DNA from: Candidatus Crickella equi
Lineage (GTDB): Bacteria; Bacillota; Clostridia; Peptostreptococcales; Anaerovoracaceae
Length of the DNA stretch: 64,000 nt
NCBI GenBank assembly: GCA_018064755.1
Contig: JAGHUP010000003.1
Coordinates: 62,001-126,000, forward strand
Direction: 5' to 3'
Part shown: in pieces, positions 1 to 64,000 of the stretch
How positions within the stretch are numbered: the first letter of the stretch is position 1
Layout of the letters: every line of letters starts with the position of its first letter
Notes under the pieces: generated by a model
The model's input: the letters and a program-made list of their open reading frames with translations, nothing else
The model's database searches: none
What the model was told of the DNA's origin: nothing
Translations under genes and position numbers: made by a program

Positions 1-1547
1 AGGAATTGATGAGTATAGCGCCTGACTATGCTAATCGCGAGATGAAAGATGGATCCGTTGAGGTAATTGATCCTGATGATGTTGAGATAGGGGATATACT
101 TATTGTTAAGCCGGGCGAGAAAATTCCTGTTGATGGAATTGTTGTTAGCGGTGAAGGTCTAATTAATACTTCGGCATTAACTGGTGAGTCGATGCCTCAG
201 TTTGTTAAAGTCGGAGATGATATCATTTCGGGTTGTATTAACGGTGAGAATCTTATTAAAATTAAGGCTGGCAAGTTGTATGATGATTCAACAGTCGCTC
301 AGATTCTTGAGATGGTAGAAAATGCTGCTACTAAGAAAAGTAAGACTGAAGCATTTATTACAAGATTTGCTAAGTATTATACGCCGATTGTTGTGCTATC
401 CGGTGCGACGCTAGCGTTTGTTCCGCCAATCTTCGTTGGCAATTTTGGAATGTGGGTTCTTAGAGCTTGTACATTCCTTGTAATATCTTGTCCATGTGCT
501 CTCGTAATATCTGTGCCACTGGCATTCTTTGGCGGAATTGGAGCAGCGAGTAAGAATGGTGTGCTGGTTAAAGGATCCAATTATCTTGAGATGATGGCTC
601 AATTGGATACTCTAGTTTCAGATAAAACTGGAACACTTACTGAAGGTAGGTTTAGAGTTAATAAAGTTGTAGCTGCTCCTGGTCATGCTGAAGAAGAGGT
701 TCTTAAGTACGCTGCTGCAGTAGAGAGTAACAGTACACATCCAATTGGTCTATCTATCGTTTCAGCATGTGAAGATAGGTATGACGCTAAATTGGTTGGT
801 AGCGTAGAAAACGTCCCTGGAAAGGGAATTATAGCCGTTGTAGACGGACATAAAATTGCTGTCGGCAACAATGTACTGGTTAGCCCGTTCCTAACTGGTA
901 CATCCAGTGAAAATGTACCAGTTAGGAACGGGCTGAAAGGTACATTGGTACATGTCAGTCTTGATGGTGAATATATTGGAAGTATTCAGGTTGCTGATGC
1001 GCCTAAGAGTGAGGCGAAGAAGGCAATTAGTGATATAATAAATGAGAAGGTTGAGCATGTCGTAATGCTGACAGGTGATGCCGAGGAGACAGCGAGAGCA
1101 CTCGCTGCTGAGCTCGGCGTTAGTGAGTATCGAGCTCAGCTGCTTCCACAAGACAAGGTGCATGTTGTGGAAGGTCTCCTCGGCAAGTTGCCAGAGAAGA
1201 AGTATCTGGCTTTCGTTGGAGATGGAATTAATGATGCACCAGTTCTGACAAGAGCAGATATCGGTATTGCTATGGGCTCACTTGGATCAGATGCGGCAAT
1301 CGAGGCTGCAGATATCGTTATTATGGACGATAATATCGCTAAGATTCCGATGCTCATCAGAATTGCTAGAAGAACGATTTCAATTAGTAAAGCAAATATT
1401 GCTTTCGCACTCACAGTTAAAATTGCTTGTCTCATACTTGGGGCACTTGGAATAGCGAATATGTGGGCTGCTGTATTTGCAGATGTTGGAGTCGCAATGA
1501 TATGTATTCTCAACTCAATGAGAATGCTTGCTAAGAGAACTTATTAG
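1..1547 (+). CDS. Zn/Cd-type P1B heavy-metal ATPase, 3' part
   Basis: This is a heavy-metal exporting P-type ATPase that enters the window from the left. The reading frame is already open at base 3 (Glu-Leu-Met-Ser-Ile-Ala-Pro-Asp-Tyr-Ala), matching the LM.IRPDYAN stretch that precedes the actuator domain, so the first ATG is not the real start. The actuator TGES motif, the transmembrane CPC metal site (about 490-498), the phosphorylation motif DKTGT (D at 621), an HP dipeptide in the nucleotide domain and GDGIND follow in order. A Lys in the penultimate helix and DVGV in the last helix are typical of the Zn/Cd/Pb subclass. A family A palindromic repeat (870-946) is read through in frame in the nucleotide-binding domain between NNVLV and GTLVHV, where family members have a variable loop. 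The next gene starts 9 bases after the stop. Confidence 0.93.
   Translation, partial: ELMSIAPDYANREMKDGSVEVIDPDDVEIGDILIVKPGEKIPVDGIVVSGEGLINTSALTGESMPQFVKVGDDIISGCINGENLIKIKAGKLYDDSTVAQILEMVENAATKKSKTEAFITRFAKYYTPIVVLSGATLAFVPPIFVGNFGMWVLRACTFLVISCPCALVISVPLAFFGGIGAASKNGVLVKGSNYLEMMAQLDTLVSDKTGTLTEGRFRVNKVVAAPGHAEEEVLKYAAAVESNSTHPIGLSIVSACEDRYDAKLVGSVENVPGKGIIAVVDGHKIAVGNNVLVSPFLTGTSSENVPVRNGLKGTLVHVSLDGEYIGSIQVADAPKSEAKKAISDIINEKVEHVVMLTGDAEETARALAAELGVSEYRAQLLPQDKVHVVEGLLGKLPEKKYLAFVGDGINDAPVLTRADIGIAMGSLGSDAAIEAADIVIMDDNIAKIPMLIRIARRTISISKANIAFALTVKIACLILGALGIANMWAAVFADVGVAMICILNSMRMLAKRTY
870..946. repeat. Family A palindromic repeat inside the ATPase gene
   Basis: Two 33-base arms (870-902 and 914-946) flank an 11-base spacer. 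The inner 21 bases of each arm (882-902 and 914-934) pair perfectly, and the outer ends AATGTAC/GTACATT pair again. The core is CCCGTTCCTAACTGGTACA and its complement. The same element lies between genes at 12139-12215 and 17862-17940. Here it is translated in frame without a stop, giving SPFLTGTSSENVPVRNGLKG. The element resembles two inverted REP units (a BIME); that classification is inference. Confidence 0.9.
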
Positions 1548-1556
1548 AGGATTGAT

Positions 1557-3857
1557 ATGGCACGTTCAGATAGATACGGACAGATAGAGGAAAGCGAGAA
1601 GGCTTACAATAAGATTAGAAAGAAATCTAAGAAAAAGAAGAAGCGTGGATGCCTTAAAGCTCTTATTATGCTAATTATTATTGTTGGTTTGATTTGTTGT
1701 GCAATTGGTGGCATTTATGCTGCAATTACTATTTCTCAAGCGCCTGCAATTAATCCTAAAACTATGTATGAATCGCTTAATTTGAGCACATACATTTACG
1801 ACAATAAGGATAAAGTAATTGAGTCTGTTTACTACGACGAGAATCGTCGCATATGTCATTATGAGGATCTTCCAGAGAATCTTAAGAACGCATTCATTGC
1901 TATTGAGGATAAGACTTTCTGGAAACATCACGGATTCAATTTCAAACGTATGGGTGGTGCGGTTCTTCAATCTGTTACTAGTGGCGGTATAAGTGGAACG
2001 AGTACTATCACACAACAGCTAGCCCGTAACGTATACCTTGCTGATATTAAGAGTGAGCGTTCTATTAAGCGTAAGATAATCGAGATGTATTACGCTTATG
2101 TTATCGAGCGTGAGCTATCCAAGGAGGAGATACTTGAGAGCTATCTTAACACGATTTATCTAGGCTATGGTTGTTATGGCGTTACTTCAGCGTCCAAAAC
2201 ATATTTTGGTGTTGACATAGGCGATTTATCGCTCGAACAGTGTGCGGCACTCGCAGCGCTTCCTCAGGCTCCAGATACATATGCTTTGATTAAGAGCGAA
2301 AAAGATGAATATTGCACTAAGGTTAAGAAGGGCATTTATGCTAACGATATCTCAAGGGATAGAAGAGAACTCTGTCTTGACTTGATGGCAGATCAAGAAT
2401 TTATTAGCGAAAATGAAGCTGATGCTGCCAAGAAGCCATTGGTTGATTTCATCAAGCCTGGTGTTTCGACAGCAAGCAACACTTCAACGTCGTATTTCAA
2501 AGATTATGTAATTGATCAGGTTGCTAAGGATCTAATGAATGAGTATGGAAAATCAGAGCAGGAAGCTTTGAATATGATATATACTAAGGGGCTTAAGATT
2601 CACTCAACACTTGATTCTAAGATACAGAAGGTTGTTGCTAAGGAATTGAAGAAGGATAGCAACTTCCCTAACACTGCCAAGGGCAAGAAACCTGAAGCAG
2701 CAATGGTAGTTGTTAGTGTTAAGAACGGTGCCATTCGCGCTATGGCTGGTGGACGTAAGCCTGACGGAGAGCAACTGTATAATAGAGCAACAGCTACAAG
2801 ACAGCCAGGATCTTCAATCAAGCCTCTGGCGGTATATGGTGCAGCTCTACAGAAGAGTTTTGAACTTGCTGAGAAAGGCCATAGGTGGGACTATGTCAAC
2901 TATGGCTATGACAAGCAGGGAACAAGTGGCTATGGTAGTTACATAACAGCATCATCCAGGGTTAACGATGAGAAGATGGTTGTTAATGGCAAAGTATGGC
3001 CATACAACTCTAATGGCGCTTTCACAGGAAAGAATACTTTCAGAACTGCTATTCAACAGTCAATCAATACCTGCGCAGTTAAGATTCAACTGCAGGTAGG
3101 CAATCAGTATTCTGCTGATATGGTACAAAGATTTGGAATATCATTACTTGTAACAGATACATCCAAAGCTGCAAATGATATGAATGCCGCTTCGCTCGCA
3201 CTGGGTGGTCTGACATATGGCGTTAGCCCTCTTGAAATGGCTCTCGCATATTCAGTTTTCCCTAATGGTGGTAAGCTCAATGAAGGTCACTGCTATACAT
3301 ATGTTGAAGATAGAGATGGCAAGGTCCTGCTCGAGCACAAGAACACTGCCAAAGAAGTCCTCGACCCAGGCGTTGCATGGATAATGACAGATGTACTTAA
3401 ATCTGTTGTAAGCAGAGGTATCGCAGGTGGTGCTTCGCTCAGCGGTATACAGTCAGGCGGTAAGACCGGAACTACCCAGGATCAGTTTGATATCTGGTTC
3501 GATGGCTTCACTCCAAGATATGCTGCATCTCTTTGGATAGGAACAGATCAGAATGTACCATTAACTACTATGTCTGGACCTGCTGCATCTCTCTGGGGAA
3601 AGATCATGAATCAGATTCCTAAAGTTAAGAAGGGCAAGTACAAGAGTATGCCTAGCGATGTTGTTAAGTTAGGCGGTGAGTATTATACTATGGGAACTCA
3701 GCCTGGATATGGAGAGAATGAACTACCTGAATCTGATACTAGAACAGATAAACCAGATGAACCAACCAAAAAGAAAGATGAAAAGTCTGATAAGAAAGAC
3801 AAAAAGTCAAATATAAAAGAAAAAGTAAAGAAAGACGTAAAGAAAGCTAAGAAATAG
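1557..3857 (+). CDS. Class A penicillin-binding protein (PBP1A-like)
   Basis: This is a bifunctional cell-wall enzyme that polymerises and cross-links peptidoglycan on the outer face of the membrane. A Lys/Arg-rich cytoplasmic tail (about 20-31) is followed by one transmembrane segment (about 33-59). The glycosyltransferase domain carries EDKTFWKHHG with catalytic Glu117. The transpeptidase domain shows the SxxK motif (Ser419-Lys422), SIN (502-504) and KTGTT (636-640). The C-terminus ends in a low-complexity Lys/Asp-rich tail from about residue 725. At 766 residues it is of normal length. An AGAGG ribosome binding site precedes the ATG. The gene is probably cotranscribed with the metal ATPase, and its stop is followed at once by a family B palindrome. 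Confidence 0.93.
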   Translation: MARSDRYGQIEESEKAYNKIRKKSKKKKKRGCLKALIMLIIIVGLICCAIGGIYAAITISQAPAINPKTMYESLNLSTYIYDNKDKVIESVYYDENRRICHYEDLPENLKNAFIAIEDKTFWKHHGFNFKRMGGAVLQSVTSGGISGTSTITQQLARNVYLADIKSERSIKRKIIEMYYAYVIERELSKEEILESYLNTIYLGYGCYGVTSASKTYFGVDIGDLSLEQCAALAALPQAPDTYALIKSEKDEYCTKVKKGIYANDISRDRRELCLDLMADQEFISENEADAAKKPLVDFIKPGVSTASNTSTSYFKDYVIDQVAKDLMNEYGKSEQEALNMIYTKGLKIHSTLDSKIQKVVAKELKKDSNFPNTAKGKKPEAAMVVVSVKNGAIRAMAGGRKPDGEQLYNRATATRQPGSSIKPLAVYGAALQKSFELAEKGHRWDYVNYGYDKQGTSGYGSYITASSRVNDEKMVVNGKVWPYNSNGAFTGKNTFRTAIQQSINTCAVKIQLQVGNQYSADMVQRFGISLLVTDTSKAANDMNAASLALGGLTYGVSPLEMALAYSVFPNGGKLNEGHCYTYVEDRDGKVLLEHKNTAKEVLDPGVAWIMTDVLKSVVSRGIAGGASLSGIQSGGKTGTTQDQFDIWFDGFTPRYAASLWIGTDQNVPLTTMSGPAASLWGKIMNQIPKVKKGKYKSMPSDVVKLGGEYYTMGTQPGYGENELPESDTRTDKPDEPTKKKDEKSDKKDKKSNIKEKVKKDVKKAKK

Positions 3858-3863
3858 TAAGAT

Positions 3864-3927
3864 TTTGCAACAGCGGGTCAGACCTAAGTTGCAAGATTGC
3901 AACTTAGGTCTGACCCGCTGTTGCAAA
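3864..3927. repeat. Family B palindromic repeat, perfect inverted pair
   Basis: Two 31-base arms (3864-3894 and 3897-3927) are exact reverse complements separated only by GA. Each arm is a unit with TTGCAA at both ends around GGGTCAGACC. A second locus with the same unit and the same GA spacer, but with the units in direct order, lies at 22907-22961. The element sits between the PBP stop and the rimP promoter and could act as a transcription barrier. No transposase is nearby. Confidence 0.92.
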
Positions 3928-3942
3928 GAATGCAAAAAAGTC

Positions 3943-3971
3943 TTGCAATTTCAAGGGAATTGGTGTATAAA
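3943..3971 (+). promoter_or_regulatory. Putative promoter of the rimP-nusA-infB operon
   Basis: A TTGCAA -35 box (3943-3948) and a TATAAA -10 box (3966-3971) are separated by 17 bases. They lie 68 bases upstream of the rimP start and just after the family B palindrome. Position and spacing fit a vegetative promoter; no experiment supports it here. Confidence 0.55.
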
Positions 3972-3996
3972 TAGCAATATAAGTTATATTTGTTCG

Positions 3997-4021
3997 AAAG
4001 AGTGGGTCAAGCCCACTCTTT
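3997..4021 (+). promoter_or_regulatory. Hairpin in the rimP operon leader
   Basis: The arms AAAGAGTGGG (3997-4006) and CCCACTCTTT (4012-4021) pair perfectly around a 5-base loop and are followed by a weak T-rich stretch. It sits between the putative promoter and rimP, so it could be an attenuator or a leader structure used for feedback by NusA. Its function is inference. Confidence 0.55.
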
Positions 4022-4038
4022 CAGTTTTATTCAGGACA

Positions 4039-4497
4039 ATGGAAAAGATAGAAACATTATTAAATGAATACCTTGCTGACAAGGATCTGGAGCTGTACAG
4101 ACTTGTTCACAAGAAGGAAGGTAAAGATTGGGTCTTGCGTGTACTTTTGGACAAGCCAGAGGGTTCAGAGCAGGAATATGTCGACATCGAGGAATGCGAA
4201 GAAGTTGCTAGATGGTTGTCTGACAAGCTTGACGAGATTGACTTCAGCGACAAGCAGTACAACCTCGAGGTATGCTCACCGGGACTGGATCGCGAGCTTA
4301 TCAAGGATAGCGATTTCAGACGTTTTGCCGGAAGAGTGGTAGAAGTAAAGACATACGAGCAGATCAATGGCATGAAGAATTTCGAAGGTACATTGATTGG
4401 CAAGGAAGACAACGTTATTAAACTGGATATCGATGGCGCAACTCTCGAGTTGCCAGCTGACAAGGTATCCAAGATCAATTTGGCAGTAATTTTTTAG
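4039..4497 (+). CDS. rimP: Ribosome maturation factor RimP
   Basis: RimP helps assemble the 30S ribosomal subunit. The 152-residue protein has the family length, an N-terminal alpha/beta domain and the signature VCSPGLDRELIKDSDFRRF around residues 80-98, followed by a small beta-barrel domain. The ATG at 4039 is chosen because the protein then begins MEKIETLL like the family; the frame stays open further upstream, but that part lies in the leader hairpin and repeat. AGGA lies only two bases before the start, so initiation may be weak. It is the first gene of the translation operon, nine bases before nusA. Confidence 0.93.
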   Translation: MEKIETLLNEYLADKDLELYRLVHKKEGKDWVLRVLLDKPEGSEQEYVDIEECEEVARWLSDKLDEIDFSDKQYNLEVCSPGLDRELIKDSDFRRFAGRVVEVKTYEQINGMKNFEGTLIGKEDNVIKLDIDGATLELPADKVSKINLAVIF

Positions 4498-4506
4498 GAG
4501 GACAAA

Positions 4507-5610
4507 ATGGCACAGAATGAATTTCTCGAAGCGTTCAAGGATCTTCAGAAAGAGAAGAATCTCTCAGAGGAAGAAATCATCGGCGCAATCAAGGATTCTA
4601 TTGAGAATGCATACAGAAAGAACTATGGTGCATCCAATGTAAGAGTTGAAGTAGACATGGAGCAGGGCGCTGTAACAGTTCTCATGGGCATGGAAGTTGT
4701 TGAGGAAGTTGAGGACGATATGACTCAGATTAGCCTCACTGATGCTAAGGAACTGTACGACGGTTATGAGGTTGGCGACATCGTTGAGTACGAGATCGAT
4801 CCTAAGGATTTCAACCGTATTGCAGCACAGGGTGCTAAGCAAGTCTTCGTTCAGAAGAATAGAGAAGCTGAGAGATCAAACTCCTTCAACGAGTATATCG
4901 ACAAGAAGGGTCAGATTATCACAGGTAAGGTTGAGAGAATCAACAATGGAACAATGCTCCTCTCACTGGGAAGCACAGAGGGTATCGTACCTAATTCAGA
5001 GCAGGTACGCACTGAGTCCTTTAAGCCTGGCGACAGAGTTAAGGTTTACGTTATGGACGTTAAGAAAGAGAGCAAGGGACCTCAGGTATTCCTGTCAAGA
5101 TCACATCCTGGTCTGGTAAGAGGACTCTTCGAACTCGAGATTCCTGAGATTGCAGACGGAACAGTTGAGATTAAGGGCATCGCTAGAGAAGCTGGTTCCA
5201 GAACCAAAATCGCAGTTTACTCTCATGATGAGAACGTTGATCCTGTAGGTGCTTGCGTTGGTAACAGAGGCGGCAGAGTACAGAACATCGCAGACGAGCT
5301 CTTCGGTGAGAAGATTGATATCATCGTATGGGATGAGGATCCTGCAGTACTTATCTCCAACGTATTAAGACCAGCAATCGTTGAAGGCGTATACGTTAAC
5401 GAAGAAGAGAAGTCAGCTACAGCAGTAGTTCCTGAGCAGCAGCTCTCACTGGCAATCGGTAGAGAAGGTCAGAATGTAAGACTTGCTGCAAGAGTCAGCG
5501 GATGGAAGATTGATATCAAGTCCAACGACCAGCTCAAGGAAATGGGATTTGCATTCGATGAGTATGAAGATGCAGAAGAGGATGTAAATGAGGAGACAGC
5601 AGCAGAGTAA
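4507..5610 (+). CDS. nusA: Transcription elongation/termination factor NusA
   Basis: NusA binds RNA polymerase and nascent RNA and modulates pausing, termination and antitermination. The 367-residue protein has the N-terminal polymerase-binding domain (about 1-125), an S1 domain (about 130-200, beginning at KKGQIITGKVERINNG) and two KH domains. The signature VGACVGNRGGRVQNIADEL lies near residue 250, and AIGREGQNVRLAARVSGWKI lies near the end. The C-terminal acidic repeats of E. coli NusA are absent, as in other Firmicutes. A strong AGGAGG site precedes the ATG. The 3' end overlaps ylxR by 23 bases. Confidence 0.95.
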   Translation: MAQNEFLEAFKDLQKEKNLSEEEIIGAIKDSIENAYRKNYGASNVRVEVDMEQGAVTVLMGMEVVEEVEDDMTQISLTDAKELYDGYEVGDIVEYEIDPKDFNRIAAQGAKQVFVQKNREAERSNSFNEYIDKKGQIITGKVERINNGTMLLSLGSTEGIVPNSEQVRTESFKPGDRVKVYVMDVKKESKGPQVFLSRSHPGLVRGLFELEIPEIADGTVEIKGIAREAGSRTKIAVYSHDENVDPVGACVGNRGGRVQNIADELFGEKIDIIVWDEDPAVLISNVLRPAIVEGVYVNEEEKSATAVVPEQQLSLAIGREGQNVRLAARVSGWKIDIKSNDQLKEMGFAFDEYEDAEEDVNEETAAE

Positions 5611-5872
5611 GCCGATGCGTAGATGCATTGCTTGCTACACATCGTATCCACAGAACGAACTACAGAGATTCACTTTGGTGGACGGCGAGATAGTTCCAGA
5701 TACTGATGGAAAGAATGATGGAAGAGGATTCTACCTCTGCAAGAAGAGAGAATGCCTCGATGTAGCAATTAAGAAGAAAGCTTTTAATAGGATCTGCAAG
5801 AAGAACGTAGATCCAGATACTATAAGACAGGTTGTTGAGAAGGTACTCGACAACACTAAGGAGGCACAATAA
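5588..5872 (+). CDS. ylxR: YlxR family RNA-binding protein
   Basis: This small basic protein (94 residues) is of the YlxR/DUF448 family that almost always sits between nusA and infB. It shows the motif PMRRCIACYTSYPQNELQRF near the N-terminus and GRGFYLCKKRECLDVAIKKKAF in the middle. The ATG at 5588 overlaps the end of nusA and follows a GAGG site. The gene normally found next, ylxQ (an L7Ae-like protein), is missing: the infB start overlaps the last base of the ylxR stop codon. YlxR has been described as an RNA- or nucleoid-associated regulator; its exact role here is not shown by the sequence. Confidence 0.9.
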   Translation: MRRQQQSKPMRRCIACYTSYPQNELQRFTLVDGEIVPDTDGKNDGRGFYLCKKRECLDVAIKKKAFNRICKKNVDPDTIRQVVEKVLDNTKEAQ

Positions 5873-8523
5873 TGTCAAAAAAAGTTAGCGAGCTTATCAA
5901 GGAACTCGAAGTTGATTTCGAGAAACTGAATGGATATGCGGAGCAGCTTGGTATCAAATTAGCAGGAGAAAAGTCAAGCATCGATGATGGCGAAGCTGAT
6001 AGACTGGCTAAGACAGTTAATATGCTGCTGGGTAGACCAACAGCTGAGACTGCTAGCAACAAGCCTAAAATCAATGCAAAGCTGGTACTTCCTAAGAGAG
6101 AAGCACCTAAGGCAAAGCCTGTTGCGCCAGTTAAGCCTGCTGAAGAGCCTAAGGAAGAAGTTAAGGAAGAGCCTGTTGTAGAAGAGGCTCCTGTTGCTGA
6201 GACTCCAGCACCTGAAACTAAGGTTGAAGAGCCTAAGAAGGCAGAAGAACCTAAGGCTGATGTACCAGTTAGGAACGACCTAAGTGGTGCAGAAGAATAC
6301 CAGAATGCTCCTAATAAGCCTATGCGTTTCAAGAAGATTTCTGACGCTGAAACTGAGAAAAAGAAAGCAGAAGAGAATAAGAAGAAACAGCAGGCTAATA
6401 GGGAAAAATTCTACAAGGATAATAAAGACAAGAAAGATCACGGCGACAAGAACCGTGGTGATAAGAAGGATTTCAAGAAAGATAAGAACGACAAGGACAG
6501 CAAGCCAACTCAGAATAGAGGAGGCAATGCCGGCGGTTCTGATGCTCCTGCAGGAAATGCTAAAAAGGGTAAAAGCAAGAAGTTCTTCGACAATAAGGAT
6601 AAGGACAAGCAGTCAAGATTTGATAGAAGAGAAGACGGTCCTGGTTCAAGACGTAATAATAACAACAATAACATCTATGATGAACGTTCACTGGAGAAGC
6701 AGGAGCGTAGCAAGAAGAAGTACAAGACTAAGGTTGAGGAAGAACCTACAATTGAGGAGCTTCTCCCAGAAGGTACTATCGCTGTAACAGTTCCTATTAC
6801 TGTAGCTGGACTATCAGAGCAGGCTGAAATCAGCGTATCCACTATCATCATGTCAATGATGCAGATGGGTGTTATGGCTACTGTTAACCAAACGCTCGAT
6901 AAGGATGCAGTTGAACTGCTCGCAGCAGAGCTTGGACTTCAGATTGTAGTTACTGAGGAAGAGGAAGAAATCATCGAAGCTGGTATCGATAACCACGTTG
7001 ATAACGAGAACGATCTCGTAGGTCGTCCACCTATCATCACAGTTATGGGTCACGTTGACCACGGTAAGACTTCACTTCTGGACGCTATCCGTAACACTAA
7101 TGTTACTGCAGGCGAGTCCGGTGGTATCACTCAGCACATCGGTGCGTCTGAGGTAGAGATTAACGGTCAGAAGATAGTATTCCTTGATACACCGGGACAT
7201 GAGGCTTTTACTACAATGAGAGCTAGAGGTGCGCAGGTTACAGATATCGCTGTACTGGTAGTAGCAGCTGACGACGGCGTAATGCCACAGACCGTAGAGT
7301 CTATCAGCCACGCTAAGGCAGCAGGCGTTCCTATCATCGTTGCAATTAATAAGATGGATAAGCCAGGCGCTAATCCGGATAGAGTTAAGCAGGAACTCAC
7401 AGAGCACGGCATCATCGTAGAAGACTGGGGTGGCGAAACAATCGCTGTACCTGTATCCGCTAAGAAGGGTGAAGGAATCACTGAGCTCCTCGAGATGATT
7501 CTGCTTCAGGCAGAGGTTCTCGAACTCAAGGCTAACCCTGACAGACTCGCTATGGGTACTGTAATCGAGGCTAGACTTGATAAGGCTAAGGGACCTGTTG
7601 CTACACTGCTCGTATCCAACGGAACACTTAAGTCCGGACAGTCTGTTGTAGCAGGTACTTGTGCTGGTAAGATCAGAGTAATGACTGACCACAAGGGTAA
7701 GGCAATCAGAAAGGCTGGCCCAGCAACTGCTGTAGAAATCCTCGGTCTGTCCGATGTTCCAGCAGCTGGTGATGCTTTCAACGCTGTAAGAGACGACAAG
7801 ACAGCTAGAGAAATCGCAAATAACCGTAAGGAGAAGATGAGAGAAGAGGTTCTGGCTAAGAATGCTAGCATGACTCTCGACAAACTGTTCAGCCAGATTC
7901 AGGAAGGCGAAGCTAAAGAACTTAACCTCATCGTAAAGGCTGACGTACAGGGTTCAGTTGGTGCTATCATCACATCCCTCGAGAAGCTCCAGACTCCGGA
8001 GGTTAAGATTAATGTAATCCACTCAGGCGTTGGTACTGTAAATGAGTCAGACGTAACTCTTGCTGAGACATCCAATGCTATCATCATCGGATTCAACGTA
8101 AGACCTTCATCTGCAGTTGAAAAGCAGGCTAAGGATCACGAAGTAGAGATGAGACTCTACAGAGTAATCTACGATATCCTCGATGATATTGAGGCAGCTA
8201 TGAAGGGTATGCTCGATCCTGAATTCAAGGAAGAGGTTCTCGGAAAGGCTGTAGTTAGAGATACATTCAAGGTGCCTAGCGTTGGAGTTATCGGTGGATG
8301 CTACGTTCAGGAAGGTATTGTTAAGCGTAACGAACAGATTAGACTTGTACGTGATGGTATCGTAATCCACGAGGGTGTTATTTCATCCCTTAAGAGATTC
8401 AAGGACGACGCCAAGGAAGTTGCACAGGGTTACGAGTGTGGTCTCGGTATCGAGAACTACAACGATATCAAGCCTGAGGACGTAATTGAGTGCTTCACAA
8501 TGGTAGAGGTTGAAAGAGCATAA
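5872..8523 (+). CDS. infB: Translation initiation factor IF-2
   Basis: IF-2 is the GTPase that delivers initiator tRNA to the 30S subunit. The 883-residue protein starts with the IF2 N-terminal helical motif ([20 protein letters not shown]), followed by a long charged Lys/Glu/Asn-rich linker to about residue 295. The G domain then shows GHVDHGKTS (G1), DTPGHEAF (G3) and NKMD (G4), followed by the C1 and C2 domains. An AAGGAGG site precedes the ATG. The linker contains a 31-base family A repeat half unit read in frame as [10 protein letters not shown] (6261-6291). The peptide parallels VPVRNGLKGT in the upstream metal ATPase. Confidence 0.97.
6261..6291. repeat. Family A repeat half unit inside infB
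   Basis: Bases 6261-6277 are identical to 914-930 of the ATPase copy (17 bases, TGTACCAGTTAGGAACG). Bases 6279-6291 are identical to 17882-17894 of the copy after ppk (CCTAAGTGGTGCA). The unit forms its own hairpin of 13-base arms with two mismatches around AACGA. It reads in the same frame as the ATPase copy. It lies in the disordered linker of IF-2, where an insertion would be tolerated. Confidence 0.8.
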
Positions 8524-8524
8524 T

Positions 8525-8917
8525 ATGGCAAGACATAGACAGGGAAGACTTAGTGAGGAAATCAAGAAGAGTATTTCAAACTTCCTGATTAACGGAGCTA
8601 AGGATCCAAGACTTAATTCAAGAATTATTACAATCACTGGTGTTGAAGTGACTAATGACGGTAGCTATGCGACGGTATACGTATCGCCGCTGGCTCTCGC
8701 TGATGAGGACAAAGCGCAAGTCGTGAGCGACGTTTTGGCAGGATTCGAGAAGGCGAAGGGTGCGTTAAGATCTCAGGTTTCAAGAGACATCAAATTGAGA
8801 CACACACCGGAGCTCATCTTCAAGCATGACTCATCGCAGGACTACGGTGCTCACATCGACTCACTGATTGAAGAAATCAATGCTCAGCCTAAGAGCACTG
8901 ATAACGAGGAAGAATAA
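8525..8917 (+). CDS. rbfA: 30S ribosome-binding factor RbfA
   Basis: RbfA is a cold-shock-related factor for 16S rRNA 5' end maturation. The 130-residue protein has the single KH-like domain, with EEIKKSISNFLINGAKDPRL near the start and the signature LRSQVSRDIKLRHTPELIF near residues 82-100. The ATG at 8525, one base after the infB stop, gives the usual MARHRQGRL start; a TTG 15 bases upstream inside infB has no better ribosome binding site. The stop overlaps the start of nrnA (TAATG), indicating translational coupling. Confidence 0.94.
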   Translation: MARHRQGRLSEEIKKSISNFLINGAKDPRLNSRIITITGVEVTNDGSYATVYVSPLALADEDKAQVVSDVLAGFEKAKGALRSQVSRDIKLRHTPELIFKHDSSQDYGAHIDSLIEEINAQPKSTDNEEE

Positions 8918-9888
8918 TGAATGATTCTCTAAGAAGTATCGCAACAATTATGAAGGACATTAATTCTGTTCTCATATATCCGCACATTAATATGGACGGC
9001 GACGCGCTGGGCTCATGCTCGGCGCTTTGCCTTGCCTTGAGAAGTCTGGGTAAGAAGGCTTACGTGATGATTTCAGAACCTGTTCCTAAGAATCTTGATT
9101 TCCTTGAGTGCGGCTGCACAACTACTGACGATAGCGTTATTGAGGACGTTGAGCTGTCACTGATGCTCGACTGTAATAGTAGCAATCGTATTGTTGGTAG
9201 AGAGGCTGCATTCGAGAGGGGAAGATTGAAGGGCTGCATCGATCACCACGCTGTTGGTGTTACAGATATTAAGTTCGATTTCTTCAGATCTGAGCCAAAG
9301 TCAGCAGCTACAGGTGAGATTATTTACCAGCTGATTAGAAATCTTGGCGTAGAGATTAATCTGGATATCGCTAATTGTCTGTTCGCAGCAATTACAACGG
9401 ATACAGGCAATTTCCAGCATAACAATACAACTAAGAGATCTCACGACATTGTTGGACATTTTTATCAGGTGGCAGGATTTGATTCCAAGGCTATTTCAGC
9501 GCTAATTTATGACAGACAGTCCAAGGAAGCATTGATGATGGAAGGCAAAATTCTCTCAGCACTCGAGTTCCATGCAGATGGTAAGGTTGCAGTAGGTGCT
9601 GTTACACAGGCATTGCTCACTGAATGCCACTGCACTATGGATGAAGCAGAAGGTATGATCCAGAGAATTATGAGTATTGATGGCGTTGAAGTTGGTGCTC
9701 TCTTCAAGGAGACAACAGATAATATTCGAGTAAGTCTTCGTGGTAAGTATTATGCTAATGTTGCCGCCGTTGCTACTGTATTCGGCGGTGGTGGACATAT
9801 TAAAGCAGCTGGATGCACTTTCAATACGCCGCTGGCTACTGCTAAAGAACAATTGATTCCTGAACTTGTTAAGGCGGTTAAGAAGTAA
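8917..9888 (+). CDS. nrnA: DHH phosphoesterase, nanoRNase/pAp phosphatase NrnA
   Basis: NrnA degrades short RNA oligonucleotides and, in characterised members, 3'-phosphoadenosine 5'-phosphate. The DHH domain shows HINMDGDALGS (His23, Asp27, Asp29) and DHHAVG (Asp109-His111). The DHHA1 domain ends with GGGGHIKAAGCTF near residue 290. The length of 323 residues is standard. The position between rbfA and truB is conserved in Firmicutes. The start overlaps the rbfA stop and truB begins immediately after its stop. Confidence 0.93.
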   Translation: MNDSLRSIATIMKDINSVLIYPHINMDGDALGSCSALCLALRSLGKKAYVMISEPVPKNLDFLECGCTTTDDSVIEDVELSLMLDCNSSNRIVGREAAFERGRLKGCIDHHAVGVTDIKFDFFRSEPKSAATGEIIYQLIRNLGVEINLDIANCLFAAITTDTGNFQHNNTTKRSHDIVGHFYQVAGFDSKAISALIYDRQSKEALMMEGKILSALEFHADGKVAVGAVTQALLTECHCTMDEAEGMIQRIMSIDGVEVGALFKETTDNIRVSLRGKYYANVAAVATVFGGGGHIKAAGCTFNTPLATAKEQLIPELVKAVKK

Positions 9889-10794
9889 ATGAAGATAGAA
9901 GGCGTTATCAATATAAATAAGCCGGCTGACTGGACTTCTCAGGATGTATGTGCCAAGCTAAGAGGTAAACTTCAGATTAAGAAGATAGGTCATACAGGAA
10001 CTCTTGATCCGATGGCTACGGGAGTTCTTCCTGTATGCATAGGCAATGCATGCAAGATAATCGAGTATTATGATCATGACCACAAGAGTTATCATGCAAC
10101 AATGCAACTTGGACTTGAGACAGATACACTCGATATCACCGGAGAAACTCTTTCTCAACACGATTTCTCCAGCGTTGGTATAGAAGATGTCTACGCAGCT
10201 TTCGAAGCTTACAAGGGAAATATCAGCCAGATACCACCTAAGTATTCAGCTGTTCGTATCAATGGTCAGAGAGCATATGACCTTGCAAGACAGGGCATTG
10301 ATGTTAATATCAAGCCACGCGAAATTACCATATACAATAACAAGATTACTTCTATGAATCTTAATGATGGAATCATCGAGTTCGATGTTGAATGCTCCAA
10401 GGGTACATATATTAGAACTATGATTGATGATATCGGTCGTAAGCTCGGATGCATGGCGACAATGACAGCACTTGTAAGAACACAAAGCGGCAATTTCAAA
10501 TTATGCGGATCTGTGGATTTCTTCAAACTCCTCGAGATGCCTCTAGAAGAGATACGACCACTTGTTTTGCCTGCTGATGAGACCATTAACCATACAGGTG
10601 TTGTCACGGTTATTGACGAGAAATACAGATTCGTAACACATGGAAATGAAATACTTTCCAAGGATTACAAAGTAAGTAAGGATTGCGACTTCGAGAATGC
10701 ATATAGAATATATTGCAAGGGCGAATTCATAGGAATTGGAAAGATTATGAATAGGGTGTTGCAGCCGATTAAGGTTGTGACTGAACAGGAATAG
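9889..10794 (+). CDS. truB: tRNA pseudouridine(55) synthase TruB
   Basis: TruB isomerises U55 in the T-loop of tRNAs. The N-terminus GVININKPADWTSQDV and the catalytic motif GHTGTLDPMATGVLP (Asp40) are intact, and IPPKYSAVRINGQRAYDLAR follows near residues 109-128. The protein is 301 residues long, with a C-terminal extension of the short Firmicutes kind. It abuts nrnA upstream and ribF downstream with no spacer, so it is clearly within the operon. Confidence 0.95.
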   Translation: MKIEGVININKPADWTSQDVCAKLRGKLQIKKIGHTGTLDPMATGVLPVCIGNACKIIEYYDHDHKSYHATMQLGLETDTLDITGETLSQHDFSSVGIEDVYAAFEAYKGNISQIPPKYSAVRINGQRAYDLARQGIDVNIKPREITIYNNKITSMNLNDGIIEFDVECSKGTYIRTMIDDIGRKLGCMATMTALVRTQSGNFKLCGSVDFFKLLEMPLEEIRPLVLPADETINHTGVVTVIDEKYRFVTHGNEILSKDYKVSKDCDFENAYRIYCKGEFIGIGKIMNRVLQPIKVVTEQE

Positions 10795-11718
10795 ATGCAA
10801 ATATTTACATCAGTTGATGACATTAGAATAGAGGAGAAGACTGCGGTTGCTTTGGGAAATTTCGATGGTATACACATCGGACATACCGAGATTCTTAAGA
10901 ATGCGATTGAAGCAGCCAAATTGGAGGGCCTTAAGTCTCTGTGTTATACGTTCTCCAATCATCCATTTAACTTCATCATGCATCGCGAAGCGACTGATCC
11001 TGAGGCAATCAAACTGATTTGCTCCGAGGAAGACAAGATTGCGATGCTCGAAGAGATGGGCTTTGATTATCTCGTCAATGTGCCTTTCGATGAGGTGACT
11101 ATGAAGATGCATGCACACGACTTCTTCGAGGACATTCTTGTTAAGAAACTGAACGCAGCTGTCATCTCTGTTGGATTTAACTACACTTATGGCACTCGTG
11201 CTGAGGGCAAAGCGGAAGATCTTCTTGTTGAGGGTGCGACGAAGGGTATCGAAGTACACGTTCATGATGCGGTAATGTATGAAGATAAGGTTGTTAGCTC
11301 AACTTTAATTCGTGAGATGATTGCAGCGGGAGATATGGCTAAGACAGAGGAATTGCTCGGAAGACCATATGCTTTTACCGGAGTTGTTGAACATGGCAAG
11401 TCGGTGGGAAAACAGAAAGGTTTTCCGACTGTAAACATCGTTCCTGAAGCAGATAGAGCACTGCCGCCAAAAGGTGTATACGCTGCAATTACTAACGTTG
11501 AGGGCGTTGACTATAAGAGTATTGCCAATCTGGGAATTCAGCCAACCTTCGATGGAACTACAACCAAGATTGAATCGCATCTTTTCGACTATTGCGGAAA
11601 TGCTTACGATAAGAATATTATTGTTTCGCTCAAGAAATTCATTAGACCTGAGATGAAATTCGCAAGTTCTGATGAACTGTACGAACAAATCAGGAAGGAT
11701 TGTGAGGCTGTATTATGA
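10795..11718 (+). CDS. ribF: Bifunctional riboflavin kinase/FAD synthetase
   Basis: RibF makes FMN from riboflavin and then FAD. The N-terminal adenylyltransferase domain shows ALGNFDGIHIGH (about 21-32) and VGFNYTYGTRAEG, and SSTLIREMIAAGD closes it. The C-terminal kinase domain carries GKSVGKQKGFPTVNI (about 203-217) and the PKGVYAA strand. Length (307) is normal. No FMN riboswitch is present, as expected for a gene placed within the translation operon. The downstream membrane gene overlaps its stop by four bases. Confidence 0.95.
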   Translation: MQIFTSVDDIRIEEKTAVALGNFDGIHIGHTEILKNAIEAAKLEGLKSLCYTFSNHPFNFIMHREATDPEAIKLICSEEDKIAMLEEMGFDYLVNVPFDEVTMKMHAHDFFEDILVKKLNAAVISVGFNYTYGTRAEGKAEDLLVEGATKGIEVHVHDAVMYEDKVVSSTLIREMIAAGDMAKTEELLGRPYAFTGVVEHGKSVGKQKGFPTVNIVPEADRALPPKGVYAAITNVEGVDYKSIANLGIQPTFDGTTTKIESHLFDYCGNAYDKNIIVSLKKFIRPEMKFASSDELYEQIRKDCEAVL

Positions 11719-12137
11719 ATCTATGGACACCAATTATAATACTGGCAGCATCTAACGTTATTTATAATGTTTGCTCCAAATCTACACCTGCTGCAATCAA
11801 TCCGCTTGCAATGCTGGTCGTTGTATACCTGATTGCTGCCTTCACTGCTGCCGTTATGTACTATACAACTTCTGGCGGTCCAGGCCTCCAGTCAGAATTC
11901 AAGCATATCAATTGGGCCGGTATCTTGATGGGTCTTTCAATTGTAGGACTCGAGTTCGGTAATATCTACATGTACAAAGTAGGCTGGGAAATTTCCGTTG
12001 GATTCATGCTTTCAAGCACAATCGTAGCGCTCGCACTCTTCGCAATAGGCGTTCTGATCTATCACGATGAGATTACAATGTACAAGGTAATTGGAGTTAT
12101 CGTTTGCCTATTCGGACTATATCTAATTAATAAATAA
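11715..12137 (+). CDS. Small EamA-like four-helix membrane protein
   Basis: This is a 140-residue protein with four predicted transmembrane segments (about 4-21, 30-48, 70-90 plus a continued segment, and 118-137). It resembles a single EamA/SMR-type unit of the drug/metabolite transporter superfamily, and such half-size members usually act as dimers. The last two helices enclose YHDEITMYKVIGVIVCLFGL, a typical EamA ending. It is the last gene of the operon, overlapping ribF (ATGA) and ending two bases before a family A palindrome. The substrate cannot be told from sequence. Confidence 0.75.
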   Translation: MNLWTPIIILAASNVIYNVCSKSTPAAINPLAMLVVVYLIAAFTAAVMYYTTSGGPGLQSEFKHINWAGILMGLSIVGLEFGNIYMYKVGWEISVGFMLSSTIVALALFAIGVLIYHDEITMYKVIGVIVCLFGLYLINK

Positions 12138-12138
12138 A

Positions 12139-12215
12139 AATGCACTATTTAGCCCGTTCCTAACGGGTACATAAATCAAAAATGTACCCGTTAGGAACGG
12201 GCTGAAAGGTACAAA
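12139..12215. repeat. Family A palindromic repeat, intergenic
   Basis: Perfect 22-base arms (12151-12172 and 12182-12203) surround a 9-base loop, with weakly matching outer ends. The core AGCCCGTTCCTAACGGGTACA matches the ATPase copy except for CGG in place of CTG. It lies between the end of the rimP-ribF operon and the rpsO promoter. It may also stop transcription, although there is no clear T-run. Confidence 0.9.
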
Positions 12216-12222
12216 AATATAC

Positions 12223-12251
12223 TGGACAAATTGCGATTTGTGTGGTAATAT
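12223..12251 (+). promoter_or_regulatory. Putative rpsO promoter
   Basis: TGGACA (12223-12228) and TAATAT (12246-12251) are separated by 17 bases, and TGG directly before the -10 box gives an extended -10 element. The promoter starts only 8 bases after the end of the family A palindrome. Confidence 0.6.
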
Positions 12252-12257
12252 CAATGC

Positions 12258-12359
12258 GTTCGCGTGTGCGGACAAGTAATTAATGCATACTGTTGCTTCA
12301 GGGATGCGCTTCTCCGGCGGTCTCGCAGCAATGGTGAATGACAGAAAAGGAGAAAGATT
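12258..12359 (+). promoter_or_regulatory. rpsO 5' leader, possible S15 autoregulatory RNA
   Basis: About 100 untranslated bases separate the putative promoter from rpsO. Pairing segments such as TTGCT/AGCAA can fold the leader just before the ribosome binding site AAAGGAGAAAG. Ribosomal protein S15 often represses its own translation through such leaders. That role here is inference. Confidence 0.4.
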
Positions 12360-12626
12360 ATGCTTACTAAGGAAAAGAAGACTGAAATCATCAAGGAGTA
12401 CGCTGTTAAGGAAGGCGATACAGGTTCCCCAGAAGTACAGGTTGCTATTCTTACTTACAGAATCAACGATCTGAACGAGCACCTGAAGGAGCACCACAAG
12501 GACTTCCATTCAAGAAGAGGTCTGCTCAAGATGGTAGGTCAGAGAAGAAACCTTCTCAAGTATCTCAAGGAGACAGATATCGAAAGATACAGAGCACTTA
12601 TCGCTCGTCTCGGACTGAGAAAGTAA
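12360..12626 (+). CDS. rpsO: 30S ribosomal protein S15
   Basis: S15 is a primary 16S rRNA-binding protein of the small subunit. The 88-residue sequence is typical: [19 protein letters not shown] near residues 19-37, [18 protein letters not shown] near 47-64, and a C-terminus of the form [13 protein letters not shown] strong AAAGGAG site precedes the ATG. It has its own promoter and is followed by a terminator-like hairpin and then pnp, the standard rpsO-pnp order. Confidence 0.97.
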
Positions 12627-12640
12627 TTTAAGACAATGAG

Positions 12641-12664
12641 AGCGGAGGTTATAAGGCCTCCGCT
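12641..12664 (+). terminator. Hairpin after rpsO
   Basis: Arms AGCGGAGG (12641-12648) and CCTCCGCT (12657-12664) pair perfectly. The following TTACTT is only weakly T-rich, so it may be a leaky terminator or an RNA-processing hairpin between rpsO and pnp. Confidence 0.6.
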
Positions 12665-12720
12665 TTACTTGTATATAAACCCATAGGAGAGAAATAATTA
12701 ACAGGAAGGAGTTGTTAATA

Positions 12721-14838
12721 ATGGGTAGATTTGAAGATTATAAGACTTATAGAACAGCAGTTGGCGGCAGATTACTCGAGTTTGAAATCGGTAAGGTCTG
12801 CGAACAGGCCAACGGACAGGTAACAGTAAAGTACGGTGACACAGTTGTTAACTGTACTGTATGTGCCAGCAAGGAGCCAAAGCAGGACGTAGATTTCTTC
12901 CCGCTGACTTGCAGCTTCGAAGAGAAGATGTACGCAGTTGGTAAGATTCCTGGTGGTTACATCAAGAGAGAAGGTCGTCCAAGCGACAAGGCTACTCTGG
13001 TATCAAGACTGATTGACAGACCACTTAGACCACTTTTCCCTAAGGGATACAGAAATGATGTATGCGTAACAGCTACAGCATGGTCAGTAGATGTTGATTG
13101 CCAGCCTGAGGTAGCATCACTCCTCGGTACATCTTGTGCAATCGCTATCTCTGATATTCCATGGGATGGCCCTACAGCAGGCGTTGTAGTAGGTAAGGTT
13201 GATGGGGAGTTCGTTATCAACCCTACATTCGAGCAGAGACAGGTTTCCGACCTTAACCTCACTGTATGCGGAACAGAGGAGGCTATCATGATGGTAGAGG
13301 CTGGAGCTAATGAGCTTCCTGAGGAAGAAATGCTCGAGGCAATTCTCTTCGGTCACGAGGAGATTAAGAATATCTGCAAGTTTATCAAGGAAATCGTTGC
13401 AGAAGTTGGTAAAGAAAAGCAGGAATACAAGGCTTTCAAGGCTGCTGAAGATGTTGATGCTGCAGTTAGAGAGTATGCAACTCAGAAGATGGTTGATGCT
13501 ATCTACACAGTAGACAAGCAGGAAAGACTTGCTAATATGGATGCAGTAATCGAAGAGACTAAGGAACACTTCGCTGAGGAATACGAAGAGAGAATGGCCG
13601 AGGTTGACGAAGTACTGTACAACATCAAGAAGGAAGAAGTTAGAACAAGAATCCTCGAGGAAGGCGTTCGTCCTGACAACAGAGCTCTGACAGAAGTAAG
13701 ACCACTCTTCAGCGAGACTGGCGTACTTCCAAGAACTCACGGAACAGGACTCTTCAAGAGAGGACAGACTCAGGTTCTTTCAGTTTGTACACTTGCACCT
13801 CTTAGCGAGGCTCAGTACCTTGATGGCATTGATTCAGACGTAACTCGCAAGAGATACATGCATCAGTATAACTTCCCAGGATACTGCACTGGCGAAGCTA
13901 AGCCTAGCAGATCACCAGGACGTCGTGAAATCGGACACGGCGCGCTCGCAGAGAGAGCACTTTTGCCAGTACTCCCTAGCGAGGAAGAGTTCCCATACGC
14001 AATCAGAGTCGTATCTGAAGTTCTTTCATCCAACGGTTCTTCATCAATGGCATCAACTTGCGGTTCTTGCCTTGCACTGATGGATGCCGGAGTTCCAATT
14101 AAGAAGCCTGTATCAGGTATCGCTATGGGACTTATCGAGGGATTCAATGAAGACGGATCCAGCAAGTTTGCTGTTCTTTCTGATATTCAGGGTATGGAAG
14201 ACTTCCTCGGAGATATGGACTTCAAGGTAACAGGAACTCCAGACGGAGTAACTGCACTTCAGATGGATATTAAGGTTCACGGACTGAACAGAGAGATCCT
14301 CAAGCAGGCTCTTGATCAGGCTAAGGTAGGACGTGCTCATATCCTCGAGAATATGCTCGAAGAGATTGCTGAGCCACGTGCTGAACTTTCACCATATGCT
14401 CCAAGATGCATCAGTATGAGAGTTGATCCAGACAAGGTTAGAATTGTTATCGGACCAGGAGGAAAGACTGTCAACAGAATCATCGACGAGACAGGTGTTA
14501 AGATTGATATTTCAGATGAGGACGTTGGTCTCATCACAATTTACTCTGTAGATCAGGCTAGCGCAGAGGCTGCTAAGCACGAAATCGAGATTCTCACTAA
14601 GGACGTTGAAGTAGGCGAGACTTACGAAGGTGAAGTAAAGAGAATTATGAACTTTGGTGCTTTCATTGAGATTCTCCCGGGCAAGGAAGGTCTTCTGCAC
14701 ATCTCCAAGATGGCTAAGCACAGAGTAGAGAAGGTTGAAGATGTAATGATTATCGGCGACAAGGTAACAGTAAAGGTTACTGAGATTGATAGCCAGAACA
14801 GAATTAACCTGTCAAGAAAGGACCTCGCTGAGGACTAA
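12721..14838 (+). CDS. pnp: Polyribonucleotide nucleotidyltransferase (PNPase)
   Basis: PNPase degrades RNA 3' to 5' by phosphorolysis and belongs to the RNA-decay machinery. The 705-residue protein has the first RNase PH domain, an all-alpha linker, the second RNase PH domain with the RTHGTGLFKRGQTQ region and GSCLALMDAGVP, a KH domain (VIGPGGKTVNRIIDETG) and a C-terminal S1 domain (GEVKRIMNFGAFIEILPGKE). The start is the ATG at 12721, nine bases after AAGGAG. An in-frame TTG directly touching that site is rejected. Confidence 0.97.
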   Translation: MGRFEDYKTYRTAVGGRLLEFEIGKVCEQANGQVTVKYGDTVVNCTVCASKEPKQDVDFFPLTCSFEEKMYAVGKIPGGYIKREGRPSDKATLVSRLIDRPLRPLFPKGYRNDVCVTATAWSVDVDCQPEVASLLGTSCAIAISDIPWDGPTAGVVVGKVDGEFVINPTFEQRQVSDLNLTVCGTEEAIMMVEAGANELPEEEMLEAILFGHEEIKNICKFIKEIVAEVGKEKQEYKAFKAAEDVDAAVREYATQKMVDAIYTVDKQERLANMDAVIEETKEHFAEEYEERMAEVDEVLYNIKKEEVRTRILEEGVRPDNRALTEVRPLFSETGVLPRTHGTGLFKRGQTQVLSVCTLAPLSEAQYLDGIDSDVTRKRYMHQYNFPGYCTGEAKPSRSPGRREIGHGALAERALLPVLPSEEEFPYAIRVVSEVLSSNGSSSMASTCGSCLALMDAGVPIKKPVSGIAMGLIEGFNEDGSSKFAVLSDIQGMEDFLGDMDFKVTGTPDGVTALQMDIKVHGLNREILKQALDQAKVGRAHILENMLEEIAEPRAELSPYAPRCISMRVDPDKVRIVIGPGGKTVNRIIDETGVKIDISDEDVGLITIYSVDQASAEAAKHEIEILTKDVEVGETYEGEVKRIMNFGAFIEILPGKEGLLHISKMAKHRVEKVEDVMIIGDKVTVKVTEIDSQNRINLSRKDLAED

Positions 14839-14854
14839 TCGTAAGATTTTGTAA

Positions 14855-14884
14855 AGAGTCGGGTATTTTTACCCGGCTCTTTTT
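14855..14884 (+). terminator. Rho-independent terminator after pnp
   Basis: Arms AGAGTCGGGTA (14855-14865) and TACCCGGCTCT (14870-14880) pair with one G-U around TTTT, followed by a T-run. The next promoter overlaps its end. Confidence 0.88.
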
Positions 14885-14885
14885 G

Positions 14886-14894
14886 TGCTAAAAT
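14886..14894 (+). promoter_or_regulatory. Extended -10 promoter for the DUF2207-ppk pair
   Basis: TGC followed by TAAAAT (14889-14894) directly follows the T-run of the pnp terminator. The -35 region would fall in the terminator loop and is poor, so recognition would rely on the extended -10 element. The same fused arrangement occurs at 40813-40858. Confidence 0.4.
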
Positions 14895-14927
14895 AGTTTC
14901 GTTAGAAACATCCATGGAGGCATAGAG

Positions 14928-15788
14928 ATGTTAAAGAAGAGACACAGCACTGTTAAAGTCGCAATTGCTATGGTCATCGTAGCGCTTTGTGCAATGGGTG
15001 CGCTATATTTCATAAGAAGCGCATATGGTTTTAGCCGAACTTACTCGGTGACACTTTTTGCGTTCATCGCAATAGTGTTGATTTTCTATATGTTGTCATT
15101 GACTCGTTGGAGAGATGTTGTAATTGTTGAACAACTTTCGCAGTATCCTCCTGAAGGCCTCAATCCTATTCAGACAGGTTGCATAATTGATGGCGTTGTT
15201 AATGATCGTGACATTGTTGCGGGATTCTATTATCTTGCTGAGAAGAGATATATGGATATCATTGAATATGAGCTGCAACGGTTCGAATTCAAGGCTTTGA
15301 ACGAGCCAACAGATGAGGCTGACGCCATCAAAATCTTATATCGTGCGATCTTCAATGGTGAAAAGTCGGTGAAATTAGTTGATGCGGCAGATAGAATTGC
15401 CAAAGCTGTTCCGGCAGTTGAAGCTAAAACTATTAAATCAATTAGAAAGAAAAAGAATAGAGAAATCGCTAATCTTACTGGTAAGACTAGAGGCTTTAGA
15501 AAAAGCCTTCTTAACACCAAGGGTGAAGAGGCTAAGGCTATACTGACAGAAAATCCAGGATATATTTATCAGATTATTCCATATGCTTACGAGTTTGCTA
15601 TTACAGCTAAACTTGCTAGTAATTATGATATTAAAGAAATGGACCCACCTGTATGGTATTTCCCATATGGAGTTGATGAAGACTATAAATTCGATGTTAT
15701 TATCTATAATTCGATGCTCAGAAATCTTCCAGGTGAGCTACGCAAAGAAGTGTTTGATAAATTGAATAGAATCCAGATTGCTAAATAA
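14928..15788 (+). CDS. DUF2207-type membrane protein, short form
   Basis: This 286-residue protein has two N-terminal transmembrane segments (about 10-30 and 41-58). Its cytoplasmic region starts with YPPEGLNPIQTGCIIDGVVNDRD, typical of the C-terminal part of DUF2207 (YciQ-like) proteins. The region IIPYAYEFAITAKLA and PPVWYFP also fit that family. The large extracellular N-terminal domain of full-length members is missing, so this is the intracellular half alone. The function of the family is unknown. It has a good GGAGG site and ends two bases before ppk, suggesting a link to polyphosphate or envelope stress; that link is only inferred from position. Confidence 0.65.
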   Translation: MLKKRHSTVKVAIAMVIVALCAMGALYFIRSAYGFSRTYSVTLFAFIAIVLIFYMLSLTRWRDVVIVEQLSQYPPEGLNPIQTGCIIDGVVNDRDIVAGFYYLAEKRYMDIIEYELQRFEFKALNEPTDEADAIKILYRAIFNGEKSVKLVDAADRIAKAVPAVEAKTIKSIRKKKNREIANLTGKTRGFRKSLLNTKGEEAKAILTENPGYIYQIIPYAYEFAITAKLASNYDIKEMDPPVWYFPYGVDEDYKFDVIIYNSMLRNLPGELRKEVFDKLNRIQIAK

Positions 15789-15790
15789 TA

Positions 15791-17863
15791 ATGGAATTAT
15801 ATAAAGAGGGATATACTCAGAATAGAGAACTAAGCTGGCTCAATTACAATGAGCGAGTTCTACAAGAGGCGCTTGATGTTACGGTGCCTCTCTTTGAACG
15901 TCTGAACTATATCTCTATTTTTATGTCTAATCTTGAAGAGTTTATTCAGGTTAGAGTTGGTGGCCTCATAGAAGAAGACGAAAGAGGTTCTGATAAAATT
16001 GATGATAAGTCAGGAATGAATGCCGAAGAACAGCTTAAAGCTATTTATAAAAGAATTGCACAGCTTCTGACTTACAAAGATAAAATCCATGTTCGTGTAG
16101 AACAGAGACTTGCGAAAGCAGGAATTGTACGCGTTGATTCTAAGAGCTTGACAAGGGAAGAAGTTGATAAGTGCAAGAAGTTCTATAAGAAAGAAGTCAA
16201 GAATACTATTAAGATCTATATGGGGTCTAAAGTTAAAGATTTCCCATACATTGATCAGGATAAATCCTATATAGTTTCACGCCTTGAAGCTGAGACTAAT
16301 ATAATTTTTTCGGTTATTGATATTCCTTCAAATCTTCCAAAAATTCTGGTTCTTAATGATGGAATTCCTGCGTCATTATCTTTGCAATATGATTTCAATG
16401 CATATAGTAATGCGAGATATGGTAGTACAACTTTCAGATATATTCTTGTAGAAGATATAATCAAAATGTTTGCTGCAGATGTATTTGCACCGTTTGATGT
16501 TGCTGAAATTGCAACTATTGATATTGCAAGGAATGCAGAGATCGAAATCGATAAGAAGGAAGGGGATATGTTGAAGGATATGAAAGAATTATCCGAACAG
16601 CGTAGATATTCTTCTCCTGACAAATTGATTATAGACACTAATATTAGCGAAAATTTGAACAAATTCCTTATGAAAGTATTCAAGTTGAAGCGTGCTCAGG
16701 TATTCACTACACTGAAGTTTGATTATAGCTATGTTGGCGAACTGGAAGAAAAAATTCCTGGTTGGTTAAAGGATGAGCTGTGCTGGGGTCCTGTTAAAGG
16801 TTTTAATCAGTTAAAGCTCGGATACGGTCCTGTTATCGACAGGTTGAGAAAGAAAGAGATTCTTTGCTGCTATCCGTACGACACAATGGAACCTTTTCTT
16901 GAGCTTCTTAAGGAATGCACAACTGATCCGAGGGTAAAGGAGATAAGAATGACGATATATAGATTATCGTCACATCCAAAGATAGTTGAATACCTCGAAG
17001 AGGCTGCTCAAAATGGCAAGAAAGTAACCGCAGTAATGGAGCTCAGAGCTCGTTTTGACGAAGAGAATAATATCGATTGGTCAGAAAGAATGCGTCGTAA
17101 GGGTGTTAAAATTCGTTTCGGCGATGAACGATATAAGATTCATTCCAAATTGGCACAGATTGTGCTTGAGGAGAGTGGCAAAACAAAGTATATTACACAT
17201 CTCTCAACCGGTAATTTCAACGAAAAGACAGCTTCAAGATATACCGACATTGCGCTAATTACATATGACCAGAGAATTGGTGCTGCAGCTAACGAGATGT
17301 GGCAGGATATCATGGCGAACAAGGTCGGTTCTTATGATCATATCCTTACTTCGCCTAAGACGATGAAGGAGACTTTAATTAACCTCATAAGACGTGAAGC
17401 TAAGAAGGGCAAGAATGGCCGCATCTTCATCAAGGTAAACTCTGTTACAGATGATGACCTGATCGAAGAACTGAAGCAAGCTTCATGCGCAGGTTGCAGG
17501 ATTCGTATGATAGTACGTGGAATATGCTGTCTGTTGCCTGGCGTTGAAGGATATACTGAAAATATCAAGGTGGTTAACGTAGTTGGTAGATATCTTGAAC
17601 ATTCAAGGGTTTACGTGTTTGGAACCGGTAAGGAAGAAGTGATGTATATTTCTTCTGCAGACTTCATGGTTCGAAATATGTCGAAGAGAATTGAACTTGC
17701 TGCACCTATCTATAACAATGAATTAAGGCGTCGCATCAAAGCTATTCTATATCTGAATTACATGGATAATGTTAAGGGTAGATATCTTAGATATGATGGA
17801 AAGTATTACAAGAAGGTCCAGGGCGATATAGTTGTAGATAGCCAGACTATGTTAATGGGATAA
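15791..17863 (+). CDS. ppk1: Polyphosphate kinase 1
   Basis: PPK1 makes long-chain polyphosphate from ATP at the membrane. The 690-residue protein has the N-terminal domain beginning NRELSWLNYNERVLQEA, the head domain, and the two phospholipase D-like C-terminal domains. The phosphoacceptor His lies in YKIHSKLAQIV near residue 452, a second conserved His lies in YLEHSRVYVF, and STGNFNEKTA is intact. It follows the DUF2207 gene by two bases. Its stop codon is already within a family A palindrome. Confidence 0.95.
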   Translation: MELYKEGYTQNRELSWLNYNERVLQEALDVTVPLFERLNYISIFMSNLEEFIQVRVGGLIEEDERGSDKIDDKSGMNAEEQLKAIYKRIAQLLTYKDKIHVRVEQRLAKAGIVRVDSKSLTREEVDKCKKFYKKEVKNTIKIYMGSKVKDFPYIDQDKSYIVSRLEAETNIIFSVIDIPSNLPKILVLNDGIPASLSLQYDFNAYSNARYGSTTFRYILVEDIIKMFAADVFAPFDVAEIATIDIARNAEIEIDKKEGDMLKDMKELSEQRRYSSPDKLIIDTNISENLNKFLMKVFKLKRAQVFTTLKFDYSYVGELEEKIPGWLKDELCWGPVKGFNQLKLGYGPVIDRLRKKEILCCYPYDTMEPFLELLKECTTDPRVKEIRMTIYRLSSHPKIVEYLEEAAQNGKKVTAVMELRARFDEENNIDWSERMRRKGVKIRFGDERYKIHSKLAQIVLEESGKTKYITHLSTGNFNEKTASRYTDIALITYDQRIGAAANEMWQDIMANKVGSYDHILTSPKTMKETLINLIRREAKKGKNGRIFIKVNSVTDDDLIEELKQASCAGCRIRMIVRGICCLLPGVEGYTENIKVVNVVGRYLEHSRVYVFGTGKEEVMYISSADFMVRNMSKRIELAAPIYNNELRRRIKAILYLNYMDNVKGRYLRYDGKYYKKVQGDIVVDSQTMLMG

Positions 17864-17940
17864 TGTACCTTCCAGCCCGTTCCTAAGTGGTGCATCTAAA
17901 TAAAAAATGCACCACTTAGGAACGGGCTGAGTGGTACATT
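17862..17940. repeat. Family A palindromic repeat between convergent genes
   Basis: Arms of 34 bases (17862-17895 and 17907-17940) pair with only a few mismatches around an 11-base loop. This is the longest copy. It overlaps the ppk stop (17861-17863) at one end and the stop of the minus-strand membrane protein gene (17939-17941) at the other. It therefore fills the whole convergent intergenic gap and probably ends transcripts from both sides. Confidence 0.92.
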
Positions 17941-18199
17941 ATTCATTTTCATCTTTGTTTTTGTTAGGGAAGAAGAGGACTTTGTCTTCTTCTTTTTCAT
18001 TTGCTGGATTGTAGTCATCGTCGTCTTCGACGGTGAAAGAAGCGCCATTGTTGCGGAGTTTTTTGATTAGCATTTCAAACAAATCAAAGAGTTTGTCACC
18101 GAGCTTTTTTTCGGTATCTTGAATCTCTTTTTTATTCTTAATTGAGGTGTAAATTGCTATTCCAATTATGAATAGAACTGCGATGATTATAAGTGGCAT
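17939..18199 (-). CDS. Small single-pass membrane protein with acidic tail
   Basis: The 86-residue protein has one N-terminal transmembrane segment (about 2-18), a short basic linker, an amphipathic helical part (about 30-52) and a very acidic, Lys-containing tail. No known family is recognised. The start is the ATG at 18199, four bases after a GGAGGA site; an upstream in-frame TTG overlaps that site and is rejected. A good promoter lies upstream, so expression is likely. It faces ppk tail to tail and is divergent from the NhaC-type gene. Confidence 0.75.
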   Translation of the reverse strand: MPLIIIAVLFIIGIAIYTSIKNKKEIQDTEKKLGDKLFDLFEMLIKKLRNNGASFTVEDDDDYNPANEKEEDKVLFFPNKNKDENE

Positions 18200-18230
18200 T
18201 TTGTCCTCCAAAACAATTATCTTGCACTTA

Positions 18231-18259
18231 ATTGTATACTCTAAAAATTATCACGTCAA
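18231..18259 (-). promoter_or_regulatory. Minus-strand promoter of the small membrane protein
   Basis: On the minus strand, TTGACG (18259-18254) and TACAAT (18236-18231) are separated by 17 bases. This is close to the sigma-A consensus and lies about 30 bases before the start codon. Confidence 0.7.
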
Positions 18260-18274
18260 TATTAGTTTAAATCG

Positions 18275-18303
18275 TTCAAAAACCGTTGAAATTGTGGTAT
18301 TAT
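18275..18303 (+). promoter_or_regulatory. Putative promoter of the NhaC-family gene
   Basis: TTCAAA (18275-18280) and TATTAT (18298-18303) are 17 bases apart, with TGG just before the -10 box (extended -10). A leader of about 95 bases would follow. It is divergent from the minus-strand promoter 16 bases away. Confidence 0.5.
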
Positions 18304-18407
18304 TACCATGTATGTAAAGATGGCTATTTGTGTGCAAAAAATTCCTAGAAATGCACACAAAACTATCGCATAAAAGATATAAATTATTACTAAATTGGAG
18401 GACCCAA

Positions 18408-19754
18408 ATGGAAAAGAAAAAGGCTAATGGTTTCGCGTTACTTCCTATTCTGGTCTTTCTGGTGCTGTATCTGGGTAGTGGTATTTATTTCGAGTACATT
18501 AACCCAGTAGAAGGAGGTATGGGATTCTACATCATGTCTGTTGTAGTATCCTTCGTAATTGCTCTCATCGTTGCACTAGTTCAGAACAAGGACTTAACAT
18601 TCGACGAGAAGATTCATGTATGTGCTACAGGAATCGGAGATGACAACATTACAATTATGATTTTCATCTTCTTAGTTGCTGGAGCATTCAGCGGTATCGC
18701 ATCTGCATCAGGTGGAGCAAGCAGTACTGCTTATATGTTACTGAGCATAATTCCAGTTCAGTTCGCTATCCCGGGAATCTTCCTGATTGCTTGCCTGATT
18801 TCAATGGCAATGGGAACCAGCTGTGGAACCATCACGGTCCTCGCACCTATAGCTCTTGCAATCTCGCAGTCTACAGGACTTAATCTTGCGCTTTGCATCG
18901 GTACTGTAGTTGGCGGATCAATGTTCGGAGACAACCTCTCATTCGTATCCGATACAACAATTGCTGCGACTAAGACACAGGGCGTCCCAATGCAGGCTAA
19001 GTTTAAAGCAAACTTCAAGATTGCTCTTCCTGCAGCAGCAGTTACTCTAATCGTTCTGCTGATATTCTCATTCAACAGCGGAGTTGCAGATTTCAGCATT
19101 GATTCATTCAACATCATTCAGACTATCCCATATTTCGTAGTTCTGATTGCTGCTATCTGCGGAGTTAACGTATTCGTTGCACTTGTTGGAGGAACTGTTC
19201 TGTTCTTCATTATCGGACTTCTGACAAAGTCACTGACTATTGCTACTGCGTTCAGTGCGATGGGAGATGGAACTACTGGAATGTTCGAGACACTCGTAGT
19301 TGCAATTCTGGTTGCTGCTATTGGAGCGCTGATTAAGGAGAATGGAGGATTCGAAGCTATCCTTGAGCTAATTAAGAAGTCATTCAAGGGAACTAAGGGT
19401 GGTATGCTCGGCGTTGGACTTCTGGTACTGCTGATGGATATTGCTACAGCTAACAATACAGTTGCTATCGTAGTAGCTGCACCAATTGCTAAGGACATAA
19501 GTAAAGATTATAAGATTCCAGCCAAGCAGACAGCATCACTTCTTGATACATTCTCATGTATCGGTCAGGGACTTATCCCATACGGAGCACAGCTCTTGAT
19601 TGCTGCAGGTATCGCAGGTATCTCAACACTGAAGATAATGCCATTCCTGTTCTATCAGTTTGCACTGCTGCTATCAGTTCTTTTCTTCATTGCAACTTAC
19701 AAGAAGGGCAAGGAAGTTGAAGGACATATGGCTGGTCACGGAATGGATAATTAA
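18408..19754 (+). CDS. NhaC-family Na+/H+ antiporter-like transporter
   Basis: This is a 448-residue inner-membrane protein with about eleven to twelve hydrophobic segments. The family signatures MAMGTSCGTITVLAPIA and GGSMFGDNLSFVSDTTIAATK mark the NhaC/ion-transporter superfamily. Members exchange Na+ for H+ or carry organic acids or amino acids, and the substrate cannot be assigned. A late segment MDIATANNTVAIVVAAPIAK is also family-like. The ATG at 18408 is chosen because GGAGG lies seven bases upstream; the frame is open further upstream but without a ribosome binding site. Confidence 0.8.
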   Translation: MEKKKANGFALLPILVFLVLYLGSGIYFEYINPVEGGMGFYIMSVVVSFVIALIVALVQNKDLTFDEKIHVCATGIGDDNITIMIFIFLVAGAFSGIASASGGASSTAYMLLSIIPVQFAIPGIFLIACLISMAMGTSCGTITVLAPIALAISQSTGLNLALCIGTVVGGSMFGDNLSFVSDTTIAATKTQGVPMQAKFKANFKIALPAAAVTLIVLLIFSFNSGVADFSIDSFNIIQTIPYFVVLIAAICGVNVFVALVGGTVLFFIIGLLTKSLTIATAFSAMGDGTTGMFETLVVAILVAAIGALIKENGGFEAILELIKKSFKGTKGGMLGVGLLVLLMDIATANNTVAIVVAAPIAKDISKDYKIPAKQTASLLDTFSCIGQGLIPYGAQLLIAAGIAGISTLKIMPFLFYQFALLLSVLFFIATYKKGKEVEGHMAGHGMDN

Positions 19755-19787
19755 TAATTAGAATTTTAGATCATAGGAGAAAGAGAA

Positions 19788-22700
19788 ATGTTTGAGAATT
19801 TATCAGATAAGCCGGTTGCTGAGTTTCAGAACGAACAAGTTCAGCACTGGAAAGATATAGATCTTCTTGGCCTCTGTGTCAAGGAAAGAGAAGGTTGCCC
19901 TAGCTATGTATTCTTCGAAGGACCTCCAACTGCGAATGGTAAGCCAGGCATCCACCATATGATGGCAAGAACTCTGAAAGATTCAGTTAATAGATACTGG
20001 ACTATGAAGGGTTACCAGGTTAAGAGAAAAGGTGGTTGGGATACTCACGGACTGCCTGTAGAGATTGAAGTTGAGAAGCAACTCGGTTTCAGCGGTAAGC
20101 AGGAAATCGAAAAGTACGGAATTAAGGAGTTCAATGAGAAGTGTCGTGATTCCGTATTCACATACATCCAGATGTGGGAAGACATGTCAGACAGAATGGC
20201 TTATATGGCTGATATGGAAAACCCATATGTTACTTATCACAATGACTACATTGAGACAGGTTGGTGGATTGTTAAGAACGCATTCGACAAGGGCCTCGTT
20301 TATGAAGGATATAAGATTCTGCCATACTGCCCGCGTTGCGGAACAGGACTTGCTTCACACGAAGTCGCTCAGGGTTACAAGGACATCAAGGTTAATACTT
20401 TGACTTGTAAGTTCAAGAGAAAGAATACTGAGAACGAATATTTCCTCGCATGGACAACTACTCCTTGGACTCTGGCTTCCAACATCGCTCTGACTGTAGG
20501 ACCTGACATTGATTACGTTAAGTGTCTGATGAAGTCCGGCGATAACGAAGGCAATCTGCTGTGGGTTGCTGAGTGCCAGGCTGCCAATACTTTCGGCAAC
20601 GACGAGTACGAAGTTGTTGAGAAGGTTAAGGGTAAGGACATGGAGTACTGGGAGTACGAACAGCTCGAACCATTCTGCACTCCTGAAGAAGGCAAAGCAC
20701 AGTTCATCGTAACTTGCATGGATTACGTTTCAACTGAGGATGGTACAGGTATCGTTCATACAGCACCAGCATTCGGTGAAGACGACTATCAGTGCGGACG
20801 TAAGTATAACCTCGCTGTAATTCAGCCTGTAGATGAGAAGGGCTGCTACACTGAGACTCCATGGAAGGGAAGATTCGTAATGGAAGACGGTCTGGACGTA
20901 GATATCATTAAGTATCTCGCTCAGGACGACAAGATTTTCGCTAAGATCAAAATGGAGCACGCTTATCCACACTGCTGGAGATGCGGAACTCCACTCGTAT
21001 ATTACGCAAACAAGTCTTGGTACATTGAGATGACTAAGCTGAGAGATCAGCTCGTAGCTAATAACAACACAGTTAACTGGTATCCAGACTATGTAGGTGA
21101 GAAGAGATTTGGTAACTGGCTCGAGGAAGTTAAGGACTGGGCTATCTCCAGATCAAGATATTGGGGAACACCAATTCCAGTATGGAAGTGCGAGTGCGGA
21201 CATCTGCACTGCGTAGGTTCCAGAAAACAGCTCGTTGAAGATGCAGAGCAGGATATCGATGAGACTATCGAACTGCACAGACCATACGTTGATGATGTTA
21301 CTATCAAGTGTCCAAAGTGTGGTAAGAGCATGCACAGAATTCCTGAGGTTATGGACTGCTGGTTCGACTCAGGAGCAATGCCATTCGCTCAGTGGCACTA
21401 TCCGTTTGAGAACAAGGAAAAGTTCGATGAACTCTTCCCGGCAGACTTTATCTGTGAGGGTATCGACCAGACTAGAGGTTGGTTCTACTCATTGATGGCT
21501 GTATCGACTATCGTAAAGGGTTGCGCACCATACAAGAACGTTTTGGTTAATGACTTGATTCTCGACGCTAAGGGCAAGAAGATGTCCAAGCACGTAGGTA
21601 ATACAGTTTCACCATTCGAGCAGATCGACAAGTACGGTGCAGATGCTGTTAGATGGTACCTCGTATATTCATCACCAGCATGGACTCCAACAAAGTATGA
21701 CGAAGAAGGCGTTAAGGAAGTTATCTCCAAGGTATTCTCAACTCTGAAGAACACTTATAACTTCTTCTGCCTCTATGAAAATATCGACAACGTTGATGCA
21801 GCTAAGCTCGATGTTCCATATAGCCAGAGACCTGAGCTCGACAGATGGATCATCAGCAAGTACAACAAGCTGATCAAGGATACTACTGAATCAATGGATC
21901 AGTATGACCATATGAAGACTGTAAGAGCAATCGGTGACTTTATCTCCGATGATCTCTCCAACTGGTACATTAGAAGAGCTAGAAGAAGATTCTTCGCTGA
22001 GGGACTTGAGCTTGATAAGCAGGCTGCTTATGCAACTACATATGAAGTACTCGTAGGTCTTGCTAAGATGATGGCTCCAGTAGCTCCATTTATCTCAGAT
22101 GAAATCTACACTAAGCTGACAGGCGAGAAGACAGTTCACATTGCTCACTATCCAATTGCTGATGAGTCTCTCATCGACGAGAAGGTTGAAGAGAGAATGG
22201 ATCTCGTTAAAACTCTTGTTAACCTCGGTAGAGGAACAAGAGAACAGGAGAAGCTGAAGGTTAGACAGCCTCTTGCAAGTGTAATGGTAGACGGCAAGTA
22301 TAGAAATACTATCGGAGACCTGACAGGACTGATTGAGGAAGAGCTGAACGTTAAGGAAGTTATTTTCGAGGACGATCTCGACAAGTATATGAACTTCTCA
22401 CTCAAGCCTAACTTCAGAGCAGCTGGTCCGGTATTCGGTAAGGATATCAAAGCATTCGGTGCTGCAATGGCACAGACAGATGCTAAGGCATTCATCGCTG
22501 AGCTCGCTAAGGGACCTGTTAGCATGAAGGTTGGCGAAGGTGAGTACAAGATTACTGACGAACTCGTTGACGTTAAGATTGCCGCTAAGGAAGGCTTCGT
22601 AGTAGGAATGGAGAACAATGTATTCACAATTCTGGATACAACTCTTACTCCAGAGTTGATCGAACAGGGTTATGTTCGTGAGGTTATCTCCAAGATTCAG

Positions 22701-22904
22701 CAGCTCAGAAAGCAGGCTAACTTCGAGATGATGGACGAGATCAAAATCTTCATGAATGCTGATGACGAAATTAAGGCTGCAGTTGAAGCAAACAAAGACT
22801 TCATCATGGACGAGACAATCGCTAAGAGCATCGAGTCCAAGGATGGTATCGCTGAGTTTGACATCAACGGCCACAAGACAGGCATCGCAGTTGAGAAAAT
22901 GTAA
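19788..22904 (+). CDS. ileS: Isoleucyl-tRNA synthetase, long eukaryote-like type
   Basis: This class I synthetase charges tRNA-Ile. It shows the HIGH-type motif in PPTANGKPGIHH (about 46-57), an editing domain with TTTPWTLASN, and KMSKH (598-602). Its length (1038) and the wording of these motifs match the eukaryote-like type (IleS2), which is typically insensitive to mupirocin, rather than the roughly 920-residue bacterial type. It lacks the C-terminal zinc finger of the short type. Only 33 bases separate it from the antiporter gene, so there is no room for a T-box riboswitch. A family B repeat begins two bases after the stop. Confidence 0.95.
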   Translation: MFENLSDKPVAEFQNEQVQHWKDIDLLGLCVKEREGCPSYVFFEGPPTANGKPGIHHMMARTLKDSVNRYWTMKGYQVKRKGGWDTHGLPVEIEVEKQLGFSGKQEIEKYGIKEFNEKCRDSVFTYIQMWEDMSDRMAYMADMENPYVTYHNDYIETGWWIVKNAFDKGLVYEGYKILPYCPRCGTGLASHEVAQGYKDIKVNTLTCKFKRKNTENEYFLAWTTTPWTLASNIALTVGPDIDYVKCLMKSGDNEGNLLWVAECQAANTFGNDEYEVVEKVKGKDMEYWEYEQLEPFCTPEEGKAQFIVTCMDYVSTEDGTGIVHTAPAFGEDDYQCGRKYNLAVIQPVDEKGCYTETPWKGRFVMEDGLDVDIIKYLAQDDKIFAKIKMEHAYPHCWRCGTPLVYYANKSWYIEMTKLRDQLVANNNTVNWYPDYVGEKRFGNWLEEVKDWAISRSRYWGTPIPVWKCECGHLHCVGSRKQLVEDAEQDIDETIELHRPYVDDVTIKCPKCGKSMHRIPEVMDCWFDSGAMPFAQWHYPFENKEKFDELFPADFICEGIDQTRGWFYSLMAVSTIVKGCAPYKNVLVNDLILDAKGKKMSKHVGNTVSPFEQIDKYGADAVRWYLVYSSPAWTPTKYDEEGVKEVISKVFSTLKNTYNFFCLYENIDNVDAAKLDVPYSQRPELDRWIISKYNKLIKDTTESMDQYDHMKTVRAIGDFISDDLSNWYIRRARRRFFAEGLELDKQAAYATTYEVLVGLAKMMAPVAPFISDEIYTKLTGEKTVHIAHYPIADESLIDEKVEERMDLVKTLVNLGRGTREQEKLKVRQPLASVMVDGKYRNTIGDLTGLIEEELNVKEVIFEDDLDKYMNFSLKPNFRAAGPVFGKDIKAFGAAMAQTDAKAFIAELAKGPVSMKVGEGEYKITDELVDVKIAAKEGFVVGMENNVFTILDTTLTPELIEQGYVREVISKIQQLRKQANFEMMDEIKIFMNADDEIKAAVEANKDFIMDETIAKSIESKDGIAEFDINGHKTGIAVEKM

Positions 22905-22906
22905 TT

Positions 22907-22961
22907 TTGCAACAACGGGTCAGACCTAAATTGCAAGATTGCAACAAAGGGACACACCTTG
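22907..22961. repeat. Family B palindromic repeat, direct pair
   Basis: Unit 1 (22907-22936) is TTGCAA, GGGTCAGACC, TTGCAA. After a GA spacer, unit 2 (22939-22961) begins TTGCAACAA in the same orientation and continues AGGGACACACCT. The order is direct rather than inverted as at 3864-3927. The end of unit 2 runs into the start of rlmN. Confidence 0.8.
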
Positions 22962-23978
22962 AATAATTTACTAGACTATAACATTCAAGAATTAACGACA
23001 ATTGTACAATCGTTGGGCGACAAGGCTTTCCGTGCAAAGCAGATCTTCGGATGGCTGGCGAAGGGTGCCGAGTCGTTCGACGATATGACTAATGTGCCTG
23101 CGAAGCTCCGTGAGGCTCTTGCTCAGAATTACTATATTGGCTTGCCCAAAGTAGTTGTTACTCAAGAGTCGAAGGACGACGGTACCAGAAAGTGTCTGTA
23201 TGAGTTCGCTGACGGCGCGAGAGTTGAGTCTGTATTCATGAAGTATAGCTACGGTAATTCAATCTGTATTTCATCACAGGTGGGATGCAGGATGGGTTGC
23301 AAGTTCTGTGCTTCAACATTGAATGGACTCGAGCGCAATCTGACTGCAGGCGAGATGCTCGCCGAGGTACTCCAGATGCGCAATGTTACCGGCGAGGATA
23401 TCGGGCACATTGTAATAATGGGTATAGGCGAATCGCTGGATAATTATGACAATCTGAGCAAGTTCTTAAGACTCATTCACGACGAGAAGGGATACAATCT
23501 CGGATATCGCAACATTACGATCTCAACATGTGGACTTGTTCCAATGATTGATAGATTTGGTGACGATTTCCCACAGGTTAATCTCGCGGTTTCTCTTCAT
23601 GCTCCTAATGACGAGATAAGACGCAGGACAATGCCAATTGCTAACAAGTATAGCTATGACGAATTGATTGCTTGTTGCAAGAGGTACACAGAGAAGACAG
23701 GTAGACGTATTACTTTCGAGTATACGCTGATAGATGGAGTTAACGATTCAGTTGCTAATGCTGAGGAGTTGGCAGGCCATCTTAAGGGATGGCTGACACA
23801 TGTTAATCTAATTCCACTCAACAAGGTTGAGGAAAGAGAATTTGAGACCTCTCGCAAGGATAATATTGCAAAGTTCATGCAAACACTTGAAAAGAGAGGG
23901 GTTGCGGTAACTGTAAGACGTACGCTTGGATCAGATATTGATGCCGCTTGCGGACAGTTACGCGGAAAGAACAAGTAG
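22959..23978 (+). CDS. rlmN: Dual-specificity rRNA/tRNA adenine-C2 methyltransferase RlmN
   Basis: RlmN is a radical-SAM enzyme that methylates C2 of A2503 in 23S rRNA and A37 in some tRNAs. The radical SAM cluster is C110-x3-C114-x2-C117 in QVGCRMGCKFCAST, and the conserved C-terminal catalytic Cys331 is present in DAACGQLRG. The start is TTG at 22959, since it gives the family N-terminus NNLLDYNIQELTTIVQSLG. The ribosome binding site AAGGGA lies inside the family B repeat. It is 339 residues long, standard for the family. Confidence 0.94.
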   Translation: MNNLLDYNIQELTTIVQSLGDKAFRAKQIFGWLAKGAESFDDMTNVPAKLREALAQNYYIGLPKVVVTQESKDDGTRKCLYEFADGARVESVFMKYSYGNSICISSQVGCRMGCKFCASTLNGLERNLTAGEMLAEVLQMRNVTGEDIGHIVIMGIGESLDNYDNLSKFLRLIHDEKGYNLGYRNITISTCGLVPMIDRFGDDFPQVNLAVSLHAPNDEIRRRTMPIANKYSYDELIACCKRYTEKTGRRITFEYTLIDGVNDSVANAEELAGHLKGWLTHVNLIPLNKVEEREFETSRKDNIAKFMQTLEKRGVAVTVRRTLGSDIDAACGQLRGKNK

Positions 23979-24005
23979 TTAAATCAATAATTACGAGGAA
24001 ATATT

Positions 24006-25046
24006 ATGAAAATTCTAATTGATGGAATGGGCGGAGATTACGCTCCAGAAGAAATTGTTAAGGGTGCAATCAAAGCTGCCAAGGAAATTGATGAGAAGAT
24101 CTTAATCATCGGCAGAGAGTCGCAAATTAAGCTGTATCTGGACAAGTATAAGTATCGTGGCAAGAATATTGAGATTGTAAATGCCAGCGAGGTTATTACT
24201 AACGATGAGCATCCAGCTATGGCTATTAAGAGAAAGAAGGACAGCTCAATCGTTAAGGGCATGAATATGCTGAAAGAGGGAGAAGCAGACGTATTCATCT
24301 CTGCTGGTAGCACTGGTGCGCTACTTTCAGGTGCGCTTCTGCTGCTGGGCCGTATCAAGGGCATTAAGAGACCTGCAATTGCTGCATGGTTCCCTAAGAT
24401 CGGACAGAATGATCAGACTTTGTTACTGGACTGTGGGGCTAACGCTGACTGCAAGCCTGAGTATCTCTATCAGTTCGGAATGATGGGTAGCATTTTCGTT
24501 CATTGCATCAAGGGTATTGATAAGCCTGTAGTTAAACTGCTGAACGTTGGTGCTGAGGATGCCAAGGGCGATGAACTGCACAAAACCGCTTTCGATATGC
24601 TGAGAGATAGTAAAGCTAATTTCTGTGGCAATATCGAGGGAAGAGACATTGTATTTGGCGGAGCTGACGTAGTTGTTGCTGATGGATTCTCAGGAAATGT
24701 CTTCCTGAAGAGTTCAGAGGGAGTTGCGCTGTGCTTGATGGATATGATTAAGTCTAAACTCACAGAGGGCGTTGCAGCCAAAGCGGGCGCAGTTCTTGCA
24801 TATGGCAAACTTAAGGATATTAAGAGCGAGTTCGACTATGCAGATGCTGGTGGAGCTCCAATTCTGGGAGTTAAGGGTGCTGTTCTTAAGATTCATGGCA
24901 ACTCCAAGGAAAAGGAAGTATATTGGGCAATTAAGAAGGCTATTCCTTATGTACAGAAGGATGTTACTGGAATGATTGCACAAGCAATTATGGATGATGA
25001 AATCAATCAGGAATCAGCTGAAGAAATCATCAGAAACGAAATGTAG
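24006..25046 (+). CDS. plsX: Phosphate acyltransferase PlsX
   Basis: PlsX converts acyl-ACP to acyl-phosphate for phospholipid synthesis, supplying PlsY, which is encoded 6 kb downstream. The protein begins MKILIDGMGGDYAPEEIVKGA and carries AFISAGSTGALLSGA-like and VVVADGFSGNVFLK motifs. At 346 residues it is full length. A GAGGAAAT site precedes the ATG. The acpP gene often found between plsX and rnc is absent; rnc starts two bases after the stop. Confidence 0.95.
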   Translation: MKILIDGMGGDYAPEEIVKGAIKAAKEIDEKILIIGRESQIKLYLDKYKYRGKNIEIVNASEVITNDEHPAMAIKRKKDSSIVKGMNMLKEGEADVFISAGSTGALLSGALLLLGRIKGIKRPAIAAWFPKIGQNDQTLLLDCGANADCKPEYLYQFGMMGSIFVHCIKGIDKPVVKLLNVGAEDAKGDELHKTAFDMLRDSKANFCGNIEGRDIVFGGADVVVADGFSGNVFLKSSEGVALCLMDMIKSKLTEGVAAKAGAVLAYGKLKDIKSEFDYADAGGAPILGVKGAVLKIHGNSKEKEVYWAIKKAIPYVQKDVTGMIAQAIMDDEINQESAEEIIRNEM

Positions 25047-25048
25047 TA

Positions 25049-25741
25049 ATGGTTAATTACGATAGACTGGAAAAGAAAATAGGATACAGTTTCAAGGATA
25101 AGGATCTACTTAAAACTGCACTTACTCACAGCTCTTATGCCAGTGAGCACAAAATGAATTATGAGCTCAATAATGAGAGGCTCGAGTTCATTGGTGATGC
25201 ATATCTGGATGCTGTTATAGGACATAAGCTCTTCGATATCATGAAGACGTCGCATGAGGGTGTTCTATCCAGAAACAGGGCTGATGTTGTAAGGGAAGAG
25301 TCCCTCGCAGATATTGCACGTAAGATTAATCTTGGCGATTATCTCAATCTTGGCAAGGGCGAGGAACTTAATGGCGGCAGAAACAAGGATTCGATCTTAT
25401 CGGATGCTTTCGAGGCACTACTCGGCGCTGTCATTCTTGACAGCGGTTTTGGCCAGTGTGAGAAGATTGTATTGGAACTGTTCGCAGATAAGATTCAGCT
25501 GGCTGTTGATGGTAAGCTGAATAAGGATTACAAATCCAGACTACAGGAAAAACTCCAGGAGAAATATCGTAGCGTTAAGATTAGTTATGTACTGACTTCC
25601 ACAAGTGGTCCAGATCACGACAAAACTTTCAATGTTCAGGTCGAGATGGATGGCAAGGTACTAGGAAGCGGAACAGGTAAGAGCAAAGCTAAAGCTGAAC
25701 AGGCTGCAGCCAAGGAAGTACTGTCGAAGGGAGACATATAA
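25049..25741 (+). CDS. rnc: Ribonuclease III
   Basis: RNase III cuts double-stranded RNA in rRNA and mRNA processing. The catalytic domain carries NERLEFIGDAYLDAVIG (about 43-59) and the second acidic cluster DAFEALLGAVILDSG. A double-stranded RNA-binding domain follows, with YKSRLQEKLQEKYR and the ending GSGTGKSKAKAEQAAAKEVL. The length of 230 is normal. The stop is directly followed by the GTG start of smc. Confidence 0.96.
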   Translation: MVNYDRLEKKIGYSFKDKDLLKTALTHSSYASEHKMNYELNNERLEFIGDAYLDAVIGHKLFDIMKTSHEGVLSRNRADVVREESLADIARKINLGDYLNLGKGEELNGGRNKDSILSDAFEALLGAVILDSGFGQCEKIVLELFADKIQLAVDGKLNKDYKSRLQEKLQEKYRSVKISYVLTSTSGPDHDKTFNVQVEMDGKVLGSGTGKSKAKAEQAAAKEVLSKGDI

Positions 25742-28700
25742 GTGTATTTTAAGCGCATAGAGATGCAGGGATTTAAGTCATTCGCTGACCCTGTAACAAT
25801 CGAACTGAATGATGGTGTTACCTGTATTATCGGTCCTAATGGAAGCGGTAAGAGTAATATTTCTGATGCTCTGAGATGGGTACTTGGTGAGCAGAGCTCC
25901 AAGCAGCTCCGTGGAAATAAGATGCAGGATGTTATCTTTGCTGGAACTGCAACTCGTAAGCCTAAGGGAATGGCTGAGGTTACTCTTGTTATCGATAACA
26001 CAACAGGAATTCTGCCTCTCGAGTACAACGAGGTTGCTGTAACACGTAGAATGTACCGCTCCGGTGAGAGTGAGTATATGATTAATGGCAATCAGTGCAG
26101 ACTTAGAGATATCAAGGAACTTTTCATGGATACCGGTATTGGAGTTGACGGATATTCAATTATCGGTCAGGGCAAAATCGCCGAAATCGTAAGTTCCAAG
26201 GGCGAAGATCGTCGTCAGATTTTCGAGGAGGCTGCAGGTGTTGTTCTCTACAAGTCCAGAAAAACTGAGGCTGAGAATAAGCTGAAGACTGCTACTGAAA
26301 ACCTTGATAGAGTTAAGGATATTATCAATGAAATTGAAGGCCGTATTGGTGGACTGAAAGAAGATAGCGAGAAAGCCACTGAATTTATTGGCCTGAGAGA
26401 TAGATATAAGAAGCTGGGTATCAATATTATTCTGCACAACCTTGAGAGCCTTGATAAGAGCGTTAAACAAGGTGCTATTGATCTTGAGGAACTGGAGAAT
26501 AAACTGACTGAAGCTACTAGTAAGAGCCAGGAGTTTGAGAATACTCTTGAGCAGTTCAGACTACAGGATGCAGAACTTAATGCTGAATTCAACCAGGCAA
26601 ATGAGGATCTCTTAGCAAAGGTTGAAGAACTTAATATTATTACAAGCGGTGGACAGCTCAATGCTGAGAGGCTTGCTAATATTGAGAAAAATCTCATTAG
26701 ACTTAATGATGCTATTAATGATGCTGAGGAGAAGCTCGAGTCTGAGAAGGCTCAGTTTGCTGAATTAGAGCAAAATGATAGCGATCTTAATTCTGCTATG
26801 AACAGCGTTAAGAACGAGTATGAACAGGCTGTAATTGCTTTCAATGAGCATACTTTCGAATCTAACAAGATTAATAGCGATATCGAGCAGTCTAAGGAAA
26901 GAATCATTGAGCTGAACAATACTAATGTCAGACTTAATGCTGAAATCCAGACACTTGAGAATTACAAGAAGACTCTAGCAGATAGAAAAGAGAGTCTAAA
27001 TGATGATTATAACGGCAAGGATGAGAAGGACGCAGAGAATAAGGCTCGTCTTGCTGAGATTGAAATTCAGTTGGCTGCCAAGGGCGATGAACTCGAAACT
27101 TCAAGAAAGTCTGTCTACGAGTTTTCAGACAAAATTCTTGCTGCCGGTAAGAAGATAGAAGAGATTAATGTTGAACTGGATGAGTTAACTGCTCAGACTA
27201 ACAGAGCTATTGCTCGTAAGAACACCATCGAAGAGATGGAACACAATTACGAGGGATATAACAGCGCTGTCAGGATGCTGATGCAGAAATCCATGGGTGG
27301 CATCCTCGGAACAGTATCCGATCTCATCACTGTTCCGAATGGCTACGAGGTAGCCATTGAGACAGCGCTCGGCAACAACCTTCAAAATATTGTCTGCAAG
27401 GATGATGCAAGTGCTAAATCAGCAATCAATTGGCTGAAGTCGGCTAGAGCAGGACGAGCAACATTCCTGCCGGTTGAATCAGTTCACGCTGACAGACTGC
27501 CTCTTGGCAATGATGTGAAGAATGCTAATGGTTTCATCGGTATTGCCAGTGAGATGGTAACAGCTGACAGTAAGTTTGATGAAATCGTTGATTATCTTCT
27601 GTGTAGAGTTATTATCGCCAAGACAATGGACGATGCCATCAAAATGTCTAAGATGAATGTTGGTGGATTCCGTATCGTTACAATTGACGGTGAAGTTATT
27701 AATTCATACGGAGCAATTACAGGCGGTAAATTCGCTAATAAGACAGCTAATCTTCTCGACCGTAAGAAGGAAATCGGAGAACTTTCTGCCAAGATTGATG
27801 ACTTTAACAGTAAGGCAGATGAGCTGAAGAATAGCCGTGAATCTGCTAGATCTGAGGAAAAGAAACTCACTGATGAGCGTGTTGCTCTGAATGAGAAGAT
27901 TCAGAAGCTTGAGATTGAGTATAACGTTCTTAAGACCGACAGAGATCATGCTAGTGACCTCGTTGATACAGATAGCGATGCTAATGCCAAGTACGAGAGT
28001 GAGATTAAGACTATTGCAGAAGATATCGAAAGAGCCGATGCAATGATCGCTAAGTATAGAACACAGATTGATGAGGCTGATAGCGAGGCTAAACAACTCG
28101 AGTCTGACGTTGAATCAATGATTGACAAGTCTGATGAATTCAAGGCTGTAATCGAGGAAGATAACGAGAAGATAGTTTCACTCAAGGTCAAGATGGGTGA
28201 GCAGGATACTAAGGTTCTTGCCCAGAACGAAATGATAGAACGAATCAGAGATACTATCACTGAGCTTGAGTCAGGTCTTGAAGATGATAAGAATTCAAGA
28301 GCTGATCTTGAACATCAGCGTAACCTTCTGACCAATAATTCAGCTGAGTCAGGCGAGAAGGAAGAGACTCTTAGAGCTGAGAAGAAGTCTCTTGAGGATA
28401 AGATTGAAGACCTTACTTCTAAGATGGACAAGAATAGACTTGATAACGAAGAGACTATTCGTGCACAGAAGTCTAATACTGAACAGCTTGAGCAGATTAG
28501 AGATGACAAGTACAAACTTGAAATTAAGAACGCTCGTAATGAAACTATGCTCGACACTCAGAAGGATAAGCTCTGGGAAGAATTCGAGGTTAGTTATGCC
28601 GAAGCCCTTGATATGAAGGATGATGATTTTGCCGTAACTGCAGGCAACAAGGAGTCTAGAGAAATCAAGCTCCGTATGGCTGAACTCGGTGATGTTAACA

Positions 28701-29293
28701 TCGGAGCTATCGAGGAATACAAGGCTGTTAGCAAGAGATATGAGTTCATGACTGCACAGGAAGCCGATATTACCAAGGCTATGAAGGAACTGAACGAGAT
28801 TATTACCAATATGGACAAGACTATTAGAGTAAAGTTCAAGGAGAATTTCGATCAGGTTGTTATCAACTTCGAGAAGTCATTCAAGGAACTCTTTGGTGGC
28901 GGTTATGCTGAGCTGAGACTTGAAGATGAGAATAATCCTCTCGAGTCAGGCATTGAGATTACAGCTCAGCCACCTGGAAAGAAACTTAAAAATATCAATC
29001 TGCTCTCCGGTGGTGAGAAGACGCTCACAGCAATTGCTCTGATGTTCGCCGTTCTCAAGGCCAAACCAACTCCATTTGTTATCCTCGATGAGGTTGAGGC
29101 TGCACTGGACGAGGTAAACATTGAGAGATTCTCAGGTTATCTAAGAGACTTTGATAATATTCAGTTTGCACTGATTACACACCAGAAGGCAACTATGGAA
29201 CACGCAGACGTACTCTATGGTGTAACAATGCCAGAACAGGGTATTTCCAAGATGCTTTCACTCAAACTCGGTGACGAATTTGATATAGATTAG
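25742..29293 (+). CDS. smc: Chromosome segregation protein SMC
   Basis: SMC is the ATPase core of the condensin that compacts and separates the chromosome. Walker A is GPNGSGKSN (about 32-40). Two long coiled coils (about 165-500 and 680-1000) surround the hinge (about 505-650). The C-terminal head carries the signature LLSGGEKTLTAIALM and Walker B ILDEVEAALDEVN. It has 1183 residues. The start is GTG immediately after the rnc stop, with GAAGGGAG upstream, and gives the usual MYFKRIEMQGFKSFAD start. Confidence 0.97.
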   Translation: MYFKRIEMQGFKSFADPVTIELNDGVTCIIGPNGSGKSNISDALRWVLGEQSSKQLRGNKMQDVIFAGTATRKPKGMAEVTLVIDNTTGILPLEYNEVAVTRRMYRSGESEYMINGNQCRLRDIKELFMDTGIGVDGYSIIGQGKIAEIVSSKGEDRRQIFEEAAGVVLYKSRKTEAENKLKTATENLDRVKDIINEIEGRIGGLKEDSEKATEFIGLRDRYKKLGINIILHNLESLDKSVKQGAIDLEELENKLTEATSKSQEFENTLEQFRLQDAELNAEFNQANEDLLAKVEELNIITSGGQLNAERLANIEKNLIRLNDAINDAEEKLESEKAQFAELEQNDSDLNSAMNSVKNEYEQAVIAFNEHTFESNKINSDIEQSKERIIELNNTNVRLNAEIQTLENYKKTLADRKESLNDDYNGKDEKDAENKARLAEIEIQLAAKGDELETSRKSVYEFSDKILAAGKKIEEINVELDELTAQTNRAIARKNTIEEMEHNYEGYNSAVRMLMQKSMGGILGTVSDLITVPNGYEVAIETALGNNLQNIVCKDDASAKSAINWLKSARAGRATFLPVESVHADRLPLGNDVKNANGFIGIASEMVTADSKFDEIVDYLLCRVIIAKTMDDAIKMSKMNVGGFRIVTIDGEVINSYGAITGGKFANKTANLLDRKKEIGELSAKIDDFNSKADELKNSRESARSEEKKLTDERVALNEKIQKLEIEYNVLKTDRDHASDLVDTDSDANAKYESEIKTIAEDIERADAMIAKYRTQIDEADSEAKQLESDVESMIDKSDEFKAVIEEDNEKIVSLKVKMGEQDTKVLAQNEMIERIRDTITELESGLEDDKNSRADLEHQRNLLTNNSAESGEKEETLRAEKKSLEDKIEDLTSKMDKNRLDNEETIRAQKSNTEQLEQIRDDKYKLEIKNARNETMLDTQKDKLWEEFEVSYAEALDMKDDDFAVTAGNKESREIKLRMAELGDVNIGAIEEYKAVSKRYEFMTAQEADITKAMKELNEIITNMDKTIRVKFKENFDQVVINFEKSFKELFGGGYAELRLEDENNPLESGIEITAQPPGKKLKNINLLSGGEKTLTAIALMFAVLKAKPTPFVILDEVEAALDEVNIERFSGYLRDFDNIQFALITHQKATMEHADVLYGVTMPEQGISKMLSLKLGDEFDID

Positions 29294-29302
29294 GAGTAAT
29301 TT

Positions 29303-30199
29303 ATGGGTTTATTTGATAAGAAAAATGCCTTCAGGAAGTTCATCGACAGCATTACTAATGTTGTTTACGACAATCCGGATCTGGGTCCAGAGTTCCTCGA
29401 AGAACTTCAGGAAGGATTAGTAATGTCTGATATCGGCATTGATACTTCAGACAAAATAATGGAGAAACTTAATAAGGTAATCACAGACAAGTACATCACT
29501 AAGGCTGACGGTATTAAGAATGAGCTGAAGGGTGTAATTGAGGAGATTATCGACAAGGGTGAGCGCAACAAAATGTCTGAGGACTATCCGCTTATTATCC
29601 TGATGATCGGAATCAACGGTGGTGGCAAGACAACTTCGATTGCCAAGCTGGCTCATATGTACAAGGAACAGGGTAAGAATGTTATCCTTGCAGCAGCAGA
29701 TACTTTCCGTGCAGCTGCAGCTGAGCAGCTCCAGACTTGGGGTGAGAGAGTTGGTTGCAGAGTTGTTGCACATGAAGAAGGTGCTGATCCAACATCTGTT
29801 ATTTATGACGCTATTCAGGCTGCCAAAGCGAGCAACGCTGATGTGCTCATCTGCGACACTGCGGGACGTCTTCAGAACAAGGTTAACCTGATGAAAGAAC
29901 TCGAGAAGATGAGTAAGGTCATCTCCAGAGAGTATCCTGAGGCAACACGTGAGAACATTCTTGTTCTTGATGCTACAACAGGTAAGAACGCAATCAGCCA
30001 GGCTGAGGAGTTCAACAATATTGCTGATATTACAGGAGTAATCCTGACTAAGATGGATGGAACTGCTAGAGGCGGTATCTCCATTACTGTTACAGACGAA
30101 TTTGATATGCCTATCAAGTTCATTGGAATGGGTGAAGGTATGAATGACATGATCCCATTTAATGCTAAGGAATTTGCGGAGGGAATTTTCGATGAGTAA
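29303..30199 (+). CDS. ftsY: Signal recognition particle receptor FtsY
   Basis: FtsY is the SRP receptor GTPase that docks ribosome-SRP complexes at the membrane. The N domain helical bundle is followed by the G domain with GINGGGKTTSIAKLA (about 103-117), AADTFRAAAAEQL, DTAGRLQN and TKMDGTARGG. At 298 residues it lacks the long acidic A domain of E. coli FtsY, as is common in Firmicutes. It follows smc in the conserved order and overlaps der by eight bases. Confidence 0.96.
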   Translation: MGLFDKKNAFRKFIDSITNVVYDNPDLGPEFLEELQEGLVMSDIGIDTSDKIMEKLNKVITDKYITKADGIKNELKGVIEEIIDKGERNKMSEDYPLIILMIGINGGGKTTSIAKLAHMYKEQGKNVILAAADTFRAAAAEQLQTWGERVGCRVVAHEEGADPTSVIYDAIQAAKASNADVLICDTAGRLQNKVNLMKELEKMSKVISREYPEATRENILVLDATTGKNAISQAEEFNNIADITGVILTKMDGTARGGISITVTDEFDMPIKFIGMGEGMNDMIPFNAKEFAEGIFDE

Positions 30200-31520
30200 G
30201 CCAATTATGGCCATTGTTGGTAGACCTAATGTTGGAAAATCAACATTCTTTAATAGATTGGTTGGTGAGAGAAGGGCCATCGTTGAAGATATCCCTGGAG
30301 TTACCAGAGACCGTATTTATGCTGAGGCTGAATGGCAGGGCAAGGAGTTCGGCATCATCGATACTGGAGGTATCGAGGTTAGAACTGACGACATAATTCT
30401 CTCTCAGATGAGAGATCAGGCCGTAATGGCTATGGATATGGCTGACGTCATTTTGTTCATGGTAGACGGCAAAGAAGGCCTTACAACAGCAGATAGAGAA
30501 GTGGCTACAATGCTGCGTAGAACGGGCAAAGAAGTAATCCTCGTTGTTAACAAGGTTGATAAACCAAGTAACGAATGGGATGCTGTAATGGATTTCTATG
30601 AGCTGGGAGTTGGAGAACCAATTGCCATTTCAGCGGCTAATATGCTGAATATGGGCGATCTCTTGGATCGCATCGTTGCTGGATTCCCTGAGGATTGCTG
30701 GGAACGTGATGAAGAGAGAACCAGCATTGCCATTATTGGTAAGCCTAATGTTGGAAAGTCTTCTCTGGTTAACGCACTTACCAAGCAGAACCGTGTTATC
30801 GTTAGCCCGATAGCCGGAACAACAAGAGACACTATTGATACACCTTTCGAGTACGAAGGCAATGCATATACTCTGATTGATACAGCCGGTCTTCGTAAGA
30901 AGTCCAAAGTTCACGACAGCATTGAAAAATTCAGTGTAATTCGTGCGGTTGCGGCTATCGAAAGATGCGATATATGTATATTGATGATCGATGCAGTTGA
31001 AGGACTGACAGAACAGGACAAAAAGATTGCAGGCTATGCACATGAGGCAGGCAAAGGCCTTATGGTTGTAGTTAACAAGTGGGATCTTATCGAGAAAGAA
31101 ACCAATACTATGCGTGACTACGAGCGTAAGATCAAGGCCGAATTACTCTTCGCAAGCTATGCGCCTGTTTTGTTCGTATCAGTCCTCAATAAGCAGAGAA
31201 TCTTCGATATTATTGCCAAGGCTGCTAAGATTGCTGAGAACCGCGAGCAGCGTATCACTACAGGCAAACTTAACAGCATTCTGGAGGACGCTATCATGAT
31301 GAGACAGCCACCTTCAGACAAGGGCAGACGACTTAAGATTTATTATGGAACACAGGTAAATGTCAAGCCGCCATTATTCTCCTTCAGTATCAATGACAGA
31401 GAGCTGATGCATTTCTCATATGCCAGATATCTGGAGAACAAGATCCGCGAAGCCTATGACTTCGAGGGTACATCTGTAAAATTCATATGGAACGAGAGAA
31501 GAGGCAAGGATAATGTTTAG
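30192..31520 (+). CDS. der: Ribosome-associated GTPase Der (EngA)
   Basis: Der is a double GTPase needed for 50S subunit assembly. Two consecutive G domains carry GRPNVGKSTFFNRL (about 8-21) and GKPNVGKSSLVNAL (about 185-198), each with NKxD motifs, followed by the C-terminal KH-like domain. The ATG at 30192 overlaps the ftsY stop and is preceded by GGAGG eight bases upstream; it gives 442 residues, the usual size. Its last eight bases overlap plsY. Confidence 0.96.
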   Translation: MSKPIMAIVGRPNVGKSTFFNRLVGERRAIVEDIPGVTRDRIYAEAEWQGKEFGIIDTGGIEVRTDDIILSQMRDQAVMAMDMADVILFMVDGKEGLTTADREVATMLRRTGKEVILVVNKVDKPSNEWDAVMDFYELGVGEPIAISAANMLNMGDLLDRIVAGFPEDCWERDEERTSIAIIGKPNVGKSSLVNALTKQNRVIVSPIAGTTRDTIDTPFEYEGNAYTLIDTAGLRKKSKVHDSIEKFSVIRAVAAIERCDICILMIDAVEGLTEQDKKIAGYAHEAGKGLMVVVNKWDLIEKETNTMRDYERKIKAELLFASYAPVLFVSVLNKQRIFDIIAKAAKIAENREQRITTGKLNSILEDAIMMRQPPSDKGRRLKIYYGTQVNVKPPLFSFSINDRELMHFSYARYLENKIREAYDFEGTSVKFIWNERRGKDNV

Positions 31521-32139
31521 TACAATTATTAAGAGCGTTTTTGTAGCTATTGTTGCTTATTTACTTGGAAACATCAGTCCTGCAAGGATTATCTCAAAAA
31601 TCTACGGAGTAGATATTACCGCTGAAGGAAGTGGTAATCCTGGCACTACTAATGTAATTAGAACACTGGGACTTAAGGCAGGTCTTCTTACACTGTTGGT
31701 TGATGCACTTAAGGGCTATATTGCAGTTAAATTTGGTTTTGCATTCGCATGGCCTGTAGGAGAGTATGTAGCGTTCGTATTCGTTATTATCGGACATTGC
31801 TTCCCATACTTCTATAAATTCAAGGGTGGCAAGGGCGTTGCTGCAGCACTTGGAGCAGCAATTGCACTCAACTGGCCATCTGCTATGCTTGCAATTTTCT
31901 TCGGAGTAATAGTGCTTCTTATAGATAAGAGAATGTCAGTTGCATCTCTCAGTGCTGCAATTCTGTATCCAATCCTGATGTTCTTCATTGCAAGAGAGAT
32001 TACAATCTTCGCTTTGCTCGTTGCAGCATTTATCGTTTACACTCATATTCCTAATATCAAGAGGATTAGAGCAGGCGAGGAACCAAAGCTTGAGATTGGA
32101 AAGAAAATTAAAGAGTTTAAGGAAAAGAATTCAAAGTGA
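31513..32139 (+). CDS. plsY: Acyl-phosphate glycerol-3-phosphate acyltransferase PlsY
   Basis: PlsY is a membrane enzyme that transfers the acyl group from acyl-phosphate (made by PlsX) to glycerol-3-phosphate. The 208-residue protein has about five to six transmembrane segments. Motif 1 is GSGNPGTTNVIRTLG (about 37-51), motif 2 includes GHCFPYFYKFKGGKGVAAALG (about 93-113), and a later loop completes the site. The start overlaps the der stop, and its stop overlaps the GTG of miaB. Confidence 0.95.
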   Translation: MFSTIIKSVFVAIVAYLLGNISPARIISKIYGVDITAEGSGNPGTTNVIRTLGLKAGLLTLLVDALKGYIAVKFGFAFAWPVGEYVAFVFVIIGHCFPYFYKFKGGKGVAAALGAAIALNWPSAMLAIFFGVIVLLIDKRMSVASLSAAILYPILMFFIAREITIFALLVAAFIVYTHIPNIKRIRAGEEPKLEIGKKIKEFKEKNSK

Positions 32140-33461
32140 AGACATATCATATCATTACATACGGATGTCAGATGAATGAACACGACTCTGAGAATATAGC
32201 AGGATTGCTAGAAGCTCAGGGCTATGTTTATTGTGAAGACGAATATAAAGCTGATTTAGTTGTAATGAATACTTGCAGCGTCAGAGAGAATGCCGATAAT
32301 AGATTTTTCGGCGTTCTTGGTACCTTCAAAAAACGCAAGAAACAGAATCCTGATTTCATTCTCTGTGTATGCGGATGCATGCCACAGCAGCCAAGAATTG
32401 TTGAGAAGATAAGGCAAGCATTTTCATGGGTAGATATCGTATTCGGAACTCAGAATATCGGCAAGTTCCCTGAACTTCTTGAAAAGAGGCTTAAGACAGG
32501 TAAGAAGCAGTACGCAATTGTAGATAATAATCCTCATATCGAAGAGGAAGAGATGCATCCTAAGAGATTATTCAAGCACAAAGCTCTGGTAAATATCACT
32601 TATGGTTGCAATAATTTCTGTACATACTGCATTGTTCCTTACACACGCGGTCGTGAGAAGAGCAGAAAACTCGGCGATGTAGTTGCTGAGATTAAATGTC
32701 TCGTTGCTGATGGCGTTAAAGAGATAATGATTCTCGGTCAGAATGTTGACTCTTACAAGGACATTGAGGGTAATAATTTTGCGACACTGCTGAAGGCAAT
32801 TAATGAGATTGAAGGTCTTGAGAGAATTAGATTTATGACTTCTCACCCTAAGGATATTAGTGATGAGATGATTGAGTGCTTCAAGACTTGCGATAAACTC
32901 TGCCACAATATTCATCTCCCAATTCAGTCAGGTAGTGATGTTGTTCTTAAGAGAATGAACAGACATTATGATCTGGCTAAGTATATGAGCATTGTAGATA
33001 AGTTAAGAGCTGCATGTCCTGATATTTCAATATCTACGGATATTATTGTTGGATTCCCTGGCGAGACGGAAGAGGACTTCGAACAGACGCTGGAAGCGGT
33101 TGCAAGAGTAAGATACGATTCTGCTTTTACCTTCCTCTATTCACCAAGAGAGGGAACTCCTGCAGCTCGTTATGAAGATCAGATTCCTGAAGAAATCAAA
33201 CACAAGAGATTCGATAGATTAGTTGATCTTGTTAATGAGTGTTCGCTTGAGAAGAACGCCACATATGTTGGCAAGACATATGACGTTCTTGTCGAGGGTG
33301 CAAGCAAGAATGACGAGTCTACTTATGGGGGAAGAACTAACGACTTTAAATTGGTTAACTTCACTTCAAATAAGAAGCCTGAAGAAATCATTGGAACTAC
33401 TGTTAAAGTGCTGATAACTGAGAGTAAGACTTTCAGCCTTGACGGTAAAGAGGTAATTTAA
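32136..33461 (+). CDS. miaB: tRNA-2-methylthio-N6-isopentenyladenosine37 synthase MiaB
   Basis: MiaB adds the methylthio group to i6A37 in tRNAs. Three N-terminal Cys (11, 47, 81) bind one 4Fe-4S cluster. The radical SAM cluster is C158-x3-C162-x2-C165 in YGCNNFCTYCIVPYTRGRE, and a C-terminal TRAM domain follows. The start is GTG inside the plsY stop (GTGA overlap). It has 441 residues, and the VRENADNRFFG wording points to MiaB rather than MtaB or RimO. Confidence 0.93.
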   Translation: MKTYHIITYGCQMNEHDSENIAGLLEAQGYVYCEDEYKADLVVMNTCSVRENADNRFFGVLGTFKKRKKQNPDFILCVCGCMPQQPRIVEKIRQAFSWVDIVFGTQNIGKFPELLEKRLKTGKKQYAIVDNNPHIEEEEMHPKRLFKHKALVNITYGCNNFCTYCIVPYTRGREKSRKLGDVVAEIKCLVADGVKEIMILGQNVDSYKDIEGNNFATLLKAINEIEGLERIRFMTSHPKDISDEMIECFKTCDKLCHNIHLPIQSGSDVVLKRMNRHYDLAKYMSIVDKLRAACPDISISTDIIVGFPGETEEDFEQTLEAVARVRYDSAFTFLYSPREGTPAARYEDQIPEEIKHKRFDRLVDLVNECSLEKNATYVGKTYDVLVEGASKNDESTYGGRTNDFKLVNFTSNKKPEEIIGTTVKVLITESKTFSLDGKEVI

Positions 33462-34834
33462 TGAAGCTAAGATTCTATCTGGCCATGTGGATGGCCAAAT
33501 TATCAATAGTGGCACTTAAGCTGACAGGTCATAACGGAACAGACTTTCCGGGAACTGTTGCTCTTAAGATTTGCCCAAGATTTATGAAATACGTTCAGAA
33601 GCCTGGCAAAATCATCGGCATTACAGGAACTAACGGTAAGACAACTATTACCAATCTTGTAATTGATATGCTAGCTGCAGACGGCATTAGTGTTCTTGAG
33701 AATAACAAGGGATCAAATACCCTTAGCGGTATTGTTTCCAGTTTTGTTTATGGCTGTAATGCGTTCGGAACATGCAAGTATGATACGGCCGTTCTTGAGA
33801 TAGATGAGAGAACTTCAAGAGTTCTGTTTGGTGATCTTGAACCTGATATTCTTCTAATTAATAATCTTACAAGAGATTCATTTATGAGAAATGCTCATCC
33901 TGAATTCATTGCCAAGATTCTTACAGATAATATGCCTGCCAAGACCAAACTCATCTTGAACGGTGATGATCTCATCACCGCCAATGTAGCCCCGACTAAC
34001 GAGAGGGTGTATTTTGGCATTGACGTGATGGATACAGATGTACAGAAGTGCGTTAATCTTATCAATGATATGCAGATCTGTCCGCATTGCGCAAGCGTGT
34101 TGCAGTATGAATATCTGAGATATCATCACATCGGTAAAGCTTATTGCCCAAATTGTGGATTTAAGTCACCAGAGTGTGAGTATAGGGGACATGATGTTAA
34201 TCTCAAGAAGATGAACATTAAAATTGATACGCCTGAAGGAAAGAATACTTTCAGACTTTTGAATGAAAACGTTTTCAATATTTACAACGTTGTTGCTCTT
34301 GTAGCAGTGATGACAGAACTTGGTTACAAGCCTAAGAAGATTGCTGAGCTGATGAAGGGCATTGAAATTGTAGCCAGCAGATATGATGTAATTGAGGTTG
34401 GCAAATATAGAATCGTAAAGCAGATGTCCAAGGAGAAGAATGCTCTGGCATCTTCTCGTGTTTTCGACAGTATCTCAACCAAACCTAACAAGAAGGAATT
34501 AATCTTTGCCATGAATTGTCGTGGCGATGAGAAAACTTGGACTGAGAATGCTGCTTGGATGTACGATTGCGATTTCGAGTTCTTGAATGATGACTCAATT
34601 AATAACATCGTTTGTACCGGACCAAGAAGATATGACTACAAGCTGAGATTGATGCTTGCGGGATTTGATGAGAAGAAGATTTCTCTTGCTCCAACAGAGC
34701 TTGAAGCGGCTAAATATCTTAAGCTTGAGGAGCCTGAAGATGTATATGTTCTCTATGGAACAATTACTATTGATATAGCAGAACAGCTGATTCCGATTGT
34801 TGAGCAGGAAATCAGAGAGAGGGGGAAGAACTAA
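33461..34834 (+). CDS. murT: MurT-like Mur ligase, lipid II isoglutaminyl synthase subunit
   Basis: MurT and GatD together amidate the D-Glu of lipid II to D-isoglutamine. This 457-residue protein has the Mur ligase ATP site GITGTNGKTTITN (about 53-65), an inserted four-Cys zinc ribbon (C207, C210, C229, C232) that marks MurT, and the C-terminal DUF1727 region. In that region the usual NDNxADGxDxSWxWD-like motif (from memory of the family) reads NCRGDEKTWTENAAWMYD (352-369), so it is divergent. It overlaps both miaB and the gatD-like gene by one base. Confidence 0.85.
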   Translation: MKLRFYLAMWMAKLSIVALKLTGHNGTDFPGTVALKICPRFMKYVQKPGKIIGITGTNGKTTITNLVIDMLAADGISVLENNKGSNTLSGIVSSFVYGCNAFGTCKYDTAVLEIDERTSRVLFGDLEPDILLINNLTRDSFMRNAHPEFIAKILTDNMPAKTKLILNGDDLITANVAPTNERVYFGIDVMDTDVQKCVNLINDMQICPHCASVLQYEYLRYHHIGKAYCPNCGFKSPECEYRGHDVNLKKMNIKIDTPEGKNTFRLLNENVFNIYNVVALVAVMTELGYKPKKIAELMKGIEIVASRYDVIEVGKYRIVKQMSKEKNALASSRVFDSISTKPNKKELIFAMNCRGDEKTWTENAAWMYDCDFEFLNDDSINNIVCTGPRRYDYKLRLMLAGFDEKKISLAPTELEAAKYLKLEEPEDVYVLYGTITIDIAEQLIPIVEQEIRERGKN

Positions 34835-35598
34835 TGAAGATTGAAGTTTTGTTCCCTGAAATCTGTAATCTTTACGGAGATCTTGGTAATGTTCGCTACC
34901 TCAAGCAGTCTCTTGATAATGCAGTAAGGCTATCAGATGGTGCGCCTATTTATGATGTTGAAATTATTGAGACGCATCTCACTGACAAGCCATTGTTCCT
35001 GCGTGAGAAGCCAGATCTTATTTATATGGGTACTATGACTGAAAATGGTCAGAAACTCGTTATTAAGAAGCTCTCACAGTACAAGGAACAGCTGAAGAAA
35101 TGCATTGATGAAGGTGTTAACTTCCTTGTAACCGGTAATGCTGTTGAAGTATTCGGAAACGCTATCATCGAAGACGGTGAAGAAGTTGCACAGGGTCTTG
35201 GTCTTGTTGATATCGAGACAAGAAGATCATCGCTTGACAGGTATAACTGTCTGTATGTTGGAGACTTCGACGCAGGTGATGAGGAACCACTTAAGGTAGT
35301 TGGTTACAAGAGTTTGTTCGGCTTCATCTATGGAAATGACGTAGAGAATAATGAGATTGAGACTGTTGTAGGATATGGCTCCAATCTTGAGACTAAGAAA
35401 GAGGGCATTCGCATTAATAATTTCGTAGCTACTCAGTTGATCGGACCACTGCTGCCACTAAATCCACTACTAACAAAGTGGTATATGAATGTCGTGTTTG
35501 AGGTTGGATTCGAGCCTGCCTGCAGTGAAGCTGCATTAGAAGCATACCAGGCAAGACTTGATGAGTATATGACTCCGGGAAAGGGTTGGAAATACTAA
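34834..35598 (+). CDS. GatD-like glutamine amidotransferase, catalytic Cys and His missing
   Basis: This 254-residue protein fits the GatD family: it starts KIEVLFPEICNLYGDLGNVRYL, follows murT directly, and aligns along its length. GatD takes ammonia from glutamine using a Cys in ICGGYQ and a His in TYLHGP. Here the first motif reads VTGNAV (Thr100 at the Cys position) and the second reads TQLIGP (Ile203 at the His position). The GGGSDREQ-like stretch also reads MGTMTENGQ. The glutaminase site therefore appears dead, while the fold and the pairing with MurT are kept. The reading frame is intact and coupled at both ends. Another divergent nucleophile cannot be excluded. Confidence 0.75.
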   Translation: MKIEVLFPEICNLYGDLGNVRYLKQSLDNAVRLSDGAPIYDVEIIETHLTDKPLFLREKPDLIYMGTMTENGQKLVIKKLSQYKEQLKKCIDEGVNFLVTGNAVEVFGNAIIEDGEEVAQGLGLVDIETRRSSLDRYNCLYVGDFDAGDEEPLKVVGYKSLFGFIYGNDVENNEIETVVGYGSNLETKKEGIRINNFVATQLIGPLLPLNPLLTKWYMNVVFEVGFEPACSEAALEAYQARLDEYMTPGKGWKY

Positions 35599-36221
35599 TG
35601 AGCAATTTATTCGGCGATTTATATATGAAAATACTGACTCTTCCTGGTATTATCATTGGATTGTCTTTTCATGAGTTTGCACATGCATGGATGTCTAACA
35701 AACTGGGAGATCCGACGCCAAGAATGCAGGGCAGATTAACTGTCAGCCCGCTCGCACATGTCGACTTAATCGGATTTGTGTGCCTGCTGATATGTGGTTT
35801 TGGTTGGGGCAAACCAGTAATGATTGACCCTAGATACTACAAGAAGAGAAGGAGAGACGAGCTCCTTGTTGCACTTGCAGGTGTTATTATGAACCTGTTA
35901 CTTGCCATTATCTTCTCTTTCCCAACAAAATGGTTATATTCGGCTTACTCAACTAGTGGAAACACACTTTTTGAAACCTTGTTTTACATCTGTATGTTCA
36001 TCGTTCAGATTAATCTCTGTCTGATGATATTCAATTTGATTCCGGTTCCACCATTGGATGGATGGGGAATTCTGACACAGCTTGTTGATCTCGAGAAGTA
36101 TAGATGGTATCCATATGTATATCAGTATGGAGGATGGTTCTTGCTGTTATTAATTCTGTTCGATGTTACTGATATAGTGCTGATGCCATGCATTAATTTC
36201 TTTATGAACATACTGTTCTAG
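35598..36221 (+). CDS. Site-2 protease family (M50) membrane metalloprotease
   Basis: This intramembrane zinc protease has 207 residues and about five transmembrane segments. The zinc ligands HEFAH (His25, Glu26, His29) and the third ligand Asp154 in NLIPVPPLDGW are present. It is the short, PDZ-less type found in many Firmicutes (YwhC-like); substrates are unknown. The ATG at 35598 overlaps the preceding stop (TAATG) and is preferred to an upstream TTG inside the previous gene. It ends the long gene cluster and is followed by a hairpin. Confidence 0.88.
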   Translation: MSNLFGDLYMKILTLPGIIIGLSFHEFAHAWMSNKLGDPTPRMQGRLTVSPLAHVDLIGFVCLLICGFGWGKPVMIDPRYYKKRRRDELLVALAGVIMNLLLAIIFSFPTKWLYSAYSTSGNTLFETLFYICMFIVQINLCLMIFNLIPVPPLDGWGILTQLVDLEKYRWYPYVYQYGGWFLLLLILFDVTDIVLMPCINFFMNILF

Positions 36222-36251
36222 TTTGTATAATTATGTATTTTCTATTAATGA

Positions 36252-36276
36252 AGGTGAGGTCATATTGACTTCACCT
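36252..36276 (+). terminator. Hairpin after the M50 protease gene
   Basis: Arms AGGTGAGGTCA (36252-36262) and TGACTTCACCT (36266-36276) pair with one G-U around a three-base loop. The T-run is weak (ATTATTG). It probably ends the rlmN to M50 transcript. Confidence 0.6.
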
Positions 36277-36282
36277 ATTATT

Positions 36283-36317
36283 GTGCATACAATTGTATAT
36301 GTGTATACAATATGCAC
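36283..36317. promoter_or_regulatory. Overlapping palindromes, putative GntR operator
   Basis: Three nested palindromes lie just upstream of the GntR gene: GTGCATA/TATGCAC arms at the ends (36283-36289, 36311-36317), ATACAATTGTAT (36287-36298) and TGTATACA (36302-36309). AT-rich TTGTATACAA-like palindromes are typical FCD-type GntR operators. A possible -10 box TATTAT (36322-36327) follows directly. Autoregulation is inferred. Confidence 0.5.
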
Positions 36318-36349
36318 ATTGTATTATGATTTAAGGAACGAGAACAATT

Positions 36350-37009
36350 ATGGCTAAGAACAATCTAGAAACTTCTGCACAGCCACTATCGGCTAACTTA
36401 TTTCAATTAATTCAGAAGGATATTCTATCGGGAGATATTCCTACAGATAGTAAGCTAACAGAGCAGACATTGTGCAAGAAATACAATGTTAGTAGAACAC
36501 CTCTTAGAGAAGCTTTTAGACAGCTTGAATCTGAGGGCTTAATTAAGAATATTCCTAATCGCGGAGCCTTCGCTGTTGGCCTTAGCAATCGTGATATTTC
36601 AGACCTGTTCGATATGCGTTATATGTTTGAAATTCAAGCGGTTGAATGGGCAATTAAGAGAATGACTGACGAAGAAATCGACGCCCTTAAGGAGACTGTT
36701 GAGTTCATGGAATTCTATACTCTTAAGGACGATACAGACAAGGTTCTGCAGTTCAATTCGCAGTTCCATCGTCTCATCTATGAGGGAACCAAGGATCGTA
36801 TTCTTCAGAAGACTTTGTATATGTATCAGACTTATCTCAAGCATTCAGCACCGGCTAAGTCATATTCTGACGACTATCTTAAGACTATTCTTGCGGAGCA
36901 CAAAACCATCTTCGATGCTATTGAGTCTCGTAACGTTGCGGCTGGTCGCAAAGCGATGGAGCACCATATGAATCAGTCCAAGATGCGTAGGATGGCAAAG
37001 TTCTTTTAG
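36350..37009 (+). CDS. GntR family regulator, FCD subfamily
   Basis: This 219-residue regulator has an N-terminal winged-helix domain (about 12-78; SDIP-type start, SRTPLREAFRQLESEGLIKNIPN as recognition region) and an all-helical FCD ligand-binding domain (about 85-215) with a metal-binding set of Asp and His residues (FNSQFHRLIYEGTKD, AEHKTIFDAIESR, HH near the end). Such regulators usually sense carboxylic acids. Its target is probably its own promoter through the palindromes upstream; no metabolic gene is adjacent, so the ligand is unknown. Confidence 0.85.
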   Translation: MAKNNLETSAQPLSANLFQLIQKDILSGDIPTDSKLTEQTLCKKYNVSRTPLREAFRQLESEGLIKNIPNRGAFAVGLSNRDISDLFDMRYMFEIQAVEWAIKRMTDEEIDALKETVEFMEFYTLKDDTDKVLQFNSQFHRLIYEGTKDRILQKTLYMYQTYLKHSAPAKSYSDDYLKTILAEHKTIFDAIESRNVAAGRKAMEHHMNQSKMRRMAKFF

Positions 37010-37011
37010 TT

Positions 37012-37650
37012 ATGTCAAGATTGGTTAAAGACCCACAAGTAAATGAAGTATTAAATCTGCTCGAACAGATGCATCCGGAGGCAAAATGTGCTCTTAATCA
37101 CCGCAATCTGTTCGAGCTTATTGTTGCTGTGGCTTTGTCAGCACAGACGACTGATGTTTCTGTTAACAAAGTTACTCCAGCTCTGTTCGATAAGTATCCA
37201 ACAGCTCAAGACCTTGCAAGTGCAGATGTTGCTGATGTTGAGGAAATGATTCGTACTATAGGCCTGTATAAGAATAAGGCTAAGAATATCATTGCGATGG
37301 CGAAAATGTTGGTTGAAGAATATGATTCAGAAGTACCTTCGACAAGAGAGGAACTGACGAAATTGCCGGGTGTTGGTCGCAAGACGGCGAATGTTGTTTT
37401 AGCCGAGGGGTTTGGAGAACCAGCCATAGCTGTTGACACTCATGTATTCAGAGTTGCGAACAGAATTGGACTTACTGATGAGAAAGATGTGGCCGGAACT
37501 GAGCGTGTCCTGATGGAAAGAATACCCCGTGATAAGTGGATAAGAGCTCATCATTTAATCATATTTCATGGCAGAAAATGCTGCGATGCGAGAAGACCTA
37601 AATGCGATGAATGTTTGCTCTCAAAATTGTGCATTTATAATACAAAATAA
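37012..37650 (+). CDS. nth: Endonuclease III (DNA glycosylase/AP lyase)
   Basis: Nth removes oxidised pyrimidines and cuts at abasic sites. The helix-hairpin-helix LPGVGRKTANVVLAEGFG carries catalytic Lys124, and Asp142 lies in IAVDTHVFRVANRIGL. The C-terminal 4Fe-4S motif is C-x6-C-x2-C-x5-C. It has 212 residues and begins two bases after the GntR gene, so the two are likely cotranscribed. Confidence 0.96.
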   Translation: MSRLVKDPQVNEVLNLLEQMHPEAKCALNHRNLFELIVAVALSAQTTDVSVNKVTPALFDKYPTAQDLASADVADVEEMIRTIGLYKNKAKNIIAMAKMLVEEYDSEVPSTREELTKLPGVGRKTANVVLAEGFGEPAIAVDTHVFRVANRIGLTDEKDVAGTERVLMERIPRDKWIRAHHLIIFHGRKCCDARRPKCDECLLSKLCIYNTK

Positions 37651-37664
37651 AGCCCTTGTTGCGG

Positions 37665-37693
37665 TTGGAAATTACAGTATTTAGTGTTAAAAT
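37665..37693 (+). promoter_or_regulatory. Putative promoter of the gap gene
   Basis: TTGGAA (37665-37670) and TAAAAT (37688-37693) are 17 bases apart, and TGT precedes the -10 box (extended -10). The start codon follows 43 bases later after a strong TAGGAGGAA site. Confidence 0.6.
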
Positions 37694-37735
37694 TAATGTG
37701 TATAAAATATTTCAAGTTTTTTAGGAGGAACTAAA

Positions 37736-38764
37736 ATGGTTAAAGTTGGAATTAATGGATGGGGAAGAATTTCTACATGCTGCCTTAGAGCTGCTAAGCT
37801 CTTTGATGACATCGAAGTTGTTGGTATCAACTGGAGAAATGCTACACCAGAGTACATGGCTTACATTCTTAAGTATGATTCAACATTCGGAAGATTCCCT
37901 GGAACTGTAGATTTTGATAATGAAAAGAGTGTACTTATCGTTGATGGTAAGGAAATCCCAGTATCATTTGAAGAAGACCCTAACAACATTCCTTGGGCTA
38001 AGTTCGGTGCTGATTATGTAATCGACGGAACTGGCGCTCTCAATACATTTGAGAAGTCAGAGCCACATCTGAAGTCCGGAGCTAAGAAGGTTATCATTTC
38101 TGCTCCAGCTAAGGATAAGGAAACACCTACATTCGTATACGGCGTTAACCATGAGACATATAAGAGTGATATGACAGTTGTTTCTGCAGCTTCTTGCACA
38201 ACTAACTGCCTCGCACCTATCTGCAAGGTTATCAATGACAAGTGGGGAATTGAGAAGGGCCTCATGACTACAATTCATGCTTCCACTGGTAAGCAGAAGA
38301 CAATCGACGGAAGAAGCAACAAGGACTGGAGAGTAGGAAGAGCTGTTTACAACAACATTATCCCTACAACTACTGGTGCTGCTAAGGCTGTTGGTAAGGT
38401 AATCCCTGAAGTTAACGGCAAGCTGACTGGTATGGCATTCAGAGTTCCTGCTGTTGACGTTTCTGTAGTTGACCTGTCAGTAATCCTGAAGGAAGCTGCT
38501 AGCATGGAAGAAATCAACGCTGCAATGAAGGCTGCAGCAGCTGAAGGTCCTCTGAAGGGCGTTCTGACTTATGAAGATGAGAACGTTGTATCAATGGACT
38601 TCCTCGGATGGCCAGCTCCATCAGCATATGATGCTAAGATGGGAATCCAGCTCGATGATCACTTCTTCAAGCTGGTTGGATACTATGACAATGAGTTCGG
38701 TTATACTTGCAACATGCTGAGACTCGTTAGACATATGGCTAACGTTGACGGAAACAACAAGTAA
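37736..38764 (+). CDS. gap: Glyceraldehyde-3-phosphate dehydrogenase, divergent GapA type
   Basis: This is the glycolytic enzyme that oxidises glyceraldehyde-3-phosphate. The catalytic Cys154 (SCTTNCLAP) and His181 (TTIHASTGKQKTIDG) are present. The wording KTIDG, GKLTGMAFRVP and VVDLSVIL resembles the E. coli/eukaryotic GapA branch rather than the Bacillus branch (HAYTNDQ). The cofactor site is unusual: GINGWGRIS replaces GINGFGRIG, and the position of the NAD-selecting Asp in INDL is Trp33 followed by Arg34 (INWRN). Cofactor use may therefore differ. The 342-residue frame is intact, and a terminator-like hairpin separates it from pgk. Confidence 0.9.
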   Translation: MVKVGINGWGRISTCCLRAAKLFDDIEVVGINWRNATPEYMAYILKYDSTFGRFPGTVDFDNEKSVLIVDGKEIPVSFEEDPNNIPWAKFGADYVIDGTGALNTFEKSEPHLKSGAKKVIISAPAKDKETPTFVYGVNHETYKSDMTVVSAASCTTNCLAPICKVINDKWGIEKGLMTTIHASTGKQKTIDGRSNKDWRVGRAVYNNIIPTTTGAAKAVGKVIPEVNGKLTGMAFRVPAVDVSVVDLSVILKEAASMEEINAAMKAAAAEGPLKGVLTYEDENVVSMDFLGWPAPSAYDAKMGIQLDDHFFKLVGYYDNEFGYTCNMLRLVRHMANVDGNNK

Positions 38765-38784
38765 TTCATAGTGTTAATTAAACT

Positions 38785-38816
38785 GTGTGCCGTGCTAATT
38801 GCACGGCATACTTTTT
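38785..38816 (+). terminator. Terminator or attenuator between gap and pgk
   Basis: Arms GTGTGCCGTGC (38785-38795) and GCACGGCATAC (38801-38811) pair with one G-U around TAATT, followed by TTTTT. It may partly end gap transcripts or stabilise the gap mRNA. No strong promoter is visible before pgk. Confidence 0.8.
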
Positions 38817-38831
38817 CAGAAGGAGATAGAA

Positions 38832-40016
38832 ATGAAGAAGACAGTTAAAGATGTAAATTGGGCTGGTAAGACAGCTGTTATGAGAAACGACTTTAACGTT
38901 CCAATGAAGGACGGAGCTATCACTGACGATACAAGAATCGTTGCAGCTCTTCCTACAATTAAGTACCTTGTAGAGAATCAGGCTAAGGTTGTTCTTATGT
39001 CTCACCTTGGAAGACCTAAGGGAGAGGCAAAGCCTGAATTCACTCTTGCTCCAGTTGCTAAGAAGTTGAGTGAGTATCTTGGTCAGGAAGTTAAGTTTGT
39101 AGCAAGTGATGTAGTTGTAGACGATGCCGTTAAGGCTGCAGCTAAGGATCTTCAGGCTGGCGAAGTTATGCTGATTGAAAACGTTAGATACAGAGCAGAA
39201 GAAGAGAAGAACGATGCAGACTTCTCTAAGTCTCTTTCAGAGCTTGGCGATGTATTCGTTCAGGATGCATTCGGAACAGCTCACAGAGCACACGCTTCCA
39301 CAACTGGTATTGCTGACTACATCCCAGCCGTATCCGGTTTCCTTATTGAGAAGGAGCTCAAGTTCCTCGGCGCTGCTGTTGAAGAACCACAAAGACCTTT
39401 CGCAGCTATTATGGGCGGAGCTAAGGTTAAGGATAAGATTCCAGTAATCACTAATCTCCTTGACAAGGTTGACATTCTTGTTATCGGTGGTGGAATGCTC
39501 TTCACATTCCTCAAAGCTCAGGGTTATGCAATTGGTAAGTCACTTCTCGACGAAGAGGGACTTGAACTTGCGAAAGACATTCTGAAGAAGGCTGAGGAGA
39601 AGGGTGTTAAGCTGATGCTTCCTGTAGATGTTGTTGCTGCAGACGAATTCTCCAATGATTCTGCATTCGATACTTATGATATCGACGCTATTCCAGAGAA
39701 CAGAATGGGAATGGATATTGGACCTAAGACAATCAAGGAGTACACTGACGTTCTTAACACTGCAAAGACTATTGTTTGGAACGGACCTATGGGCGTATTC
39801 GAGATGAGCAACTTCGCTAACGGAACTAAGGCTGTTGCTGAATGCCTCGCTAAGAGCGATGCTACTACAGTTATCGGTGGTGGAGATTCCGCTGCAGCAT
39901 GTAATCAGTTCGGATTTGCTGATAAGATGACTCATATTTCAACAGGCGGTGGCGCATCTCTTGAGTTCCTTGAGGGCAAGGTGCTCCCAGGCATCGCTAT
40001 TATTGAAGAGAAGTAA
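38832..40016 (+). CDS. pgk: Phosphoglycerate kinase
   Basis: PGK makes ATP from 1,3-bisphosphoglycerate. The 394-residue protein shows [28 protein letters not shown], the hinge region and [14 protein letters not shown] near the nucleotide site. The ATG at 38832 follows AGAAGGAGATAG and gives the normal MKKTVKDV start. An open frame continuing upstream into the hairpin is not used. tpiA follows 12 bases downstream. Confidence 0.97.
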
Positions 40017-40028
40017 TAGGAGTTTACA

Positions 40029-40793
40029 ATGAAGAAGTTTTTAATCGCAGGTAACTGGAAGATGAATAAAACTACTGCTGAGGCAGTAGAATTCGCTCAG
40101 GCTCTTAAGTCTAAGAACCTTGCAAATGCTGAAGATTGCGCTATTATGGCACCTTTCACTCAGCTTGTTTCACTTAAGAAAGAACTGGAGGGAACAGGTG
40201 TTAAAGTAGGAGCTCAGAATGTTCACTTTGAGCCATCCGGCGCTTTCACAGGCGAGATTTCAATTCCAATGCTCAAGGAAATCGGCGTTGATTATTGTGT
40301 AATTGGACACTCCGAGAGAAGACAGTACTTTAACGAGACCGATGAAACTTGCAACAAGAAACTCAAGGCTCTTCTTGAGAATGGTATTAAGCCAATTCTC
40401 TGCGTAGGTGAATCTCTTGAAATTAGAGAAGGAAACGGCGAGCAGACTTTCGTAGCTGCACAGCTGTTCGCTGACCTTGAAGGTATCTATAAAGAAGAAG
40501 TTCAGAATATCGTGATTGCATACGAACCGATTTGGGCTATTGGTACTGGCAAGACTGCTACACCTGATCAGGCTGAGGAAATGTGTGCATTCATCAGAGG
40601 CATTGTTGGTGGAATGTATGAAGATCCAGCAGTTGGTGATGAACTTATCGTACTCTATGGTGGCAGCATGAAGGCTGGTAATGCAGCAGAACTTCTGGCA
40701 ATGCAGGATATCAATGGTGGACTGATTGGCGGAGACTCCCTTAAGGTAGATAATTTCGCAACTATTGCAGAGGCTGCAAACGCATTGAAATAA
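40029..40793 (+). CDS. tpiA: Triose-phosphate isomerase
   Basis: TIM interconverts dihydroxyacetone phosphate and glyceraldehyde-3-phosphate. Catalytic residues are seen in AGNWKMNK (Lys11), VIGHSERR (His) and AYEPIWAIGTG (Glu), and the phosphate-binding loop YGGSMKAGN is intact. The 254-residue length is standard. A TAGGAG site precedes the ATG, and a terminator follows the stop. Confidence 0.97.
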   Translation: MKKFLIAGNWKMNKTTAEAVEFAQALKSKNLANAEDCAIMAPFTQLVSLKKELEGTGVKVGAQNVHFEPSGAFTGEISIPMLKEIGVDYCVIGHSERRQYFNETDETCNKKLKALLENGIKPILCVGESLEIREGNGEQTFVAAQLFADLEGIYKEEVQNIVIAYEPIWAIGTGKTATPDQAEEMCAFIRGIVGGMYEDPAVGDELIVLYGGSMKAGNAAELLAMQDINGGLIGGDSLKVDNFATIAEAANALK

Positions 40794-40812
40794 TCACGAA
40801 AAAAGAGAACGA

Positions 40813-40848
40813 AAAGAGGGCGGAACACTTGATAGTTCCGCTCTCTTT
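40813..40848 (+). terminator. Terminator after tpiA
   Basis: Arms of 14 bases (40813-40826 and 40835-40848; core GAGGGCGGAAC/GTTCCGCTCTC with one G-U) surround an 8-base loop. The right arm ends in TTT. The secG promoter overlaps it. Confidence 0.8.
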
Positions 40849-40858
40849 GTGCTATTAT
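40829..40858 (+). promoter_or_regulatory. Putative secG promoter overlapping the tpiA terminator
   Basis: TTGATA (40829-40834, in the terminator loop) and TATTAT (40853-40858) are 18 bases apart, with TGC before the -10 box. The sequence after the hairpin (TTTGTGCTATTAT) closely parallels the promoter after the pnp terminator (TTTTGTGCTAAAAT). Confidence 0.5.
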
Positions 40859-40896
40859 TAGTTGTTAATTTATGTTTATTTTTGAAGGAGGAAATT

Positions 40897-41130
40897 ATGC
40901 ATACTGCATTAATGGTAATTCTCTTAATTGCATCTCTTCTTCTGATTGTTAGCATTCTTCTCCAGGAGAGTAAGAGTGATGGACTTTCAGGAACAATCGG
41001 CGGTGGAGCTGAACAGCTCTTTGGTAAGAAAAAGAGCAGAGGTTACGATGCAATTCTGAACAAGATTACTACTGTAACTGCAATCGTATATATCGTAGTT
41101 GCTCTTGCAATTGTAGCAATCTTTAACTAA
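40897..41130 (+). CDS. secG: Preprotein translocase subunit SecG
   Basis: SecG is a small subunit of the SecYEG export channel. The 77-residue protein has two transmembrane segments (about 2-19 and 53-75) around a cytoplasmic loop with LLQESKSDGLSGTIGGGAEQ and FGKKKSRG. The ATG at 40897 is chosen because GAAGGAGG lies upstream; the longer frame starting earlier has no ribosome binding site. It sits after tpiA and heads a two-gene unit with the pyrophosphatase-like gene. Confidence 0.93.
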   Translation: MHTALMVILLIASLLLIVSILLQESKSDGLSGTIGGGAEQLFGKKKSRGYDAILNKITTVTAIVYIVVALAIVAIFN

Positions 41131-41157
41131 TAACTAGCAATATAGCGGAGTCTACTA

Positions 41158-42657
41158 ATGCTGAAACTTATACCACTTATCTGCGGAATAATTGGCCTGC
41201 TTGCTGCTTTTGTATATTTTTCATGGGTATCAAGAGTAAATGGCAAGAAGGCTGATTATCAGATAATCGCTAAGAATAATGATCTCTTCCATAGAGATGA
41301 ATGGATGACGATAATCATTACGATTATCGTTCTTTCTGCTGCTACGGGAGTTTTCGTTGGATGGTTTGCATGTGGACTATATGCTTATGGTGCTGCTGTT
41401 ACTCTTCTTGTAGAGTTTGCTGGCAGTAGAGTAATTGCAAGAGGTCGTACAGAACTATCACTTACTGATGACAATACAAGAGCTTTCAGAATTTCGTATA
41501 GATCTGGAGCCGCTGCAGGACTGATGATGACAAGTTTTGGCCTATTGGCACTTGGTGCTATCTTCATTCCGTTCAAACTTCAGTCAGCTGTAACTGCAAT
41601 TGCTTGCTATGCTTTCGGAGCTTCAACAGTTGTTATCTTCAACCGTACTAGATTTAAACCTGTTGCTGACTTGTATGATTCGTATATTGAAACAGTCGTG
41701 TCAGCTATTATTCTTAGTTCTCTTGCGGTTAAGACTTCGAATATTACATCTACATTTAATACTAGAACAGCAGCAATTTTCCCACTGATTGTTATTGGTA
41801 TCGGAATTCTTGCATCAGTTATCGGATCGCTTTTCGTTCGTGGTAGAGAGAGGTCTTGGGAAGGTCTTCACATTAACATTTGTGTTATTGTCAGCGCTGT
41901 GCTCGTAGCTGTATCGTCTGCATTCTTGAGTTATAGAATGTTGCAGTCTTATGTATATGCAGTAGCTCTTGTTATTGGAGTTGTACTTGGTATTGCTACA
42001 GCCATGTGTTCATCAAGAAAGATGATTTTCGTACCTGCTGTATTATTTGCAATTGCAATGATAGTTCCGTATTACTTCATTGGTCTGTATGGAATTGCTC
42101 TTGCAGCTCTTGGTTTCGTAGCGTTTACAGCTGTAATGATCTCAATCAACACATTTGGTCTGGTTACTGATACAAAATCAACTATTGTTAACTTGGGTAA
42201 CGGATATTCAACCATTGCATCAGCTCTTGCTGTTCTTGCTGTATTCGTTGCTTTCATTGATGCTGGACATCTGGTTACTATCAGTATTATGGTTCCAAAG
42301 GTGCTGGCAGGACTGCTGATTGGTGTAACGATGCCTTTGGTATATGTTACTATCTATAACAAAAGTACTGAGGATAAAGATTATAGTTTCATACTGGATA
42401 TGACAGCTATTCTAATTCCGGTCCTGATTGGTCTTTTCCTTGGCGTTCAGACACTCGGTGGTTTGATGGGTGGACTGGTTACTTCCGGTATGATTACTTC
42501 GTTCTTAATTAATAACTTTGGTTCTAATAATGAATCAAATCGTGAGGGATCATACTTGGTTGTATCTTCTGTTAACACATTGATTAAATACATGACTATA
42601 GTTGCTCTGGTACTTGCTCCAGTCTTTAGCGAGTTCGGTGGGATCATCCCGAACTAA
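41158..42657 (+). CDS. Membrane pyrophosphatase-like protein lacking catalytic motifs
   Basis: This is a 499-residue protein with about 14 hydrophobic segments. Several stretches align with ion-pumping membrane pyrophosphatases (HppA, usually about 670-720 residues): FRISYRSGAAAGLMMTSFGLL, AFGASTVVIF, FPLIVIGIGILASVIGSLFV, GLYGIALAALGF and NTLIKYMTIVALVLAPVF. The hydrolytic loops are missing: no GGGIFTKAADVGADLVGK, no DNVGDNVGD, no DNAGGIAEM and no DTVGDPFKDTSGPS. Residues that correspond to the ion gate of the family remain: ADLYDSY (Asp171, Asp174) and NTLIK (Asn473, Lys477). The frame is intact, with GCGGAG eight bases before the ATG, and the gene follows secG. It is probably a non-hydrolytic descendant, perhaps an ion channel, carrier or scaffold. 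Confidence 0.75.
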   Translation: MLKLIPLICGIIGLLAAFVYFSWVSRVNGKKADYQIIAKNNDLFHRDEWMTIIITIIVLSAATGVFVGWFACGLYAYGAAVTLLVEFAGSRVIARGRTELSLTDDNTRAFRISYRSGAAAGLMMTSFGLLALGAIFIPFKLQSAVTAIACYAFGASTVVIFNRTRFKPVADLYDSYIETVVSAIILSSLAVKTSNITSTFNTRTAAIFPLIVIGIGILASVIGSLFVRGRERSWEGLHINICVIVSAVLVAVSSAFLSYRMLQSYVYAVALVIGVVLGIATAMCSSRKMIFVPAVLFAIAMIVPYYFIGLYGIALAALGFVAFTAVMISINTFGLVTDTKSTIVNLGNGYSTIASALAVLAVFVAFIDAGHLVTISIMVPKVLAGLLIGVTMPLVYVTIYNKSTEDKDYSFILDMTAILIPVLIGLFLGVQTLGGLMGGLVTSGMITSFLINNFGSNNESNREGSYLVVSSVNTLIKYMTIVALVLAPVFSEFGGIIPN

Positions 42658-42693
42658 ATTTGTGGAGCAGTTAAACGGGTGATGATAAATAGC

Positions 42694-42722
42694 AAGCGGC
42701 TCCGCAAGGGGACCGCTTATTT
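42694..42722 (+). terminator. Terminator before buk
   Basis: AAGCGG (42694-42699) pairs with CCGCTT (42713-42718), extended by TCC/GGA inside the stem after a bulge, and followed by ATTTTAT. It ends the secG unit. Confidence 0.7.
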
Positions 42723-42740
42723 TATAGAAAGTGTAGAGAT

Positions 42741-43838
42741 ATGAAAGAATATAAGTTTAAGGTATTTGTAATTAATCCAGGATCAACTTCAACTAAGGTT
42801 GCACTGTTCGAGGACAAGCATAAAACTCTCGAGATGACCGTAAGTCATGATGCTAAGATACTTAATTCATTCCCAACAATCAACGATCAACTTGACTACA
42901 GAATGGAAGTAATCCATGCGTTTATCGAGAACAACAATATTGATCTTAGTGATGTTGATGCTTTCGTTGGAAGAGGTGGTAGTTGTTATCCTGTACAGAG
43001 CGGTGTTTATGAGGTTAACGATCTTCTGGTTGAAGACATTTATAACGCGGTTGGAGGCATTCAGCATCCTTCTAATCTAGGCGTTCAGATGGGTAAGAGA
43101 ATGCAGGCGAAATATGGCGGCAGACTCTTCATGGTTGACCCTATCTGTGTAGATGAATATACAGAAGTAGCAAGGGTTACTGGTGTCAAGGGAATTGAAA
43201 GAAAAGCTATTTCTCATGCGCTTAACCTCAAGGGAACTGCAATGCAGCATTGTAAGAGCCATGGCCTTGACTATAATGAGGCAAAACTCGTAGTTGCTCA
43301 CATTGATGGTGGTATCACTATTGCTGCACATGACCATGGTCGTCAAGTAGACTGTAACGACGGAGCCGGTGGTGAAGGACCATTTACTGGAACAAGAACA
43401 GGATCTTTGCCACTTCTAGGTGTAATGGAATATCTAGAGTCCGGACATACGACAGAGGAAATGAGAAAACTTTGCGCAGGATTTGGCGGATTCGTGTCAT
43501 ATTTTGGCACATCCAATGCAGACGAAGTACTGGACATGGCCAAAGCTGGTAATACAGACGCGCAGCTAGTTTGGACAGCGCTTGGCTATAATATCGTAAA
43601 GTATATCGGATCAATGGCAACTGTACTGAAGGGCGAAGTCGATGGAATCCTTCTCACAGGTAGATATACGAGATTTGAAGGTTTGATTGAATATATCAAG
43701 AGATATGTAGGCTGGATTGCTCCAATATTTATTTACGAGAATGAAGTTGAACATGAAGCTATGGCTTCCGGAGCACTTAGAGTTCTAAGAGGCGAAGAAG
43801 AGGCCAAAGAATATAAAGGCATGGTTAAGGAGGGATAA
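42741..43838 (+). CDS. buk: Butyrate kinase family protein
   Basis: This enzyme of the acetate and sugar kinase fold makes ATP from butyryl-phosphate (or a branched-chain acyl phosphate). It begins VFVINPGSTSTKVALFED, with GGGITIAAHDHGRQVDCNDG-like and GPFTGTRTGSLP motifs further on; 365 residues is typical. The usual partner, phosphotransbutyrylase (ptb), is not next to it, and pheS follows two bases after the stop. The ribosome binding site is weak (TAGAGAT). The true acyl substrate cannot be told. Confidence 0.9.
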   Translation: MKEYKFKVFVINPGSTSTKVALFEDKHKTLEMTVSHDAKILNSFPTINDQLDYRMEVIHAFIENNNIDLSDVDAFVGRGGSCYPVQSGVYEVNDLLVEDIYNAVGGIQHPSNLGVQMGKRMQAKYGGRLFMVDPICVDEYTEVARVTGVKGIERKAISHALNLKGTAMQHCKSHGLDYNEAKLVVAHIDGGITIAAHDHGRQVDCNDGAGGEGPFTGTRTGSLPLLGVMEYLESGHTTEEMRKLCAGFGGFVSYFGTSNADEVLDMAKAGNTDAQLVWTALGYNIVKYIGSMATVLKGEVDGILLTGRYTRFEGLIEYIKRYVGWIAPIFIYENEVEHEAMASGALRVLRGEEEAKEYKGMVKEG

Positions 43839-43840
43839 AC

Positions 43841-44878
43841 ATGTTAGAAAAATTAGAACAAATCAAGAATGCGGGACTTTCTAAGATTGAAAGTGCTGTA
43901 GACCTGAATGAGCTGGAGGTAATCCGTAAAGAGCTCACAGGCAAGAAGAGTGAACTTCAGGAAGTACTGAAGAGTCTCGGTGGACTTGAGCCAGAGATGA
44001 GAAAATCAGTTGGTCAGAAGTCTAATGAGATTAAGAATCTCTTCGCAGAGAAAATTGATGCTAAGGAAGAAGACTTGGTTGCTCATGCATCAGTAATTGA
44101 TGGCGAGATTGACCTGACACTTCCAGGAATTGAAGTACCTAAGGGTGCACTTCATCCAATCACACAAATGTGCTATGACCTTAATGATGCCTTTAGATCC
44201 CTCGGTTTTGAGGTTTATAGCGAAGATGATATCAGCTCAGAGAAGTATGCTTTCGATAATCTGAATTTCCCAGCTGATCACCCAGCTAGACAGTCCATGG
44301 ATACTTATTGGATTGATGGTACTGAAGATAAAGAAGGAACAGAGAGACTTTGTATGAGACCACACCTGACAGGTGGATCAGTTAGACATCTGCTTGAGGT
44401 TGGTGCTCCTGCAAGATTCGTATATCCTGGTAGAGTTTACAGAAACGAAGCTACTGATGCCAGACACGAGAGAGCATTCTTCCAGTACGAGGCTCTTATC
44501 GTAGATAAGGATATCTCATTCAGTTCAGGAAGAGTAATGATCGAGACTATCCTTGAGAAGGTATTCGGACGCAAGGTAAATGTAAGAATGAGAGAAGGAT
44601 TCTTCCCATTCACAGAGCCTGGTTATGAAATCGATATGGAATGCCTCCTCTGCGGTGGCAAGGGCTGCAAAGCCTGCAATCAGGCGGGTTGGATTGAGGT
44701 AATGCCAGGTGGCGTTATTCATCCTAATGTACTTCGCTCAGCTGGACTTGATCCTGATGAGTGGACTGGATTCTACACTAACATCGGACTGGACAGACTT
44801 GTTATGATGCGTTACGGCGTAGATGATGTAAGATATTTCCACAGTGCTGATCTGAGATTCCTCGAGCAGTTCAAGTAA
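43841..44878 (+). CDS. pheS: Phenylalanyl-tRNA synthetase alpha subunit
   Basis: PheS is the catalytic alpha chain of the (alpha-beta)2 synthetase. The N-terminal coiled coil (about 1-85) is followed by the class II core with HPITQMCYDLNDAFRSLGF, RPHLTGGSVRHL and the end motif GIGLDR-like NIGLDRLVMMRYGVDDVR. Length is 345. The ATG follows AAGGAGGGATAAAC. No T-box leader is present, since buk ends two bases upstream. Confidence 0.96.
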   Translation: MLEKLEQIKNAGLSKIESAVDLNELEVIRKELTGKKSELQEVLKSLGGLEPEMRKSVGQKSNEIKNLFAEKIDAKEEDLVAHASVIDGEIDLTLPGIEVPKGALHPITQMCYDLNDAFRSLGFEVYSEDDISSEKYAFDNLNFPADHPARQSMDTYWIDGTEDKEGTERLCMRPHLTGGSVRHLLEVGAPARFVYPGRVYRNEATDARHERAFFQYEALIVDKDISFSSGRVMIETILEKVFGRKVNVRMREGFFPFTEPGYEIDMECLLCGGKGCKACNQAGWIEVMPGGVIHPNVLRSAGLDPDEWTGFYTNIGLDRLVMMRYGVDDVRYFHSADLRFLEQFK

Positions 44879-44893
44879 GAAAGGAGGCATAAG

Positions 44894-47338
44894 ATGTATA
44901 TTTCATTGAATTTTGTAAAGAGATATGTTGATCTTCCAGAAGATCTGACACCACAGCAGATTGCTTATGACCTCACTATGAGAACTGTAGAGGTTGAAGA
45001 TGTAATCAACACTGCTGATAAATTCCACGACATCGTTGTTGGAGAGATTAAATCTGTAAGCGCTCATCCTAATGCTGACGCTCTTCGTATCTGCATGGTA
45101 GATTGCGGAGTTGGCGAGGACAAGCAGATCGTATGCGGAGGTTCCAACCTTGTAGCTGGTCATAAGGTATGTGTATCCAAGCCTGGTGCTGTTGTTTACT
45201 GGCACGGTGAGGGAGACCCAGTTGAAATCAAGGAGTCCAAACTCAGAGGCGAGCCATCATATGGAATGATTTGCGGTGCAACTGAAGTTTTCCTTGCAGA
45301 CTATTTCCCAACAGAGGACGATCATGAAATCGTGGACTTCACTCAGTATGGAGTTGAATGTGAAGTTGGACAGTGCGTAGCTGAAGTTGTTGGCGCAGCA
45401 GATATCGTACTTGAGATTGACAATAAGTCACTTACTAACAGACCTGATATGTGGGGTCACTACGGTGTAGCTAGAGAACTTGCAGCAATTTACAAAGTTC
45501 CTTTCAAGGCCCTGCCAGCTGACAAGCCAGAGGGACTTGCTAAGTATGATGTTCAGATTGATTCACCAGCTCAGTGCCCAAGATACTCCGCAACTAAGAT
45601 TGAAAATGTATGCGTTAAAGAATCACCTGTATGGATGAAGACTCTCATTACAAACGCTGGAATGAGACCAATTAACGCAATCGTAGATATTACTAATTTC
45701 ATTATGATGGCTGTTGGTCAGCCACTGCACGCTTTCGACAGTACTCATGTTGAAGGTGAGAAGATTGTTGTTAGAAGCGCTAAGGCAGGAGAGAAGCTCT
45801 TACTTCTCGACGATCTTGATCTTGAGCTCGCTGAAGGCGATCTTGTAATCTGCGACACTAAGGAGCCTATGGCTTTGGCAGGAATCAAGGGTGGTAAGAA
45901 AGATTCTATTCTTGATGACACTACTTCTGTTCTGCTCGAGGCAGCAACATTTACTGCTCCTGGAATTCGTAAGACTTCAAGAAGATTCGATGAGAAGACT
46001 GATGCCAGCATGAGATATGAGAAGGGTATTGATACTCAGAGAGTTGATATCGGTCTTAAGATGGCACTGGATCTCTTCAAGGAAATCTTCCCTGAGTGCA
46101 AGATCACTGCATTCGGAGATGCATATCCTGAAGCAACTAAAAATGCTGAAATCGACGTTACACAGGAGTTCCTCGACATTCGTCTTGGTAAGGTTCTTAC
46201 ACAGGCTGAAATCGAAGATATTCTTGTTAGACTGGGTTTTGAAGTAGCATTCTCTAATGGTGTATATCACTGCGTAGCTCCAACTTGGAGATCAACAGGT
46301 GACGTATCCATGAGAGATGACGTTCTGGGAGATATTGCAAGACTGCTCGGATATGAGTATTTCGAGTCAAAGCCACTTCCTGTTAACTTCGAACATTCAG
46401 TTAAACAGCCAGATAAGGAACTCGGTAGAGCTATGAGAGAGTATCTTGCTTTCAGATGTGGATTCAACGAAATTTTCACTTATCCTTGGATTGAGGAGAA
46501 GTATATTGATGCCGCAGGTATCGATAAGGACACTTGCGTTAAACTTGCAACTCCACCATCACCAGAGACAGCATACCTCAGAGCATCACTAATTCCTGGA
46601 GCACTTGAAGCAATTGAGAAGAATAAGAGATATTTCGATAACTTCTCAATCTTCGAAGCAGCACAGGTATTTGAAAAGGGTGAGTATCATCCAAGTTCAG
46701 AAGATGAGACACTACCAATTCACAAGAATATGCTGACTGGTGCTATTGTTGGTGACGATGCTAAGACTCTGTTCTTCCAGGTTAAGGGTGTAATCGAGGG
46801 AATTCCTGGATATTGTCATTGCGAAGGACTTCCATTTGTAGATTGCAAGGAAGCTAAATTCGTACAGGAAGAGAAGCCAACTTGGGCAGATGAGAAGGTA
46901 TGGCTGAATATTGTATTCAACAAAGAAGTTGTCGGATCAATCGGTCTTCTGTCAGTCCAGGCTCTTGCTGATGCTGGTATAAAGAGAGCAAATGCTGCTG
47001 CATTTGAAATTAATACTGACAAGCTGGTAGCTCTTCCATCAAGAACTAATGAATTCAAGCATTTGCCACAATTCCCACTGGTAGATAAGGATCTCTCAAT
47101 TCTGGTTGATGAGTCTGTAAAGTGGGCTGATATCTATGAGGCAGTTAAGTATATGGTTAAGGAAGTCAAGTTCGTTGAAGAATATCGTGGCGAACAGGTT
47201 CCTGAAGGTAAGAAGTCAATTATGCTGAGCGTTAAGATTGGTAACGATGATTCAACAATGAACGCAAAGCAGATTGATAAGAAAATGAACGGAATCATGA
47301 AGGTTCTCGGCAATAAAGTTGGTGCAGAACTTAGATAG
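44894..47338 (+). CDS. pheT: Phenylalanyl-tRNA synthetase beta subunit
   Basis: PheT is the large tRNA-binding and editing chain. In order it shows the EMAP/OB tRNA-binding domain (about 40-150, VGEIKSVSAHPNADALRICMV), the B3/B4 editing domain, the B5 domain, a catalytic-like core, and the C-terminal anticodon-binding FDX-ACB domain (PQFPLVDKDLSILVDESVKW to the end). The 814 residues are standard. An AAGGAGG site precedes it, and it pairs with pheS 15 bases upstream. Confidence 0.96.
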   Translation: MYISLNFVKRYVDLPEDLTPQQIAYDLTMRTVEVEDVINTADKFHDIVVGEIKSVSAHPNADALRICMVDCGVGEDKQIVCGGSNLVAGHKVCVSKPGAVVYWHGEGDPVEIKESKLRGEPSYGMICGATEVFLADYFPTEDDHEIVDFTQYGVECEVGQCVAEVVGAADIVLEIDNKSLTNRPDMWGHYGVARELAAIYKVPFKALPADKPEGLAKYDVQIDSPAQCPRYSATKIENVCVKESPVWMKTLITNAGMRPINAIVDITNFIMMAVGQPLHAFDSTHVEGEKIVVRSAKAGEKLLLLDDLDLELAEGDLVICDTKEPMALAGIKGGKKDSILDDTTSVLLEAATFTAPGIRKTSRRFDEKTDASMRYEKGIDTQRVDIGLKMALDLFKEIFPECKITAFGDAYPEATKNAEIDVTQEFLDIRLGKVLTQAEIEDILVRLGFEVAFSNGVYHCVAPTWRSTGDVSMRDDVLGDIARLLGYEYFESKPLPVNFEHSVKQPDKELGRAMREYLAFRCGFNEIFTYPWIEEKYIDAAGIDKDTCVKLATPPSPETAYLRASLIPGALEAIEKNKRYFDNFSIFEAAQVFEKGEYHPSSEDETLPIHKNMLTGAIVGDDAKTLFFQVKGVIEGIPGYCHCEGLPFVDCKEAKFVQEEKPTWADEKVWLNIVFNKEVVGSIGLLSVQALADAGIKRANAAAFEINTDKLVALPSRTNEFKHLPQFPLVDKDLSILVDESVKWADIYEAVKYMVKEVKFVEEYRGEQVPEGKKSIMLSVKIGNDDSTMNAKQIDKKMNGIMKVLGNKVGAELR

Positions 47339-47346
47339 TAATCAAA

Positions 47347-48201
47347 GTGAACGAAAAGTTTAAAGTAATACAATGTCATAGGGTGGCTGTTCCACCGGTA
47401 ATACTGCATGATAAGATCAGGAAACACTCAGTAGATCTGCTGGGGAAGTTTTTCTTAGGTTTTTTCATTCTGTTTATGATGCAGGAAGTAGTGCCGGAAG
47501 TTATCAGCCTTTTTCTTCCAACGACAGTTCCAGATGTAATTGCGTATTTTAATCCTCGCATGAATCCAGAGATTATTGCGAGTATGCCTAAGATTGCAGT
47601 ATGCACGTATATCTATGCGCTGCTGTTTAATGGCGTTTTTAACCTTGCAGAGGCATTGTTCTGCCTGACAGTAATTAGAAGCCGAGAAGTGGATTTTAAA
47701 GCGATATGGGAAGCTTTCTCATTTTACTTTAAAACCTTAGCTCTGTTTGTTTGTCAGACACTTATTATTGCTTTCTGGTCTATGTTCTTCGTAATTCCGG
47801 GAATAATAGCACTGCTAAATTTCTCGCAGTCGTTCTATCTGCTTGCGGATAATCCTGACAAGAACATATTCGAATGCATGTTGGAGAGCAAGCTCAGAAT
47901 GCGTGGCAATCGCAAGATGTACATAGTGTATTTCATCAGTTTTCTTCCATACGTATTGCTCGGAATGCTGTTCCCAATCGTGGCACAGATGATATTTGGT
48001 ATCGACACTTCAACTGTAATGGGTGACTTCATTATTCTGGGTCTTAACGCACCATTCTATCTGGCGCTCGGATACTGGGCTCTTGGTAAAACAGTGTTCT
48101 ATGAGCTTCTAAAGACTGGTGGATTTGAGAATTTCAAATACAAAGACCAGGATGTATTCAGAGAGAATGTCGATATGTCAGGCTTCAATAGGGGTGAGTA
48201 G
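47347..48201 (+). CDS. DUF975-like integral membrane protein
   Basis: This 284-residue protein has about six transmembrane segments (near 31-50, 78-98, 118-145, 147-160, 190-215 and 225-250). The stretch FVIPGIIALLNFSQSFYLLADNPD in the middle is typical of DUF975 and related families, in which it reads IPGIIxxxxYSxxxYILAxxP. Function is unknown. The start is GTG with a poor ribosome binding site directly after pheT, and an alternative start cannot be excluded. It abuts the RluD-type gene. Confidence 0.65.
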   Translation: MNEKFKVIQCHRVAVPPVILHDKIRKHSVDLLGKFFLGFFILFMMQEVVPEVISLFLPTTVPDVIAYFNPRMNPEIIASMPKIAVCTYIYALLFNGVFNLAEALFCLTVIRSREVDFKAIWEAFSFYFKTLALFVCQTLIIAFWSMFFVIPGIIALLNFSQSFYLLADNPDKNIFECMLESKLRMRGNRKMYIVYFISFLPYVLLGMLFPIVAQMIFGIDTSTVMGDFIILGLNAPFYLALGYWALGKTVFYELLKTGGFENFKYKDQDVFRENVDMSGFNRGE

Positions 48202-49122
48202 ATGGCCAAGTACAATCATACTGTAACCGAGGAAGAACTCGGAATGACCATCAATGAGATACTTCGTGCGAATTACAATTTCTCAGCTCGCTTCAAGACC
48301 AAAATGAAGTTTCAGTCACTCGTGGATCTTAACGGTGTACCGACTAAGGGATTTATTAAGCCGAATTTGTTCGACGTTATCTCTATCAGACTACCTGAAG
48401 AGACTAGTGACTTTCCACCTGAGGATATTCTACTGGATATCATATATGAGGATGATGATATCATTGCTATTAACAAGCAGTCGGGTATCATTGTTCATCC
48501 TACACATGGACATCCGACTGGCACTATTGCGAATGCAGTAATGAAGTATATGCTCGATAGCAAGCAGTCATTCAAGATAAGGTTCGCTAATAGAATTGAT
48601 ATGGATACTACCGGCATAATCATCGTAGCCAAGAATGCTAACGCGCAGGATAGTATTTCTAAACAGATGAGAGCGGGAGAGACGGTTAAGAAGTACAAGG
48701 CTATCGTTCATGGCATAATCGGTGAAGATATGACCATTGATCTACCTGTAGGCAGACCTGATGATGTATCAATCCAGAGAACTGTAATGTATGAGGGCGG
48801 AAAAGATGCCATTACTGATGTAAAAGTTCTTAAGCAATACAGGGAAGAGGATAGAAATAATAGTGACATTAAAGGCGATTATACGCTTCTTGAACTCACA
48901 ATACATACGGGTCGAACACATCAGATTAGGGTTCATTTATCACATATAGGCCATCCAATAATTGGAGATGAACTGTATGGTGGTACTAAGGAATTGATAG
49001 ATAGACAAGCCCTACATGCTTATTATCTGGGATTAAGACATCCGCATACGGACGAGGATATGGAGATAATTGCACCACTGCCTGAAGACTTTAATTCAGT
49101 AATTGATAAACTCGAAGATTAG
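48202..49122 (+). CDS. RluA/RluD-family pseudouridine synthase
   Basis: This enzyme converts specific uridines in rRNA or tRNA to pseudouridine. The 306-residue protein has an S4-like N-terminal region (about 12-75) and a catalytic domain with NKQSGIIVHPTHGH, the active-site motif NRIDMDTTGIIIVAKN (a variant of RLDxxTSG, with the catalytic Asp kept), and HTGRTHQIRVHLSHIGHPIIGDELYGG. The target position is not certain. It ends the gene run and is followed by a strong terminator. Confidence 0.9.
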   Translation: MAKYNHTVTEEELGMTINEILRANYNFSARFKTKMKFQSLVDLNGVPTKGFIKPNLFDVISIRLPEETSDFPPEDILLDIIYEDDDIIAINKQSGIIVHPTHGHPTGTIANAVMKYMLDSKQSFKIRFANRIDMDTTGIIIVAKNANAQDSISKQMRAGETVKKYKAIVHGIIGEDMTIDLPVGRPDDVSIQRTVMYEGGKDAITDVKVLKQYREEDRNNSDIKGDYTLLELTIHTGRTHQIRVHLSHIGHPIIGDELYGGTKELIDRQALHAYYLGLRHPHTDEDMEIIAPLPEDFNSVIDKLED

Positions 49123-49152
49123 GACTACAGCATTACCTGTAGTCCTTTTTTT
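49121..49152 (+). terminator. Rho-independent terminator after the pseudouridine synthase gene
   Basis: Perfect 10-base arms AGGACTACAG (49121-49130) and CTGTAGTCCT (49137-49146) around CATTAC, followed by seven T. The stem begins within the stop codon. Confidence 0.95.
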
Positions 49153-49310
49153 AGAATTAGCACTTGTCAATGAAATTTTAATTTTTCTATCCTGATGGTA
49201 ATGGTAAATGATACTGCAATTGTGTAGTATTTAGACATATAAATTGGAATTTGTCACTATACAGAGACAGGCTTCTCTTAGACATCAATTTTCTGTCATC
49301 TTGTTTAGTG

Positions 49311-49490
49311 TTTTGTCGCAATATATAGCAGAGTTGCTCAGAGACATACACGTTTTCATATTTTTAGTCCAAGATATGTATGTCAATTTGTCGCCAGCTT
49401 GCGCATTGCGACAAAATGGTTTTGGCGAGAAGTGAAAATGTATGTCTGTGCGTAAGATGGTTATCTATTGCGACAAATCCCATTTTGTCG
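49311..49490. repeat. Nested palindromic element in the gene-free region
   Basis: The motif TTTTGTCGCAAT and its complement recur within 180 bases: 49311-49322 (+), 49387-49394 (partial, +), 49405-49416 (-), 49466-49477 (-) and 49483-49490 (partial, +). An outer pair (49312-49323 with 49466-49477) is a perfect 12-base inverted repeat. Inside it, AGACATACA..TTTTCA (from 49342) pairs with TGAAAA..TGTATGTCT (to about 49446). At the centre, TTTGTCGC pairs with GCGACAAA (49408-49415). No protein is recognisable here. It could be a MITE-like relic or a structured RNA. The remaining bases from 49153 to 49310 show nothing clear. Confidence 0.6.
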
Positions 49491-49560
49491 AGATGAAGGA
49501 AAATCAGGAATTCATGGACTGATAAGGTATAGAATTGTAGTAGATAGGAAAGTAACTATT

Positions 49561-49689
49561 ATGGAAAAAACAAATGAAGAACTGAATTAACTGAAGGAAG
49601 AATTAAAAATTATTGTTGATAAGAAGAATAGCAGAGGCAAATTGTGGAGGAAAAGAAAAAATAGAAGAAATACGCAGCTCTTTAAATGA
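49561..49689 (+). pseudogene. Broken small ORF of unknown origin
   Basis: An ATG with an AGGAAAG site eight bases upstream opens a frame that stops at the tenth codon (TAA, 49588-49590). It then continues for another 32 codons as a Lys/Glu-rich, helix-forming peptide (LKEELKIIVDKK...) to a TGA. A short amphipathic open stretch continues in another frame up to the terminator. It may be the remains of a small Spo0E-like or coiled-coil protein, but no family can be assigned with confidence. Confidence 0.3.
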
Positions 49690-49719
49690 AGAAAATGGTT
49701 CATATTGGACATATTTAAA

Positions 49720-49747
49720 AAAACTGAGGTCGAATGACCTCAGTTTT
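49720..49747. terminator. Bidirectional terminator
   Basis: Perfect 12-base arms AAAACTGAGGTC (49720-49731) and GACCTCAGTTTT (49736-49747) around GAAT. It has T-runs on both strands and serves the minus-strand nadK transcript, which ends three bases away, and anything coming from the left. Confidence 0.9.
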
Positions 49748-49749
49748 CT

Positions 49750-50553
49750 TTATAATAGTTTGTCTGATAGCTTCTCCCAGTAGTTATAGCTACTGAATCT
49801 GATCAGATGTATTTCACGTTCTGATTGTGTTACCTCAACGTACTTCACATTATTGAATTCATGCGTTCTTCCGTCGAAGGAAACTATGATTGTACCGTTG
49901 GAGCTGCGACCCTTGCCCTTGATTGTGATGGTCTCACTGGCAGGAAGAAGTACGCTGGATAGGAAGCTCCTATATGCATTGGTGTTCATTGGCGCAACCG
50001 GTGTGAGCTGAAGAACGTTCAGATCAGGTGATACGAGTGATCCGCCGAGTGAATAGTTGTACGCAGTTGATCCAACAGGCGTTGAAATCAGAATTCCGTC
50101 GCCTGAGAAATCCTGGATTTTGGTATGACCGATGGAGACCTCATTCTGAGTGATATGCGAGAACGGACCTCTGATTAATACTTCGTTGATTCCGATGCGG
50201 TTGTATGTATTCTTGTCAGTAACAATTGCACAGTTAACAGGTCTGATAATCTGAATCTGGTAATCGTTGTTGTCTATAGCATCGAGAACATGTTCGAGGT
50301 TCTCAGGATTGGCTTCCTGGAAGAAACCAAGATGTCCGGTGTTGATTCCGATAATTGGCGCAGTAGGGAACTGTAGTTTGTGAACAAAACTAAGGAAGGT
50401 ACCGTCGCCACCGATGCATGCGAGCAGGTCGGCATCCTCGTAGTTGTCCTCAAGGATTGTCCATCCACGTTTAATAAGACCTGCTCTCAGTTTGTTGCAA
50501 GTTTCAAGTGAATAATCCTTATTGTTTGAAAAAATGTAGATCTTCTTAGTCAT
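49750..50553 (-). CDS. nadK: NAD kinase
   Basis: NAD kinase makes NADP from NAD and ATP. The 267-residue protein has the motif ACIGGDGTFLSFVHK (about 45-59), with the GGDG signature, NTGHLGFFQE, and the C-terminal SGDGILISTPVGSTAYNYSLGG. It lies downstream of pepF on the minus strand, 12 bases from its stop, and is probably cotranscribed. A bidirectional terminator follows. Confidence 0.95.
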   Translation of the reverse strand: MTKKIYIFSNNKDYSLETCNKLRAGLIKRGWTILEDNYEDADLLACIGGDGTFLSFVHKLQFPTAPIIGINTGHLGFFQEANPENLEHVLDAIDNNDYQIQIIRPVNCAIVTDKNTYNRIGINEVLIRGPFSHITQNEVSIGHTKIQDFSGDGILISTPVGSTAYNYSLGGSLVSPDLNVLQLTPVAPMNTNAYRSFLSSVLLPASETITIKGKGRSSNGTIIVSFDGRTHEFNNVKYVEVTQSEREIHLIRFSSYNYWEKLSDKLL

Positions 50554-50565
50554 ATATTTATCTCT

Positions 50566-52368
50566 TTATAGTAGACTTGCGAGCTCATCAACGAGCGAAT
50601 CGAATGTGTCAAGTGCGGAGAGAACAGGGGCTTTCTGACTCATGTCTACTCCTGCAATCTTGAGAAGCTCAATTGGATAATCTGAGGAACCTGTTGTAAG
50701 GAATTCCAGATAGTCCTTAACAGCCGGTTCACCCTCGTTCAGGATGCGATTGGCGATAGCATTGGCTGCCGAATAGCCTGTTGCATACTGGTAAACATAG
50801 AATGATCTATAGAAATGAGGAATTCTCGACCACTCATATTGTATCATATCATCTTCTGACAGTGCAGGTCCAAAATATTGACTATTAAGTTCGTTGTAAG
50901 TTTGATTCAGATACTCAGCAGAGAGAGATTCTCCCTGCTCAACTTGTTCGTGAACTATCTTCTCAAATTCAGCAAACATTGTCTGACGGAAGAGGGTGCT
51001 CTTGAACTCATCGATATAGAAATTGATGAGATATTTCTTTTCTTCCGGATCTTCGCAGTGCTCGAGCAAATACTTAATAAGAAGTGTCTCATTTACTGTG
51101 CTGGCAACTTCTGCTGTGAAGATAGAATGATCAGCATAGATGTATGGCTGAGTCTTTCTGGTGTAGTATGAATGCATAGAGTGACCACCTTCATGAATAA
51201 GGGTAAAGATGTCTCTAAGGTCACCTGTAAAGTTCATCAGAATGTATGGATAGCTGTCGAACGAACCAAAACTATATGCACCTGAAGTCTTACCTTTATT
51301 TTCGTATATATCGACCCATTTTTCGTTCAGAATACCGTTGCGGAGCGTGTTGACATAATCCTCGCCGAGTGGTGAAAGAGCCGCACAGGCGATATTTACG
51401 GCTTCTACGAACGTATATTTCTTGTCTAAAGGCTTAACGAGTGGACGATAAACATCGTACATCTTCAGCTCGTCAATTCCGAGAATTTTCTTCCTGATTT
51501 TAACGTATTTATGCATAGCAGGTAGATGCTGATGAACAGCGTCAATAAGGTTGCTATACACAGTAGTTGGAATGTTTTCTGAAGATAGAGCACGTTCAAG
51601 AGTTGAGTTATAATTGCGGAGATTGCTGCAAACAGTATCAGCTTTAACATTGTATCCGTAAAGGCTGCTGATAGTGTTATTAAGCTTCTTATATTTCTCA
51701 TACATTGCGTAGTATGCTTCTTTTCTTACTTCACGTTTCTCAGACTCCATGAATTGAATGTAGCTGGCATGTGTGAGAGGTTTCTCGATACCATTTTCAT
51801 CTTTAACCATGCCAAAATTAAGATCAGCGTCATTGAGAACAGTGAAGATTTCGTCAGGACATCCAACGATTTCGCTGAGAGATGCCATAATGAATTCCTG
51901 TTCTTTGCTAAGAGTGTGATCTTTCTTGAGCATTATTTCCTCAAGCATAAATCTATATGTTTCAAGCTCAGGCTGTTCATCAATATATTTATGTATCTGC
52001 TCGAGTGTAGATTCGAGAATCTCTGGAGTTACGAAGGATAAAGTTGCGCTAATATCCGTATAGACGGACACTGCCTTGCCATACATCTCAGTATACTTAG
52101 AATTGGCATTATCCTCATCGTGCCTCATATGAGAATAAACGAAAACTTTCTCAACAAGTCGAATTGTTGTTGAGTATATCATTAACATCTTGAGTAGGGA
52201 GACAGATGAATCCATGATATGACCCTGCATTTCAGAAACTTCGTTTGCAAGTTGAATTGCTGTTTGAAGGTCTTTCTCAACCTTAGATTCGTCTGCGTAC
52301 ATTGCTTCTATGTTCCATTTGTATTCTTGAGGAATTTCTGCTCTTGTTTTGTCACCGTAGTTATTCAT
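50566..52368 (-). CDS. pepF: Oligoendopeptidase F
   Basis: PepF is a cytoplasmic M3-family zinc metallopeptidase that cleaves medium-size peptides. The zinc site is FTLIHEGGHSMHSYY (HExxH), with the third ligand Glu about 25 residues later in the IFTAEVASTVNE stretch. It has 600 residues. The start ATG at 52368 follows a GAGGTG site. Its promoter overlaps that of the plus-strand gene on the other side of a 68-base divergent gap. Confidence 0.95.
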   Translation of the reverse strand: MNNYGDKTRAEIPQEYKWNIEAMYADESKVEKDLQTAIQLANEVSEMQGHIMDSSVSLLKMLMIYSTTIRLVEKVFVYSHMRHDEDNANSKYTEMYGKAVSVYTDISATLSFVTPEILESTLEQIHKYIDEQPELETYRFMLEEIMLKKDHTLSKEQEFIMASLSEIVGCPDEIFTVLNDADLNFGMVKDENGIEKPLTHASYIQFMESEKREVRKEAYYAMYEKYKKLNNTISSLYGYNVKADTVCSNLRNYNSTLERALSSENIPTTVYSNLIDAVHQHLPAMHKYVKIRKKILGIDELKMYDVYRPLVKPLDKKYTFVEAVNIACAALSPLGEDYVNTLRNGILNEKWVDIYENKGKTSGAYSFGSFDSYPYILMNFTGDLRDIFTLIHEGGHSMHSYYTRKTQPYIYADHSIFTAEVASTVNETLLIKYLLEHCEDPEEKKYLINFYIDEFKSTLFRQTMFAEFEKIVHEQVEQGESLSAEYLNQTYNELNSQYFGPALSEDDMIQYEWSRIPHFYRSFYVYQYATGYSAANAIANRILNEGEPAVKDYLEFLTTGSSDYPIELLKIAGVDMSQKAPVLSALDTFDSLVDELASLL

Positions 52369-52383
52369 TTATTGCACCTCTTG

Positions 52384-52392
52384 TGGTATAAT
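52384..52392 (+). promoter_or_regulatory. Extended -10 promoter for the 52437 gene
   Basis: TGG followed by a perfect TATAAT (52387-52392) lies 45 bases before the start codon. The -35 region (around 52363-52369, TTCATT) is weak. It is interleaved with the divergent pepF promoter. Confidence 0.65.
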
Positions 52393-52404
52393 TTACTGTC
52401 ACGT

Positions 52405-52433
52405 ATTATATCACAAGAATGTATCTAGGTGAA
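52405..52433 (-). promoter_or_regulatory. pepF-nadK promoter on the minus strand
   Basis: On the minus strand, TGA followed by TATAAT (52410-52405) has TTCACC (52433-52428) 17 bases upstream. The -35 overlaps the ribosome binding site of the plus-strand gene. Confidence 0.65.
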
Positions 52434-52436
52434 CAG

Positions 52437-52964
52437 ATGGACAAAACTACTTTTTATAACAAATTGAATATAGATAATGCTGCAGAATTTGAATACTTCG
52501 AGAATCTTGCAGCCCTATTTGAGGAAGATGACTATATTGAATCAAACTTAATTAAAGACTTGCTGAAAGATGTCGATATGGATTTCTTAGCTGATACTAC
52601 AGATAATTATTTCGAAGAATTCCTCAAGTCTATTCCTGATGAGGAGACAAGTCTGTATATCACAGTAGAGTCTATCAAGAGAGCATTTAGTGGCATGATG
52701 GTCGCTGATATGACGAGCGATGAGATCAGCACTTTGGCAGATGAGATTGTTAGATTTAGAAAGTGGTACGTTCAGGATTTTTTGGTATTCGACAAACTGA
52801 AACAGGTCGAGGTTAGCGTTCGTGATGCACGCTATGATATTCAGGCAGCTAAACTCCTTGGAGAGAAGACTGATTATGATTTCAGAACTGCCTATGACTA
52901 CGAAGTTGAAGGCTATGATGTAAGAATTGCAGATATTATAGATACAGAGACAGAAGATGATTAA
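52437..52964 (+). CDS. Hypothetical acidic protein
   Basis: This 175-residue, acidic, mostly helical protein has no signal peptide or membrane segment and matches no family that can be recognised by eye. It begins MDKTTFYNKLNIDNAAEFEYFENLA, and its middle part has conserved-looking aromatic residues (FRKWYVQDFLVFDKL). The ATG at 52437 is preferred because AGGTGA lies just upstream; an ATG 18 bases earlier has no ribosome binding site. It overlaps the M16 peptidase gene (ATGATTAA), so it is translationally coupled to it and may be a partner. Confidence 0.75.
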   Translation: MDKTTFYNKLNIDNAAEFEYFENLAALFEEDDYIESNLIKDLLKDVDMDFLADTTDNYFEEFLKSIPDEETSLYITVESIKRAFSGMMVADMTSDEISTLADEIVRFRKWYVQDFLVFDKLKQVEVSVRDARYDIQAAKLLGEKTDYDFRTAYDYEVEGYDVRIADIIDTETEDD

Positions 52965-54177
52965 AACTATTGATTTACCAAGTGGCGTTAAGCTGATTTT
53001 AGATAAAGTTGACGGAGTTAAGTCTGTCAGCATTGGAATCTGGTGTAGGACTGGTTCCGTGAATGAGATGCCAGAAGAATATGGTATATCACATTTCATT
53101 GAGCATATGCTTTTTAAGGGTACTCCTACTAGAAATGCATTTCAGATTGTAAACGAGATGGATAGTCTGGGTGCTGATATCAATGCTTTTACTTCCAAGG
53201 AAGTTACATGTTTCTATGCAAAGTGTATAGACGAAGATTTATTCAAGGCTGCTGAAGTTCTAACAGATATGATTGAGCATCCACTGTTCGATCAGGAAGA
53301 ATTAGAACGTGAACAGAAGGTAGTAATTGAAGAAATAAATATGAATGCTGATGATCCTGATGATGTTGCAATCGAGGAGTTTGATAAGATTGTTCTTGAT
53401 GGATCAGGACTTGCTCATCCAGTACTGGGATACAAGGAGACAGTATCATCTTTCAACCATGACTCAGTTAATAAGTATTACTGCGAGCACTATACAAGAG
53501 ATAGCCTGGCTGTAAGTGTTGCTGGTTCTTTCGATGAGGAATCTGTTATTAAATTCTTCGCAGATAGATTTACTAACCTTGGAGAGCATCAGAGAATTGA
53601 AAATCATGGTTCAGTAACTGGCAAGATTGATAATGTAGAGATAGTAAAGGATATCGAGCAGGCACATATAGTCATGGGATTATCTCATGTGGCCGCAGCT
53701 GATCCTAGACGTTATCATATGTCGCTTCTTAGCACTATTATGGGTGGCGGAATGTCTTCTAGATTGTTCCAGAATGTAAGAGAGAAGAAGGGCCTTGCAT
53801 ATTCAGTATATTCCAGCAATTCTTTCTATTCAGGAGCTGGTGAATTTGGCATTGTTGCAGGAATTGCCAAGGATAGAGTTGACGAAGCCCTTGAAGCTAT
53901 TAAAGAAGAACTAGATAAGCTGAATAATGAGCCTATTTCTATTGATGAATTCAATAGAGGTAAGCAACAGATGAAATCTTCATACATCTATTCACAGGAA
54001 AGTACTCAGGCTAGAATGAGAACTAACGGATTGAACTACTTTGCATTGGGTAAATGTCCTGATCAGAAGGATGCAATTGGTATCATTGACGCCATTACTA
54101 TTGAAGATATCGAATCAAGCAAGAAATTGATATCAGATTACAATAAATACACTATCGTAAACGTAACAGGTAAGTAA
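52957..54177 (+). CDS. M16 family zinc peptidase (processing-peptidase-like)
   Basis: This 406-residue peptidase of the pitrilysin/MPP family (YmxG-like) has the inverted zinc motif HFIEHMLFKGT (HxxEH) near residue 48, and the distal Glu lies in the following EEINMNADDPDD region. Two M16 domains follow, with GGGMSSRLFQNVREKKGLAYSVYSSN in the second. Such proteins in Firmicutes are single-chain peptidases of unknown substrate. It is coupled to the hypothetical gene before it and is followed by dgt. Confidence 0.92.
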   Translation: MIKTIDLPSGVKLILDKVDGVKSVSIGIWCRTGSVNEMPEEYGISHFIEHMLFKGTPTRNAFQIVNEMDSLGADINAFTSKEVTCFYAKCIDEDLFKAAEVLTDMIEHPLFDQEELEREQKVVIEEINMNADDPDDVAIEEFDKIVLDGSGLAHPVLGYKETVSSFNHDSVNKYYCEHYTRDSLAVSVAGSFDEESVIKFFADRFTNLGEHQRIENHGSVTGKIDNVEIVKDIEQAHIVMGLSHVAAADPRRYHMSLLSTIMGGGMSSRLFQNVREKKGLAYSVYSSNSFYSGAGEFGIVAGIAKDRVDEALEAIKEELDKLNNEPISIDEFNRGKQQMKSSYIYSQESTQARMRTNGLNYFALGKCPDQKDAIGIIDAITIEDIESSKKLISDYNKYTIVNVTGK

Positions 54178-54178
54178 T

Positions 54179-55189
54179 ATGCTCGACAGAGTTAAGTGTG
54201 AACAACGCGAATATGAGATTCTTTCACCACTTGCTGCCAAAGCAGCAGAGACCAAGGGCAGAGAATTTCCTGAGAAGATGTGCGATTTTCGTACTGAGTA
54301 TCAGCGTGACAGGGATAGAATCATACATTCTAAGGCTTTCAGAAGGCTGATGCACAAGACACAGGTTTTCTTAGCCCCTGAGGATGATCATTACAGAACT
54401 CGTCTTACACATACGGTTGAAGTATCTCAGGTTTCAAGAACATGCGCTCGTATTTTGATGCTTAATGAGGACTTGACTGAGGCAATTGCGCTGGGTCACG
54501 ACCTTGGTCATACGCCTTTTGGCCATGCAGGAGAGACCGTACTAGCCAAAATCCACCCAGGTGGATTCGCTCACAACGAGCAGAGTCTTCGTACCGTTGA
54601 TTGCATCGAGGATACAGCGAGAAGGCGCGGGCTCAATCTTACTTACGAGGTTAGAGATGGTATTGTGAATCATAGAGGTTCCGGTGTTCCATGTACACTT
54701 GAGGGACAGATTGTAAATATCTGTGACCGCATTGCATACACTAATCACGATATTGATGATGCTATTCGTAGTGGCATTATTCGCAAGAAGGATCTTCCTC
54801 AACATGCTATTGATATTCTTGGAACAGAGCATAGCGATCGTATTAATAATCTTATTGTTGATCTGTGCAAGAATAGTGAGGGTAAGGATAGAATTTCTCT
54901 TTCGCCTGATATTCATGATGCGTTGATGGAGCTCAGGAGTTTCATGTTTGCTAATGTATATAACAGCAAGCAAGTTCAGGCTGTTACAAGCATGAGAAAG
55001 GTTGAAGTAATTATTAGTTCACTTTACGACTACTACATCAACCATCCTGATGAGATACCTGGTATTTATAAGAAAATTCAGGAAATTGACGGTACCGAAG
55101 TTGCAGTTAAGGACTTTATTGCCGGAATGACAGATAGATTTGCACTTAATCTGTACGATAAGTTATTTGTTCCACATGGTTGGAGGTAA
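54179..55189 (+). CDS. dgt: dGTP triphosphohydrolase-like HD-domain protein
   Basis: This HD-superfamily enzyme (336 residues) removes triphosphate from deoxynucleotides. The family N-terminus FRTEYQRDRDRIIHSKAFRRLMHKTQVF is followed by the metal-binding HD motif in GHDLGHTPFGHAGE, with His of RLTHTVEVSQ upstream and Asp in ICDRIAYTNHDIDDA. It matches the shorter type 2 family. It lies directly before dnaG, a common Firmicutes arrangement linking nucleotide pools to replication. Confidence 0.93.
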   Translation: MLDRVKCEQREYEILSPLAAKAAETKGREFPEKMCDFRTEYQRDRDRIIHSKAFRRLMHKTQVFLAPEDDHYRTRLTHTVEVSQVSRTCARILMLNEDLTEAIALGHDLGHTPFGHAGETVLAKIHPGGFAHNEQSLRTVDCIEDTARRRGLNLTYEVRDGIVNHRGSGVPCTLEGQIVNICDRIAYTNHDIDDAIRSGIIRKKDLPQHAIDILGTEHSDRINNLIVDLCKNSEGKDRISLSPDIHDALMELRSFMFANVYNSKQVQAVTSMRKVEVIISSLYDYYINHPDEIPGIYKKIQEIDGTEVAVKDFIAGMTDRFALNLYDKLFVPHGWR

Positions 55190-55191
55190 AG

Positions 55192-56958
55192 ATGGCTTGG
55201 GACAACAGCTTTATTGATGAGCTCAAGATGCAAGTGAATATAGTTGATGTTGTCGGCCGAGTTGTTGATCTTAAGAAATCCGGTGCGAACTACAAGGGCT
55301 TGTGCCCATTCCATTCTGAGAAGACACCATCATTCATGGTCAATGAAGAAAAACAGATCTTCAATTGCTTTGGATGTGGAGAGAAGGGCGATGTGATTAA
55401 GTTCGTAGAGAGTTACCACAAGATTCCATTTATTGAAGCAGTTGATCAGCTCTGCGATGAGTATGGAATTAAGAAGCCTGAGAGAGCTTCAAGTGGTCCT
55501 AAGATAGATTATGACCATTACTACGCAATCAATGCCAAAGCTGCGAGATTCTTCTATAACGCACTTGGAACTAAGAATAATAGAGGTTTAGCTTACTTCA
55601 AGAAGAGAGGTCTTAGCAAAGAAACTATAACCAAATGGGGCCTTGGTTATGCACCAGCTACCGGCACTGCGCTTGTAGATTACCTGCATAGCGAGAATGT
55701 TAGCGACGCAGACATGTTAAAGCTCGGACTTGCTAATGAGGGCAAGAACGGACTTTATGATAAATATCGTGATCGTTGCATCTTTCCAATTATGAATACC
55801 CAGGGTAAAGTTATTGGGTTTGGCGGAAGAGCAATCGAGGATATTAAACCTAAATACATCAACTCTTCTGAGTCTGAGATCTTCCTTAAGAAGAATAATC
55901 TGTTTGGACTAAACTTCACCAAGAAAGATATCTCCGATGAAGACAGAGCGATAGTTGTTGAAGGCTATATGGATGTTATCTCATTGTATCAAGCTGGAGT
56001 TCAGAATGTTGTTGCTTCACTTGGAACTGCACTTACAGATAACCAAGCCAAATTACTTACGAGATATTCTAAGAATGTTGTGCTGTCGTACGACTCTGAT
56101 GGCGCTGGTATCAAGGCGGCGCTCAGAGGAATTGAAGTTATGGCAGGTGCCGGTGCCAAGACTAAAGTCTTGAGCGTAATCGATGGAAAGGATCCAGATG
56201 ATTATGTTAAGGCACATGGTAAAGATGGATTTAATGAACTCGTTGATAATGCTGTTCCTGCTACACAGTTCAGATTAGATCTCGCCAGGAAAGGATTCAA
56301 TTTCAACAATGATATGGAAGTTCTCGAATACATTGAGAGAATCGTTCCTGTACTAAAGAGCATTGGTCCTGTTGAACAGGATTTATATATAAAGAGACTA
56401 TCGAATGAATTCGGAGTTTCTGAACATGCTATTACGATGGCTGTTAGGTCTGAATCGGATGGCACTCAGAAAGGTGCTATCGTTAACAGAAGACCTTCAA
56501 GGTCATCTGATGTGGGTGATAGAGATATGCACATAGAGATGTCGCTGCTCATACTCGCAATGAAGAACTCACGATACTTAAAACGTTTTGGTGAAGATAA
56601 TATTGAATTCAGGTCACCACTCGCCAAGAAGATATTGTCCGCCTTGGAGTCTCTGGCTACTAATAGAAAGCCTGGAGCCGACGGAATTGATGAAAATGAC
56701 ATCTTCAGAGCACTGGATCCTGATGAGGAGAAGGTATTTGCCAAATACGTTAACACAACCAAGCTAGGTCCTGATGATGAGGTATATTACAAAGAAACAA
56801 GGGCTAGCTACAAGGTCAATTCGCTGAAAGATGAGAGGGTCGAGGTAATGAACAGCCTTGCTGTTGCTGAACAGATGAACCAGACCGATGAAATGGATAA
56901 ATTAGCGGCGAGATTGATTGAGATAGACAACCTCATCAAAAATACTATGGAGGGTTAG
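55192..56958 (+). CDS. dnaG: DNA primase
   Basis: DnaG makes RNA primers for replication. The N-terminal CHC2 zinc domain has ligands Cys38, His41, Cys59 and Cys62. The TOPRIM core carries [16 protein letters not shown] and [15 protein letters not shown], and a helicase-binding C-terminal domain follows. The ATG at 55192 is chosen because GGAGG (55182-55186) lies five bases upstream; the longer frame from a TTG would cover that site. It is 588 residues long and precedes rpoD by one base. Confidence 0.96.
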
Positions 56959-56959
56959 A

Positions 56960-58207
56960 ATGCCAAACAAAGAAATTATTGAAAATGATCTCGAAAACAA
57001 GACAGAACTGACCAAAGTTGAAGAAGCTGCAATTGAGTTAATTGAGGCAGCAAAGGCTTCAAACAACGAACTTACTTATGCAGAAGTTGGAATTCATCTT
57101 GCTGAGATGACGCTTGATAAAACTCAGATTGATGAAGTGTATGAAATCGTTGAGAGTAAGGGAGTCAATATTGTTGATTCACGTGAGCCATCCACAGAAG
57201 AACTCGAGGCTGAGATTGATCTTGAACTTGATCTTGATGAAGATATGGAAGACTTCATGGAGATGGATCTTGACGATGAGGACGTTATGAACCGCGAGGA
57301 AGAAGACGAGAAGCGTAGCGGTGTTGTTATCAAGTCAACAGGTGAGATTGAAGTAACAGAATCTGGAGTAAAGAATATTCCTACAGATGACCCTGTAAGA
57401 ATGTACTTCAAGGAAATTGGTAAAGTTCCACTTCTGACTGCTGATGAAGAAAGAGATCTTGCGATTAGAATTGAGCAGGGCGATGAAGAAGCTAAGAAGA
57501 AACTCTGCGAAGCTAACCTGAGACTCGTTGTTTCAATTGCAAGAAGATATCTTAACAGAGGACTTTCATTCCTAGATCTTATTCAGGAAGGTAACCTTGG
57601 TCTAATTAAGGCTGTTGAAAAGTTTGACTATACTAAGGGCTATAAGTTCTCAACTTATGCAACTTGGTGGATTAGACAGGCAATTACACGTTCTATCGCT
57701 GACCAGGCAAGAACTATCAGAATTCCTGTACACATGGTAGAAACTATCAACAAGCTGATCAGAATCTCAAGACAGCTGCTTCAGGAGTATGGACGTGAGC
57801 CAACTTCAGAAGAAATTGCTAAAGAGATGGGAATCACTGTTGAGAAGGTAAGAGAAATTAAGAAGATCAGCCAGGATCCTGTATCTCTCGAAACACCAAT
57901 CGGTGAAGAGGAAGATTCACACCTCGGTGACTTCATTCCTGATGAGGATATCCCTTCACCAGTTGATGCAGCTGCTTATTCAATGCTACAGAAACAGTTA
58001 AGAGAAGTCCTCGATACTCTCTCCGACAGAGAGAAGAAGGTTCTTATCTTAAGATTCGGACTTGATGACGGACGTCCACGTACTCTCGAAGAAGTTGGTA
58101 AGGAATTCAACGTAACAAGAGAGCGTATCAGACAGATTGAGGCTAAGGCTCTGAGAAAACTCAGACATCCTAGCCGTAGTAAGAAACTGAAGGATTATCT
58201 TGAGTAA
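56960..58207 (+). CDS. rpoD: RNA polymerase primary sigma factor
   Basis: This is the housekeeping sigma-70 factor (SigA). A short region 1.1-like N-terminus and a very acidic segment (about 76-110) precede region 1.2 ([19 protein letters not shown]), region 2 with [20 protein letters not shown] and [20 protein letters not shown], region 3, and region 4 ending [20 protein letters not shown]. The 415 residues are full length. It follows dnaG, the conserved macromolecular-synthesis operon order. Confidence 0.98.
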
Positions 58208-58210
58208 TTA

Positions 58211-58915
58211 ATGAGATTTAGCAAGAGAATTTACGCATTAAGAGATGCTGTAAAACAAGGCGAAACGGTTGCAGACATCGGTACGGATCACGGATACGTA
58301 CCGATGCTTGTTGTTCGTGACGGAATTAGCAATTATGTCATTATGTCTGATATATCCGAGGATTCCTTGTCTAAAGCGGTTGAAACCTTTAGTGTCGTTA
58401 ATATTCCGACTGATCCAAGTCAGTTTAGAGTAGGCGATGGACTGGATACAATTAAATTCGGTGAGGTAGATGATATTATCATTGCGGGTCTTGGTGGACA
58501 TACTATTTCGCAAATTCTTGATGCAGATATTATCAAGACTAAGTCTTTCAAGAAACTAATTCTTCAGCCACGTAAACACTCAGGTGCACTTAGAGTATGG
58601 TTGTATAAGAATGGTTACGAAATCACCGACGAGATTCTAACTTCTGAAGGGAAATTCATCTGTGAAATAATCGTAGCAGTTCCGACTAACGAATTTCGTA
58701 GCGTTCTGCCATTCGATGAAGACGATATTAGATGGGCTTATCCGGAAACTTTAAGAAATGCGGATAAATCCTGTTTAAAAAAGAGAGTTGGATGGAAACT
58801 TGGTAGTATTAATGAGCAAATTGAGAGCTTGAGATTAAGTGATAAAGACCAAGCTGATGCAATTAATTTGCTTCAGGCTGATTACAAGTATTTAAGTAGT
58901 TTAATAGAGGAATAA
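58211..58915 (+). CDS. trmK: tRNA (adenine22-N1)-methyltransferase TrmK
   Basis: TrmK methylates A22 of tRNAs with SAM. The 234-residue protein has the SAM-binding loop VADIGTDHGYVPMLVV (about 20-35), SDISEDSL, and the catalytic-type motif IIAGLGGHTISQIL. It follows rpoD in the usual Firmicutes order, but the Nif3-like gene normally next is replaced here by a dehydratase gene. It abuts that gene by a one-base overlap (TAATG). Confidence 0.93.
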   Translation: MRFSKRIYALRDAVKQGETVADIGTDHGYVPMLVVRDGISNYVIMSDISEDSLSKAVETFSVVNIPTDPSQFRVGDGLDTIKFGEVDDIIIAGLGGHTISQILDADIIKTKSFKKLILQPRKHSGALRVWLYKNGYEITDEILTSEGKFICEIIVAVPTNEFRSVLPFDEDDIRWAYPETLRNADKSCLKKRVGWKLGSINEQIESLRLSDKDQADAINLLQADYKYLSSLIEE

Positions 58916-59883
58916 TGAGTACCGTTACTTACAATGATGTGCTCGCAGCTCGCGAGAGAATTCGTGAATATATTGAACTGACGCCACTTCAGGAGTCTAA
59001 ATACCTTGGCGATGATAATCACCACTATTTCTTTAAACTTGAATGCCAGCAGAAATTGAACAGTTTTAAGCTGCGTGGATCTCTTGCAAGAATGTCGCTA
59101 ATGACTGATAGTGAGAAGAAGCAAGGCGTTGGTACTGTCTCATCTGGAAATAATGGATGTGCAGTTTCTTATGTCGCAAGAATTCTCGGTATTGATAATG
59201 TCGTAATTATCGTACCAAAATGCACTCCTAAGAAGAAGATTAATACTATCCAAGAACTTGGCGGCAATGTTCTTATCATGGGTGAGAATTACGATGAGGC
59301 TCATGAATTGGGTCAGAAGTATATCAGAGAGCATAATATGCACATGATTGACGCTGATGAAGATCCTGAAATATACGCTGGTCTTGGCAGTATTGGCCTT
59401 GAGATACTTGAACAGAATCCTAAAATTGATACCATAGCCGTTCCTATTGGTGGCGGTGCTATATGTGCTGGTATCGCACTTGCAGCCAAAACTGTAAAAC
59501 CTGGTATTAGAGTAATTGGTGTTCAGACTTCAGCTTGTCCTTCTATGATAGAAGCTATCAAGAATAATGAGTGGTACGAGAATTATCCAACTGATGGTGA
59601 ATCAATATGTGAGAGCCTTGTTGGTGGTATCGGCAACCTCGCTTTTGAAATGCATAAGGATCTAATTGACGGCTATGTAGCTGTCGATGAGAAAGATATT
59701 AGAAAAGCTGTCGCTCATATGTATAAGAATGAAGGTTTTCTGGCAGAAGGCGGCGCATCTACAGTTGTTGCTGCTGCTATGGCCAAACCAGAAGAATTGG
59801 GCGGCACTAACATTGCGCTTGTTGTAACAGGCGGTAATATTGATAAGGAGTTATTGGACACAATCTTAAATGAAGAAGCTTAA
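58915..59883 (+). CDS. Threonine/serine dehydratase-like PLP enzyme
   Basis: This fold-type II PLP enzyme has 322 residues. The PLP-binding Lys52 is in SFKLRGSLARM, and the phosphate loop is PIGGGAICAGIALA. The wording SSGNNGCAVSYVARILG and the lack of a C-terminal ACT domain fit a catabolic threonine or serine ammonia-lyase or racemase rather than biosynthetic IlvA. It would yield 2-oxobutyrate or pyruvate from amino acids, in line with an amino acid fermenter. The substrate is not certain. It overlaps the YkvI-type gene by 14 bases. Confidence 0.85.
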   Translation: MSTVTYNDVLAARERIREYIELTPLQESKYLGDDNHHYFFKLECQQKLNSFKLRGSLARMSLMTDSEKKQGVGTVSSGNNGCAVSYVARILGIDNVVIIVPKCTPKKKINTIQELGGNVLIMGENYDEAHELGQKYIREHNMHMIDADEDPEIYAGLGSIGLEILEQNPKIDTIAVPIGGGAICAGIALAAKTVKPGIRVIGVQTSACPSMIEAIKNNEWYENYPTDGESICESLVGGIGNLAFEMHKDLIDGYVAVDEKDIRKAVAHMYKNEGFLAEGGASTVVAAAMAKPEELGGTNIALVVTGGNIDKELLDTILNEEA

Positions 59884-60916
59884 CTGGATTGAAATTACAG
59901 CCTTATATATCGGCACAATAATGGGCGCAGGTTTTGCTTCTGGTAGGGAATGCTGGCAGTTCTTCGCTGTTTTCGGTAATGACGGCTATTATGGAGCGAT
60001 AGTATTCACTGTAGGATTAGTGGCATTATCCTTCATGATGACCTATATTGCCAATAGCAAACAGACTGCTGATCTTGGAAAACTTGTTTCACCATTTGGA
60101 GATCCAAGACTTGATAATATTCCGGGTATTATTCTTGCTGCTTTCTTCTATATGGATGTAATCGTCATGACTGCTGCTGGTGGATCATTATTATTCCAGC
60201 AGTTTTTAATAAGCAAGTATATAGGTGGTCTTCTGATAGCAGTGCTTATAATAGTTACAGTATTGGGAGATTTTGAAAGAATATCAAGCGTTTTCAGGTT
60301 TCTAATTCCTGTATTGTTCGCTGCCGCTGTAATGATGATAGTTCTTATAATTAGAGCTGATTATTCTCAGAGTGGTGGAACCAAATTTGAGCCTGGAGAG
60401 ATTACGCCAACTTGGATGATAAGTTCTATCGTATTTCTCTCATATAATGCGTTAGCAACTCCCGCAATTATCGGAAATGCAGCGATAAATGCCAAGGATA
60501 GAAAGAACGCTTATATCGGTGCTCTAGTGGGCCCGCTTTGCCTTGGAGGTTTGATAATCGCTCTTATGAGAGCACTTATGACAGATATGGCTTTTACAGC
60601 AAGATTCGATCTGCCTTTGCTTGAGTATTCAATGAGAATTTCACCCGTTCTCAATGTTATATATGCAATTTTGTTATTCTGTTCAATATATTCAACCGGT
60701 TCCAGTCTGTATTTCGGATTTACCACCAAACTTCCGAATGTTAGTTGGAAGAAGTATGTAGTAATAGGAGGTGCGCTACTCGGTTTTGCACTCGGACTCA
60801 CAGGGTTCAAGACTTTGGTAGAATATCTATATCCAATGCAGGGATATATTGGACTAGCAATACTGTTAATGATTGTTCTTAATTTCTTTAATGAATTAAG
60901 AAAGAACAAAAATTAA
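59870..60916 (+). CDS. YkvI-family membrane transporter-like protein
   Basis: This is a 348-residue integral membrane protein with about ten transmembrane segments. It begins WIEITALYIGTIMGAGFASGRE, typical of the YkvI group in the APC transporter superfamily, with IVFLSYNALATPAIIGNAA in the middle and a C-terminal YPMQGYIGL. It may import or export an amino acid, perhaps the substrate of the overlapping dehydratase. That link is inferred from the overlap alone. Confidence 0.82.
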   Translation: MKKLNWIEITALYIGTIMGAGFASGRECWQFFAVFGNDGYYGAIVFTVGLVALSFMMTYIANSKQTADLGKLVSPFGDPRLDNIPGIILAAFFYMDVIVMTAAGGSLLFQQFLISKYIGGLLIAVLIIVTVLGDFERISSVFRFLIPVLFAAAVMMIVLIIRADYSQSGGTKFEPGEITPTWMISSIVFLSYNALATPAIIGNAAINAKDRKNAYIGALVGPLCLGGLIIALMRALMTDMAFTARFDLPLLEYSMRISPVLNVIYAILLFCSIYSTGSSLYFGFTTKLPNVSWKKYVVIGGALLGFALGLTGFKTLVEYLYPMQGYIGLAILLMIVLNFFNELRKNKN

Positions 60917-60938
60917 CACTATCTCAACATCAAATTAG

Positions 60939-60946
60939 TGTAAAAT
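60939..60946 (+). promoter_or_regulatory. Putative -10 box for RNase P RNA
   Basis: TG followed by TAAAAT (60941-60946) lies about 14 bases before the 5' stem of the RNase P RNA, at the right distance for transcription to begin there. The -35 region is weak. Confidence 0.4.
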
Positions 60947-60960
60947 AGTAACGTTAATTA

Positions 60961-61303
60961 ATTCGGGTAGACCTGACGATCGCGTGCAATGCATGAGGAA
61001 AGTCCGGGCTCCGCAGGGCAAGGATGACGGATAACGTCCGCCGCAGGTAACTGTAGGGAAAGTGCAACAGAAACATTCCGCCGTAACGGGTAATGCCGTG
61101 GTAAGGTTGAAATGGTGAGGTAAGAGCTCACCGGGGGTATGGAGACATGCCCGCCGTGTAAACCCCATCCGGAGCAAGACTGAGTTGGGCAGTAGTGGTG
61201 CGGCCCGTACCAGCCCGCAGGTAAGTCGCTTGATGCTACGAGCAATCGTAGTACTAGATGGATGATCGTCTAATACAGAACCCGGCTTATGGTCTGCCCG
61301 AGT
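60961..61303 (+). ncRNA. rnpB: RNase P RNA, type A
   Basis: This is the catalytic RNA that trims the 5' end of pre-tRNAs. The 5' end ATTCGGGTAGACC pairs over 13 positions with the 3' end GGTCTGCCCGAGT (helix P1). The universal core segments GAGGAAAGTCCGGGCTCC (near 60995) and ACAGAACCCGGCTTA (near 61275) are present. The layout is the ancestral type A rather than the Bacillus type B. Minus-strand open frames across it are chance. Confidence 0.95.
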
Positions 61304-61325
61304 TCATTTATATTAGGGGTACGTT

Positions 61326-64000
61326 ATGAGTTATAGATTAGGAATTGATGTAGGATCAACAACAGTCAAATTAGTAATTCTTGATGACGAGGATAAGATT
61401 GTTTATTCGCGTTACGAGAGACATATGTCAAGTGTGTTCGAGAAAGTTAGAGAACTCCTCGAAGACTTGTATAAAGAAAAGGGAGACATGACTCTGAGAC
61501 CTGTAATTACAGGTTCCGGCGGACTGTCTCTTGCTAACCTTTTTGGCATTAAATTTGAACAGGAAGTAATTTCCTGTACTAACGCCGTTGAGAAATTAAT
61601 CCCTCAGACAGATGTTGTTATCGAGCTAGGTGGAGAAGATGCCAAAATCACTTTCTTCGGTCAGTCGGTAGAACAGCGAATGAACGGTACTTGTGCCGGA
61701 GGAACAGGTGCTTTCATCGATCAGATGGCGATACTTCTTAATACTGACGCCGCAGGACTCAATGAAGCAGCTAAGGATTATCATATTCTATATCCAATCG
61801 CTTCAAGATGTGGAGTATTTGCAAAGACTGATATTCAGCCTCTAATTAATGATGGAGCTAACACTTCCGACATTGCGGCTTCGATTCTTCAGGCTGTTGT
61901 TAATCAGATGATATCTGGACTTGCTTGTGGACATCCGATTAAAGGAAATGTAGCATTCCTTGGAGGCCCGCTTGAGTATCTATCTGAGTTAAGAATAAGA
62001 TTTATAGAGACTCTCAATCTCAAGGATGAGAATATTATCTTCCCAGAGAATGCTAAGTATTTCGTTGCTATTGGAGCGGCATATCTTGCAGAAAAAGAGT
62101 CAGAATTACAGCTGTCTACACTTGTAGATAGAATTACTAATGCAAATTCTGATGAGGTAGCAGATACTCAGTACCTGCAGCCTTTATTTGAGTCTGATGA
62201 AGACTATCAGGAATTTAAGGACAGACATGCTAAAGCTAAGATTACAAGAGGAGATATTGCTAAGGCTATCGGACCTCTGTATCTCGGTATTGACGCTGGT
62301 TCAACTACAACCAAAGCTTGTCTGATTGACCAGGATAGAAAGGTTGTTTACGATCACTATCAAAATAATGAAGGTGATCCAGTAGGCGTTGTTAAGTCAG
62401 TTCTTAAGGAAGTATATGACTTAATGCCTGAGGGTGCATACATTGGAAGATCAACTGTAACAGGTTATGGAGAAGCACTGATTCAGGCAGCCTTCAGACT
62501 TGATGCCGGCGAGATTGAGACAATGGCTCACTATAAGGCTGCCAAGCAGTTTTTGCCTGATGTTAGCTTTATTCTGGATATTGGCGGTCAGGATATGAAG
62601 TGCATGAAGATTAAGGATGGTGCTATTAACAGCATTATGCTTAATGAGGCATGCTCTTCTGGTTGCGGTTCATTTATCGAGACTTATGCCAAGTCTGTAG
62701 ATATGTCAGTTCCTGATTTTGCACAGGAAGCACTTAAATCTAAGAAACCAGTTGATCTTGGAACCAGATGTACAGTATTTATGAATTCCAAGGTTAAACA
62801 GGCACAGAAAGAAGGTGCGACTGTTGCAGATATTTCTGCGGGTCTGTCATATTCAGTAATTAAGAATGCTCTATACAAGGTTATCAAGCTGAGAAATTCT
62901 AATGAGACAGGTAAACACGTAGTAGTTCAGGGCGGAACCTTCCTCAACGAGGCCGTTCTAAGAGCTATCGAGATTATCCTTGGAAAGGATGTAGTTAGAC
63001 CAGAGATATCAGGCCTAATGGGTGCTTATGGTGCAGCAATTGTAGCTCTTGAGAATCATACTCAGTGTGAAGTGTCAACTACAATGGGTGCTGATGAACT
63101 TGATAAATTTAGCGTTGAAACATCCAACGTAAGATGTAAGGGCTGCGGTAACAGCTGCGTTCTTACTATTTCCAAATTCTCCGATGGAAGCAAATTTGTA
63201 ACTGGTAATAGATGCGAAAGAGGAGCAGGAATTACTAAGACTGCTAGTAACATTCCTAACCTCTACAAAATTAAAGAAGACTTATTGTTCAACAGGCCTG
63301 TGCTTGATGAATCTGAAGCTCCACGTGGAGTAATTGGCATACCTAGAGTACTTAATATGTATGAGGATTATCCTTTCTGGCATGCATTCTTCACCAAGCT
63401 GGGATTCAGAATTATTCTGTCTCCACCTAGTAACAAAAAGATGTATGAAAGTGGCATGGACACCATTTCTTCAGATACAGCTTGTTATCCAGCTAAGCTG
63501 GTTCACGGTCATATTAAATGGCTTGTTGAGAATGGTGTAAAGCGCATCTTCTATCCATCTCTTAACTATGAGGCGGTAGAAGACGAAGAAGCGCCTAACC
63601 ATTACAATTGCCCAGTTGTTGCGACTTATCCAGAGGTAATCGACAAAAATATGGCTGATTACTTCTTCGAAAACGATGTAGAATTCTATCATCCATTCAT
63701 TCCGTATGATAACGATGATCGTATGAATGAAGAATTTGTAAGATTCTTCAGTGGCAAAAGAAAGGTTGACGTAGCAGCTGAGGAGAACATTGTTGAGAGT
63801 TTCCACTTTGGAGAGGATAAGAGAGAATACTCGCTATTCAATCTCAACACCGACCACCTTGAGCTCAAGCACGCAATTAATGCGGGTCGTTTTGCACAGA
63901 AGCAATATAAAGAGGCTGTTGCTCACGCTGGCGATGAAGCTTTGAAATATATGAAGGACTACAACAAGAAGGGAATTGTTCTTTCTGGACGTCCTTATCA
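61326..64000 (+). CDS. Large double 2-hydroxyacyl-CoA dehydratase activase (BadF/HgdC type), partial
   Basis: The frame starts at ATG 61326 after AGGGGT and stays open to the window edge (891 codons seen of an expected 1,400 or so). Domain 1 has the ASKHA phosphate motif GIDVGSTTVK (6-15) and the two cluster Cys, C123 and C162, placed as in HgdC. Domain 2 repeats GIDAGSTTTK (321-330), with ACSSGCGSF and GTRCTVFMNSK. A Cys-rich linker (CKGCGNSC...CERGAG) leads to a DUF2229-type region (GIPRVLNMYEDYPFW). Such proteins carry an activase and a dehydratase-like part in one chain. In fermenters, activases of this family drive radical 2-hydroxyacyl-CoA dehydratases; the exact role of the giant form is not established. 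Confidence 0.9.
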   Translation, partial: MSYRLGIDVGSTTVKLVILDDEDKIVYSRYERHMSSVFEKVRELLEDLYKEKGDMTLRPVITGSGGLSLANLFGIKFEQEVISCTNAVEKLIPQTDVVIELGGEDAKITFFGQSVEQRMNGTCAGGTGAFIDQMAILLNTDAAGLNEAAKDYHILYPIASRCGVFAKTDIQPLINDGANTSDIAASILQAVVNQMISGLACGHPIKGNVAFLGGPLEYLSELRIRFIETLNLKDENIIFPENAKYFVAIGAAYLAEKESELQLSTLVDRITNANSDEVADTQYLQPLFESDEDYQEFKDRHAKAKITRGDIAKAIGPLYLGIDAGSTTTKACLIDQDRKVVYDHYQNNEGDPVGVVKSVLKEVYDLMPEGAYIGRSTVTGYGEALIQAAFRLDAGEIETMAHYKAAKQFLPDVSFILDIGGQDMKCMKIKDGAINSIMLNEACSSGCGSFIETYAKSVDMSVPDFAQEALKSKKPVDLGTRCTVFMNSKVKQAQKEGATVADISAGLSYSVIKNALYKVIKLRNSNETGKHVVVQGGTFLNEAVLRAIEIILGKDVVRPEISGLMGAYGAAIVALENHTQCEVSTTMGADELDKFSVETSNVRCKGCGNSCVLTISKFSDGSKFVTGNRCERGAGITKTASNIPNLYKIKEDLLFNRPVLDESEAPRGVIGIPRVLNMYEDYPFWHAFFTKLGFRIILSPPSNKKMYESGMDTISSDTACYPAKLVHGHIKWLVENGVKRIFYPSLNYEAVEDEEAPNHYNCPVVATYPEVIDKNMADYFFENDVEFYHPFIPYDNDDRMNEEFVRFFSGKRKVDVAAEENIVESFHFGEDKREYSLFNLNTDHLELKHAINAGRFAQKQYKEAVAHAGDEALKYMKDYNKKGIVLSGRPY

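Follow-up and report, generated by a model that had tools for sequence, protein, structure and literature searches.

The window, that is the whole 64,000-nucleotide stretch of DNA that was analysed, comes from an organism related to gut species, and about forty relatives carry the same gene at the same place. This gene encodes a homologue of the membrane pyrophosphatases (M-PPases) without their catalytic motifs, here called the motif-less type or pseudo-M-PPase. A preliminary description of this DNA had claimed a clean frame of 499 codons and a ribosome binding site after secG. The frame was confirmed to be open, and an RBS-like sequence is indeed present; the gap between the stop codon of secG and the start codon of the pseudo-M-PPase gene is 27 nt. 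The following features were assigned (window coordinates):

40829-40858, ahead of secG: promoter-like TTGATA-18-TATTAT, weak
40897..41130, + strand: secG, upstream neighbour (ancestral neighbour of hppA)
41145..41150, + strand: RBS-like GCGGAG, 7 nt ahead of the ATG
41158..42657, + strand: motif-less M-PPase homologue (pseudo-M-PPase), 499 aa, ATG at 41158, stop codon ending at 42657
41641..41667, + strand: remnant of loop 5-6, GGGIYTKAADVGADLVGK and DNVGDNVGD motifs missing
41668..41679, + strand: start of helix 6 with the gate acids D171 (6.50) and D174 (6.53), from the alignment with VrPPase
41728..41757, + strand: motif VKTSNITSTF of the extracytoplasmic loop 6-7, clade consensus V-x-[ST]-S-G-[VI]-x-S-T-F
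42148..42201, + strand: shortened loop 11-12, DNAGGIAEM and GNTTAA region eroded, one Asp aligning with Vr D507
42511..42573, + strand: shortened loop 15-16, DTVGDPFKDTSGPS missing
42574..42588, + strand: start of helix 16 with N473 (16.46) and K477 (16.50), from the alignment
42694..42718, + strand: terminator-like hairpin followed by ATTTTAT, 3' of the pseudo-M-PPase gene

The promoter-like site is regarded as weak because such sites are no commoner than in shuffled sequences (6 versus 6.5). The 42-nt stretch with the terminator-like hairpin folds at -15.7 kcal/mol (z -3.42); the consensus scan did not detect it.

The family assignment of the protein is borne out by its match to the Pfam family H_PPase (PF03030), which extends over five stretches with an E value of 2.4e-32 and 112.9 bits, the cut-off being 29.7 bits. 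All 16 proteins searched, the window protein and 15 relatives, match this family at E <= 0.001. The pyrophosphatase equivalogs of NCBIfam are matched too, with their cut-offs far from reached (best 158.9 versus 546 bits), and PDB chains of plant and Thermotoga M-PPases show piecewise matches to the window protein. The predicted model of the window protein has the 16-helix M-PPase fold that the preliminary description had expected, and whose absence it had named as a refutation; the prediction gave an M-PPase fold again when it was repeated for a relative from motif-less sequences only; structures were compared with VIA-align on Foldseek's top 1000.

What has been lost was measured against the intact enzyme that occupies the same position in a related genome, G005. 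The window protein lacks 44 aa of loop 5-6, 32 of loop 9-10, 24 of loop 11-12, 39 of loop 13-14 and 27 of loop 15-16, all of which are cytoplasmic. Most of the PPi and Mg ligand columns are occupied by gaps or other residues in the window; the columns were placed through the alignment, using what we take to be the ligand residues of the mung bean enzyme (Vr numbering). Four ligand loops had been described as absent. This holds for most of the catalytic centre, but the DNAGGIAEM region is eroded rather than gone, with one Asp still at Vr D507. In the relatives three other charged columns survive, namely Vr D283 (39/41), Vr K541 as K or R (38/41) and Vr D691 as D or E (36/41), so that survival is not confined to the gate; the corresponding positions of the window protein are a gap, N and E. 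Vr D283 and Vr D691 perhaps form an acidic cytoplasmic mouth in the relatives.

The ion gate of M-PPases consists of D6.50, E6.53/57, S6.54, D/N16.46 and K16.50, as set out in parts of PMC10897367 and PMC5150537. The window protein has D at 6.50, D at 6.53, S at 6.54, E at 6.57, N at 16.46 and K at 16.50, so that D171, D174, N473 and K477 align with the gate as originally proposed. The claim that the membrane segments and the gate persist also stands: 16 hydrophobic segments are kept in the window protein, and D6.50 and K16.50 are retained here and in most relatives. E178 (41689-41691) sits at 6.57, where none of the 40 other motif-less rows has Glu. Plant H+-PPases carry glutamate at this position.

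Distribution and ancestry of the motif-less gene

The genus search covered 47 genomes, the window genome included, and gave H_PPase matches in 45. The motif-less type occupies the slot after secG in 41 of the 47 (378-609 aa as read, the rows of G001, G047 and G053 being cut by contig ends); the window copy is the shortest of those not clipped in this way. With the same type in the same slot of so many genomes, an assembly error in one genome, which the preliminary description had named as one way its reading might fail, is ruled out. Three genomes, G005, G062 and G050, have an intact slot gene. In G005 and G062 every tested ligand is present; in G050 runs of N break up the gene, of which a part could be read. 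For G011, G019 and G041 the search gave no slot gene. The genome of G041 (92% complete) gave no H_PPase match at all, and the upstream neighbours of pheS differ there (L244). In G007 (L042, around 8042-8165) the beginning of the gene is not in frame with what follows, owing either to an assembly error or to a real frame change.

The gene order pgk-tpi-secG-X-(buk)-pheS-pheT is held wherever the contigs allow. Upstream and on the same strand, secG is found at a distance of 1-122 nt in 39 of the 41 motif-less loci; in the remaining two the contig ends before secG would be reached, but buk and pheS are in place on the far side. At L040, L052 and L106 (G005, G018 and G043) buk, elsewhere the neighbour of the slot gene, was not observed in its place ahead of pheS. 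Outside the genus secG adjoins an intact hppA in most of the loci retrieved whole, in other families as well, which dates the adjacency before the loss of catalysis.

A wider scan of contigs led, among the matches listed, to at least 80 loci that were kept, 15 of the motif-less genus type and 65 other homologues. The former are labelled Mogibacterium sp. (five, from goat and sheep gut), Clostridiales bacterium (nine, RUG/SIG) and Clostridia bacterium (one). Among the 65 others listed, 62 have frames of at least 640 aa. Of five loose motif patterns, at least two occur in 64 of these loci and one in L191 (513 aa). In 349 genomes of the family, the two best-scoring frames outside the genus among the matches listed, those of G207 and G333, retain the motifs apart from a short gap at Vr 279 in G207; weaker cases may lie beyond the matches listed. 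A scan with a single protein for motif-less relatives outside the genus gave no match.

In a tree of 56 rows, from which 13 of the 18 rows of a 705-aa type were left out, all 41 motif-less genes form one clade (SH-aLRT 100) beside the intact slot genes. A tree of 27 rows, including 15 of the 41 motif-less ones, gave the clade a support of 100/100. The species tree from pgk, tpi, pheS and pheT separates G005, G050 and G062 from the other 41 genomes with a support of 99, nine of its 44 rows being without some of the four genes and G062 forming a long branch. A warning by the program that long branches meet calls for caution, but the species tree is in accord with both the genes and their order. 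A single ancestral loss of catalysis followed by descent in place is the simplest account of these sequences and the probable one.

The slot hppA in the ancestor probably belonged to the Na+-pumping, K+-dependent class, judging from the intact slot enzyme of G005. This enzyme has Ala and Gly at the two positions of helix 12, as we assign them, and Glu at 6.53. Glu at 6.53 is likewise present in M-PPases of the dual Na+/H+ type. The pair in helix 12 and the residue at 6.53 match those of the Na+-pumping, K+-dependent class in the tabulated part of PMC10897367.

A normal hppA elsewhere in the window genome (1.39 Mb, 82% complete) had been suggested as something to look for, and one was found on another contig. 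This gene, C13, encodes an intact protein of 675 aa with all tested motifs and matches the whole profile with 924.6 bits. The pseudo-M-PPase gene as a recent duplicate of C13 within the genome was rejected, a clade of the two having a p-AU of 4.4e-7.

Second hppA copies occur in 36 of the 41 motif-less genomes; those of G012, G060, G016 and G021 are broken or truncated in the assembly. None was found in G001, G010, G059, G054 and G061, of which G054 and G061 are 96% and 93% complete, and none was seen in the three genomes with an intact slot gene, which are 99%, 80% and 65% complete. Second copies beside motif-less slots and none beside intact ones fit an order of events in which redundancy came first and the loss of catalysis second. 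Three second copies, L057 5277-7304 (C13 of G000, the window genome) and, in two relatives, L108 5093 and L109 5029, are intact, of about 671-675 aa, and branch outside the slot lineage; the other 33 are of the divergent 705-aa type. On these sequences, second copies probably arose more than once. Of 14 genomes tested for soluble pyrophosphatases, 13 have one with the DHHA2 domain (family II type) and none has one of family I. Since the family II enzyme is common, PPi disposal need not hinge on the pseudo-M-PPase.

Slot genes with changed ligands also occur in other genera. In genus g95 of the same family, G340 and G341 have full-length M-PPases of 685-686 aa in the secG slot (L226 3496-5556 and L227 3459-5516). 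These have lost the ligands at Vr 283, 287, 507, 530, 534 and 691 and kept D6.50, E6.53 and K16.50. They thus share lost ligands and a kept gate with the motif-less clade, but are full-length, belong to a separate lineage and stand at an earlier stage. An intact copy lies elsewhere in G341. For G340 (90% complete) none is shown, a misfit with the redundancy idea unless a copy was missed. A family-wide search gave no further close relatives of the two slot copies, the next best sequence being 48% identical. In genus g20 (slot copies L225 3375-5408, L247 2704-4788 and L248 4384-6401) each genome has an intact second hppA; Vr 691 and 541 are changed in the slot copies of G086 and G087, and the G088 copy is broken into two frames.

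Selection on the protein, the gate and loop 6-7

Orthologues and their dN/dS had been proposed as a check, and the relatives gave low values. Among the motif-less genes the median dN/dS is 0.067 (range 0.040-0.174; 53 overlapping pairs with dS 0.25-1.5), figures which describe the genes of the relatives, the window gene having no close relative. The intact 705-aa type has a dN/dS of 0.007-0.040 in seven genome pairs, and in these same pairs dN of the motif-less genes exceeds that of the intact copy by a factor of about 3 to 21. On these sequence comparisons the motif-less protein changes faster than the enzyme and yet is clearly under constraint.

For the window protein itself, retention of residues was scored by column. 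Where the other rows are at least 95% conserved, it keeps 25 of the 29 residues that align, with five additional columns of this kind being gaps in it. The figures fall to 53 of 86 for the next conservation class and 44 of 226 for variable columns. Besides the aligned columns, 14 of the two conserved classes are gaps in the window protein. This profile is the pattern of a constrained protein. With the frame open and the median of the relatives far from neutral, the gene lacks the marks of a pseudogene and has those of a pseudoenzyme, that is, lost motifs with fold and gene kept under selection, where selection is read from the relatives.

We ranked 51 charged columns, all fixed in 27 active rows, by their retention in the 41 motif-less rows. 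Position 6.50 is acidic in 41 of 41 and thereby the best kept of all. K16.50 is fourth, being kept in 36 rows with one more showing a gap, and position 6.53 is sixth, acidic in 32. Position 16.46 is mostly replaced (N in 4/41, D in 1/41). Within the motif-less clade E6.53 was lost on four branches and K16.50 on two, so the gate is not strictly needed in every species. The loss of K16.50 is confined to rows that are also without E6.53, but four and two events are too few to speak for a coupling of the two.

The distribution of constraint along the protein was measured as mean pairwise identity in 26 regions of at least 10 residues. Three thinned sets were used, with 13 (of 39) motif-less sequences, 5 (of 62) distant active enzymes and 11 slot enzymes of the family and order; the motif-less rows of 490 aa or less (2/41) were dropped. 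Loop 6-7 ranks first of the 26 regions in the motif-less clade with a mean identity of 0.57. In the active enzymes it ranks last (26/26) in both sets, of which the distant one, with five rows, is small and gappy in this loop. Loops 5-6 and 15-16 hold the first and second rank in both active sets, and loop 11-12 is 25th of 26 in the motif-less clade. The window protein is the longest branch among the rows and yet retains the loop 6-7 motif. The change from least to most conserved region points to the outer end of gate helix 6 as the place where selection now bears. As far as sequences can tell, it is the strongest sign of a new function, and it emerged from the comparison rather than from the preliminary description.

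Possible functions and comparison with known systems

Very probably, the window gene is a pseudo-M-PPase that has been retained for a new membrane function. Its history may be pictured as follows. A second hppA in the lineage probably made the one beside secG redundant; the PPi-hydrolysing centre would have been lost in the ancestor of the 41 species, and the gene, still encoding a membrane protein of 16 helices, would have been kept since then in a new role. Without its motor the pseudo-M-PPase should be unable to pump. The D6.50/E6.53-K16.50 gate, presumably of the Na+ type in the ancestor, may have become part of a PPi-independent conduit or carrier for Na+ or H+ that is controlled from outside, with loop 6-7 perhaps sensing or binding whatever opens it.

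With the motor lost, the path and much of the gate preserved and the new constraint on the outside, a conduit or carrier appears to be the most likely function. We put forward tentatively, at somewhat less than even odds, a gated Na+/H+ path or carrier that works without PPi and is controlled from the outer face. With somewhat more doubt one may generalise that in most species of the genus the M-PPase fold has given up enzymatic activity and become an outward-gated channel or carrier for cations, equipped with a new ligand loop on the extracytoplasmic side. To our knowledge the M-PPase fold is known only as a PPi-driven pump.

A different reading of the conserved loop 6-7 would be that it binds a ligand or partner in a receptor, a scaffold or a handler of lipids or solutes at the outer membrane face, the gate residues serving only as structural salt bridges. 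The losses of E6.53 and K16.50 in some lineages without loss of the gene would agree with such a role. Position 6.50, however, stayed acidic in every row although most of its catalytic neighbours are gone, and we regard this reading, one of the two main rivals together with the regulatory partner below, as rather unlikely.

M-PPases are homodimers with cross-talk between the protomers. A dead subunit could therefore pair with an intact M-PPase and tune its pumping as a regulatory or structural partner, and a possible partner is encoded in the 36 motif-less genomes with an hppA elsewhere. Passages of PMC10897367 describe M-PPases as working in asymmetric dimers. Against this role, five of the 41 genomes are without a second copy, and two of these (G061 and G054) are so nearly complete that an obligatory mixed dimer is argued against. 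Moreover, the would-be partners fall in two separate clades, and helices 10 and 13 of the dimer interface are not specially conserved in the motif-less clade (ranks 18 and 16 of 26). Such a partnership seems improbable.

That the gene is a functionless, slowly decaying pseudogene is strongly disfavoured: the high dN, the shortness of the window copy and the frame changes in G007 and in the g20 copy of G088 might suggest decay, but no stops interrupt the matched frames of the 41 genes (three cut by contigs, that of G007 starting late), dN/dS is low among the relatives and the hydrophobic segments are all kept in the window. A component associated with Sec translocation, at which the preliminary description had hinted and for which the closely spaced secG upstream in all 39 measurable loci would speak, is equally hard to credit, since the adjacency of secG and hppA is ancestral and the position consequently says nothing about Sec.

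The coupling of the gate to hydrolysis in M-PPases is still argued about, to go by sections of PMC5150537 and PMC10897367. The 41 natural motorless versions, with the gate mostly kept, would allow the gate to be studied alone and to be asked whether it leaks, conducts or stays shut without the motor. M-PPases are small primary ion pumps. The family also illustrates how an enzyme fold may pass to another job, with constraint leaving the cytoplasmic catalytic loops and moving to the outer face. As pseudo-M-PPases pass the Pfam cut-off, annotation by Pfam match alone would call them pyrophosphatases, and such misnaming would mislead reconstructions of PPi metabolism.

Among the matches listed in a search of open PMC text (titles and beginnings of abstracts, with subscription literature outside its scope) there was no report of a catalytically dead M-PPase. 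Passages of the microbial pyrophosphatase review PMC11210485 contain no words starting with paralog, inactive or duplicat. The main text of PMC10211241, which deals with pseudoenzymes, has no words starting with pyrophosphatase or transporter.

Among the closest known systems is the TmPPase of T. maritima, a K+-dependent Na+ pump (PDB 4AV3, PF03030, EC 7.1.3.1). Compared with it, the pseudo-M-PPase is shortened in loops 5-6, 9-10, 11-12, 13-14 and 15-16, has lost most ligands of PPi and Mg and has a new conserved loop 6-7. The intact slot hppA of G005, G050 and G062 in the same genus has the same neighbours and adjoins the motif-less clade in the gene tree. The C13 hppA of the window genome is of the same Pfam family but motif-complete, and is not the direct parent. 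With pseudoenzymes in general, as portrayed in parts of PMC10211241, the pseudo-M-PPase shares the loss of conserved catalytic motifs in a retained fold; it is a member of the M-PPase fold by descent that fails the defining catalytic features.
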